In this document: positions 1 to 39,514 of the stretch, in pieces
Numbering within the stretch: position 1 is the first letter of the stretch
Layout: each line of letters starts with the position of its first letter
Assembly (NCBI GenBank): GCA_016875405.1
Contig: VGRJ01000034.1
Coordinates: forward strand, 1 to 39,514
Direction: 5' to 3'
DNA from: Deltaproteobacteria bacterium
Lineage (GTDB): Bacteria; Myxococcota_A; Polyangia; Polyangiales; Polyangiaceae
Length of the DNA: 39,514 nt
Notes under the pieces: model-generated
The model's input: only the letters and a program-made list of their open reading frames with translations
The model's database searches: none
What the model was told of the DNA's origin: nothing
Position numbers and translations under genes: made by a program

Positions 1-11
1 GGACAGGAGGG

Positions 12-2513
12 TCATGGCCATCGCACCTTCACGGGTGCGTTCGGTCTCACGAGCACGTGGAGCGAACGCGCCTTCGCATCGTAGAGGTAGCCTCCCTTCG
101 CCGCGACTTCGGCGACGTCTCCGCGTTGGGTGACAGGCGCGCTCGCTTCGACGGTCGTCGGGGCATCGGCATCGAGGAGCTCGAACACGGCGCCCTGGGC
201 GAGCTCGGTGCCACCGAGGACCTCGAGCTCGGTGACGGAGTCCTTCGTGTGCGCTGCGAGGCGCCCGCCATCGAACAGGGTGAACGCTCCTGAGATCCTT
301 GCGACACCGCGTACGTAGAGGAGCCCGCTGTCGGTCGCGTAGCTGTCGACGCGCGACGGTTCGCTCGTCGGAGACAGCGTGTCGATCGACGGACGCAGCA
401 TCGGGACGAGGCCGCCCGCCCGCAAAAATAGCGGAAGCCGTCCAATCGGCGCCGCCACGGTGACGGCCGCACCGCCGAGCACGTCACCGTCGAAGACCTC
501 ACCCGTGAACCAGTGCACCCAGCGCCCAGCGGGGAAGAGCACCTCGCGCGACGTCGCGCCGCGCGTGACGACGGGGGCGACGAGGAGGTCGTCGCCGAGC
601 AGATAGATGTCGTTCGGATGGACGCCGAGCTCGGGGTGCGCGAGCCCGAGCGCGCGCATGATCGGACGGCCATCGAGCCGCACCCGCTCGGCATGCGTCC
701 ACAGGTAGGGGAAGAGCCTTAGGTGAAGGCGCGCGTAGGCGCGATAGCGCTCGAGCAGCGCCGTATCGAAGCCGTTCTTCGGCGTCGGCTCCCAAGCGAC
801 GTCGTTCGTGTTCGTGCCGACCTGCATCACGGTCGACAGCGCGGTCTGCTCGAACCATCGCGAGAACAGCTCGTTGTCGGGCGGGGCGTGGCGGTAGCCT
901 CCGGTGTCGGCGCCGTAGAACGGATAGCCGACCGTCGAGAGCGTGAGGCCGCACACGAGCGACGCCGGGAAACCCCCGGTCGCGACATAGGACGTGTCTC
1001 CGTCCTTCATCGCGTCGTTGCGCTTCGCGAACGTGGCGTCGAGATCGCCTGGCCACATCACCATGCCGTGCACGTGATCTCCCCAGCGCGCGGCGCGGGT
1101 CAGCAAGAAGCCTCCGCTCTCGGGAAGGAGCTCTGCGTAGGTGCGGTGGTACCGGAGCTGAAACTCCGAGTGTTGAGTGCGCTCGTCGCTGCCGTCGAAG
1201 AACGACCACGCGACGCGGTTCGCCGTCGGTCCGAGGACGATGTCTTCGGCGTAATCTAGCTTGAAGCCGTCGATCCCCATCGCGATGTACGAGGAGAGCT
1301 GGTCCTGCCACCACGCGACTGCTGCGGGGTTTGTGAGATCGAGGAGCGTTCCCCAGGGATTGAGCGCGATGCCGTGCTGCGTCGGATAGAAGCCCTTCGA
1401 TTTGGCTTCGGCGACCAGCGGTGCCGTGCTCGGGTCCTTCGTGTCGAGGTAGGGCACGTGCCAGAGCGCGGTGCGAAGACCGAGCGCGCGTGCCTTGTCG
1501 AGCATCCCCTGAGGGTCGGGGAAGCGCTTCGGCTCGAAGTCGAACGTGTTCACGCCCGACGCGTACGGACGGTCGAGCCAATAGCCCGTGGTCGCGAGGT
1601 CAAGGTCGCGGAGCGCATCGAGGTCGGCCTCGACCTGCGCCTGGTCGTCGTTCTCGTCGCGCCACACCCAGGGGCCGAGCGCCCAGCGCGCAGGGAGCCC
1701 GGGCAGGCCGGTCACGTCGAAGTAGCGGCGCGGCACGTCAAGCGGATGCTCGGCGCCAAAAAGGTGAAGGGCGATTCCCTCGCGCGCGCGCGTGCCGACG
1801 CCGACGGCCGCTTCGACCAGCGTCGGCTCTTCGGTCGCGAGTGCGAAGGCCGCAGGCAGCCGCGTCTCGACGAACATGCCCCAGCCGCGCGTGCCGATGA
1901 CGAGCGGCACTGGCGCGTGACCGTCGTTGTACCCGGACTCGTTCGTCGTCTCGACCTCGATTTGCATCGCGCGGACCTTGCCGCGTTGGTTCACGTCGTC
2001 CGACATCTCGCCGAGTCCATAGAAGCCCTCGTCGGCATCGGCGCGTGCGCGGGCGTCGAGGTAGGCGACGTCTGCGGCGCCGTCGCGCGGGATGAACGAG
2101 AGTGCGAACCGTCCATCGCCGCCGACCTGCGCGTCGAGCGTCGCGGTCCTGCCCTCAGGGTAGCGAAGCTCGAGGCGGAGGCTGCCCGCTTCGGAGGGTA
2201 CGAACGTGGCGCTCTCGACCTCGACGAACGTCGACTCGACGGGCGGCCGATAGAGTCCGCTCGGGACGAAGAGCCGGTAGGGATCGTAGTTGGTCACGTC
2301 GTCGACGGGGGCGGCGAGACCGAGTCGGAGGCCGTCGCGCTCGAAGCGCACGAGCTCGTCATCGACGCGAAGGAGCCGAAGCGTGGGGCGATCGTCGACG
2401 ATCAGGCGGTAGTCGCCGCCGCGCAGCTCGGCGGTCGTGACGTGGTTGGGCGGCGCGCTCGTGCAGCAGACGAGCATCGGAATGGTTGCCCCTACGACGC
2501 GCCGCGCGCTCAC
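12..2513 (-). CDS. GH31 family glycosidase, probable exported/lipoprotein
   Basis: Glycoside hydrolase of family 31 (alpha-glucosidase/alpha-xylosidase type), expected to release alpha-linked sugars by a retaining mechanism. About 833 residues. The nucleophile motif GFKLDYAED is seen with Asp420, and PGDLDATF with Asp490 fits the acid/base region. The N-terminal beta domain ends with the family-like FYGLGE segment near residue 165. The N-terminus (RRVVGATIPMLVCCTS) looks like an export signal with a weak lipobox, so a cell-envelope location is inferred. The chosen GTG at 2513 overlaps the stop of the upstream nuclease gene as GTGA, which suggests translational coupling. A GTG at 2522 would add three residues. 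Substrate specificity cannot be read from the sequence. Family assignment is firm; the exact start is less so. Confidence 0.88.
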   Translation of the reverse strand: MSARRVVGATIPMLVCCTSAPPNHVTTAELRGGDYRLIVDDRPTLRLLRVDDELVRFERDGLRLGLAAPVDDVTNYDPYRLFVPSGLYRPPVESTFVEVESATFVPSEAGSLRLELRYPEGRTATLDAQVGGDGRFALSFIPRDGAADVAYLDARARADADEGFYGLGEMSDDVNQRGKVRAMQIEVETTNESGYNDGHAPVPLVIGTRGWGMFVETRLPAAFALATEEPTLVEAAVGVGTRAREGIALHLFGAEHPLDVPRRYFDVTGLPGLPARWALGPWVWRDENDDQAQVEADLDALRDLDLATTGYWLDRPYASGVNTFDFEPKRFPDPQGMLDKARALGLRTALWHVPYLDTKDPSTAPLVAEAKSKGFYPTQHGIALNPWGTLLDLTNPAAVAWWQDQLSSYIAMGIDGFKLDYAEDIVLGPTANRVAWSFFDGSDERTQHSEFQLRYHRTYAELLPESGGFLLTRAARWGDHVHGMVMWPGDLDATFAKRNDAMKDGDTSYVATGGFPASLVCGLTLSTVGYPFYGADTGGYRHAPPDNELFSRWFEQTALSTVMQVGTNTNDVAWEPTPKNGFDTALLERYRAYARLHLRLFPYLWTHAERVRLDGRPIMRALGLAHPELGVHPNDIYLLGDDLLVAPVVTRGATSREVLFPAGRWVHWFTGEVFDGDVLGGAAVTVAAPIGRLPLFLRAGGLVPMLRPSIDTLSPTSEPSRVDSYATDSGLLYVRGVARISGAFTLFDGGRLAAHTKDSVTELEVLGGTELAQGAVFELLDADAPTTVEASAPVTQRGDVAEVAAKGGYLYDAKARSLHVLVRPNAPVKVRWP

Positions 2514-3361
2514 TCGATCCACGGATTGTCGTTCCCCTGGGCGTCGCGGATCATACGGTTTCGGGCGCGCTCAAGCTCATCGGGCGGATCTTCAGCATGC
2601 CACCGTTCGAACAAGGCGCGAAGCTCTTCCGTGAGCACGACCGCTTCAGGATAGGCGCCGCTCATGTAGAGGTACGCTCGCGCCACGTCGCCATGCACCT
2701 CGCCTCGCGGCTCGACGACGCCCTTGCCGAACCGAAGCCCGCACGACGGAAGCTCGCGGTGACGAACGCTGGTCTCGACGACGAGCCCCATCGGCGTATC
2801 CCCACGCGCGCCGTTCACGTCGCCGACCTCCGGGAAGAGGTTGTGGAGATCGCCCTCGAGCGCTTGAAACAGCCTCGACACGCGTCGCGCGCACTTGCGC
2901 CCGCGGAAGGGCTTGTCGCGCTTCTGGCAGCGCGGGTGCCCGTCGCGCCACTCGGGGAGCGCGCCCCCGAAGGTCGCCGCCGGGACAACGTGCTCCCACT
3001 CGACGGCTGGGCGCTTCGCGTGCTGGCGCGCCACGCAGCAACGGGTGAAGTCGACCTCTCCGCCGACGAGCGGGCAGCTCGAGTAGAGCGTGGTCGCGCC
3101 TCGCTCCGCGTAGAACGCGCGGAGGTGCTGCTTCGCCGCGCGGAAATCGAGCGGGCGCGGCGGCCTCTCGACGGCCCGAGACGCTGGCGACTCCGTGAGA
3201 GCGCGAGGGCTCGAGCGCGCCGGGGCGGCGGATGCCTGTGCCTCCTCGACCCGCAGCGGGCGCTCAAGGCGACAGCCCGTCACCACGACCAGCGAGGAAA
3301 CCAACGCAAGAGAGAGGCCAGCCGCCAGCTCCACGCGAGTCGCTTGGCCCCGCTCCCACAT
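2510..3361 (-). CDS. Endonuclease I family (EndA/NucM-like) lipoprotein
   Basis: Secreted or periplasmic non-specific nuclease of the endonuclease I family (beta-beta-alpha metal type). The 283-residue product starts with a lipoprotein signal: hydrophobic residues 12-29 and a VVTGC lipobox with Cys30. The catalytic segment EWEHVVPA (121-128, His124) is followed by the family signature GDLHNLFPEVGDVNG (170-184), which carries a conserved His173-Asn174 pair. Several cysteines between 96 and 207 could form disulfides, in keeping with an exported protein. Residues 31-70 are a low-complexity Ala/Ser/Pro linker. It is the first gene of a two-gene minus unit with the GH31 gene, and both products look like envelope or extracellular hydrolases for macromolecule breakdown. 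Its ATG lies only 25 bp from the divergent FHA gene. Confidence 0.88.
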   Translation of the reverse strand: MWERGQATRVELAAGLSLALVSSLVVVTGCRLERPLRVEEAQASAAPARSSPRALTESPASRAVERPPRPLDFRAAKQHLRAFYAERGATTLYSSCPLVGGEVDFTRCCVARQHAKRPAVEWEHVVPAATFGGALPEWRDGHPRCQKRDKPFRGRKCARRVSRLFQALEGDLHNLFPEVGDVNGARGDTPMGLVVETSVRHRELPSCGLRFGKGVVEPRGEVHGDVARAYLYMSGAYPEAVVLTEELRALFERWHAEDPPDELERARNRMIRDAQGNDNPWIE

Positions 3362-3386
3362 CGGTCCATAGTGTACGCAGGTCGGT

Positions 3387-3914
3387 ATGGAGCGGGAGCC
3401 TCAATACGTCCGGGAGTTCGCCGAAGAGCTAAAGACTCTTGGCCCGACGGCGTTTCAAGTAAAGTACCGCGGCTCCGTCCTCGTCGGTGTCGGCCTCGTC
3501 GCAACAGTCGCGGACCGACCCCTCTCGTGGAAGCGTCGCACCCTGGGCGCGATTCCAGACGATGGCGTCCACGAGACCGACACGATCGTCGGTCGAGTGT
3601 GGCGCATCCGCAAGGGTGAAGGAGCGCAGCGCGGCGCCGGGATCATGGTCGGTCAGTCTGCGGACAACGACCTCATCCTCCCCGAGTACACGGTCTCGAC
3701 CCATCACCTGTCGTTCGGGTTCGACGCGGCGGGCATGTCGATCACCGACCTCGGCTCGCTCAACGGCACCAAGGTCGACGGCGTGCTCGTGGAGCCGCAC
3801 AGCGTCTTTCGCATCAAGGACCGTCAGCAGATCACGATCGGGCGAATCTGCTTCGACTACCTCGCGTCGGAGAGCTTCGTCGACACCGTCCGTCGTGAAT
3901 CCGAGCGACGCTGA
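3387..3914 (+). CDS. FHA domain protein
   Basis: 175-residue cytoplasmic protein with a C-terminal forkhead-associated domain, a phosphothreonine-peptide reader. The FHA core runs from about residue 68 to 160: VGQSADNDLILPE, then the VSTHH segment, then TDLGSLNGTKVDG, which is the DxGSxNGT signature. The usual Gly-Arg of the first loop is Gly-Gln here, so the phosphopeptide-contacting Arg is shifted or missing. The first 60 residues resemble no domain I know. It stands alone on the plus strand between two minus units and ends 6 bp from the stop of the sulfatase-like gene. No kinase gene is adjacent, so its partner is unknown. The domain call is certain, the role is not. Confidence 0.85.
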   Translation: MEREPQYVREFAEELKTLGPTAFQVKYRGSVLVGVGLVATVADRPLSWKRRTLGAIPDDGVHETDTIVGRVWRIRKGEGAQRGAGIMVGQSADNDLILPEYTVSTHHLSFGFDAAGMSITDLGSLNGTKVDGVLVEPHSVFRIKDRQQITIGRICFDYLASESFVDTVRRESERR

Positions 3915-3920
3915 GGCGGC

Positions 3921-6245
3921 TCACTTTCCCTTCACGTCGATGACGCGAAGGTGCGACTTCGCGAGGGCATAGGCCGCTTCGATCTCGGGACGCCGCGCTT
4001 TCCAGACGTCCTTGTCTTCGGTCGGGTCCTTCGCGAGGTCGTAGAGCTCCTTCGCGGCGTCACGCGACACGATGAGCTTCAGGTCTCCGTGGATCAGTGC
4101 GCGGCGCGCCTCGTTGTACGGACCGGCGGGCATGTCGATGAGGACGTCACGCGCGGTTGCCACGCCACCGACGAGTTCAGGAACGAGCGACGCGCCCGAG
4201 ATGAAATCGCTCGAGCCTTGCGGGGCCTCGTCGCGGCTTGGTGCAGGGGGAGCGCCGACGAGATCCAGCAGCGTCGGCGCGAGGTCGATCAGACTTCGAC
4301 GCTCTGAGACTCGCGCGGCGGCCTGGCCAGGCACGTGCACGATCAGCGGGACGCGCACGAGCGACTCCCAGAGCTCGAAGCCGTGGCGCATCATGCCGTG
4401 CTCGCCAAAGGCCTCGCCGTGATCGCTCGTGACGACGATGTTGGTGCGGCCCGCCCATGACTTCGTCGCGAGGTGGTCGAGCAGGCGACCGACGTGCCGG
4501 TCGGTGTGCAGCACCTCGTGGTCGTATTGCTCGCGAGGCGAGCGACCGAAGGATGGTACGTCGCGATGGGCGAGATAATCGGCGTGTGGGTCGAGGTAGT
4601 GCACCCACAAGAAGAACTGCGCATCTTCGGCCAGCGCGTCGAGCTCCGCGATCGCCGCGTCGGTGAGCTTCTCGCTGGTCTCGGTCTGATCGGTCGCCCA
4701 GCTCGTCCCCTCGGGGGGCGCCGCGTCGAGGTTCACCGTGTCGAAGCCGCGATCCAGCCCTCCGAACGAGCCGAAATACCGATGCGCATGAACGCTGACG
4801 GTGCGGAGCCCTGCCTTGCGAAGACGCTCGGCGACGAAGGTGTCCTCGTCGGAGAACTTGTTGAAGTGTCCCCAGTTGCGGTGCGTCTCGCTCCCGTACT
4901 TTCCGATCAGCGTCGGGCCGACGCTCTTGCCGGTGTAGGAGGCGAGCGAGTACGCGCGCTCGAAGACGACCGAGCGCTTCGCGAGCCCGTCGAGGTTCGG
5001 CGATATCGGGCGCGGATTGCCGGCAAAACCGAGGTCCGCGCGCAGCGTGTCGATCGTGACGAGCACGACGTTCCCCCGCTTAGGGAGCCGCTCGCGGGCC
5101 GCGGGCGCGACGGGCGGCGGAGCCGGCGCTGAGGAGGCCATGCCCTTCAGGGAGAGGTCACCCCCCGAGCAGTCCTCGTCGATCCCGTTGTCGGGGAGGT
5201 CCTCGGCGGCCGGGCCGATGCGTGGATCGCGGTCATCGCAGTCTCCACCGCCATACCAGCGGCTCGCGCCGTCGCGGTCGCGATCGCCCACTCGACGGAG
5301 GAGCGCGAGCGGGAGACGCGCGATCGGCGCCCCGCGTTCAAAAACGCGCGCGAGCTCCGGCGCCGCGTCGAGATCGCGCGAGGCCTTCACCGTGACGGCG
5401 AGCGCAACGATGGGCAGCGCGATCGTCGCGGCTCGTGTCGAGCGGCCGAGCGCACTCGGGCCGAGGTAGACGAGCGCGGCAAACGCGAGCCACGCCCCGG
5501 GCATTCGAAGGTCGAGCTCGGGCCGCTTCAAGATCCCGTAAATTCCTAAAAGACCGCCTTCCCCCGACACGGTCCCATGCCAGATCCCGTGCGCGACGAG
5601 GGCGGCGACGACGATCAGCGCGAGGCCGAGGGTCCTCGCTGGATCGAGGAGCCACGGCGCTTGCGAACCTGCGCGCGCGAGCGCATGACGAAGCCACGGC
5701 GTCGCTGCGAGCACGAGGATGGCCACGATGGCCAGTAGCACGAGCGCTCCAAGCGCCGTCGTCGCGCCGATGAGCCACGAGGGCCCTTCAACGGCGAGCG
5801 ACGCGCGCGCGAGCTGACCACCAAGCGTGCACCACACGAAGAGGCTCACCGTCGCGAGCGGCACGAACGCTGCGACATCGGCAGGGCGCCCACCGGCGAG
5901 TCCGCGCAGCTGCCCCAGCAGACGTGGGATGCTCGGGGGAACACGCGGGTGGATGAGCCAGCTGGCGACCCCGAGGGCCACGGACACGACGAGCGCGAGT
6001 GGCCCCACGAGGCCGAGCGCTGCGAGGAAGGTCGCGACGTGCGAAGCACTGCCGGACGACTCGCGCATCCAACGAGCGTCGACGATCGCGAGCCCGAACG
6101 CCCCGAGGCCTCCGACGGCGAGGCTCGCCTCGAGTCTGCGTCGGAGCTCGTCGGTGCGAGGCATCCGAGACGGGCGCCCCTTCGAGGTTGGCGGACGTGC
6201 TGCGCTCTGCGTCGACGGCCTTGAGCCACGGTCCTCGACGTTCAT
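3921..6245 (-). CDS. Polytopic membrane sulfatase-like (alkaline phosphatase superfamily) hydrolase
   Basis: About 774 residues. The N-terminal half is a membrane domain with roughly six hydrophobic helices between residues 44 and 287. A MopE-like Asp/Cys-rich motif follows (about 321-362: DRDRDG, GGDCDDRDP, DNGIDEDCSGGD). The C-terminal half is a sulfatase-like domain with metal ligands at Asp399 (TIDTLRAD) and Asp608-His609 (TSDHGEAFGEHG). No C/S-x-P-x-R formylglycine motif is present. The nucleophile position reads ASYTGKSV with Thr438, as in phosphoglycerol/phosphoethanolamine transferases. Transfer or hydrolysis of a phospho- or sulfo-group on an envelope polymer or lipid is therefore inferred. 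The ATG at 6245 lies 4 bp after the xerC stop with AGGAG inside xerC. A TTG at 6278 is the longer alternative. It is the last gene of the infC unit. Confidence 0.85.
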   Translation of the reverse strand: MNVEDRGSRPSTQSAARPPTSKGRPSRMPRTDELRRRLEASLAVGGLGAFGLAIVDARWMRESSGSASHVATFLAALGLVGPLALVVSVALGVASWLIHPRVPPSIPRLLGQLRGLAGGRPADVAAFVPLATVSLFVWCTLGGQLARASLAVEGPSWLIGATTALGALVLLAIVAILVLAATPWLRHALARAGSQAPWLLDPARTLGLALIVVAALVAHGIWHGTVSGEGGLLGIYGILKRPELDLRMPGAWLAFAALVYLGPSALGRSTRAATIALPIVALAVTVKASRDLDAAPELARVFERGAPIARLPLALLRRVGDRDRDGASRWYGGGDCDDRDPRIGPAAEDLPDNGIDEDCSGGDLSLKGMASSAPAPPPVAPAARERLPKRGNVVLVTIDTLRADLGFAGNPRPISPNLDGLAKRSVVFERAYSLASYTGKSVGPTLIGKYGSETHRNWGHFNKFSDEDTFVAERLRKAGLRTVSVHAHRYFGSFGGLDRGFDTVNLDAAPPEGTSWATDQTETSEKLTDAAIAELDALAEDAQFFLWVHYLDPHADYLAHRDVPSFGRSPREQYDHEVLHTDRHVGRLLDHLATKSWAGRTNIVVTSDHGEAFGEHGMMRHGFELWESLVRVPLIVHVPGQAAARVSERRSLIDLAPTLLDLVGAPPAPSRDEAPQGSSDFISGASLVPELVGGVATARDVLIDMPAGPYNEARRALIHGDLKLIVSRDAAKELYDLAKDPTEDKDVWKARRPEIEAAYALAKSHLRVIDVKGK

Positions 6246-6249
6246 GAGG

Positions 6250-7200
6250 TCAGCGCCGCTCCTGACCACGATTCGCAAGTGGATGCGCGCGGTCGTAGAC
6301 GGCGATCAATCCGTCGATCGAGGTGTGGGTATAGCGCTGGGTCACCGACAGCGTCGAGTGACCGAGCAGCTCCTGGATGCTGCGCAGGTCTGCGCCACCA
6401 TCGAGCAGGTGCGTCGCGCAGCTGTGGCGGAGCGCGTGCGGGTGAAGGTCGGCGCGCCCCGCCGCGAGGACCCCGTGTCGCTTAACGAGCTCCTGAATTC
6501 GGCGGACGCCAAGGCGCGCGCCGCGTGTCGACAGGAAGACGGCGCGTGGGTCTGCGCCCCCGGTCCGCACGAGCTCGCCGCGACGCGCGAGGTAGGCGCG
6601 GAGGGCCGCGACCGATTTGGAGCCGAGCGGCACGAGGCGCTCCTTGTTGCCCTTGCCAATCACGCGGGCCGTGCCGAGATCACCGTCGAGCTCGAGCCGA
6701 TCGAGGTCGAGCGCGGCAACCTCAGAGACACGCAAGCCGCCTGCGTAGAGGGTCTCGAGGATCGCCCGATCGCGCACCCCTTCGGCGTCACCCTGGTCGG
6801 CGCTCTCGATCACCTCACCCATGGTCTCGGCGTCGAGGAACACGGGCAGCGGTCGTCGCAGCTTCGGCGCCTTCAGCTGAGCGGCGGGGTTCGAGGCGAG
6901 GACCCGGCGACGCTGAAGGTGTCGGAACAGCGAGCGCACCGCGGCGACCTTTCGCCCCAGCGTGGAGCTCGCGGCTCCGCCGTCGCGGCCTCCGTTGCGA
7001 GAGAGGTCGGCGAGCCAACGTCGGAGCAGGGTGAGATCGATCGCGTCGATCGTCGGCTCTTCGCCGAGCGTCTCGACGAGGAACCGAGCGAGCTGGTCCA
7101 GATCGCGTCGATACGCCGCGACCGTGTGGCGCGAGGCGCGTCGCGTGCCTTCGAGCTCCTCGAGCATTCGCTCGCACGCGCGCCCGAAGAGCTCGCTCAT
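6250..7200 (-). CDS. xerC: Tyrosine recombinase XerC/XerD
   Basis: Tyrosine site-specific recombinase of the Xer type, which resolves chromosome dimers at a dif site with a partner recombinase. The 316-residue length is typical. The N-terminal SAM-like core-binding domain covers residues 5-105 and the catalytic domain 118-305. The catalytic set is complete: Arg157 (GLRVSEV), Lys183 (GKGNKER), His255-x-x-Arg258 (HALRHS), His281 (LGHSTLS) and Tyr290 (QRYTH). The ATG at 7200 overlaps the stop of the PDZ-like gene (ATGA) and has GAGGAA just upstream. A longer upstream reading lacks homology and was discarded. XerC and XerD cannot be told apart by eye, and no dif site was recognised here. Housekeeping context and the absence of mobile-element features argue against an integrase. 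Confidence 0.9.
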   Translation of the reverse strand: MSELFGRACERMLEELEGTRRASRHTVAAYRRDLDQLARFLVETLGEEPTIDAIDLTLLRRWLADLSRNGGRDGGAASSTLGRKVAAVRSLFRHLQRRRVLASNPAAQLKAPKLRRPLPVFLDAETMGEVIESADQGDAEGVRDRAILETLYAGGLRVSEVAALDLDRLELDGDLGTARVIGKGNKERLVPLGSKSVAALRAYLARRGELVRTGGADPRAVFLSTRGARLGVRRIQELVKRHGVLAAGRADLHPHALRHSCATHLLDGGADLRSIQELLGHSTLSVTQRYTHTSIDGLIAVYDRAHPLANRGQERR

Positions 7201-7865
7201 CGCTTCCTCGCAGTCGGACGCTCGCGCGCGCCCTCGTCGAGCAGAAGCTCGGGGAGCTCGACCGTGACGTCGATACGCTGCCGCCCTCGCCACGCGACGC
7301 CGGACATCGCTCGGGCGCGCGAGCGAAGCGCGCCGATCACGGCGCCGACGATCGCGGCCTCGGACGTCGCAGGACCGCCCGCGCTGACGAGCACGTCGCC
7401 GTCGCGGAGCCCAACGCCGAGCCCTCCGACGCCCGCGAGCGCGAGCCCCGCCGGTCGCCATGCCGTCGCGGGTACCGGCGAGCCCGTCGGCCTCAAGCCT
7501 GCTCGAGCCGCGGCGAGCACGCGCGCGCGGCTCACGAACACCCCCGCGGGCTTCGGAAAGCCACAGGCCTCCGTCGGCTCGTTGCAGGCGGCCGAGCCGC
7601 CCGGGTTGACCGCTGCGGTCCTAGGAGCGCTCGGCGCCATCGGCTCACCGAGCGCCGCAATCGCGACGCCTTCGGGGGTTGGCGGCAGCGACGTCGGCTC
7701 GACGACCTTCGCGAGCTCGGCGAGCTCGTGGCCGACATCGACGAGCATGACGGCCGCCCCCGCGCCGACGTGTTGGCTAAGGCTACGCGACGCGAAGGGG
7801 ACGAAAGCGAAAGGGAGCAGCCCGACGGCCGCACTCGCGACGAGGCGACGTCGGGTGCTCGCCAC
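7197..7865 (-). CDS. PDZ-like membrane-anchored protein, possible GspC-like
   Basis: 222-residue protein with an uncleaved signal anchor or signal peptide (basic RRR, then hydrophobic residues 7-24). Its C-terminal third (about 145-210) looks like a PDZ fold: GLGVGLRDGDVLVSAGG, followed by a helix and a VTVELP strand. This arrangement resembles the C-terminal domain of type II secretion GspC, but no other gsp gene is nearby, so a secretion role is a guess. The middle is Pro/Ala-rich with a Cys pair near residues 94-101 that could form a disulfide. The GTG start at 7865 is supported by GAGGAG six bases upstream, inside the 3' end of infC. It lies 3 bp after infC and overlaps xerC by 4 bp, so it is co-transcribed with both. 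Confidence 0.7.
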   Translation of the reverse strand: MASTRRRLVASAAVGLLPFAFVPFASRSLSQHVGAGAAVMLVDVGHELAELAKVVEPTSLPPTPEGVAIAALGEPMAPSAPRTAAVNPGGSAACNEPTEACGFPKPAGVFVSRARVLAAARAGLRPTGSPVPATAWRPAGLALAGVGGLGVGLRDGDVLVSAGGPATSEAAIVGAVIGALRSRARAMSGVAWRGRQRIDVTVELPELLLDEGARERPTARKR

Positions 7866-7868
7866 GGC

Positions 7869-8618
7869 TTACTCCTCGTCCGAATCCTCGTCCGAGTCGT
7901 CGTCGAGGTCATCATCGAGGTCATCGTCCAGCTCGTCGTCGAACTCGTCGTCGAGCTCCTCCTCCTCGTCGGGCACGGCGTGACCAGCGGCCTTCGCCGC
8001 GCGTCGAGCCTCCTCGGCGGCCTTGCGCTCCTTCTCCTGCTGCGCGCGCGTCTCGGCGAGCTTCTGGAGCACCGCCGGCTTCGGCGCGATGATCATCGAC
8101 ATCGTGCGGGCCTCCATCATCGGTCGGCTCTCGATGAGCGCGATGTCGAGGCACTGGTTGCAGATGAGGTCGAGCTGCTCGCGCGCCTTTTCGGGGTGCG
8201 TGATCTCGCGCCCGCGGAAGCGGACGGTGAACTTCACCTTGTTGCCGCCTTCGATGAAGCGGCGCGCGGCGCGCATCTTGAAGTCGAGGTCGTGATCGTC
8301 GGTCTTGGGACGGAGCTTGACCTCCTTCACCTCGACGACGCTCTGCTTGCGCTTCGTCTCGCGCTTCTTCTTCTTCTCCTCGTACTTGAACTTTCCGTAG
8401 TCGAGGATCTTGCACACCGGCGGCACGGCCTTCGGGTTGATCTCGACGAGATCCATCCCCTGCTCGCGGGCACGCTTGATCGCCTCCGACGTGGTCATCA
8501 CGCCGAGCATTTCGCCGTTCGCGTCGACCACCCGCACCTCGGGTACGCGGATGCGATGGCCTACGCGATGTGCCGGTTCCCGTCGCGCCTTGCGGGGATC
8601 AAATCGTCCAAAAGACAT
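7869..8618 (-). CDS. infC: Translation initiation factor IF-3 with acidic C-terminal tail
   Basis: IF-3 binds the 30S subunit, monitors initiator tRNA and start codon choice and blocks early 50S joining. The N-domain (about 22-90) contains VPEVRVVDANGE and PPVCKILDYGKFKYE. The C-domain (95-180) contains DDHDLDFKMRAARRF and GREITHPEKA. The core ends near residue 180, where most IF-3 proteins end. Here a charged helix (181-212) and an acidic tail follow, with 26 Asp/Glu among residues 217-249. Myxococcus xanthus DsgA is an IF-3 with a C-terminal extension linked to development, so a similar lineage-specific role is plausible. The start is an ATG preceded in frame by TGA, not the AUU/AUC typical of infC. 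GAGGAG lies 15 bases upstream, a long spacing. rpmI and rplT do not follow. Confidence 0.96.
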   Translation of the reverse strand: MSFGRFDPRKARREPAHRVGHRIRVPEVRVVDANGEMLGVMTTSEAIKRAREQGMDLVEINPKAVPPVCKILDYGKFKYEEKKKKRETKRKQSVVEVKEVKLRPKTDDHDLDFKMRAARRFIEGGNKVKFTVRFRGREITHPEKAREQLDLICNQCLDIALIESRPMMEARTMSMIIAPKPAVLQKLAETRAQQEKERKAAEEARRAAKAAGHAVPDEEEELDDEFDDELDDDLDDDLDDDSDEDSDEE

Positions 8619-8654
8619 ATCGTGCTTCGGTCACTCCTCGAACCGTCGATGGTG

Positions 8655-8684
8655 GTCGAGCCCAGCGTCACGCATGGGCTCGAC
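8655..8684 (-). promoter_or_regulatory. Strong stem-loop in the infC leader
   Basis: A perfect 10-bp inverted repeat, GTCGAGCCCA and TGGGCTCGAC, surrounds a 10-base loop that can itself pair GCG with CGC. It lies 36 bases before the infC start and 86 bases after the thrS stop. No T-run follows on either strand, so it is not a canonical intrinsic terminator. It may be a thrS terminator of the no-tail type, an RNA processing site or an infC leader control element. Confidence 0.5.
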
Positions 8685-8770
8685 AAAGGACGAGGGGCAA
8701 CGGCCGCCTCGCAGCGCGGATATTAAGGCCAATCCCGTCGGATTCGCTCGTGAAAAGCGCGCCGGGCCGA

Positions 8771-10774
8771 TCATCCGAAGGCGGGAGGCGATGCCTCGGT
8801 CTGTAGCCGCTCGGCGAATGCTTCGAGGCCCTCGGCGTCGAGGTTGCGATCGAGATCGCGCGAGCGCGGAGACACCGAGCGGTTCTCGACCTCTTTGTCG
8901 CCGACGACGAGGATGTACGGCACCCGCGCGAGGCGCGCTTCGCGGATCTTCGCGCCGAGTTTGTCGGGTCCGAGATCCGCCTCGACGCGCAGCCCGCGGC
9001 TCCTCAGGTAACGGCGCGCCTCCGCGCCGTAGTCGACTTGCTTCTCGCTGACGGTGACGATGCGCGCCTGTTCGGGGGCAAGCCACGCCGGGAAATTTCC
9101 GCCGGTGTGCTCGATGTAGATCGAGAGGAATCGCTCGAGCGAGCCATAGATCGCTCGGTGCAGCATCACCGGGCGGTGCGCTGCGCCGTCGGTGCCCGTG
9201 TACTCGAGCTCGAAGCGATCGGGCAGCGCGTAGTCGACCTGGAGCGTGCCGAGCTGCCAGCTGCGGCCGATCGCGTCCTCGACGTGGAACTCGTACTTGG
9301 GCCCGTAGAACGCGCCCTCCTTGGGGGCGACCTCGAAGGGCAAGTTCACCTTGGCGAGCGCCTGCTCGAGCGCACCCTCCGCCATGTCCCACTGCTCGTC
9401 GGTCCCGATGCGCTTGTCCGGGCGGGTCGCGAGCTTGATGGCGATCTTGGTGAAGCCGAGCGCGGCGTACACCCCGTAGAAGAAACGGATGAAGCTCGAG
9501 ATCTCGGTCTCCATCTGCTCGGGCTGGCAGAAGATGTGCGCATCGTCCTGCGCGAAGCTCCGCACTCGCGCGAGGCCGTGCACCACGCCGCCGCGCTCGT
9601 AGCGATGGAGGCGGCAGAAGTCCGCGACGCGCCACGGGAGCTCACGGTAACTGCGCCGGCGCTGACGGTAGATGAGGCAGTGCGACGGGCAGTTCATCGG
9701 CTTGACCGCGATGTCGACGAGGCCCTTCAAGAGCTCCTGAAGCCCGCTCTCGTCACCGCTCCGCCGCGCCGCTTGGATCTTGTCGATGGTGCCCGCGAGC
9801 GCCGGATCCGCGAACAGCTCCGCGAGGCGATCTTCGCTCGTCGCGAAGAACATGTTCTCGGTGTAGTTCGCCCAGTGACCGCTCGTCTCGAACAGGCGCT
9901 TGTCGAAGATCTGGGGCGTCACGACCTCGTCGTAGCCCTCGCCCCGATAGGCGCTGCGGATGTAGTCGATGAGGCCGTTGTAGACGTGCGCGCCCTTCGG
10001 CAAGAGGAAGGGCATCGCCGGCGCGTACTCGTGAAACATGAAGAGCTCGAGCTCCTTGCCGAGCTTTCGGTGATCGCGCTTCTTTGCCTCCTCGAGCTGC
10101 TGCAGGTGCTTGCGCAGATCGCCGGGGCTCGCGAAGGCCGTACCGTAAACGCGCTGGAGCATCGGGTTGCGCTCGTCGCCGCGCCAGTACGCGCCGGCGA
10201 CGCTGACCAGCTTGTGAGCTCGCAAGTAGCCGGTGTGCGGAACGTGCGGACCCTCGCAGAGGTCGACCCACTCGCTCTCGGGGGCGCCGTGGCGATAGAG
10301 CGAGATCTCCTCGCCCGCCGGGATCGCGTTGATGAGCTCGCGCTTGTACGACTCGTTCATCTTGGCGAAGAGCGCGTGCGCGTCGTCTCGGCTCACCACG
10401 TCGCGACGAAACGGGTGGTTTCCCTCGACGATTCGACCCATCTCGGCCTCGATGGTCGCGAGGTCCTCGTCGGTGAACGGCCCCGAGGGTTTGTCGAAGT
10501 CGTAGTAAAATCCGTTCGCGGTCGCCGGTCCGATCGTGACCTTCGTGCCAGGGAAGAGCCGCTGGACCGCGTCGGCGAGCACGTGCGCGGTCGAGTGGCG
10601 GACGACGCGAAGGCCGTCCGGGTCGTCGACCCGCACCGGTGACACGTCTGCGCCTTCCGTGAGCTCGAACGCGGTGTGGAGGTCGTAGACCTTGCCGGCG
10701 ACCTTCACGCCCAGGATCTGCTTGTCTCTGTCGAGGCGGTCGCCGAGGAGATCGCGCGCGGTACAACGGCTCAT
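8771..10774 (-). CDS. thrS: Threonyl-tRNA synthetase
   Basis: Class II synthetase that charges tRNA-Thr. About 667 residues. The editing domain carries HSTAHVLA (His60, His64) and the DLCEGPH motif. The catalytic core has the zinc ligands in NCPSHC, the LHRYERGG segment and MLHRAIYGS, and motif 3 lies in GSLERF. The C-terminal anticodon-binding domain (EQARIVTVSEKQ onwards) is intact. The N-terminal TGS domain looks shortened: the chosen ATG at 10774 enters at ARDLLGDRL, and the opening strand with a PDG-type turn seen in E. coli ThrRS is absent. Upstream in-frame residues to 10933 do not supply it. AAGGAAAG ten bases before 10774 supports this start. The gene lies downstream of tRNA-Val and upstream of infC on the same strand. 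Confidence 0.95.
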   Translation of the reverse strand: MSRCTARDLLGDRLDRDKQILGVKVAGKVYDLHTAFELTEGADVSPVRVDDPDGLRVVRHSTAHVLADAVQRLFPGTKVTIGPATANGFYYDFDKPSGPFTDEDLATIEAEMGRIVEGNHPFRRDVVSRDDAHALFAKMNESYKRELINAIPAGEEISLYRHGAPESEWVDLCEGPHVPHTGYLRAHKLVSVAGAYWRGDERNPMLQRVYGTAFASPGDLRKHLQQLEEAKKRDHRKLGKELELFMFHEYAPAMPFLLPKGAHVYNGLIDYIRSAYRGEGYDEVVTPQIFDKRLFETSGHWANYTENMFFATSEDRLAELFADPALAGTIDKIQAARRSGDESGLQELLKGLVDIAVKPMNCPSHCLIYRQRRRSYRELPWRVADFCRLHRYERGGVVHGLARVRSFAQDDAHIFCQPEQMETEISSFIRFFYGVYAALGFTKIAIKLATRPDKRIGTDEQWDMAEGALEQALAKVNLPFEVAPKEGAFYGPKYEFHVEDAIGRSWQLGTLQVDYALPDRFELEYTGTDGAAHRPVMLHRAIYGSLERFLSIYIEHTGGNFPAWLAPEQARIVTVSEKQVDYGAEARRYLRSRGLRVEADLGPDKLGAKIREARLARVPYILVVGDKEVENRSVSPRSRDLDRNLDAEGLEAFAERLQTEASPPAFG

Positions 10775-10932
10775 GAACGCGGTGCTTTCCTTAAAGAAGG
10801 ACGGGACCATACACGCCGCCATGGGCGCAATCCACCCGCAAGTCGGCGCGCCGCTCGCCCCCGCGGCGGCAGGGCGGGGCAGGGCGCTCGGCAGCGAGGC
10901 GCAAGCCACCCGACGAACCTGGGCCAAAGCCA

Positions 10933-10969
10933 CAAAACGAACACGGGACCGCGTGTGCGATCCCGTGTT
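10933..10969 (-). terminator. Intrinsic terminator after tRNA-Val
   Basis: On the minus strand, AACACGGGA and TCCCGTGTT form a 9-bp stem with a 12-base loop, followed by CGTTTTG. It begins four bases after the tRNA 3' end, so it should end the tRNA transcript before thrS. Confidence 0.8.
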
Positions 10970-10973
10970 TCAG

Positions 10974-11045
<72 letters not shown>

Positions 11046-11094
11046 GTCTCGCTCGGCTCGATCGTGAGGCCGTCTGATGCACCGCGGCGGCTCA

Positions 11095-11142
11095 GCCTGC
11101 TTCGAGGCCTGCTTGGAGGCCTGCTTCGAGGCTTGCTTCGGA
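11095..11142. repeat. Four-copy 12-bp tandem repeat
   Basis: GCCTGCTTCGAG, GCCTGCTTGGAG, GCCTGCTTCGAG and GCTTGCTTCGGA stand head to tail between the tRNA-Val gene and nth. Copies 1 and 3 are identical, copy 2 differs at one base and copy 4 at three or four. The repeat begins 50 bp upstream of the tRNA 5' end. It lies in a 236-bp gap between tRNA and nth in which I see no other gene. Confidence 0.85.
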
Positions 11143-11281
11143 CGTCCGCGAGGTGCGGAATCGTGAGAAGCTGGAGGAACCGACCGAGGAGGTCTCGGGA
11201 CTCCCGACCGCGACGAGGTGACAAGCCCCGTCCCGAAGAGGTGGCGTCGGAATACCAGTACCCCCCGAGCAAGTCAAGCGC

Positions 11282-11968
11282 ATGTGTGCCCAGCGTCGCC
11301 TCCCGTCGCCTCTTCGTCTAGCGCTCGCGCCGAAGGTCGCGCGCATCCAGGCGATCCTCGACGAGCTCCACCCGGCGCCGCCGGTGCCGCTCGATCACCG
11401 AGATCCCTTCACGCTTCTCGTCGCGGTCGCGCTCTCTGCGCAGACCACCGATGCGCGTGTCAACCTCGTGACCCCGGCGCTGTTCGAGAGGGCCGCGACG
11501 CCCGCGGCGATGGTGGCGCTCGGTCCCGAGAAGATCCTCGCCGCGATTCGCACCTGCGGGCTCGCACCGTCCAAAGCGAAGAACCTCCACCGCCTGTCCG
11601 AGTTGCTGCTCGAGAGGCACGGCGGCATCGTCCCGCGCACCTTCGAAGAGCTCGAAGCCCTGCCCGGAGTGGGGCACAAGACCGCCGGGGTCGTGCTGGC
11701 GCAGGCGTTCGGGCTGCCAGCGTTCCCCGTCGACACGCACATCCACCGGCTGGCCTACCGATGGGGCTTGTCGAGCGGCCGCTCGGTCGAGCGGACCGAG
11801 GCCGACCTCAAGCGCTGCTTCCCCGAGGCGGCCTGGTCGCGGCTGCACTTGCAGATCATCTTCTTCGGGCGCTCGCACTGCCCGGCGCGGGGTCACGTCC
11901 CGGAGCGTTGCCCGATCTGCTCGTGGGCCTCGCCGCCCTCGCGTCGACGAGCGAGGCCTGCGCGCTGA
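11282..11968 (+). CDS. nth: Endonuclease III (bifunctional DNA glycosylase/AP lyase)
   Basis: Base-excision repair enzyme that removes oxidised pyrimidines and cleaves the abasic site. The 228 residues contain the helix-hairpin-helix LPGVGHKTAGVV with catalytic Lys133 and the VDTHIHRLAYR segment with catalytic Asp151. The usual C-terminal 4Fe-4S site has spacing C-x6-C-x2-C-x5-C. Here only Cys200, Cys210 and Cys213 occur, spaced x9 and x2, and the tail after Cys213 (SWASPPSRRR onwards) has no fourth cysteine. The cluster may be absent or ligated differently. The ATG at 11282 is the first plausible start, and the first 15 residues may be non-essential. No operon partner is evident, since yajC follows after 159 bp containing a hairpin and a candidate promoter. 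Confidence 0.92.
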   Translation: MCAQRRLPSPLRLALAPKVARIQAILDELHPAPPVPLDHRDPFTLLVAVALSAQTTDARVNLVTPALFERAATPAAMVALGPEKILAAIRTCGLAPSKAKNLHRLSELLLERHGGIVPRTFEELEALPGVGHKTAGVVLAQAFGLPAFPVDTHIHRLAYRWGLSSGRSVERTEADLKRCFPEAAWSRLHLQIIFFGRSHCPARGHVPERCPICSWASPPSRRRARPAR

Positions 11969-11997
11969 GCAGACACGCCACCGCTGCGGCGCCCGAC

Positions 11998-12026
11998 TTG
12001 CTAGCGGCTCGAATGTGGAATATGCA
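11998..12026 (+). promoter_or_regulatory. Candidate sigma70-type promoter for yajC-secDF
   Basis: TTGCTA (11998-12003) and TATGCA (12021-12026) are separated by exactly 17 bp in the gap between nth and yajC. The matches to consensus are partial (4/6 and 3/6), and the short AT-rich patch stands out in GC-rich DNA. This is a weak prediction. Confidence 0.3.
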
Positions 12027-12037
12027 CTCGCCCCCGT

Positions 12038-12054
12038 CCGCCGGACCCCGGCGG
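12038..12054. other. Short perfect hairpin between nth and yajC
   Basis: CCGCCGG, a 3-base loop and CCGGCGG form a perfect 7-bp GC stem without a T-run. It could end the nth transcript or lie in the yajC leader. Confidence 0.4.
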
Positions 12055-12127
12055 CCGATCTCCCGTGGGCCCGCCTGCCTCGCTGGCATCGGCGCGCGAC
12101 GCGACTGCTCTAACCGAGGGCAACCCC

Positions 12128-12607
12128 TTGAACGTCTTGATGCTTCAGCCGGCCGCTCCTGCCGGTCAGGATCCCAGCAACGCCTCTCCGCCGCCGGCTG
12201 CCCCGCCGACCGCACCGTCGCAGCCGGTGCCGCAGGCGCCCGGACCTGGCGCGGCTCCGCAGGGCGGCCTCGTCGGAAACCTGGTGGTGATGGCGCCGAT
12301 CCTCATCATGGTGGCGGTGCTGTTCATGATGTCTCGCGGCGAGCGGAAGAAGCGAGCGCAGCTCGAGTCGCAGCTAAAGAAGGGCGACCGGGTCGTCACG
12401 CGCTCGGGCCTGATCGGGACGCTGGGCGCGCTCGGCGAGCGCACCGTCCGCGTCGAACTCGCGCCAGGCGTGACCGTCACGATGTTGAAGAACGCGATCG
12501 AGGGGCTCGACGGCGGCGACACGGTGTCGAGCGCAAAGCCTGGCGACGACAAGGACAAGCCGAAGGACGACGACAAGTCGTCGGCGGACGCGAAGAAGAA
12601 AAAGTGA
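12128..12607 (+). CDS. yajC: Sec translocon accessory subunit YajC
   Basis: Small single-pass membrane protein that associates with SecD-SecF and the SecYEG channel. About 159 residues. A Pro/Ala-rich periplasmic N-terminal stretch (about 5-50) precedes a transmembrane helix (VVMAPILIMVAVLFMM). The conserved cytoplasmic YajC core follows: SRGERKKRAQLES, LKKGDRVVTRSGLIGTLGAL and VTVTMLKNAIEGL. The tail is highly charged (Lys/Asp repeats). The N-terminal extension is longer than in E. coli YajC. The TTG at 12128 is preferred because GAGGG lies seven bases upstream. The ATG at 12140 and a GTG at 12065 are alternatives. The gene stands directly before secD and secF in the classical order. Confidence 0.9.
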   Translation: MNVLMLQPAAPAGQDPSNASPPPAAPPTAPSQPVPQAPGPGAAPQGGLVGNLVVMAPILIMVAVLFMMSRGERKKRAQLESQLKKGDRVVTRSGLIGTLGALGERTVRVELAPGVTVTMLKNAIEGLDGGDTVSSAKPGDDKDKPKDDDKSSADAKKKK

Positions 12608-12616
12608 GCGTGTGAC

Positions 12617-14818
12617 GTGGTCTTTCGAACTCTCGCAATCGCCTTCGGCGCCCTCGCGCTGATCTCACTCCTCGCCGCGACGCAGAACCGCGCGACGCGG
12701 GGTGTCCTCCTTTGGTCCGCGGTGAGCGCGGCCTTCGCCGCGGCCTCGGCCTACTACCGCGTGTTCTGGCCGACCGCCCTCACCGGCCTGATGGTGTTCT
12801 GGGCGCTGTTCGCGGCGACCGACGTGCTCGCCTCCGGCTGGCGTCATCGCGTCGGCGTGACGCTTTACGTCGCGCTCGGCACCGCGATGGCGCTCTACCC
12901 CACCGTGCACGACGAGATCCTCTGCTCGTCGAAGGGCGATGGCGCCGCGCTTCGCGAGACCTGCCCCGCGCGGCTTCGCGGCCTCTCGTCCGAAGAGCGC
13001 GACACCTACAACAAGGCGGCCGAGTCGGGAGACCGCGGCTTCACCGCGTTCCTCCTCCAGAACATCCCGTTCCGCATGGTGCGCGGCCTCGATCTCGCGG
13101 GCGGCCTCCGCCTCGTGTACTCGGTGCAGGTCGACGAGGCGATCCGCGACAAGCGTGACCGCGCGTACGACGGTCTCCGCGCGGGGCTCACCAAGCTCTT
13201 CGGTTTCAGCGCCGCCGAGAACCCGACGGTCGCCGAGATGAAGAAGCTCGTCGAGAAGGCGAAGCTCACGAAGCCGCGCGACAAGGCCGACACGATCGTC
13301 CTCACCCTCGAGGACCCGAACGACGCCGGGAAGGTCCTCGACCCCGCGTTCCTCGCGAGCTACCAGCGCGACCTCGCGTACAGCCCCGGCGTCGACAAGA
13401 AGACGATCACCTTCCGCATCCGCAACGAGATCGGCAGCGACATTCGCAGCAAAGCGGTCCAGCAGGCGAAGGAGACGATCGCTCGCCGCATCGACGGCAT
13501 GGGCGTGAAGGAGGTCTCGCCGAGCGTCCGTGACGAGGACGTGATCGTCGAGGTGCCTGGCAACCAAGAGAAGGAGTTCGACCGCATCCGTGAGATCATC
13601 AGCGAGACGGCGCGCCTCGAGTTCAAGCTCCTCGACGACGAGGTCGACTTCTTCGCTCCCTTCGTGAACCAAACCGAAGGCCTGCCGCGAGGTCTCCGCT
13701 TCGAACAGGAGAACGCGCCGGTCGGAAAGACCGAGAGCGGCAGCACCCGCACGAAGCCGAGCTTCTACGCTCGCATCGCGCGGCTCGACGGCGAATCGAT
13801 GGAAGAGTGCCTGAAGCGCTTCCGAACCTGGGCCGGAACACTCCCGGTCGATGAAGACCACGAGATTGGCTTCCACAAGATCGTCGACGTCGACGAGGAC
13901 ACCGAGCAGTTCGCCGAGGTCGGCTGGCGTACGTACTTCCTCAAGGCGAAGGCCGAGCTCACCGGTGACATGGTCAGCGACGCCCAGGCTCAGCCCGACC
14001 GCAGCGAGTCCGGTCTCGGCGGCTGGTACGTGCAGATGTCGCTTCGCTCCGACGGAGCCGAGCGCTTCGAAGAGATCACCGGCGCCAACGTGAAGAAGCG
14101 CTTCGCGATCATCCTCGACAACAAGGTCGAGAGCGCGCCCGTGATCAACGAGGCGATCGGCGGCGGCGTCGCGCGGATCAGCATGGGCTCCGGCAACCTG
14201 CAGCAGCAGCGTGACGACGCTACCAAGCTCGAGCTGGTGCTTCGCTCCGGCGCGCTCCCCGCACCCATCGCGCTCTCGAACGAGCAACGTATCGGTGCGC
14301 TCCTCGGCGACGACGCGATCAAGGATGGACTGACGGGCGCGGCCCTCGGCGCCGTGCTCGTCCTTGCGTTCATGCTCTACAACTACCGATCAGCGGGCCT
14401 CATCGCGAACGTCGCCGTCGTCTTCAACATGTTCATCCAGCTGGCGATCCTGGCGATGTTCAACGCCTCGATGACGCTGCCCGGAATCTGCGGCTTGGCG
14501 CTCACCATCGGTGCCTCCGTCGACGCGAACGTGCTCATCAACGAGCGCATCAACGAGGAGGTCCGCGCCGGCAAGAGCGCGCGCTCCGCCGTGGCGATCG
14601 GCTACGAAAAGGCATTCAGCGCCATCCTCGACGGCCACGTCGTCATGTTCATCGCAGGCCTCATCCTGATGCAGTACGGCACCGGCCCAATCAAGGGCTT
14701 CGCCGTCACGCTGATCGTCGGCCTGCTCACGAACCTGTACACCGGCGTGTTCGTGACGAAGATCCTCTTCGACTGGATGGTCCGCGGCCGGGGTGCGGCG
14801 AAGGTGAGCGTGGGGTGA
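12617..14818 (+). CDS. secD: Protein translocase subunit SecD
   Basis: RND-family membrane protein that with SecF uses the proton-motive force to complete protein export. 733 residues. The SecD signature RGLDLAGGLRLVY lies at about 156-168. The P1 ectodomain and the second half (ALSNEQRIGALLGDDAIKDGL onwards) are recognisable, with the C-terminal membrane helices at about 565-725. The segment LTIGASVDANVLINERINEE carries the conserved Asp/Asn in helix 4. The N-terminus is unusual: about four hydrophobic helices occur before residue 95, where typical SecD has one, followed by a Cys-containing linker (ILCSSKGDG). The GTG at 12617 lies 9 bp after the yajC stop. SecD ends by overlapping a possible secF GTG, so translation is probably coupled. 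Confidence 0.95.
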   Translation: MVFRTLAIAFGALALISLLAATQNRATRGVLLWSAVSAAFAAASAYYRVFWPTALTGLMVFWALFAATDVLASGWRHRVGVTLYVALGTAMALYPTVHDEILCSSKGDGAALRETCPARLRGLSSEERDTYNKAAESGDRGFTAFLLQNIPFRMVRGLDLAGGLRLVYSVQVDEAIRDKRDRAYDGLRAGLTKLFGFSAAENPTVAEMKKLVEKAKLTKPRDKADTIVLTLEDPNDAGKVLDPAFLASYQRDLAYSPGVDKKTITFRIRNEIGSDIRSKAVQQAKETIARRIDGMGVKEVSPSVRDEDVIVEVPGNQEKEFDRIREIISETARLEFKLLDDEVDFFAPFVNQTEGLPRGLRFEQENAPVGKTESGSTRTKPSFYARIARLDGESMEECLKRFRTWAGTLPVDEDHEIGFHKIVDVDEDTEQFAEVGWRTYFLKAKAELTGDMVSDAQAQPDRSESGLGGWYVQMSLRSDGAERFEEITGANVKKRFAIILDNKVESAPVINEAIGGGVARISMGSGNLQQQRDDATKLELVLRSGALPAPIALSNEQRIGALLGDDAIKDGLTGAALGAVLVLAFMLYNYRSAGLIANVAVVFNMFIQLAILAMFNASMTLPGICGLALTIGASVDANVLINERINEEVRAGKSARSAVAIGYEKAFSAILDGHVVMFIAGLILMQYGTGPIKGFAVTLIVGLLTNLYTGVFVTKILFDWMVRGRGAAKVSVG

Positions 14819-14844
14819 CGGCGACGCCGCCTCGAGATCGAGCC

Positions 14845-16236
14845 ATGGCAAACAGCAACAAAACCCCCACCCAATCGACGAGCGGCTTCAGGAATGCCGA
14901 CGGCGACATCGACTTCATGGCGATGCGCTTCTACTTCATCGGCTTCTCGACGCTCCTCACCATCATCTCGGCGCTCGCGCTCTTCTACCCGGGGCCGAAG
15001 CTCGGTACGGACTTCGTCGGCGGTACCGAGGTCGAGCTCGCTTTCGCGAAGCCCGTCGATGCCGGCACCGTTCGTTCGAGCGTCGACGCCATCGGCTTCC
15101 ACGAGCCCGAGGTCGTCGAGGTGTCGAGCGGCGACCTCCCGAACCGCTTCATGGTTCGCGTGAAGGAAGTCAGCGCTTTCGACCCCGCCCAGCAAAAAAT
15201 GCTCGAGCAGGCGCTGTGCCTCGAGCGTGAGGGCGAAGAGGGCAAGCTCGACGGTGCCTCATGCCCTGAGGACCTGCGTGCGACCGAGGTGTCGTTCAGC
15301 CCCGGCGGCGAGAAGGTCAGCGTGCGCTACAAGCAGAACATCTGCGCGGCGAAGGCGGAGGACGACACGGCGCAGGGCAAGCCCGGCTGCGAGGTGAAGG
15401 GGGGCGTCGCGCGCCAGCTCGATGCGGCCCGCCTCGCGAAGCTCGGCCCGTCCGTCCAGGGGATCGAGCTCCAGTCCGGCCGAGCGAATCCGATCGTTCA
15501 GAACGTCCGCGACAACAAGGTCGAGTTCTACTTCAAGAGCAAGGGCGACCAGATCATGGACGGGCTTCGTCAGAAGCTCGGGGCCGACACCGTCCCCGAA
15601 AAGGCCCTGCGCATCGAGTGGGTCGGGCCGAAGGCCGGGCGCCAGCTCCGCGACGCGGCCATCACGAGCCTCTCGCTCGCGATGGTGTTCATCATGGTGT
15701 ACATCGCGTTCCGGTTCGACTTCCGGTTCGCACCGGGCGGCATCCTCTCGCTGCTTCACGACATTTTCATCGCACTCGGGGCCATGATCGTCGCGCGGCG
15801 CGAGGTGACTCTGTCGACGGTTGCCGCGCTCCTCACCGTGCTCGGCTACTCGATCAACGATACCGTCGTCGTCTACGACCGCATCCGTGAGAACCTCGGC
15901 CGGCACCGAAAGATGAGCTTCTCGAAGCTCATCAACCGCTCGATCACCGAGACGCTCGGCCGCACCATCAAGACCTCGTTCACCACGGCGATCGCGCTCG
16001 TGCCGTTTCTCTTCTACGGCACCGGCACCATCAAGGACTTCGCGTTCACGATGCTCATCGGCATCGGGGTCGGCACCTACTCCTCGATCTTCGTCGCCGC
16101 GCCGCTGACCGAATACCTCGACCGCCGCTACTTCTCGAAGCTCGGTGGCTCGAAGCCCAAGAAGCGTCGCGTCGTGCGTCGCTCGAGCGGGCCGGCACTC
16201 CCGGGTGCCTCCGCGGACGCTTCGTCGCGCGCGTGA
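14845..16236 (+). CDS. secF: Protein translocase subunit SecF
   Basis: Partner of SecD in proton-driven export. About 463 residues, longer than the usual 300-330 because the periplasmic region is enlarged. After a cytoplasmic N-terminus, DIDFMAMRFYFIGFS opens helix 1. The GTDFVGGTEVELAF motif (54-67) is the SecF equivalent of the D1 signature. Residues about 110-200 hold an inserted hydrophilic segment with cysteines (ALCLERE, ASCPEDL, NICAAKAE, KPGCEVK) that could form disulfides. The C-terminal helices include LGYSINDTVVVYDRIRENL, a conserved SecF segment. The tail is basic (KPKKRRVVRRS). The ATG at 14845 was chosen. A GTG at 14815 overlapping the secD stop, with GAAGG upstream, would add ten residues. 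recJ begins one base after the stop. Confidence 0.95.
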   Translation: MANSNKTPTQSTSGFRNADGDIDFMAMRFYFIGFSTLLTIISALALFYPGPKLGTDFVGGTEVELAFAKPVDAGTVRSSVDAIGFHEPEVVEVSSGDLPNRFMVRVKEVSAFDPAQQKMLEQALCLEREGEEGKLDGASCPEDLRATEVSFSPGGEKVSVRYKQNICAAKAEDDTAQGKPGCEVKGGVARQLDAARLAKLGPSVQGIELQSGRANPIVQNVRDNKVEFYFKSKGDQIMDGLRQKLGADTVPEKALRIEWVGPKAGRQLRDAAITSLSLAMVFIMVYIAFRFDFRFAPGGILSLLHDIFIALGAMIVARREVTLSTVAALLTVLGYSINDTVVVYDRIRENLGRHRKMSFSKLINRSITETLGRTIKTSFTTAIALVPFLFYGTGTIKDFAFTMLIGIGVGTYSSIFVAAPLTEYLDRRYFSKLGGSKPKKRRVVRRSSGPALPGASADASSRA

Positions 16237-16237
16237 C

Positions 16238-17905
16238 ATGATCCAAGATCCAGGGCCTGCGGACTCGGCATCGCTGGCCCTCGCCGGCGAGCTCGGCGGC
16301 ACCGTCACCGTCGCGAGCTGGCTCCACCGACGCGGCTTTACGGCCGGAGAGCCGCTGTCCCGCTGGCTCGACCCGCGCCTCGCGAACCTCACGACGCCCG
16401 ACGCGATGGCCGATCTTCCAGCGGCCGTCGAACGGCTCGCGTTCGCGATCGGGCGCAAGGAGCCGATCGCGATCTTCGGCGACTACGACTGCGACGGCAT
16501 CACGTCCGCTGCGATCCTGACTGAGGTCGTGCGTGCGCTAGGCGGAACCGTCACGCCTCTCGTGGCGAGCCGCTTCGAGGGGGGGTATGGCTTCTCGAGC
16601 GAGGCGCTCGAGAAGGTCCGCGCGACCGGGGCGACGCTCCTCGTGACGTGCGACTGCGGGTCCTCCGACCACGAGCGGCTCGAGTCCGCACGGCGGCTCG
16701 GGATCGACGCGCTCGTCATCGACCACCACCTCGTTCCCGAGGAGGCGTTGCCGGTTCGCGCGTTTCTGAACCCGCATCGCCCCGAGTGCGGCTTCCCTGA
16801 GAAGGGCCTCGCGTCGTGCGGCCTCGCGCTCGTCGTCGCGTCGGCCTTGCGACGTCGTCTTGGCTCGACGCTCGACGTCAGGGCCTGGCTCGATCTCGTC
16901 GCGGTCGGGACGATCGCGGACGTCGCGCCCCTCGTTGGAGACAACCGCGCGCTCGTACGGCGGGGCCTCGAGGTGCTGAGTCAGGGGGCGCGCGTGGGCC
17001 TCGCGGCGCTCGCGATGAACGGGGCGGGTGGGCGTTCGCGGGCGTGGTCGAGCGAGGACGTATCGTTTCAAATCGCGCCGCGCCTCAACGCGTCGGGGAG
17101 GCTCACGGACCCGCGCATCTCGCTCGACGTCCTCCTCGAGCGGGACGCCACGCGCGCCTGGGAGCTCGCGGGCGAACTCGAAGAGCTCCAGCGGCGACGC
17201 CGCGAGATCCAGAAGGTCATGTGCGACGAGGCCGAGCGCGACATCGCTTCGCAGGGTTATGTGGACGACCCTGCGCTCGTGCTTGCTCGTGCGAGCTGGC
17301 ACCCGGGCATCGTGGGCATCGTCGCGGGGCGCGTGGCCTCGCGTCATCGAAAGCCCACCGTGGTGTTCGCGCTCGAAGGTCAGCGCGGTAAAGGCTCGGT
17401 GCGCGGCCCTGCGGGCTTTCGGCTGCACGACGCGCTCGTCGCATGTCGTGGAGAGCTCGAGCGGTTCGGAGGGCATCAGGCCGCCGCTGGTGTTGAGGTG
17501 CGCGTCGATCGTCTCGAGCGCTTTCGCGCCGCGTGGAACGACGCGTGCGCGGCCCAGCTCGAGGCGAACCCTCCCGCGCCTGCCCCTGGTCCGGACGTGC
17601 GGCTCGACGAGCGCGACGAACTCGCGCGGGTGCTCCGCGATCTCGAGCGCCTCGAGCCCTGCGGGCATCAGAATCCGGCTCCGCTGCTCTACATCCCCGC
17701 GGTCGAGGTGCTCTCTGCGCGCGACCTCAAGGGCCATCTCAAGCTCGAGCTGCGCGTCCGCGGCGAGCGCCTGAGCGGGTTTGCGCCCGAGCGAGGGAGC
17801 GACGGCGCGGGCCTCGTCGGGCGCTCCATGGCCATCGCAGGCCGGCTGAAGCGCGATCACTTCCGCGGCGGTCCATTGCCAGAGGTCCTCGTCGAGGCCT
17901 GGTGA
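16238..17905 (+). CDS. recJ: Single-stranded-DNA-specific exonuclease RecJ
   Basis: 5'-3' ssDNA exonuclease of the DHH phosphoesterase family, used in RecF-pathway recombination, mismatch and excision repair. 555 residues, close to the family norm. Motif I is IFGDYDCDGITS (Asp82, Asp84, Asp86). Motif II appears as TCDCGSSDHE, where many RecJ proteins have a VDNGI-type sequence. Motif III is IDHHLVP (162-167), and GTIADVAPL carries motif IV. DHHA1 is represented by SWHPGIVGIVAGR and RFGGHQAAAG, and the C-terminal OB region follows. The ATG at 16238 lies one base after the secF TGA, so it is co-transcribed and probably coupled with secF. Upstream in-frame sequence to 16145 is secF in another frame and was discarded. 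Confidence 0.95.
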   Translation: MIQDPGPADSASLALAGELGGTVTVASWLHRRGFTAGEPLSRWLDPRLANLTTPDAMADLPAAVERLAFAIGRKEPIAIFGDYDCDGITSAAILTEVVRALGGTVTPLVASRFEGGYGFSSEALEKVRATGATLLVTCDCGSSDHERLESARRLGIDALVIDHHLVPEEALPVRAFLNPHRPECGFPEKGLASCGLALVVASALRRRLGSTLDVRAWLDLVAVGTIADVAPLVGDNRALVRRGLEVLSQGARVGLAALAMNGAGGRSRAWSSEDVSFQIAPRLNASGRLTDPRISLDVLLERDATRAWELAGELEELQRRRREIQKVMCDEAERDIASQGYVDDPALVLARASWHPGIVGIVAGRVASRHRKPTVVFALEGQRGKGSVRGPAGFRLHDALVACRGELERFGGHQAAAGVEVRVDRLERFRAAWNDACAAQLEANPPAPAPGPDVRLDERDELARVLRDLERLEPCGHQNPAPLLYIPAVEVLSARDLKGHLKLELRVRGERLSGFAPERGSDGAGLVGRSMAIAGRLKRDHFRGGPLPEVLVEAW

Positions 17906-18747
17906 CCGCGGCGCGCGCGAGCGTGCTTGACGCCGCACCGTCGACTCTCGAACCTTCGGTGCACGCGCACGTGGATCCAGTCATCGAGTTTCGCAACGTG
18001 ACGAAGGCCTTCGGCGAGAAGGTCGTCTACCGGGATCTCTCCTTTCAGGTGTTCCGCGGAGAGACCCTCGTCGTGATGGGGGGCTCCGGCGTTGGCAAGA
18101 GCGTGATGCTGAAAATGCTGATCGGCCTGCTCGAGGCCGACGGCGGCTCGATCCGCTTTCGTGGTGACGAGGTGACGCGCATGGATGAGCGGGAGCTCCG
18201 TACGCTTCGCTGCCACATCGCGATGCTCTTCCAGGGTGCGGCGCTCTTCGACTCGCTCACGGTGGGCGAGAACGTCGCGTACGCGCTCCACGAGCATCAC
18301 CGCGACGACATGACGGCGGCGCAGATTCAGGAGCGCGTCCACTGGGCGCTGTCGCTCGTCGACCTCCCTGGCATCGAGCACATGTCGCCGGCGGATCTGT
18401 CGGGCGGCATGCGCAAGCGCGTCGGCCTCGCGCGCGCCATCGCGCTGAAACCCGAGGTCCTGCTCTACGACGAGCCGAACACCGGCCTCGACCCGATCAA
18501 CACGGCACGGGTCAACCACATGATCAACGGGCTCAAGCGCACGATCAACGTCACGAGCATCGTCGTGACCCACGACATGTCGAGCGCCTTCGCGGTCGCC
18601 GACCGAATGGCGATGGTTCATCGCGGTCAGATCATCGCGCTCGGGAGTCCCGAGGCGTTCCGGACGTCGACCGACCCGCGCGTCGCCGACTTCATCAACG
18701 GTCACGCGCCCGAGCACGAGGACGTCGAGACGCTGCTCCAGAGCTAG
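17902..18747 (+). CDS. ABC transporter ATP-binding protein, MlaF-like
   Basis: Cytoplasmic ATPase of an MCE-type lipid transporter. 281 residues from the GTG that overlaps the recJ stop (GTGA). GTG codons at 17959 and 17971 (giving MDPVIEFRN) are closer to the usual family start. Walker A is GGSGVGKS (60-67), the Q-loop is MLFQGAALFDSLTV, the signature is LSGGMRKRVGLARA, Walker B is VLLYDEPNTGLDP and the H-loop is IVVTHDM. FQGAALFDSLTV and GMRKRVGLARAI are typical of the MlaF/Ttg2A group. The neighbouring MCE protein supports this reading. The cognate MlaE-like permease gene is not in the window. The likely role is phospholipid exchange between the inner and outer membranes; direction and cargo are unknown. 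Confidence 0.88.
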   Translation: MTAARASVLDAAPSTLEPSVHAHVDPVIEFRNVTKAFGEKVVYRDLSFQVFRGETLVVMGGSGVGKSVMLKMLIGLLEADGGSIRFRGDEVTRMDERELRTLRCHIAMLFQGAALFDSLTVGENVAYALHEHHRDDMTAAQIQERVHWALSLVDLPGIEHMSPADLSGGMRKRVGLARAIALKPEVLLYDEPNTGLDPINTARVNHMINGLKRTINVTSIVVTHDMSSAFAVADRMAMVHRGQIIALGSPEAFRTSTDPRVADFINGHAPEHEDVETLLQS

Positions 18748-18761
18748 TCTCGTCGAGCGCA

Positions 18762-18773
18762 CACGGCGCCGTG
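18762..18773. other. 12-bp palindrome between mlaF-like and mlaD-like genes
   Basis: CACGGCGCCGTG is a perfect palindrome flanked by GCGCA on the left and CGCG on the right. It lies in an 81-bp gap that also holds a second self-complementary run, GCTCGGGCCGAGC (18786-18798). Either could be an operator or a weak transcript end. No T-run is present. Confidence 0.35.
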
Positions 18774-18813
18774 CGCGACCGAAATGCTCGGGCCGAGCCG
18801 CGCCGTTTCGGTG

Positions 18814-18824
18814 TAGGCTCCGCG
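18814..18824 (+). promoter_or_regulatory. TAGGCTCCGCG element before the mlaD-like gene
   Basis: TAGGCT fits the TAnnnT -10 pattern and ends nine bases before the GTG start. The identical 11-mer lies at the same distance before the Lon-related gene at 39308-39318. No convincing -35 was seen. Confidence 0.35.
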
Positions 18825-18828
18825 TCGC

Positions 18829-19929
18829 GTGCGCAAGAGTGAAATCAAGGTCGGGATCTTTGTCCTGTTCGGCTTGGTGCTGGCCGCCCTCGTGATTTTC
18901 CTTCTGGGCGACACGCGCCGTGTCTTCGAGAAGGCGGTGACGTACCGCCTGGCGTTCGTGGACATCGCCGGGTTGAAGCGCGGCGCGCCGGTGCAGATGG
19001 GCGGCATGCTGGTGGGCCATGTCGAGCGCATTCAGTACGCGAAGGATCCGAAGGACCCGCACATCTACGTCGACATCGAGGTCGTGGCCGAGGCGGCGCC
19101 GCGTGTCCGCACAGACAGCGTCGCGAGCATCACGAACAAGGGCTTCCTCGGGGACAAGATGCTGCTCATCACGCGCGGCGAGTCCGGCGAGCCGATCGCG
19201 CCCGGGAGCGAACTTCGCAGCGACGAGCCCAGCGATTTCATGAAGGCGCTCGGCGAGATGAAGGGCGACGCGCAGTCGACGATGAGCGACGTGAAGCGAG
19301 TCGCGAAGGAGCTCGCCGACGAGAAACTTCACTCGGACTTGCGCGCTGCCGTGAAGAAGGTTGACACGCTGCTCGGGCAGGTCACCGAGGGAGAGGGGTA
19401 CCCGAAGCACTTCCTGACCGACCCCGAGGAGGCCAAGCGGATCTCACGCACCATCGACAACCTCGATCGGACCGCGGCCGAGCTCGCGACCACGCTGCGA
19501 GACGTGCGGCACCTCACCGAGCAAGTCCGCACCGGCCCCGGCCTCGCGCACGACCTCCTCTACGGGGAGGGGCTGAAGAAGCCGGTCGAGCAGATCGGCC
19601 TCGCGGCCGAAGAGGTCGGCCTCACCCTGCGCGAGCTGCGCACCGGGAAGGGCCTCGCGCACGACGTGATGTTCGGGGGCAAGGACGGCGCCGCGGACGC
19701 GGTCGGTAACGTGACGGCGATCACCGCCGATATTCGCGACATCGTTCGGGGAATCAAGGAGGGTAAGGGCACCCTCGGCGCCCTCCTCGTCGACCCGTCG
19801 GTCTACGAGGATGTCAAGCGCTTGATCGGCAACGTCGAGCGCAACGCGGTGCTCCGCTCGCTCGTACGCTATTCGATCCAGCAGAACGACGCCCCTCCGC
19901 CGCGAGTCGGTCCCGCGAAGGCCCCGTGA
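18829..19929 (+). CDS. MCE domain protein, MlaD-like
   Basis: Membrane-anchored lipid-binding subunit of an MCE/Mla-type transporter. 366 residues. The N-terminal anchor spans about residues 8-26 and the MCE domain runs from about 38 to 115 (DIAGLKRGAPVQMGGMLVG, then ASITNKGFLGDKMLLITRG). The C-terminal half is helical and contains four diverged repeats opening with EGEG (187), TGPG (235), TGKG (272) and EGKG (311), each spaced about 37-48 residues. Such a tail could form a long helical tube or bundle in the periplasm. The GTG start at 18829 gives the family-typical MRKSEIKVGIFV. The element TAGGCTCCGCG lies four bases upstream, and the gene may have its own promoter. It ends 137 bp before the bc operon. 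Confidence 0.9.
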   Translation: MRKSEIKVGIFVLFGLVLAALVIFLLGDTRRVFEKAVTYRLAFVDIAGLKRGAPVQMGGMLVGHVERIQYAKDPKDPHIYVDIEVVAEAAPRVRTDSVASITNKGFLGDKMLLITRGESGEPIAPGSELRSDEPSDFMKALGEMKGDAQSTMSDVKRVAKELADEKLHSDLRAAVKKVDTLLGQVTEGEGYPKHFLTDPEEAKRISRTIDNLDRTAAELATTLRDVRHLTEQVRTGPGLAHDLLYGEGLKKPVEQIGLAAEEVGLTLRELRTGKGLAHDVMFGGKDGAADAVGNVTAITADIRDIVRGIKEGKGTLGALLVDPSVYEDVKRLIGNVERNAVLRSLVRYSIQQNDAPPPRVGPAKAP

Positions 19930-20015
19930 GCCTGTCCGGACCCTATGCATAACACGAAGGATTCCCGCTACTTCCTCTGTCTCTTCGACCTCGAAACCCC
20001 TTTCAAGCAGGGAAG

Positions 20016-20041
20016 CGTCACGTCGGTTTGACGACGTGACG
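20016..20041. promoter_or_regulatory. Inverted repeat at the bc-operon promoter, candidate operator
   Basis: CGTCACGTCG and CGACGTGACG form a perfect 10-bp inverted repeat with the 6-base centre GTTTGA. The repeat overlaps the candidate -35 TTGACG (20028-20033). It has no T-run, so it fits a dimeric regulator site better than a terminator. Confidence 0.5.
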
Positions 20042-20056
20042 GCCGCCTGTTAAGAA
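20028..20056 (+). promoter_or_regulatory. Candidate promoter of the Rieske/cytochrome b operon
   Basis: TTGACG (20028-20033, 5/6 to consensus), a 17-bp spacer and TAAGAA (20051-20056, 3/6) stand ten bases before the ATG at 20067. No Shine-Dalgarno sequence precedes that ATG, consistent with a very short or absent leader. Confidence 0.45.
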
Positions 20057-20066
20057 CGGCTTCAGA

Positions 20067-20621
20067 ATGGCGAAAGCAGAGGACGGAACGAACCCCGAAG
20101 GGCACATCTGGCGCATCGCCCCGACGCGCCGCGACATGTTCGGGTTCCTTGGCTGGGGAGGCGTCTTGACCTCACTCGGCATCGGTAGCCTCGCGTTCGT
20201 GCGGTTCATGTATCCCCGCGTCTTGTTCGAGCCAGCTTCGCGCTACGGCATCGGAAAGCCCGTGGAATACGGGGTGAACTCGGTCAGCGAGAAGTGGATC
20301 AAAGCGCTCCGCTTCTGGCTCGTGCGCTTCGACGACCGCTTCGTCGCCCTCAGCGCGACCTGCACGCATCTCGGCTGCACGCCGCGCTACCTCGGCACCG
20401 AGGACAAGTTCAAGTGTCCGTGTCACGGCTCAGGCTTCCGCGGCTACAAGGGCAGCTGGAAGGCCCTCGGAGTGAACTACGAGGGCCCGGCTCCTCGTCC
20501 GCTCGAGCGTTACTTGCTCGCGACGGATGACACCGGACAGCTCGTCGTGGACCTCGGCAAGGCCTACCGCATCGACAAGGGCCAAGCAGACGAGACCGGC
20601 GCGTTCCTGCCGTACGCCTGA
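20067..20621 (+). CDS. Rieske iron-sulfur subunit of a quinol:cytochrome c oxidoreductase
   Basis: 2Fe-2S protein that takes the first electron from quinol at the Qo site of a bc-type complex. 184 residues. One N-terminal transmembrane helix spans about 25-47, preceded by APTRRDMFGFLGW, a twin-arginine-like stretch, as expected for Tat-inserted Rieske proteins. The cluster ligands are CTHLGC (Cys99, His101) and CPCHGS (Cys117, His120), with Cys104 and Cys119 able to form the conserved disulfide. The spacing between the two boxes is normal. It is the first gene of a four-gene operon (Rieske, b6, subunit IV-like, octaheme cytochrome c). The order Rieske-b6-IV recalls qcrABC and petCBD, and the split cytochrome b is of the b6f/Firmicutes type. 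Confidence 0.95.
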   Translation: MAKAEDGTNPEGHIWRIAPTRRDMFGFLGWGGVLTSLGIGSLAFVRFMYPRVLFEPASRYGIGKPVEYGVNSVSEKWIKALRFWLVRFDDRFVALSATCTHLGCTPRYLGTEDKFKCPCHGSGFRGYKGSWKALGVNYEGPAPRPLERYLLATDDTGQLVVDLGKAYRIDKGQADETGAFLPYA

Positions 20622-20750
20622 CGTCCCGTCGCTGCCGCTCGACCGTCTCCGCTCCGCTCGCATCGTTCGATTCGCCCGACTGAACATCATTCCCCGGTGG
20701 CCGATTCGACCACCGGTCCCCCTCAACCACTGCGACATCGAGGAAATACC

Positions 20751-21518
20751 GTGGAAAAGAAAGGCTGGTGGGACATCGTCCGCAGCTCGTATGTGTGGAA
20801 GAGCGTCTTCCGCCACGAGTACCAAGACACCTACCGCAACCGCGTTCTGCAGGTGTCGTCCAACGTCTTCCTCCACTTGCACCCAACCAAGATCCGGCGC
20901 CACGCGCTGCGGCTCAGGTTCACGTGGTGCATGGGCGGGACGACGTTCCTGCTGTTCCTGATCCTCGTCGTGACCGGCGTCATCCTGATGTTCTACTACC
21001 GGCCGACCGGTGAGTACGCCTACCACGACATGAAGTACCTGCAGTTCGACGTGCCCTTCGGCATGATCATGCGCAACATGCACCGCTGGGCGGCGCACGC
21101 TATGGTCATTGCGGTCTGGCTGCACATGTTCCGCGTCTTCATGACGGGCTCCTACAAGCCGCCGCGCGAGTTCAACTGGGTCATCGGCGTCAACCTGCTG
21201 GTGTTCACCCTGCTCTTGTCCTTCACCGGCTACCTCCTCCCGTGGGACCAGCTGTCGATCTGGGCCGTGACCGTCGGCACCAACATGGGCCGCGCGACGC
21301 CCCTCCTCGGACACGAGGGGCCCTTCGCCGAGCTCGTCGGCGTGAACGCTCGTTACGATGCGCGCGCGCTCCTCACCGCCGGTCGGCTCGTAGGACCCGC
21401 TACGCTGCTCCGATTTTACGTTCTCCACTGCATCTTCATCCCGCTCGTCGCGGCCGTCCTCATGATCGTGCACTTCTGGCGTGTGCGTAAGGACGGTGGC
21501 ATCAGCGGCCCTCTGTGA
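20751..21518 (+). CDS. Cytochrome b6-type subunit of the bc complex
   Basis: Four-helix diheme cytochrome b that carries electrons across the membrane between the Qo and Qi sites. 255 residues. The b-heme ligands are His111 and His125 (HX13H in helix B) and His226 and His241 (HX14H in helix D); the 13/14 spacing is the b6 pattern. The C-terminus [11 protein letters not shown] closely matches cytochrome b6. Cys60 in FTWCMGG aligns with the b6f cysteine (YCLGG) that binds heme c_n covalently. The N-terminus is about 25 residues longer than in chloroplast b6. The GTG at 20751 is chosen because GAGGAA precedes it; upstream in-frame residues from 20697 are not b6-like. The Rieske gene lies 129 bp upstream and subunit IV 23 bp downstream. 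Confidence 0.95.
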
Positions 21519-21541
21519 TCTGACGATCGAGGTCGACAATC

Positions 21542-22378
21542 ATGGCTCAAAGCGTTCTCGAAGGTTCCGAGGTCGAACGTGGCGACCGCTCCGACGTCGC
21601 CAAGGTGAAGGAGCGAACGGCGAAGGCCGAGCGGCTTTCGAAGGCCTTGCCGGACAAGGTCCACACCTGGCCTTACCTTGTTCGGCTGGAAATGATGGTG
21701 GGCACTGGCCTGCTCGCCTTCATGACCATCTGGTCGATCCTCGTCGACGCGCCCCTCGAAGAGCCGGCGAATCCGACCAAGACGCCGAACCCGTCCAAGG
21801 CGCCTTGGTACTTCCTCGGGCTCCAGGAGCTGCTTGTCTACTTCGACGCCTGGTTCGCAGGCGTCGTCCTGCCGGCGATGATCATCGTCGGGCTTATGGT
21901 CATTCCGTACGTCGACATCAATCCGAAGGGCAACGGTTACTACTGCTTCAAGGACCGCTGGTTTGCCGTGTCCTTCTACCTCTTCGGGTTCGTGGTGCTG
22001 TGGATCTCGACGGTCATCATCGGCACGTTCTTCCGCGGCCCGGGTTGGTACATGTTCACCCCGGGCGAGTATTGGGACGTGCACAAGACGGTCGCCATCA
22101 CGAACATGGACTGGCCAACCAAGTTCGGCATTACCTCGTTTTGGCCCGCCTTCGGCTTCGGCGCGGCGAGCGTCCTCGGCTTCCTGTTTGGGCCGCCCGC
22201 AGTTTACTGGAAGTTGAAGAGTGGGACGAGCACGACCCTCCAAAAGCTTGGTGCGGTCCGCTACTGGATCGTGGCCTTCTTCGTGATGTCGACCGCGGGC
22301 GTCGTCGTGAAGATGATCCTGCGCCTCGGCTTCAACGTGAAAAACATTATGGTCGGCCCCATGGGCTTCAACATCTGA
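21542..22378 (+). CDS. Cytochrome b subunit IV-like (PetD/QcrC-type) protein
   Basis: Second half of the split cytochrome b. It completes the Qo site and lacks b-heme ligands. 278 residues, much longer than the roughly 160 of chloroplast subunit IV. After a charged N-terminus it has helices at about 53-69, 104-122, 141-162, 198-216 and 241-260, so about two extra helices follow the usual three. The Qo-site segment reads NPSKAPWYFLGLQELLVYFD (83-102). KAPWY occupies the place of the PEWY motif, so the Glu is Ala. FFRGPGWYMFTPGEYWD (163-179) is a distinctive loop. It is co-transcribed with b6 (23 bp upstream) and the octaheme cytochrome (24 bp downstream). The subunit assignment is strong; the function of the extra helices is unknown. 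Confidence 0.88.
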   Translation: MAQSVLEGSEVERGDRSDVAKVKERTAKAERLSKALPDKVHTWPYLVRLEMMVGTGLLAFMTIWSILVDAPLEEPANPTKTPNPSKAPWYFLGLQELLVYFDAWFAGVVLPAMIIVGLMVIPYVDINPKGNGYYCFKDRWFAVSFYLFGFVVLWISTVIIGTFFRGPGWYMFTPGEYWDVHKTVAITNMDWPTKFGITSFWPAFGFGAASVLGFLFGPPAVYWKLKSGTSTTLQKLGAVRYWIVAFFVMSTAGVVVKMILRLGFNVKNIMVGPMGFNI

Positions 22379-22402
22379 GCAGACGAGAACCGGAGTACCA
22401 GA

Positions 22403-25400
22403 ATGTCTCGCTTCGTTCGCGACGAGAAGAGGACTTTCCCGTTCACGTGGCTTGCCATCGGTGGCGTCTTAGCCGCGACCGCGCTGTGGGCCGGCTATGC
22501 CGAGTTCACGTCGCGCGTGCCATGGCAGAACAACCAACAGCGCTTCTTCGAGCTCGATCTCGAGCTCGCGCGGAAGGCCAAGGAGGCGGCCCAGTCCGAC
22601 TGGGAGAAGGCCTCCGAGCGGGACCCGCTGAGGGGCAAGCTCATTGAGCTCCAGAAGCTCGAGGCCGAGATGGCCCCGCGCGCCGACGGGAGCTACGACG
22701 GCAACACCGAGTACGGCAGGTCGCAAAACCTGCTCGCGAAGCTGAACGCCGACTTCCTCTCGGCCGAGACCGGCAAGACCTTCGGCGCGAGCGACCTCGA
22801 CGAGGCCTACTACTACCGCAACATGGCGGAGTACGACCGCGATCACGCTCAGGTCGCGGTTCGCCGCCTGTACAAGGAGACCTTCGCCGAGTCCGACGCC
22901 GCGCGCGTCGACGAACCGAACGCGATTTACGCCGACCCGCCCAAGCCCGAGAGGACTGCGGACCAGAGCGCCGAGCTGCATCACCTCGTGTCGGAAGTGG
23001 CGCGCATGAAGGCGCATGTTGACCAGATCGACAAGGCCACCTCGCTGAACCCAGGCCCCGAAGTCGTCAAGGCCCTGCGCGCGTCGAAGGCTGCAGAGCT
23101 GAAGGTGGTGACCTCGCTCGAGTCGGAGATTCAGCACCAGGGCCGGATCGACCAGGCCCGCGCGAAGATGTCCGCCATCGATGGCCCGGGCGAGCCGATG
23201 GTCGCCGAGAAGGAGCCCGCCAAGCGCGACGCCGCCATCGAGCAGGCGCGCAAGGCCGCGTGCACCGGCAGGGAGGAGACGCGCAACTGCGTGAAGTGGC
23301 TACAGATCGAGCCTGCGGACGCGAAGTTCAAGGCAGTCTCGCTCGCCGTGAGCAAGGCCAAGCGCCCGCTCGTCGAGGCCGAGGAGCGCTTCAAGAACGC
23401 CGACGCCAAGGCGCACCCGAAGTTCGACCCCGCGAACCCCCTCGCGTTCCTCATCGGCCCCTTCGAGATCAAGCAGACCGTCACCAAGTGGCTCGACTTC
23501 AAGCGCGACGTCGACATTCAGCAGGTCGACCGTTGCGAGACCTGCCACCTTGGCGTGGACAAGCCCACGTATACGGCGAGCGACGTGCCGCGCGAGTTTC
23601 GGACGCATCCGCGCCGGGACATGCTGCTTGCCTCGCACCCCCCCGAAAAGTTCGGCTGCACCTCGTGCCACCAGGGGCAAGGACGCGCGACGAGCTCGGA
23701 GTACGCGCACTCCACCATGAACCTGCACGAGCACCACGGTGACGAGCGCTGGCACATGGACGGCGACCACCACTGGGAGGACCCGCTCCTCCAGGTCGGC
23801 AAGCTCGAGAAGATCACGATCGATGGCCGAAACGACGAGTTCGAGGTTCGCGTCGGCAAGAAGAAGGTGACCGTCAAGCTGGAGCACAAGCTCTACGCTG
23901 ACGAGACCGAATTCTTTGGCGAGCTCAAGAGCAAACTCGCGGAGGCCCTTCAGGACAACCTCGCGGGCTTCAAGCTCGTTGCGGACAAGCTCGACAATCG
24001 CGTTCGCATCGGCCTCGAGGCCACCGACGACGTCGACGCTGCCAAGCGTCCGAAGGCCATCGGCCTCGTGTTTCCGAAGCAGGAGCTCGGCAAGATCCTG
24101 GGCTTCATCGGTCCGTATAGCGGCTCCAACATGAAGAGCGATGGCTCGCTCACGAAGCGCGCCGAGCTCGAGTCGCCCAACCTGCTCCTCACGGCCTCCA
24201 ACCCGCCGATGCTGCCGGTGCGTGCCGCGAACGACCAAGCGCAGGGCACCTGGGTCGACAATGACAAGGAGTACAAGTACGTGCCGCCGCGCGGCTCGGC
24301 CGGTCTCCAGATCAGCGACGCAGAGCGCAACCGCTTCATCCAGTCGCTGCCCGAGGTCGAGTCGGGCTGCCTCCGATGCCACGCGACCGACTCGGACCTC
24401 GCGCCCCATAACTCGCGGGCCAAGTTCATCGAGGCGAAGCTCGCGTACGAGAAGGCCGAGGTGGAGCGCGCGCACGATCCCGAGGGCTATCGAAAGGCCC
24501 ACGGGACCGACGAGCTGCCTCGAGTTCCCGCCGACACGATCGAGTCTGCCTCGCTCGCGCCGACGCTTGACCAGGGGCGCTGGACCTTCCGTCAGCTGAA
24601 CTGCAACGGCTGCCACCTTCTCGAGGGTTACGAGAACAACAAGGACGCCGGTCCTGCGCTCGACCACGTCAGCGCGAAGGCCGACCCGGAGTGGCTTATC
24701 TCGTGGATTCGCTATCCGCGCGGATTCCGGGCGAAGACGAGCATGCCGAACCTGTGGCCGGCTCCGATCGACCCGGCTTCGAAGGTCCCGTATGCTGAGG
24801 GCTCGCCGCAGCATTCGAAGTGGCTCCAACTCCGCGCCGATGAGACGGTGGCGATCGCCGCCTACCTCTACGAGCGCAGCGAGAACCCTGCCACCCTCCC
24901 GGGGGCGGGCAAGGCAAAGGACGCGAAGCCGCTGCGCGAGCAGATCAAGGGTTACGCGGACGTCGAAGGTGCGAGCGCCGAGCACGGCAAGGCGCTGTTC
25001 GAGGCCTACGGTTGCCAGGGCTGCCATGCGAACACCGAGGGCGCTAGCCTCCCGGATTCGTGGCGCGGTCGCGAGCGTGACATCGCTCCGAACCTGGCCA
25101 ACGTCGCGTCGAAGACCAACGCCGACTGGCTCGCATACTGGGTCGAAGACCCGCAGCGCTACTGGCACGGGACCGCGATGCCCAACCTGCGCCTCTCGCG
25201 CAAGGAGTCGGCGAGCGTCGCGAAGTACCTCATGACGCTAAAGAGCGAGGCGCTCGCAGCGGCTCCGGTCACCAAGGCTGAGGCGGAGCTCGTCGCGGAT
25301 GCGAATAAGCGGGCGGAGCTGGTTACGTGCGCTGCGGCGGGCGGCGCCAAGATGAGCCGCGTCGACTGCGGCGAGAAGACGATCGCCTACCGCGGCTGCT

Positions 25401-26656
25401 ACGGCTGCCACCGAATCTCGGGCTACGAGAACTTCGCGCCCATCGGCCCGGAGCTTAGCGGCTTCGCGAAGAAGGACACGACGACCTTCGACTACGGCTA
25501 CGCGATCGCCGACCACAATCTCCAGACGACGGAGACCTACGCCACGCTGAAGCTTGACTCGCCGCGCATCTACTCGCGCGACCGCGTCGAGCTCAAGATG
25601 GGTGACTTCGACCTATCAGCCGAAGAGATTCGCGCGCTTGTGGTGTTCTTGAAGGGCACCGTGCCTTCGACGCCGACCGCTCCGTTCGACCCGATGAAGA
25701 ACGAGCAGTACGCGGCGCAGGCCGAGGGTCGTCGACTCGTGAACGACCTCAACTGCCGTGGCTGTCACATGCTCGAGGGTCGAGGCGCCGAGATCGACGG
25801 TTGGCGAGCGGCGATCCTCGCGCAGGACGGTCAGGCTCGTGCGCCGTGGCTCGACGGCGAGGGCGCGCGCGTCCAGCCGGAGTGGCTCTTCAACTTCCTC
25901 CGTAAGCCCGAAGAGCATGGCATTCGTCCCTTCATGCACCCCGAGTGGGCATGGAAGGACGAGGTCCCGAACGACAAGTTGGCGCTGCGCATGCCGTCGT
26001 TCCGTCAGCTCACGCCGGAACAATGGACGTCAATCGTCCGCTACTTCTCGGCTTGGGACGACCAGCCCTACCCGTACCAAGTTCCGGTCGCGAACGAGCT
26101 GACGAAGGATGAGAAGCTCTGGGCCCTCCGAAACATGAACTCGGATCAGGCGGGCAATTGCCAGAAGTGCCACTTCTACGGTGAGTTCCCGGTTCAGCGC
26201 GGCCTCGAGGAGCTTGCGGCGCTCGCTCCCAACATCGCGGAGATGCGGCATCGCCTCCGTCCCGATTGGGTCCGAGAGTGGCTCCTCCGTCCAGCCAACT
26301 ACCTGAAATACACCAAAATGCCTGCCTTCTTCGCCTCGGCCAACCGCCCGAAGGACGCCGCGCGCTGGCCGGACGAGAACGATCCCTTCCTGTCGCCGCC
26401 CACGGTGGGGTGGAACGAGGCGGTGCCGGGCTTCGAGAAGCTCACCGCCGAGCAGCAGGCGACGCTCATTCGTGACTTCCTCTACACGATTCCGGACGGG
26501 GCTCCCTGGCCGGCGCGTGGGGCGGAGGATTCGAGCGTGCTCGTCGACCCGGCCGCTGGTGTGGTCGCCGATCAGGCTGGGGACGCCAAGGGCGACAAGA
26601 AGGCCGACAAGAAGGCACCGAAAACCGGGGCTCTCCCGGGCCCAATGCGGTTCTAA
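22403..26656 (+). CDS. Giant octaheme cytochrome c subunit of the bc complex
   Basis: 1417-residue membrane-anchored cytochrome with eight CxxCH heme motifs at Cys378 (CETCH), 419 (CTSCH), 656 (CLRCH), 734 (CNGCH), 871 (CQGCH), 999 (CYGCH), 1118 (CRGCH) and 1253 (CQKCH). One N-terminal helix (about 14-31) is followed by a roughly 300-residue charged, probably coiled-coil region. Hemes 1-2 form a module (HLGVDKPTY, HPPEKFGCTSCHQGQGRAT). A beta-rich insert spans about 455-600. The last five modules resemble class I cytochrome c, with likely Met ligands at MPN (781, 926), MPS (1197) and MPA (1306), and perhaps Met1066. The tail is Lys-rich. Its place after the b subunits suggests it replaces cytochrome f/c1 and relays electrons outward. 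The protein looks like a fusion of several cytochromes. Confidence 0.92.
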   Translation: MSRFVRDEKRTFPFTWLAIGGVLAATALWAGYAEFTSRVPWQNNQQRFFELDLELARKAKEAAQSDWEKASERDPLRGKLIELQKLEAEMAPRADGSYDGNTEYGRSQNLLAKLNADFLSAETGKTFGASDLDEAYYYRNMAEYDRDHAQVAVRRLYKETFAESDAARVDEPNAIYADPPKPERTADQSAELHHLVSEVARMKAHVDQIDKATSLNPGPEVVKALRASKAAELKVVTSLESEIQHQGRIDQARAKMSAIDGPGEPMVAEKEPAKRDAAIEQARKAACTGREETRNCVKWLQIEPADAKFKAVSLAVSKAKRPLVEAEERFKNADAKAHPKFDPANPLAFLIGPFEIKQTVTKWLDFKRDVDIQQVDRCETCHLGVDKPTYTASDVPREFRTHPRRDMLLASHPPEKFGCTSCHQGQGRATSSEYAHSTMNLHEHHGDERWHMDGDHHWEDPLLQVGKLEKITIDGRNDEFEVRVGKKKVTVKLEHKLYADETEFFGELKSKLAEALQDNLAGFKLVADKLDNRVRIGLEATDDVDAAKRPKAIGLVFPKQELGKILGFIGPYSGSNMKSDGSLTKRAELESPNLLLTASNPPMLPVRAANDQAQGTWVDNDKEYKYVPPRGSAGLQISDAERNRFIQSLPEVESGCLRCHATDSDLAPHNSRAKFIEAKLAYEKAEVERAHDPEGYRKAHGTDELPRVPADTIESASLAPTLDQGRWTFRQLNCNGCHLLEGYENNKDAGPALDHVSAKADPEWLISWIRYPRGFRAKTSMPNLWPAPIDPASKVPYAEGSPQHSKWLQLRADETVAIAAYLYERSENPATLPGAGKAKDAKPLREQIKGYADVEGASAEHGKALFEAYGCQGCHANTEGASLPDSWRGRERDIAPNLANVASKTNADWLAYWVEDPQRYWHGTAMPNLRLSRKESASVAKYLMTLKSEALAAAPVTKAEAELVADANKRAELVTCAAAGGAKMSRVDCGEKTIAYRGCYGCHRISGYENFAPIGPELSGFAKKDTTTFDYGYAIADHNLQTTETYATLKLDSPRIYSRDRVELKMGDFDLSAEEIRALVVFLKGTVPSTPTAPFDPMKNEQYAAQAEGRRLVNDLNCRGCHMLEGRGAEIDGWRAAILAQDGQARAPWLDGEGARVQPEWLFNFLRKPEEHGIRPFMHPEWAWKDEVPNDKLALRMPSFRQLTPEQWTSIVRYFSAWDDQPYPYQVPVANELTKDEKLWALRNMNSDQAGNCQKCHFYGEFPVQRGLEELAALAPNIAEMRHRLRPDWVREWLLRPANYLKYTKMPAFFASANRPKDAARWPDENDPFLSPPTVGWNEAVPGFEKLTAEQQATLIRDFLYTIPDGAPWPARGAEDSSVLVDPAAGVVADQAGDAKGDKKADKKAPKTGALPGPMRF

Positions 26657-26677
26657 GGCGGCCCGTTGACGCTGCGA

Positions 26678-26707
26678 GAGGGCGGTCTCCGAGAGGTGGC
26701 CGCCCTC
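26678..26707 (+). terminator. Candidate terminator of the bc operon
   Basis: GAGGGCGG and CCGCCCTC form a perfect 8-bp stem around a 14-base loop, 21 bases after the octaheme gene stop. No T-run follows, so it is a candidate only. Confidence 0.5.
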
Positions 26708-26733
26708 AGCACTTCGTGGGCCCGGAGAACCTG

Positions 26734-26762
26734 TTGGTCCGTCCTCAGCTTCGGACTACGGT
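26734..26762 (+). promoter_or_regulatory. Candidate promoter for the 26769 gene
   Basis: TTGGTC (26734-26739), a 17-bp spacer and TACGGT (26757-26762) lie in the gap after the bc operon hairpin. The -10 ends six bases before the ATG, so a leaderless transcript would be expected. Matches to consensus are partial. Confidence 0.35.
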
Positions 26763-26768
26763 GCCACC

Positions 26769-27719
26769 ATGCCCTTCAAGAGCGTTTCGGGTTGGAAAAA
26801 GCTCGGCTCCCTCGAGGCCGAGATCGTCGCGCTTTCTCCTTATGCCCCGGGGAGCGTGTGCGGAGCGTTCAGCACCGATCCGGTGAAGGTCGCCATTTTT
26901 CCGTTCGCCGCGGGCCAGGTGAAGGTGCAGGGCGTCTCGCTCGACGGTTGTCTAGACGGAGCGCTCCTGGACGAGCGGGTGGCGCTGCTGCGGGGTCGTG
27001 AGGAGCTCTGGGCGGTGCTCGACGTGCAGCACAAGCCGAAGATCGACCCGGTCGGTCGCTCGACTCGCAGCCTCGTCAACAACCCGGGCACGAACAGCGC
27101 ACTCGCGCTCGACTGGAGCGGCCAAGGGGTCGAGCTGAAGCTCGAAGGGCATGAGGTGGTGGGCCGGGAGTTTCCGAACCGCGGGACGATCCGCAGCTGC
27201 TTCCTCGACGGCTTGAATTGCTACGTCGTCGCCGAGGAGGGCGAAGGCGGCGGGCGCTTTCGCGAGCACGCAGGCGGGACGCCCGAGTCAGGGACGCAAA
27301 TTCGCTGTGATTTGCCGCTCGCGGCGAAGAAGATGAGTCGTGTCGTTGGCGGTCCGCAACTCTCCGCGCTGACGCGTCCGGGCGGGATGGAGGTTTGCGT
27401 GATTCGCAAGGTCGGGGCCGCGGCGGTCGAGGCGCGGACGCTCTCCCTCGACGCAGCGGTCGCGGACATCGCGGTGCTCGAGACCACGCTCTTCGTTGCG
27501 ACGAAGGACGGCCGCCTCCTTGGGTTTGGTGGCGACGTGCTCCATCGCACCGGAGACGGAGGCCACCTTGCGCCCACCTTTGATTCGAAGATGGGCGCGG
27601 GGTGTGAGCCCACGGTCCTCGCGGTCACGAGCCGCGGTGGGAACCGCGTTTGGGTCGGTACGAAGGACGGCGACGTCCTTCGCGCGGATGCCGTGAAAGG
27701 CTCCGGCCTCAGCGCATGA
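26769..27719 (+). CDS. Hypothetical protein, possible beta-propeller
   Basis: I do not recognise this 316-residue protein. It has no signal peptide or membrane helix and appears rich in beta-strands. Recurring units such as LFVATKDGRLLGFGGDVLHR, VWVGTKDGDVLRAD, WAVLDVQHKP and CYVVAEEGEG hint at blade-like repeats of a WD/YVTN-type propeller. The segment VATKDG is nearly repeated as VGTKDG about 48 residues later. There are several cysteines without an obvious metal-binding pattern. The ATG at 26769 has a candidate promoter just upstream and no clear ribosome-binding site. It follows the bc operon after a hairpin and overlaps the convergent gene by 11 bp at the 3' end. No function is assigned. 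Confidence 0.7.
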   Translation: MPFKSVSGWKKLGSLEAEIVALSPYAPGSVCGAFSTDPVKVAIFPFAAGQVKVQGVSLDGCLDGALLDERVALLRGREELWAVLDVQHKPKIDPVGRSTRSLVNNPGTNSALALDWSGQGVELKLEGHEVVGREFPNRGTIRSCFLDGLNCYVVAEEGEGGGRFREHAGGTPESGTQIRCDLPLAAKKMSRVVGGPQLSALTRPGGMEVCVIRKVGAAAVEARTLSLDAAVADIAVLETTLFVATKDGRLLGFGGDVLHRTGDGGHLAPTFDSKMGAGCEPTVLAVTSRGGNRVWVGTKDGDVLRADAVKGSGLSA

Positions 27720-28779
27720 ATTCGCGGACGCTCTCGAGCGTCGCGGCGGCGATCCCAGCGAGGAGAGCGTGAGCATCGAGGTCGACGAGGAGCCGCAGCC
27801 CTTCGGCGTCCTCTTCGACGCGCGCCGGTGAGCGCGGCGAGCCGAGCCCGAGGAGGTGACCGAGATCGCTCGCCGCGAGGTCTTGGAACGCATCGGCGAG
27901 CGGCGTGAGCGCGTTGGTTCCCGCATACGCGCCTTGCAGCCGCACCGTGAGCGCGAGGGTTCCCTCACTCGTCGGTTGCATGGCGAGCCCCGCGGAGGTG
28001 GCTCCGCCCAGCAGACCTCGCGCCCCGCGGCTCGCCGGCCCATCGAAAGGTCCGAGCCAATATCCTCGCGCCGGAGCCGCTCCTAAGCGGAGCTCAAGCG
28101 CAAGCACGTCGGGGTCGTTCGAAGCTGCGGTGTTGGCCGAGAGTCGACCTTCGGCGTGCAGCAGCGCAATTCGCGCAGCGCCGCGAGCCCGAGAGCCGTC
28201 GTACTGGTAACCCGCGACGTTGCGCCCTGCGGCCACGTACGCACGCTCTTGTCGTCCGAGCCGACCCCACACGCCCAACAGCTGATGCCCGATCTCGCGT
28301 CGCTCTGCGTCGCCGGTGAGGCGCTCGCGAAACTTCCGCTCGAGCTCTGCGGAGTCGCCCTCGTGCCGCACGACGAAGAAGACGCTGCCACTGCCGTCCG
28401 CGTTCGGCGAGCGATGGCCCGCGAGCACGATCTCGGGCAGGACTCGGAGATCGAGGTTGGTCGCCTGTGCGAGGGCGTCGAGGCGCTCGTCACGCAGCAC
28501 GCGGGAGAGCGATGGGCGTAGCCAAGAGAGCGACATGAGCTCCGCAGGGCGGAGCACGAACAACCACTCGAGGCCCACCGCCGAGACGATGTCGGTGAGC
28601 CTCGCGACGTGCCGATCGGGCCTCGTGGGCGGAAGGACATCGCGCTCGACCGGCGGTTGCGCGCTGCCGCATCCGAGTCCCGCAAGCGCGAGTGCCGAGA
28701 CGACACCGCAAGCGAGGGCGTCGCGACGGTCGAGCCCGCGCGTCGAGCCTTCCGTGTGCAGCTTCCGTCGGCGGCTCAA
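27709..28779 (-). CDS. Hypothetical exported protein or lipoprotein
   Basis: About 356 residues of unknown function. The N-terminus (basic SRRRK, then GVVSALALAGLGCGSAQ) looks like a signal peptide with a weak lipobox at LGC. The mature part alternates helix and strand (VLPEIVLAGHRSPNADG, SVFFVVRHEGDSAELERKF, VAGYQYDGSRARGAARIALL) and repeats the theme of Ala-rich segments. No catalytic motif is recognised. The TTG at 28779 is chosen because it overlaps the HU gene stop as TTGA and gives a basic residue-rich start; no ATG exists near the signal peptide. A longer open frame continues upstream to 30600 but is antisense-like sequence over other genes. It is probably translated from the HU transcript. 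Confidence 0.72.
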   Translation of the reverse strand: MSRRRKLHTEGSTRGLDRRDALACGVVSALALAGLGCGSAQPPVERDVLPPTRPDRHVARLTDIVSAVGLEWLFVLRPAELMSLSWLRPSLSRVLRDERLDALAQATNLDLRVLPEIVLAGHRSPNADGSGSVFFVVRHEGDSAELERKFRERLTGDAERREIGHQLLGVWGRLGRQERAYVAAGRNVAGYQYDGSRARGAARIALLHAEGRLSANTAASNDPDVLALELRLGAAPARGYWLGPFDGPASRGARGLLGGATSAGLAMQPTSEGTLALTVRLQGAYAGTNALTPLADAFQDLAASDLGHLLGLGSPRSPARVEEDAEGLRLLVDLDAHALLAGIAAATLESVREFMR

Positions 28780-29102
28780 CCCGCCGCGCCGCGCTCCGAG
28801 ACTCCGGCCGTGATCGGGTGCTGTTTGCTCTCGTCGACGATCTCGCGGAGCTCCTTGCCGACCTTGAAGAACGGCAAGCGCTTCGAGGGGACTGCGACCG
28901 ACTGTCCTGTGCGCGGGTTGCGACCGGTATACGCCTTGTAGGGGCGCACCGTGAAGCTCCCGAAGCCGCGGATCTCGATTCCCTCGCCGCGTCGTAGCGC
29001 CTCGGTCATCGTGTCGAAGACGCAATTGACGACCTGCTCGGCGCGCGCCTTGGTGATGTCGCCACGTGCCGTGACCGCCTCGATGAGCTCGCTCTTCGTC
29101 AT
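28776..29102 (-). CDS. HU/IHF family DNA-binding protein
   Basis: Small histone-like protein that bends DNA and shapes the nucleoid. 108 residues, with the normal roughly 90-residue core plus a short tail. It starts MTKSELIEAV. The beta-ribbon arm carries GFGSFTVRPYKAYTGRNPRTG with the conserved Arg61-Asn62-Pro63. The second helix pair (ARAEQVVNCVFDTMTEAL) and the C-terminal FKVGKELREIVD are family-typical. The ELIEAV start and the arm resemble IHF beta or HU, and the two cannot be separated by eye. Residues 94-108 are an extra tail. AAGGAG lies eight bases upstream of the ATG. A perfect TTGACA occurs 50 bases upstream but without a good -10. The downstream exported-protein gene overlaps by 4 bp. 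Confidence 0.93.
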   Translation of the reverse strand: MTKSELIEAVTARGDITKARAEQVVNCVFDTMTEALRRGEGIEIRGFGSFTVRPYKAYTGRNPRTGQSVAVPSKRLPFFKVGKELREIVDESKQHPITAGVSERGAAG

Positions 29103-29151
29103 CCCCCAGGCTCCTTCGCGTACCCTCGAAGCTCGCCTCCGAGCCCAGAAT

Positions 29152-29157
29152 TGTCAA
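29152..29157 (-). promoter_or_regulatory. TTGACA -35-like element before the HU gene
   Basis: A perfect TTGACA on the minus strand overlaps the stop codon of the upstream gene. At 17 bp downstream the sequence is GAGCTT, a poor -10. It could give the HU gene its own promoter with an activator, or be chance. Confidence 0.3.
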
Positions 29158-31229
29158 CGGATTTCGGATAGTTCGAGGGCGTCGATGGACCACCCGCCAG
29201 CGCGCGCGACGAGGCTTGTCACCGAGACATCGGCGGGAAGTGCGAACGGCGGGAGTTGTTCGCATCCGCCGCGCGTCCCGATGGTCCACGTGTGCAGCTC
29301 GCGCGCCCCCGCGAGGACCGCGAGCGTCGCGTTGCGCCCGGGGGCCGCCGCGAGGATGGGCGTAAGCGCCCGCCCCCCGAGACCGCGCGGCAGGGCGAGC
29401 CTCACCTCCGCGTCGTGGTCGCCGTGGATGGCGAGCGCGCGGCCGCGGGACGTGCACGCCGAGTGGTCGAAGGAGAGCGACGCGTGGCCGCGGAGCTGCG
29501 CGAGGGGAGGCCAGAGCGACTCGCCCTCGAGTCGTAATGGGAGCGATGCGGTCGGGCGCTCGTCGAACGGGCGTGGCGCGAGCGACGCCGCCCCGGTGCC
29601 AAAGTCGTAGCGGTAGTCGAACGCGCGCGGTCGGCCCCAGGCTTCCCAGCTCAGTCGGTCGAGGTCGTCGCCGTGGCGTCGGACGACTCGCGCTCCCACC
29701 CCGTAGGCGAGGTTGAAGCCGTGGTCCGTGTCGATGAAGACGAGGTCCTGCGTCGTGTTTACGCCGGCGCGCTCGACGACCTGCGCTTCGTACATCGGCC
29801 TGCCGCCTTCGCGGTCGCGGAGGTGGTCGTGATCGGCGCCCGTGCCGAGCGCGAAGCCGGCGAACATCAACGTGAGCGTGCCGCGTCCGCGCGCCGCGAC
29901 GGTGTGCCATGACGACGCTGGGGTCAGCGCGGCGCTTGACGGAGAGCAATTGACGAGCGCGAGCGCCGCCAGGACATGCTCGAGGGGCAGCACGTCCGCG
30001 AAGAGCCGCGCGCCGCCTCCGGGGTAGCTGCCGTCGAAGTAGAAGGGCGCGTAGGCGAGCACGTGCGTGACGACGCAAGCCGCCGCCCATCGCCCAAGCG
30101 GAGCTCGCACGAAGGCGCCGACCACCACGAGCGCGAACAGCGGGCCGCAATTGAGGGGATCGGAGACATGATGAAGGAGCCGCCGTCCGGTCGTGCCGAG
30201 GGCGGCCACGACGCCGAAGCCTTCGCGGAGGTGGTGCTCGACGAACTCCCCGTGCTCGCCCACGCAGCCGATGCCTGAGCCAAATCCGTAGCGGAAGCAG
30301 CCTGGTGGCCCGTCGCTCCGCTCGTAGTAGCGACCTTGCGCCGTGCCGAGCACGCTGCCCGTCGCCGCGTGTTGATAGGCAAACCAGAGGGCCAACGGGA
30401 GCGAGGCTCCGAGCGCGAAGGGGAGCGCGAGGTGCGCGAGGTCTTTCGCGGACGAGCCTCGCCGGGCGACGAGGAGCGTCATCGCGAGGAGCGTCGTCGT
30501 GAGGGCGAGGGCGCTCACGGGGCGCGTCGCGAACAGGGTGCCGAGCGCGAGCCCGCCGACCAGCGCGTGGGCTCTCTCGCCATCCGTCGTGGCCTTCCAC
30601 GTTGCCGCGAGCGCGACGGTCACGCAGAGCGCCGCGAGACCGTGCGACATCGTGTCGGCGGTGTGGTACCGCAGGGCTGCCGAGAGCACCGAGAGCACGG
30701 CGGCCGCGGCCCCAGCGGCGTCTTCGAGTCTGTCGTCTGCGCCTTCGAGCTCACGGGCCGCGAGGCGGGCGAGCCATGACGTCGCGACACAGATCCCCGC
30801 GGCCACCAGCGGCCCTATGGCGAGCGGTGCGCCGAGCCACGCTCCGATCGCAAGCACGGCTGGCCAGCCGGGTGGAAAGATCACGCTCGCCGACGGCGCA
30901 TCCCCCGCGGCTCGGACGAGAAAGCGGCCGAGGACGGCGTGCTCGGGCTCTGGGAGCGGCAGCGCGAGCTTGCCGGCCGCGAGCGCGCGCGCCTCGAGGA
31001 GGTAAGCCGTCGCGTCGATGATGCGAGGGCCGCCGCGCAGGTAAAATGCGATGTAGCCTGCCGATAAGAGCGCTGCGACGAGTGGCGCGATCCGCTCCAG
31101 CACGCGGACGGCGCGTGGCGTCGGGACGGGCCGAACGATGAGCAGCAGGACCGCTGCCGCGAGCGCCCCCCAGCGCACCGCATCGCCGGGCGTGCTCCAC
31201 GCGAACGGGCCGCCGAGGGAGACCTCCAC
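29154..31229 (-). CDS. Polytopic membrane glycosyltransferase-like protein
   Basis: 691 residues with about ten hydrophobic helices in the first 450 residues, then a soluble C-terminal domain of about 240 residues. The layout (helix, extracytoplasmic loop with acidic RGGPRIIDATAYLLEAR, more helices) resembles GT-C fold lipid-linked sugar transferases of the GT39/PMT-like group. I see no definite signature, only Asp in IIDA. The C-terminal part has beta-strand character (SLPLRLEGESLW, HASLSFDHSACTS, AEVRLALPRGLGG) and may be a carbohydrate-binding-like domain. The GTG at 31229 has GGAG nearby and lies 3 bp after the stop of the preceding gene, whose product has the same architecture. The pair probably handles an envelope glycan or glycolipid. 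Specific activity is unknown. Confidence 0.78.
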   Translation of the reverse strand: MEVSLGGPFAWSTPGDAVRWGALAAAVLLLIVRPVPTPRAVRVLERIAPLVAALLSAGYIAFYLRGGPRIIDATAYLLEARALAAGKLALPLPEPEHAVLGRFLVRAAGDAPSASVIFPPGWPAVLAIGAWLGAPLAIGPLVAAGICVATSWLARLAARELEGADDRLEDAAGAAAAVLSVLSAALRYHTADTMSHGLAALCVTVALAATWKATTDGERAHALVGGLALGTLFATRPVSALALTTTLLAMTLLVARRGSSAKDLAHLALPFALGASLPLALWFAYQHAATGSVLGTAQGRYYERSDGPPGCFRYGFGSGIGCVGEHGEFVEHHLREGFGVVAALGTTGRRLLHHVSDPLNCGPLFALVVVGAFVRAPLGRWAAACVVTHVLAYAPFYFDGSYPGGGARLFADVLPLEHVLAALALVNCSPSSAALTPASSWHTVAARGRGTLTLMFAGFALGTGADHDHLRDREGGRPMYEAQVVERAGVNTTQDLVFIDTDHGFNLAYGVGARVVRRHGDDLDRLSWEAWGRPRAFDYRYDFGTGAASLAPRPFDERPTASLPLRLEGESLWPPLAQLRGHASLSFDHSACTSRGRALAIHGDHDAEVRLALPRGLGGRALTPILAAAPGRNATLAVLAGARELHTWTIGTRGGCEQLPPFALPADVSVTSLVARAGGWSIDALELSEIR

Positions 31230-31232
31230 GCC

Positions 31233-33422
31233 TCACTCCGGGAGCGTCGCCGAGGGGACACCTCGCGGAGCGAGCGTCCACAGATGGTAGAGGACCGCTT
31301 CCCCTTTCGATGCGGTGACCTCGAGCCGAACCTCGGGGGGGAGTCCGGCGGGCAGCTCAAGCCCGACCTCGACCCAGCGCCCTTGACTCGGCTCGACGTC
31401 GAGGGTGCCAAGCGGCGCTCCATCGAGGACGACGCGGAGCGAGCTCGGCTGATCCGGCGCTAGCCGCACGAGGAGGCGTCCTCCGTCGCGTGGGGCTCGG
31501 ACCCGCATCGACACGGTGACGTCGGGCGGCACGATTCGACCAGCGTCGAAGAGATCGCGCTCGGGCGCGAGCGGATCGGCGAGGACGCGGTACTTCACGA
31601 ACCCGAGGCCAGGCCGCGGCAGATCGTGGGCGTGCGCCTTCTCGCTCACCAGGTCCGCGAGGTCGAGCTCGTCGACGACGACCTCGCGCTTGGACGCGCT
31701 CCGCGGCGTCCCGTATTCGTCGAGCGCGCTCCAGTCCGTTCGATAGAGGACCTTCTCTGCACCACCGCAAATCACGTTGCCGACGACGGGGACCGCCGCG
31801 AGAAAACGCCCGAAATGAATGGGCAAGTCACCCCACCACGACGGGTAGATCGCCATCGTGTCCGGGCGCTCGTCCACCGGGATGCGCTCGATCTGCTCGA
31901 GCGTCGCGCCGAGGCCGTTCAGCGTCGAGCGCGCGAAGGGGGAGCGGTGGTACCCGCCGAGCCCGATGAGGTCGATGCCCGCGCGATCGGACGCGTAGAG
32001 CAGCGCCCCGGCGTCCCCAACGAGCACGCGCTTCACGTCGAGCCGCTCGAGCAAATACCCGGCCGTGAGCTGCTGGTCGAAGATGTTGCGCGAGGCTCGC
32101 CCGAAGAACCAGATCTGGTCGCGCATGCGCGGTTCCTGGTGGTGCCAGTAGAGCGCCGCGAGGGCCACCGCCCCGACGAGTCGTAGCGGCGTCCAACGCG
32201 CGAGCGCCCGCTTCGACGCGGACGCGGCCGTCGGGACGCCGCCGGCGAGGAGCCCGAGCCCCATCGCCGCGAGCAAGAACATCCAGGCCGCCGCCGGCAT
32301 CGCGTAGCGCTCGTTTTGCCATCGGACCTGCATGTTGACGGAAATCAATAAGAGCCAGCCGACGACCTGGACCCAAAGGAACAGCGCCATCGGCCTAAGA
32401 CGCTTGTTCGCGAGGGGGGCGAGGGCGAGGGCGAGCGGGAGGTAGCCCCAGGGCGGCCCCTCTGCGAAATGATGGTGGAGGAGGCGAGGGACGATGTAGC
32501 GCAAGAGGTCCAGATAGGTGTTCCAGCGCTCCTTGCCGTCCATGAAAGGGTGGTAGAGAAGGAGCTTCGCGATCGCGCCGTTCGCGGCGTACTCGCCGGT
32601 AAAGGCCCGGTTTGCGAGCGCTTGGACGACCAGCAAGAGCACCGGCGGGAGCCCGGCTCGAAGGAGCAGCGCGAGCGAGTCGGCGAGCTTTGTGTGATGG
32701 CCGTCGCGTCGCGCGACGTAGACGCCGAAGAAGCCGAAGGCGGCTGCACAGATCGCCGATTCCGGTCGGGTCGCGACGAGCAGGGCGTTGGCGGCGCCGA
32801 CGAGCCAGGCGCGGTGGCGAGCGGTGCGCGCGTCGGCTGCGCGGACCTGGTGCACGAGGGCGCCGAGCGCGAGGCCCCAGACCCCGAGGTGCCAAGCGTT
32901 CTCCATGCCGCTCCACAGCGTCCAGTCGAGGGCCCCGAGCGAGAGGACCGTCGGCGGGAACAGGTACTTGATCCAGGCATGCTCGCGGCCGCCGACGGGG
33001 TCGAGGCGGGCCGCGAGGTCGTCGACGAGCTTGCCGGCTTGGTGCAGGAACACGAACACGCCCAGGTGGGCGATCACCGCCGCCCACACCATCAGAAAGA
33101 GACCGCGAAAGCCGATGGCGTAGCCGAGGGCGAGCACCACGGGGTAGGAGAGGCTCGTGTTGCCGCTCGAGTAGCCGTTCCCCTCCGTCCACTGAAACGG
33201 GTACCCGCGAGCGAATGAGCGCGCGTAGTCGAAGTGGATGAACACGTCGTCGAGCGGCGCGGACCATGCCCCCTTGGTCTGGAGCAACATGTAACCGTAG
33301 AAAGCCGATGACGCGAATGCCGCGCAGGCGAGCGCGAACGCTGCGTAGACGTAGCTGTCATGCTCGAGCCACGCGCGCGCGAAGCGATCCACTCGAGACG
33401 GAGCGCTCACGTTCGTCACCAT
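31233..33422 (-). CDS. Polytopic membrane glycosyltransferase-like protein
   Basis: 729 residues, with about ten to twelve hydrophobic helices in residues 25-430 and a soluble C-terminal domain. In the first extracytoplasmic loop, SAPLDDVFIHFDYARSFARG has the acidic pair Asp58-Asp59, as in GT-C transferases where an acidic loop residue is catalytic. GNGYSSGNTSLSYPVVLALG follows. The C-terminal region includes a beta-sandwich-like stretch (VTVSMRVRAPRDGGRLLVRL onwards), which suggests sugar or polymer binding. The ATG at 33422 is the first gene of the minus unit with the 31229 gene (3-bp gap). I infer transfer of a sugar from a polyprenyl phosphate donor to an envelope acceptor. Donor and acceptor are not visible in the sequence. 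Confidence 0.78.
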   Translation of the reverse strand: MVTNVSAPSRVDRFARAWLEHDSYVYAAFALACAAFASSAFYGYMLLQTKGAWSAPLDDVFIHFDYARSFARGYPFQWTEGNGYSSGNTSLSYPVVLALGYAIGFRGLFLMVWAAVIAHLGVFVFLHQAGKLVDDLAARLDPVGGREHAWIKYLFPPTVLSLGALDWTLWSGMENAWHLGVWGLALGALVHQVRAADARTARHRAWLVGAANALLVATRPESAICAAAFGFFGVYVARRDGHHTKLADSLALLLRAGLPPVLLLVVQALANRAFTGEYAANGAIAKLLLYHPFMDGKERWNTYLDLLRYIVPRLLHHHFAEGPPWGYLPLALALAPLANKRLRPMALFLWVQVVGWLLLISVNMQVRWQNERYAMPAAAWMFLLAAMGLGLLAGGVPTAASASKRALARWTPLRLVGAVALAALYWHHQEPRMRDQIWFFGRASRNIFDQQLTAGYLLERLDVKRVLVGDAGALLYASDRAGIDLIGLGGYHRSPFARSTLNGLGATLEQIERIPVDERPDTMAIYPSWWGDLPIHFGRFLAAVPVVGNVICGGAEKVLYRTDWSALDEYGTPRSASKREVVVDELDLADLVSEKAHAHDLPRPGLGFVKYRVLADPLAPERDLFDAGRIVPPDVTVSMRVRAPRDGGRLLVRLAPDQPSSLRVVLDGAPLGTLDVEPSQGRWVEVGLELPAGLPPEVRLEVTASKGEAVLYHLWTLAPRGVPSATLPE

Positions 33423-33451
33423 AGTCGAATTCGCACGAAGGGTCGGAGCAA

Positions 33452-33480
33452 TTGACCCTCCCGAGGAGGGGCGCTACATC
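33452..33480 (+). promoter_or_regulatory. Candidate promoter with spacer dyad for the GAF-kinase operon
   Basis: TTGACC (33452-33457), a 17-bp spacer and TACATC (33475-33480) precede the TTG start by 32 bases. A perfect dyad CCCTCC-CGA-GGAGGG (33456-33470) runs from the -35 end into the spacer and could bind a regulator that controls the operon. Confidence 0.45.
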
Positions 33481-33512
33481 TCTCAGCCGGCCACGTCCGG
33501 CCAGGGAGCGAG

Positions 33513-35855
33513 TTGGCAATCCGCATGCGATGGTCCGTCGAAGTCACCCGCGTTGGGAAGGGCGAGGTGCTCGATGAGCTCTGCCTCGAAGCCACGCATT
33601 GGCAGCAGGCGTTGAAGCGGGCTCGCGAGATCCGAGGCGAGGGTGACACCCTCGAGGGATTGTCGATCGAGGCGCTCGACGAGGGATGTCGCGCGATCGA
33701 CGCGGGCTCCGCGCTTCGCTACGAGGTCAGGCCCGCAGACGACGACGCGCCGCTCGTCGAGACTTCCGCGCAGGCAGGCACCGCCTCGAGCGATGGCGAC
33801 GACGCGTCGAGCGGTGATGCGCCGCCGTCCGCGCGTGCGTCGCGGCGCTCGATCGAGCGCTCGTCGTCACGCCGTTCGATCGGGGAAGCCAAGGCCTCGG
33901 CGGCGGGTGCCGCGGGCGAGGATGCCGCGGCGCGCCCCTCGACGACCGGTGTGTCGCGCGTCTCGGCGCGACCCGCGACCTCGCCCGTCGCGGCTCGCCC
34001 GTCGACCGCGTTCGGGGCAAAGGCGAAGGCTGCGCCCCTCGCGCGGATGTCCGATGCAGAGGCTCCAAACACGCCGCCCGCTGGGACTCAGGTTCGCGCG
34101 CCCCGCGCCGCGACGGCCGAGGAGGCGCGCGCGGACGAGGGCCCCGCTGCGGTCGCCAAGGAGGATGACCGGTTCGAGCTCGTCTCGAGTCGCACGTCGC
34201 CTTCAACTCCTCGGATACCCCTCGCTCACCATGAACGTACGTACGCGCTGAAGGTCTCGATGTCGTCGTCCGAGCTCGAGACGTTCCTCGCGGAGCGCCT
34301 CGCCGAAGTTCGCGCCGAGCTCGTCGGCGCGAAGTCGGGCAACGTCCTCGATCTCGCCGTATTTCCTGAGGTATTCGAGGGGCGGCCGTCCGTCCCACCG
34401 CTGATGACGCTGCGCTGGTGCGACTGGCGCGACACGCCCGAGGTCGCGGCAGACCCCTACGGCGTCCACGAAGAGAGCCTCGCCGAAGAGGTTGCGTCCG
34501 CACGCGAGCCTGCAGCGCGGCCAGCGCCCGCGAGGAAGGAAGCCCCGGTCGAGGTGCGTCGGCCACTCCCCTCGAAGCCAGCTCCCGAGCCTACGCCTGC
34601 TGCCGACGAGGAGGCCGCGTCCGGGACTCCGACCTCCGAGGAGACGCAGCGCAAGAAGGTGCTCCCGAAGGTCTTGCCGAAGGCGGCCCCGCGCGCTGCG
34701 TCGGAGACGCCCGCGCCGGCGCGAGCCTCGACGGCGAGCCCGGCTCCCAAGGAGCCTGCCAAGGCTGCCGCAAAGGAGCCCGACGACGCCGAGACCTTCC
34801 CAGCGAAGCCCTTTACCTCGAGGCGCCCGCTCGGCTCGCGCGCCCCGCTCGGAGCGCGACCATCGACCGCCGGGGCCGCGGCTCGCCCAGGCCCCGTCGC
34901 CGGCTCGAAGCCTGCGGCCGCGACGCGCGTGGCCGGTGGCCAGGACATCAAACCGACGGTCGCTGGGACGACCTCGTCGGGTCGCGTCTCCTCGACCTCG
35001 GACGAGAACGCGGGCGACTCCGACGACGACGACGGCCCGGTCCCGTTTTCGGCCGACCAAGAACGTCCGTCGCGCCGCTCGATCCTGACGGTCGAGGAGC
35101 CTCCGCGCGCATCGCAGCGCGGCTCCGTTCGCGTCGTTTCGGCCAGCGCCGGCGGTTTCGAGAGCACGTCGGCCCGCCCCTCGGTGAGACCCCCGGCGGC
35201 GCTCGAAGGGCGTCCCCTCACCCGCGACGAGAAGGAGGCGCGGCATAATGCTGCGCGGCTGCGCGCGTCGACCGTGCCTCCTCCTGGGGCCCGAGGCGGC
35301 AAGCGAGTCTCTGGGGACCAGCTGCTCGCCGACCTCTTCGAGTCGATGTCCGAGCTTCACTACCTCTCGGACGCGCTCGAAGGCGCGGCCCATGTGCTCT
35401 CGGTCGCGCTCGAGAAGCTGCCGAGCGAGGTCGGCATGGTGTCGCTCTTCGACCTCGATCGATGCGAGTACGTCGTCGTGCGGCAGACCGGGGGCCAGCG
35501 CAGCGCGTTGCTCCTTCGCGCCCCCGAGGCCGCGTCCTTCCCCGCGCAGGCGATGCGCACGAAGAAGCCGCTCGCCGTGAACGATGGGTTCGAGTTGTCT
35601 GACAAACTCGACGTTCGCTGGCAGGAGCCCGGCGCAGACCCGCAGAGCTATCTGTGCGGTCCCGTCGAGATGGCGGGGCGCACGCTAGGCCTCGTCGAGC
35701 TCCTGAATCCCCGCGACGGCCGCGGCTTCGAGGCCGGAGACGCGAACGCGCTGGGCTACATTTGCAAGCAGTACGCGGAGTTCCTCGACAAGAATGGCGT
35801 CAACCTGGATCCCAACGCGATCCTCGCGGTCTCCGACGTCGGCGCGCGTCGCTGA
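33513..35855 (+). CDS. Largely disordered protein with C-terminal GAF-like domain
   Basis: 780 residues. A small N-terminal domain (about 1-70: VEVTRVGKGEVLDELCLEA, ALKRAREIRGEG) is followed by an Ala/Pro/Ser/Arg-rich low-complexity linker. A second small domain lies near 245-330 (ALKVSMSSSELETFLAERL). Another disordered stretch runs to about 590. The C-terminal domain (about 610-775) resembles a GAF sensor fold: LFDLDRCEYVVVRQTGG, AVNDGFELSDKL and SYLCGPVEMAGRTLGLVELL. The TTG at 33513 is supported by AGGGAG four bases upstream. The ATG at 33525 is an alternative. The kinase gene follows after 15 bp, so it is likely co-transcribed and could sense a small molecule or act as an adaptor. Ligand and role are unknown. 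Confidence 0.75.
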   Translation: MAIRMRWSVEVTRVGKGEVLDELCLEATHWQQALKRAREIRGEGDTLEGLSIEALDEGCRAIDAGSALRYEVRPADDDAPLVETSAQAGTASSDGDDASSGDAPPSARASRRSIERSSSRRSIGEAKASAAGAAGEDAAARPSTTGVSRVSARPATSPVAARPSTAFGAKAKAAPLARMSDAEAPNTPPAGTQVRAPRAATAEEARADEGPAAVAKEDDRFELVSSRTSPSTPRIPLAHHERTYALKVSMSSSELETFLAERLAEVRAELVGAKSGNVLDLAVFPEVFEGRPSVPPLMTLRWCDWRDTPEVAADPYGVHEESLAEEVASAREPAARPAPARKEAPVEVRRPLPSKPAPEPTPAADEEAASGTPTSEETQRKKVLPKVLPKAAPRAASETPAPARASTASPAPKEPAKAAAKEPDDAETFPAKPFTSRRPLGSRAPLGARPSTAGAAARPGPVAGSKPAAATRVAGGQDIKPTVAGTTSSGRVSSTSDENAGDSDDDDGPVPFSADQERPSRRSILTVEEPPRASQRGSVRVVSASAGGFESTSARPSVRPPAALEGRPLTRDEKEARHNAARLRASTVPPPGARGGKRVSGDQLLADLFESMSELHYLSDALEGAAHVLSVALEKLPSEVGMVSLFDLDRCEYVVVRQTGGQRSALLLRAPEAASFPAQAMRTKKPLAVNDGFELSDKLDVRWQEPGADPQSYLCGPVEMAGRTLGLVELLNPRDGRGFEAGDANALGYICKQYAEFLDKNGVNLDPNAILAVSDVGARR

Positions 35856-35870
35856 GCATCGGGGGAGCGC

Positions 35871-37454
35871 GTGAGGGGCTGGGTGCGACGCCTCCGAGAC
35901 GCTTGGCTCTACCTCACCGTCGTGCCGGCGGTGAGTCTCGCGGTGCTCTTGCTCGCGGGCTTTGCGCTCCGCGCCAACGTCCAGGTCGAGCGCTCGCGGC
36001 AGCAGAGCGTGTTCGACGCGACGTGGTCGGTCGCGTCCGAGCGCGTCGATCGCCTCGACAAGATGATCATTGCGCAGGACAACGCGGTCGCCGCGAGCGT
36101 GGACGTCACGCAGCTCGCGGCGTTGGCGGCGCGCTGGCTGCCTACGGCCTCGCGTGAGACGCCCACCGTCCGCGCGGTCATGGTGGTCGACCTGGGTCAC
36201 GCGAGCTCCGAGGTTCGCGCCTACGTTGCGCCGACACCCGGCCCTGACGAGGAGAGCTTTCGGAGACTCGTGATCCAGAAGCTTCTGCCGCTCATGCAGC
36301 TGCACTCGCCGCCCGAGGAGCAGCTACGGCATCTCCACCGCACCGTGTCGGGCCGCAGCTATCTCCTCAGCTACTGGCAGCGGATGGACGGGGATAGGCC
36401 GCTCCTCGTCGTTGTGTGGCACGACATCTCGAGGCTCGTTCACGAGGTAATGCCTCAGCTCTATCGCGAGCTCGACAAGAACAGCCGCATGAATGTGATC
36501 GACGCGCGCGGCCGCGTGCTCTTTGGTCCCGCCATTCGTGCGTCGGGGCCCCTCGTGAGCCTACCCTTCCCAACGACGCTCTACGACTGGCGGCTGCAGG
36601 TCGCGTTGACGAGCGCCGAAGGCCTGGAGGAGAAGGCGCGTAGGCAGCGCCTCGTCACGCTCGGCATGGTCGGGCTCGCCGCGGTGGTCGTCCTGGCTGC
36701 GACGATCGCGCTCGTGCGGGCCGCACGGGAGGAGCGTCGCCTCGCCGCGTTGAAGGGCGACTTCGTCGCCAACGTCTCGCACGAGCTGAAGACCCCGCTC
36801 GCCTCGGTTCGCATGTTTGGGGAAATGCTCCTCACGGGGCGCGTCGCCAACGACGACAAGCGCCGAGAGTACTTGAAGATCATCGTCGGAGAGAGCGAGC
36901 GGCTGACGAGCCTCATCGACAATGTTCTCGATTTCGCGAAGGTCGAGCGCGGCAAGGATGCGTACGATTTCGGTGAGGGTGACTTGCTCGAGGTCGCGCG
37001 CCGGGCCGTGGACAACTTGCGCTATCGTGCGGAGCGGCAGGGCGTCATCCTCGGCCTCGAGGGGACGCACGGTCCATGCGTCCTCGACGAGCGTGCGATC
37101 GAGCTCGCCGCGATGAACCTCATCGACAACGCGCTCAAGTACGCGCGCGGCACCAAGGTCATCCGCGTCGCGGTCGAACCCCTCGCCGACGGTGCCAAGC
37201 TCGTCGTGAGCGACGAGGGGCCGGGCATCGACGAAGACGATCGGGCACGCATCTTCGACAGGTTCGTCCGAGGCCGCGAGGCTCAGGCCCAACGCACACG
37301 AGGCAGCGGCATCGGGCTCGCGCTCGTCAAGCACATCGCCGAGAGTCACGGCGGCCCGGTCCGCCTCACGACCCGAACGACGCCTCCGACGGGCTCGACG
37401 TTCGAGGTGCGGCTCCCCGCTCGCCCCCCGCGCTGGCGCCCTCCACGGGCCTGA
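35871..37454 (+). CDS. Sensor histidine kinase
   Basis: Membrane-bound two-component kinase of 527 residues. Helix 1 spans about 12-34, an extracytoplasmic sensor domain 35-260 and helix 2 about 262-285. HisKA carries phosphorylated His304 in ANVSHELKTPLAS. The ATPase domain has the N-box MNLIDNALKYA, the G1 box DEGPGIDED, an F-box-like IFDRFVRG and the G2 box GSGIGLALVK. There is no HAMP domain between helix 2 and HisKA. The GTG at 35871 is preceded by GGGGGAG at good spacing. No response regulator is adjacent: the downstream gene is convergent and the upstream one is the GAF protein. Its partner and signal are therefore unknown. The family call is certain. Confidence 0.92.
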   Translation: MRGWVRRLRDAWLYLTVVPAVSLAVLLLAGFALRANVQVERSRQQSVFDATWSVASERVDRLDKMIIAQDNAVAASVDVTQLAALAARWLPTASRETPTVRAVMVVDLGHASSEVRAYVAPTPGPDEESFRRLVIQKLLPLMQLHSPPEEQLRHLHRTVSGRSYLLSYWQRMDGDRPLLVVVWHDISRLVHEVMPQLYRELDKNSRMNVIDARGRVLFGPAIRASGPLVSLPFPTTLYDWRLQVALTSAEGLEEKARRQRLVTLGMVGLAAVVVLAATIALVRAAREERRLAALKGDFVANVSHELKTPLASVRMFGEMLLTGRVANDDKRREYLKIIVGESERLTSLIDNVLDFAKVERGKDAYDFGEGDLLEVARRAVDNLRYRAERQGVILGLEGTHGPCVLDERAIELAAMNLIDNALKYARGTKVIRVAVEPLADGAKLVVSDEGPGIDEDDRARIFDRFVRGREAQAQRTRGSGIGLALVKHIAESHGGPVRLTTRTTPPTGSTFEVRLPARPPRWRPPRA

Positions 37455-37460
37455 CCGTGG
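37443..37460. terminator. Candidate bidirectional hairpin between convergent genes
   Basis: CCACGG, a 6-base loop GCCTGA and CCGTGG form a perfect stem over the kinase stop codon, in the 22-bp gap between two convergent genes. Outer GCGCC/GGCGC can extend it. No T-run is present. Confidence 0.35.
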
Positions 37461-37476
37461 TGGTGGCGCGCGTTCG

Positions 37477-39225
37477 CTACTCGATGTCGCCCGAGAGATC
37501 CTCGCCGAGGAGCGAGGGCCCTTCTTGGGACGAGGGCTTGGGGGGGCTCGCATCGCCGGAGGCCGCGGGTTTTCCCGCGTCCGGACGCGCGGCATCGCCT
37601 TCGCCACCGGGCTCCGCTTCGCCCGGGGTCGCGGGCTCTTTGGGGGCGGGCGGCGCGTCCACGACCTCGGGCTCCGGCGGCTCGGGCATCGGGATCGCGT
37701 CGAGCGCGGCGTCGTAGCGCGCTTTCTGCTCGGCGAAGGCCGCCCTCTCGCTCGTCGGGAGGAGCTGAAGCGAATCCATCTTGAGCTCGAGCGCGTCGAA
37801 GAATCGGCCATCGCGCTTGGCGCTGAAGTGCAAGTGTGGCCCGGTCGAGCGCCCGGTCGAACCGATGTAGCCGACGAGCTGCCGCGTGCCGACCGCGTCT
37901 CCGACCTTGACCCCCTCGGCGAAGCGCGAGAGGTGCGCGTAGCCGGTCTGAACGCCATTCGGGTGCTCGATGAGGACGAGGTTGCCGCTCGGGCCTTGTG
38001 GGCCGATGAACGAGATTTTGCCACGAAATGCGGCGTAAACCGGCGTTCCACTCGGGGCGCCGTAGTCGGTCCCGTTGTGCGGCATGACGGTGTGGAGCAC
38101 CGGGTGCATGCGCTTCGGGTTGAAGTTCGACGTGACGGGCGCGCCGGGGACCGGTGTTCGCCAACCGGCGTTCGAGCTGTGTCGTCCCTTGTCGTCGACG
38201 TAGCTCTTTACCGCCTCGCCCTCGAACCAGTACGCGCGAAGCGGTGAGCGCGAGGGGTCGGCGGGGCGATACTCGACGGCCTTGATGCGCTCGTAGCCCG
38301 CGAATCGACCGAGCGCGGTGGTCTCGACGATCACTGCCTTCAGGACGCCGCCCTCCTGAAAGGCCTCCGTGCTCGTCTGTCCGTTGAAAGCGTCGTTCAG
38401 GGCCTTGATGAGGCCCGCTTCGAGCCCGGCGCTCTCGTAGCTCTTCGTGAAGCTCTTTCCGATGTAGAACGCCGTCGCGAACTCCTCGGCCTTCACCTGC
38501 ATGTCGAGCTGCTTCGCCTCGAGGAACCCGGCGTCGTTCTGTCGCGCCTGATAAATTTCGGTCGGACCCACCGCGTACTCGAACCCGACGATCTTCTTCG
38601 AGCCGCGCTCCATCGCGACCACGTAGGCGTCGCGGCGTTTCGGCCGGTCGAATTTGTAGACGCCCTCGAAGGCCTTCAGGATCCGATAGACCTGGTCCTT
38701 CGGGACGTGCTCCTCGTCGAGCGCCGCCGAGAGCGACCTCCGCTGCATCTCGCCTTTCACCACGAGGTGCGTCGAGCGCAGATCTTCGACTCGCCAAGGC
38801 TGTGGCAACTCTTGGCGCACACGCTTGACCGGCCCGCGTCGCGGTGCGTCCGCCTTCGCCGTAGCGTCGTCGGGTGTGCTCGACGAGGACGCCGCGCTCG
38901 TTGGGGTGACCTCCAGGCCGTCCCGCTGCGCCTTCACGGGGAACACCTGGATCAACAGCGCGAAGACCGACGTCACCGTCGCGAGCGCAAAGAGACCGCC
39001 AAAGACCGCCGTCATGCGCGGTGAGACGGGGCTCTCCGAGCGGCCCCCGAGACGCGCGTCGAGCGGTGAGCGCGAGCGACCGGTCCCGAGGAGTGGCGCG
39101 CTCGACTCGCGGGGCGTGGGGCGCGACGAGGGTGAGGCATCGAGCGAGCTCGAGCGAGGTCCGACGCCGAGCCGCTCGACGCCGTGGTCATCGACCTCCG
39201 GACCGGTCCCGCGCTCATCCGCCAT
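37477..39225 (-). CDS. Membrane-anchored M23 family metallopeptidase
   Basis: Peptidoglycan hydrolase-like protein of 582 residues. A cytoplasmic, Ser/Arg-rich N-terminus (1-70) precedes one transmembrane helix (about 71-96). A periplasmic region with an OapA/LysM-adjacent type of beta domain leads to the LasA/M23 catalytic domain (about 365-470). The zinc ligands are seen: His383 and Asp387 (MPHNGTDYGAPSG) and His466 in the TGPHLHF box, with GYAHLSRF also conserved. The C-terminal tail is Pro/Glu/Asp-rich and probably disordered. A longer ATG at 39285 would add 20 residues; the shorter one at 39225 is chosen on weak grounds. Its role would be cell-wall remodelling or division, by family analogy. 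It is convergent with the kinase gene. Confidence 0.9.
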   Translation of the reverse strand: MADERGTGPEVDDHGVERLGVGPRSSSLDASPSSRPTPRESSAPLLGTGRSRSPLDARLGGRSESPVSPRMTAVFGGLFALATVTSVFALLIQVFPVKAQRDGLEVTPTSAASSSSTPDDATAKADAPRRGPVKRVRQELPQPWRVEDLRSTHLVVKGEMQRRSLSAALDEEHVPKDQVYRILKAFEGVYKFDRPKRRDAYVVAMERGSKKIVGFEYAVGPTEIYQARQNDAGFLEAKQLDMQVKAEEFATAFYIGKSFTKSYESAGLEAGLIKALNDAFNGQTSTEAFQEGGVLKAVIVETTALGRFAGYERIKAVEYRPADPSRSPLRAYWFEGEAVKSYVDDKGRHSSNAGWRTPVPGAPVTSNFNPKRMHPVLHTVMPHNGTDYGAPSGTPVYAAFRGKISFIGPQGPSGNLVLIEHPNGVQTGYAHLSRFAEGVKVGDAVGTRQLVGYIGSTGRSTGPHLHFSAKRDGRFFDALELKMDSLQLLPTSERAAFAEQKARYDAALDAIPMPEPPEPEVVDAPPAPKEPATPGEAEPGGEGDAARPDAGKPAASGDASPPKPSSQEGPSLLGEDLSGDIE

Positions 39226-39307
39226 GTCCTGCGGCACGTAGCAGCTACCCGATGACGGAGCAATCACGCGCCCTGCCGCCGCCATTCGCGCGCCGCGGCA
39301 AACAAGC

Positions 39308-39318
39308 TAGGCTCCGCG
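39308..39318 (+). promoter_or_regulatory. TAGGCTCCGCG element before the Lon-related gene
   Basis: Same 11-mer as at 18814-18824, again four bases before the start codon. TAGGCT could be a -10 for a leaderless or near-leaderless transcript. The -35 region shows no convincing match. Confidence 0.35.
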
Positions 39319-39322
39319 AGAC

Positions 39323-39514
39323 ATGGCTCCCCGCCGCCTCACCCCCGAACAGTGCCGTCTCGTCATCGCTCCGGAGAACCTCCACATGAGGACGACCGAG
39401 GACGTCGCGCCGCTCTCGGGGATCGCCTCGCAGTCGCGCGCGCTGCGAGCGCTCGAGTTCGGCCTCGACATCCAGCAGCCGCGGTTCCACGTCGTCGCGG
39501 TTGGGGATCCGGGG
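39323..39514 (+). CDS. Lon-related ATP-dependent protease, N-terminal fragment (runs off window)
   Basis: The first 64 residues of a gene that continues past the window end. The sequence LTPEQCRLVIAPENLHMRTT, then DVAPLSGIASQSRALRALEF, then GLDIQQPRFHVVAVGDPG matches the N-terminus of the Lon-related (COG1067-type) protease group, in which an LxGI-GQxRAxxAL-type helix leads into the Walker A P-loop. The final GDPG would open the P-loop (GxPGTGR). The ATG at 39323 has no strong Shine-Dalgarno, and TAGGCTCCGCG lies four bases upstream. It diverges from the M23 peptidase gene with a 97-bp gap. The full domain structure and catalytic Ser/Lys cannot be seen. Confidence 0.75.
   Translation, partial: MAPRRLTPEQCRLVIAPENLHMRTTEDVAPLSGIASQSRALRALEFGLDIQQPRFHVVAVGDPG

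Follow-up and report, generated by a model that had tools for sequence, protein, structure and literature searches.

The window, that is the whole stretch of 39,514 nucleotides analyzed here, contains a four-gene operon coding in order for a Rieske iron-sulfur protein, a b6-type cytochrome b, a subunit IV and an octaheme cytochrome c, with the subunit IV gene being the third of the four. Upstream it is flanked by genes for an ABC ATPase and MlaD, and downstream by an ORF without a Pfam match. The features considered below are as follows, with the residues of cytochrome b numbered from position 20757:

20067..20621, forward strand: Rieske iron-sulfur protein (PF00355), with the motifs CTHLGC and CPCHGSGF, in which the Ser is kept and the Tyr is replaced by Phe
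20697..21518, forward strand: b6-type cytochrome b (PF00033), with four heme-ligand histidines and Cys58 for heme cN
20874..20876, forward strand: cytochrome b His40, whose distance from Arg244 matches that of the ligand predicted for an interfacial heme b
21231..21233, forward strand: cytochrome b Tyr159, the equivalent of Rhodobacter capsulatus Tyr147
21486..21491, forward strand: cytochrome b Arg244-Lys245, predicted partners of the propionates of the interfacial heme
21542..22378, forward strand: subunit IV-like protein of 278 residues with five predicted transmembrane helices (ORF, PF00032, phmmer and AlphaFold2)
21689..21691, forward strand: subunit IV Glu50, the expected axial ligand of heme cN, opposite Phe40 of b6f subunit IV (compare the Kuenenia models)
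21746..21748, forward strand: subunit IV Asp69, which lies 19 residues ahead of the motif-Glu position and so corresponds to R. capsulatus His276
21797..21811, forward strand: KAPWY Qo motif, subunit IV residues 86-90, with Pro88 aligned to the motif Glu
21824..21829, forward strand: subunit IV Gln95-Glu96, the Gln corresponding to R. capsulatus Tyr302 and having an acid next to it
22139..22333, forward strand: two extra transmembrane helices of subunit IV, residues 200-226 and 238-264 (AlphaFold2; a five-helix subunit IV has been published for Kuenenia)
22403..26656, forward strand: octaheme c-type cytochrome of 1417 residues, with eight CxxCH motifs and an N-terminal hydrophobic segment

Translation of positions 21788-21847 of the forward strand yields exactly NPSKAPWYFLGLQELLVYFD, within the 278-residue ORF at 21542-22378. 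This ORF recovers the Pfam Cytochrom_B_C domain (PF00032) with 31.5 bits against a cut-off of 20.7, and phmmer pairs its residues 43-156 with residues 32-144 of b6f subunit IV (1vf5_B). As the offset between the two proteins is constant at 10 from residue 46 to past the motif, A87, P88, W89 and Y90 stand opposite P77, E78, W79 and Y80 of the b6f protein. The glutamate of the PEWY motif is usually thought to take up a proton. By this alignment APWY replaces PEWY at the Qo site, with the motif Glu exchanged for Pro88 and the motif Pro for Ala87. Translation, domain match and alignment thus bear out the original prediction that KAPWY stands in place of PEWY and that the motif carboxylate is absent, while its statement that the Glu has become Ala is off by one residue, Ala87 being the counterpart of the motif's Pro. 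An alternative PEWY-like segment was sought in subunit IV and none was found; the one string resembling it, a PGWY tetrapeptide at residues 167-170, was rejected as the true motif, as it sits after helix G and is kept, among the loci read, only in the closest two relatives, L003 and L004.

The Rieske, heme bP, heme bN and heme cN ligands are all present in the window's complex. The cytochrome b of b6f complexes is likewise a split chain with a Cys for heme cN, and Cys58 is the expected anchor of this heme in the window's protein. Glu50 of subunit IV is invariant in three alignments (A1, A2 and A3), and in the Kuenenia models, as far as the accessible part of the source goes, a Glu ligates heme cN (PMC12954380). 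Some relatives (L006-L010, L033, L056, L067, L087 and others) have Gly at the position of the heme-cN Cys, and the covalent heme cN may have been lost within the family.

A second set of residues in cytochrome b points to a further cofactor. AlphaFold3 models of the Kuenenia complexes insert an additional heme b where the two cytochrome b chains meet, with His43 (near Arg247) or His62 (near Arg266 and Lys267) as its ligand (PMC12954380). The His-to-Arg spacing in the window is 204, as in Kuste4571 and Kustd1481, and with a simple His...Arg pattern 55 of the 93 cytochrome b frames among the loci studied, the window counted once, have exactly this spacing. His40 is also invariant in a cytochrome b alignment of 21 rows (A4). 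The spacing and this invariance suggest that His40 matches the predicted heme-ligand His of Kuenenia, and a structure prediction for anammox bacteria (a heme between cytochrome b subunits, by AlphaFold3) is thereby tied to residues kept far beyond them. The His/Arg pair is retained in loci of many phyla, and the window's operon carries it with no adjoining NAD(P) oxidoreductase gene.

AlphaFold2, run with 27 relatives, predicts transmembrane helices in subunit IV at residues 44-67, 103-124, 140-163, 200-226 and 238-264. The model supports the earlier remark that the protein has about two extra helices, with five against the three of b6f subunit IV. Its mean pLDDT is 69.7, with about 79-95 in the last two helices and below 50 in the motif region, so that it gives no spatial placement of Asp69, Gln95 or Glu96. 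A Foldseek search with it returned no match at an E-value of 0.001 or better, and the top row was b6f subunit IV at 0.56. The cytochrome b model is poor (pLDDT 60.8), with four long helices visible.

These architectural features are highly reminiscent of complexes described elsewhere. A Rieske protein, a cytochrome b split into b6 and subunit IV, and an octaheme cytochrome c are shared with the octaheme complexes of Nitrospina, Kuenenia (Kuste4569-4574) and Methylomirabilis. According to the Nitrospina gracilis genome paper, that organism has this operon, which Kuenenia stuttgartiensis and Methylomirabilis oxyfera are said to share "exactly" (PMC3578206). A 2025 study of Rieske proteins from Kuenenia describes octa- and hexaheme cytochromes in its b6f-like complexes, both of which have a subunit IV of five helices (PMC12954380). 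The window's complex resembles the Kuenenia octaheme complexes in its five-helix subunit IV and in the interfacial-heme His/Arg spacing of 204. Hence both the complex and its two additional helices are of a kind already published. KAPWY is present in loci from Nitrospinota and NC10 (e.g. L049 and L044). In contrast to the Kuenenia complexes, the window's operon has neither an HAO-like octaheme protein nor an NAD(P) oxidoreductase gene beside it; the octaheme protein it does have is the one of 1417 residues. The NAD(P) oxidoreductase subunit is a Kuenenia trait, and the accessible text of PMC3578206 reports none for Nitrospina. At L049, in a Nitrospina genome, Pfam analysis did detect a gene for a pyridine-nucleotide disulphide oxidoreductase (2987-4315) immediately upstream of this type of operon, possibly linked to what has been proposed on NAD(P)H in Kuenenia. 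A regular expression for a flavin site with CxxCxxC matched nothing in the window or in any of the 80 loci retained from the contig scan described below, and was too strict, as it missed this very gene.

The complex shares with b6f the split cytochrome b, the Cys for heme cN and an ungapped Qo region. It differs from PetD, the b6f subunit IV, in that Glu78 is replaced by Pro, Phe85 by Gln and Phe40 by Glu and that there are five rather than three helices, and from b6f as a whole in having the octaheme protein in place of cytochrome f. It is unlike cytochrome bc1, with its one-piece cytochrome b and cytochrome c1, in the split cytochrome b and the multiheme c. The gammaproteobacterial PVWY cytochrome bc1 is similar in that its motif is without a carboxylate, but it keeps Pro at the first place of the motif, has Val rather than Pro at the second and retains Tyr at the 302 position. 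Among the papers listed by searches of the accessible literature, none was found to describe APWY as a Qo motif. The key motif survey, by Kao and Hunte in 2014, reportedly defines Qo-motif groups such as PPWF in archaea. The Qo motif is likewise not mentioned in the accessible portions of PMC12954380 or PMC3578206, and the APWY motif of the octaheme complexes appears to be undescribed in the literature searched.

The kinship with Kuenenia raises the question of whether this Qo site bifurcates electrons at all. The octaheme relatives in that organism have been proposed, in the text available, to be makers of NAD(P)H rather than to run a normal Q cycle (PMC12954380), and the window's complex might similarly run in reverse or divert low-potential electrons. 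The operon type is that of the Kuenenia complexes, and so is the distance between the conserved His and Arg of the predicted interfacial heme. However, the window's operon has no NAD(P) oxidoreductase gene next to it, its neighbors carrying other Pfam families or none, and the complete set of Rieske, bP, bN and cN ligands speaks for ordinary bifurcation. A site of this type is therefore quite unlikely here.

Searches with the window protein recovered matches in 37 of 235 genomes of the phylum. Among 31 loci, window included, a K-[AST]-PW-[YF] motif followed by Gln-Glu is present in 28 and PEWY in two, and the remaining locus, L029, has KAPWY with a broken continuation. With the motif in 29 of the 31 and PEWY in two, chance or sequencing error as the source of APWY is excluded by comparison across loci. 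A scan of genome contigs with the pattern [AS]KAPWYF[LV], by whose construction the motif is always present, yielded at least 590 confirmed relatives. From these, 80 loci were retained, recorded under Deltaproteobacteria, Nitrospinota, NC10, Planctomycetota, Acidobacteria, Poribacteria, Ignavibacteria, Chlorobiaceae, Gemmatimonadota and other groups. An ORF with exactly eight CxxCH motifs lies near the motif gene in 61 of the 80, several of the others being cut by contig ends. KAPWY was also encountered on a Bacteroidota plasmid (Aureibacter).

A census free of any motif pattern was obtained by searching PF00032 in 222 Myxococcota genomes, of which 59 match, at 73 places. These comprise 33 PEWY, 25 APWY (window included), nine PDFY, four PPWY and one PEWF motifs, and one match that is not a cytochrome b (L166). 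Taken together, the comparisons indicate that the APWY change is family-wide. The PDFY group (L141, L147, L148, L150-L153, L160 and L161) has lost the Trp of the motif. The four PPWY proteins, with His at the 302 position (L130, L140, L155 and L165), come from genomes of the window's own family. L112 (G195:C115) is a one-piece cytochrome b of 392 residues with a mitochondrial or alphaproteobacterial look in a Myxococcota genome, possibly a result of contamination or transfer; the His276 spacing was verified on this classical sequence.

The position equivalent to Tyr302, seven residues past the Glu of the motif, shows a paired change. In the census it is Phe or Tyr in 42 of the 43 carboxylate-bearing motifs (Ser in the other), Gln in 25/25 APWY and His in 4/4 PPWY proteins. 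In a tree of 85 rows of cytochrome b plus subunit IV, for which the 80-locus set was thinned to about a quarter, the APWY proteins form a single clade, with 49 rows and a support of 0.904, and the PPWY proteins (3 rows, support 1.0, with L165 left out along with six of the nine PDFY rows) are nested among IKPEWY proteins (0.914). The APWY rows of the tree were chosen with Gln in the pattern, whereas those of the census and of the conservation counts below were chosen without it. On this tree, the separation of the APWY and PPWY clades means that Glu gave way to Pro on at least two occasions in Myxococcota, each accompanied by loss of the aromatic residue. Outside Myxococcota a general rule that loss of the carboxylate brings Gln or His at 302 is ruled out, since Tyr persists there in the three PVWY proteins from gammaproteobacteria. 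In one actinobacterial PDWY protein the 302 position is occupied by Glu. The plasmid comparison covered eleven loci picked for diversity out of 91 records, those of Pannonibacter and Peribacillus being without a readable motif. Further, the residue after 302 is Glu in six of 25 PEWY proteins, including the window genome's own second complex. The PVWY proteins with Tyr, the PDWY protein with Glu and the PEWY proteins with a following Glu suggest that the pairing goes with proline at the second place of the motif, in one phylum and in two events.

Conservation was counted over 84 K-PW rows, in part selected by pattern, and 25 PEWY rows. The position of the motif Glu is Pro in 84/84 of the former and Glu in 25/25 of the latter, and the 302 position is Gln in 84/84 and Phe or Tyr in 25/25, respectively. 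In the K-PW rows the next residue (Glu96) is Glu in 75 and Asp in nine. This pattern admits a reading in which Gln95 and the acid at 96 make good the lost Glu: the proline would reshape the loop so that the 302 side chain (Gln, or His in PPWY proteins) or the adjacent acid accepts the proton. The near-exclusive association of 302 with the motif in the census, the origin of the pairing at least twice in separate clades and the acid next to it in all 84 rows argue for it. Yet the independent events number just two, the PPWY rows are four and confined to the window's own family, and Gln alone is no proton acceptor; the PVWY, PDWY and PEWY proteins with Tyr or Glu around this position point the same way. 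We regard this replacement as possible but improbable. A related and rather doubtful interpretation would make APWY and PPWY a distinct Qo class, in which two Glu-to-Pro losses, coupled to a switch of 302 to Gln plus acid or to His, placed the exit on another face of the pocket. If true, a clade spanning many phyla would bifurcate menaquinol by a route undescribed for PEWY, PDWY or PVWY enzymes, and APWY and PPWY enzymes would work alongside PEWY enzymes in the same cells.

Other protonable groups are retained in the family. The Tyr147 equivalent (cytochrome b Tyr159) is Tyr in 83/84 K-PW and 25/25 PEWY rows, and the Tyr297 equivalent (subunit IV Tyr90) in 83/84 K-PW rows. The His276 position (Asp69) is Asp in 62, Glu in five and Asn, Gln, Lys, Gly or another residue in 17 of the 84 K-PW rows, so that Asp69 as the sole conserved stand-in across the family is ruled out, with an acid in just 67. 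A conserved Glu elsewhere in the site that fills the same role had been named as grounds for rejecting the functional idea, and the sequences go halfway towards it, with Glu96 (eight residues past Pro88) and Asp69 as candidate acids that may face the quinol. In R. capsulatus proton transfer is blocked only when H276F and E295V are combined, either group alone being sufficient, and Y147 can carry the proton after a second change (PMC10583091, text accessible in part). Simulations, again in the accessible part of the source, make Y147 the first acceptor, with E295 acting only via Y147, and note H276D as a frequent natural substitution (PMC12199298). With both tyrosines kept and Asp69 in place, the window's complex retains the one protonable group, at 276 or 295, that these data call for. 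The proton exit route is likely in part to differ from that of PEWY enzymes.

The genomic context bears on the suggestion that the quinol type may differ, with the motif tuned to another quinol. Motif variants have indeed been reported to track quinone type (PMC9162462, PMC12199298). In the window's genome (5.02 Mb, 99% complete), the one genome in which quinone genes were tested, MenD exceeds its cut-off (410 bits against 244.2), MqnA/D is absent and UbiG does not exceed its own threshold. Contig 9 of this genome codes for a second complex, made up of a Rieske protein and a fused cytochrome b that carries ARPEWY and two CxxCH motifs. APWY and PEWY occur together in six census genomes (G000, G163, G120, G046, G137 and G204), and APWY and PPWY in one (G196). 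Complexes of both motifs in one genome imply one quinone pool for both and argue against a difference in quinol, as does the same pair of Ser and Phe near the cluster in both Rieske proteins of the window's genome. With a PEWY complex in the same genome and the menaquinone marker as the only one over its cut-off, this part of the original prediction is unsupported, and a different quinol is very improbable.

We therefore somewhat favor the view that APWY is a true Qo motif of an octaheme-type, b6f-like menaquinol:cytochrome c oxidoreductase, which bifurcates electrons without a carboxylate in the motif and lets protons exit via tyrosines, water and Asp69. It builds on the alignment with its Glu-to-Pro change, on the two tyrosines and the cofactor ligands being kept, on the operon and on the menaquinone marker gene. 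Bifurcation, the proton path and the identities of the acceptors, all of which we infer, could be envisaged as follows. The complex would consist of the Rieske protein, the b6-type cytochrome b with heme cN, the five-helix subunit IV and the octaheme cytochrome c, and menaquinol would be oxidized at Qo by electron bifurcation without any carboxylate in the motif. The first proton would depart on the Rieske histidine; the second would leave on the heme bP side, from cytochrome b Tyr159 through water to subunit IV Tyr90 and on to a heme propionate. Asp69, at the His276 position, may serve as an additional proton acceptor. Against this path counts the non-acidic residue at the 276 position in 17 of the 84 relatives. 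A search for a structure or assay of any APWY enzyme found none; among solved chains the nearest, at 31 bits, are those of b6f subunit IV.

What the Qo glutamate does has long been debated, and here a large natural family does without it, with Pro in 84 of 84 aligned sequences. The presence of APWY and PEWY complexes in a cell that apparently makes menaquinone only would render the motif separable from quinone type, and through its natural variation the family allows one to test which groups carry the proton and whether the Qo glutamate is needed. The octaheme APWY enzymes are widespread and little studied, and in this genome provide a second quinol-oxidizing enzyme beside an ordinary one. A further residue distinguishing the two sets is cytochrome b His114 (21096-21098), five residues past the first heme bP ligand, which is His in 82/84 K-PW and 0/25 PEWY rows.
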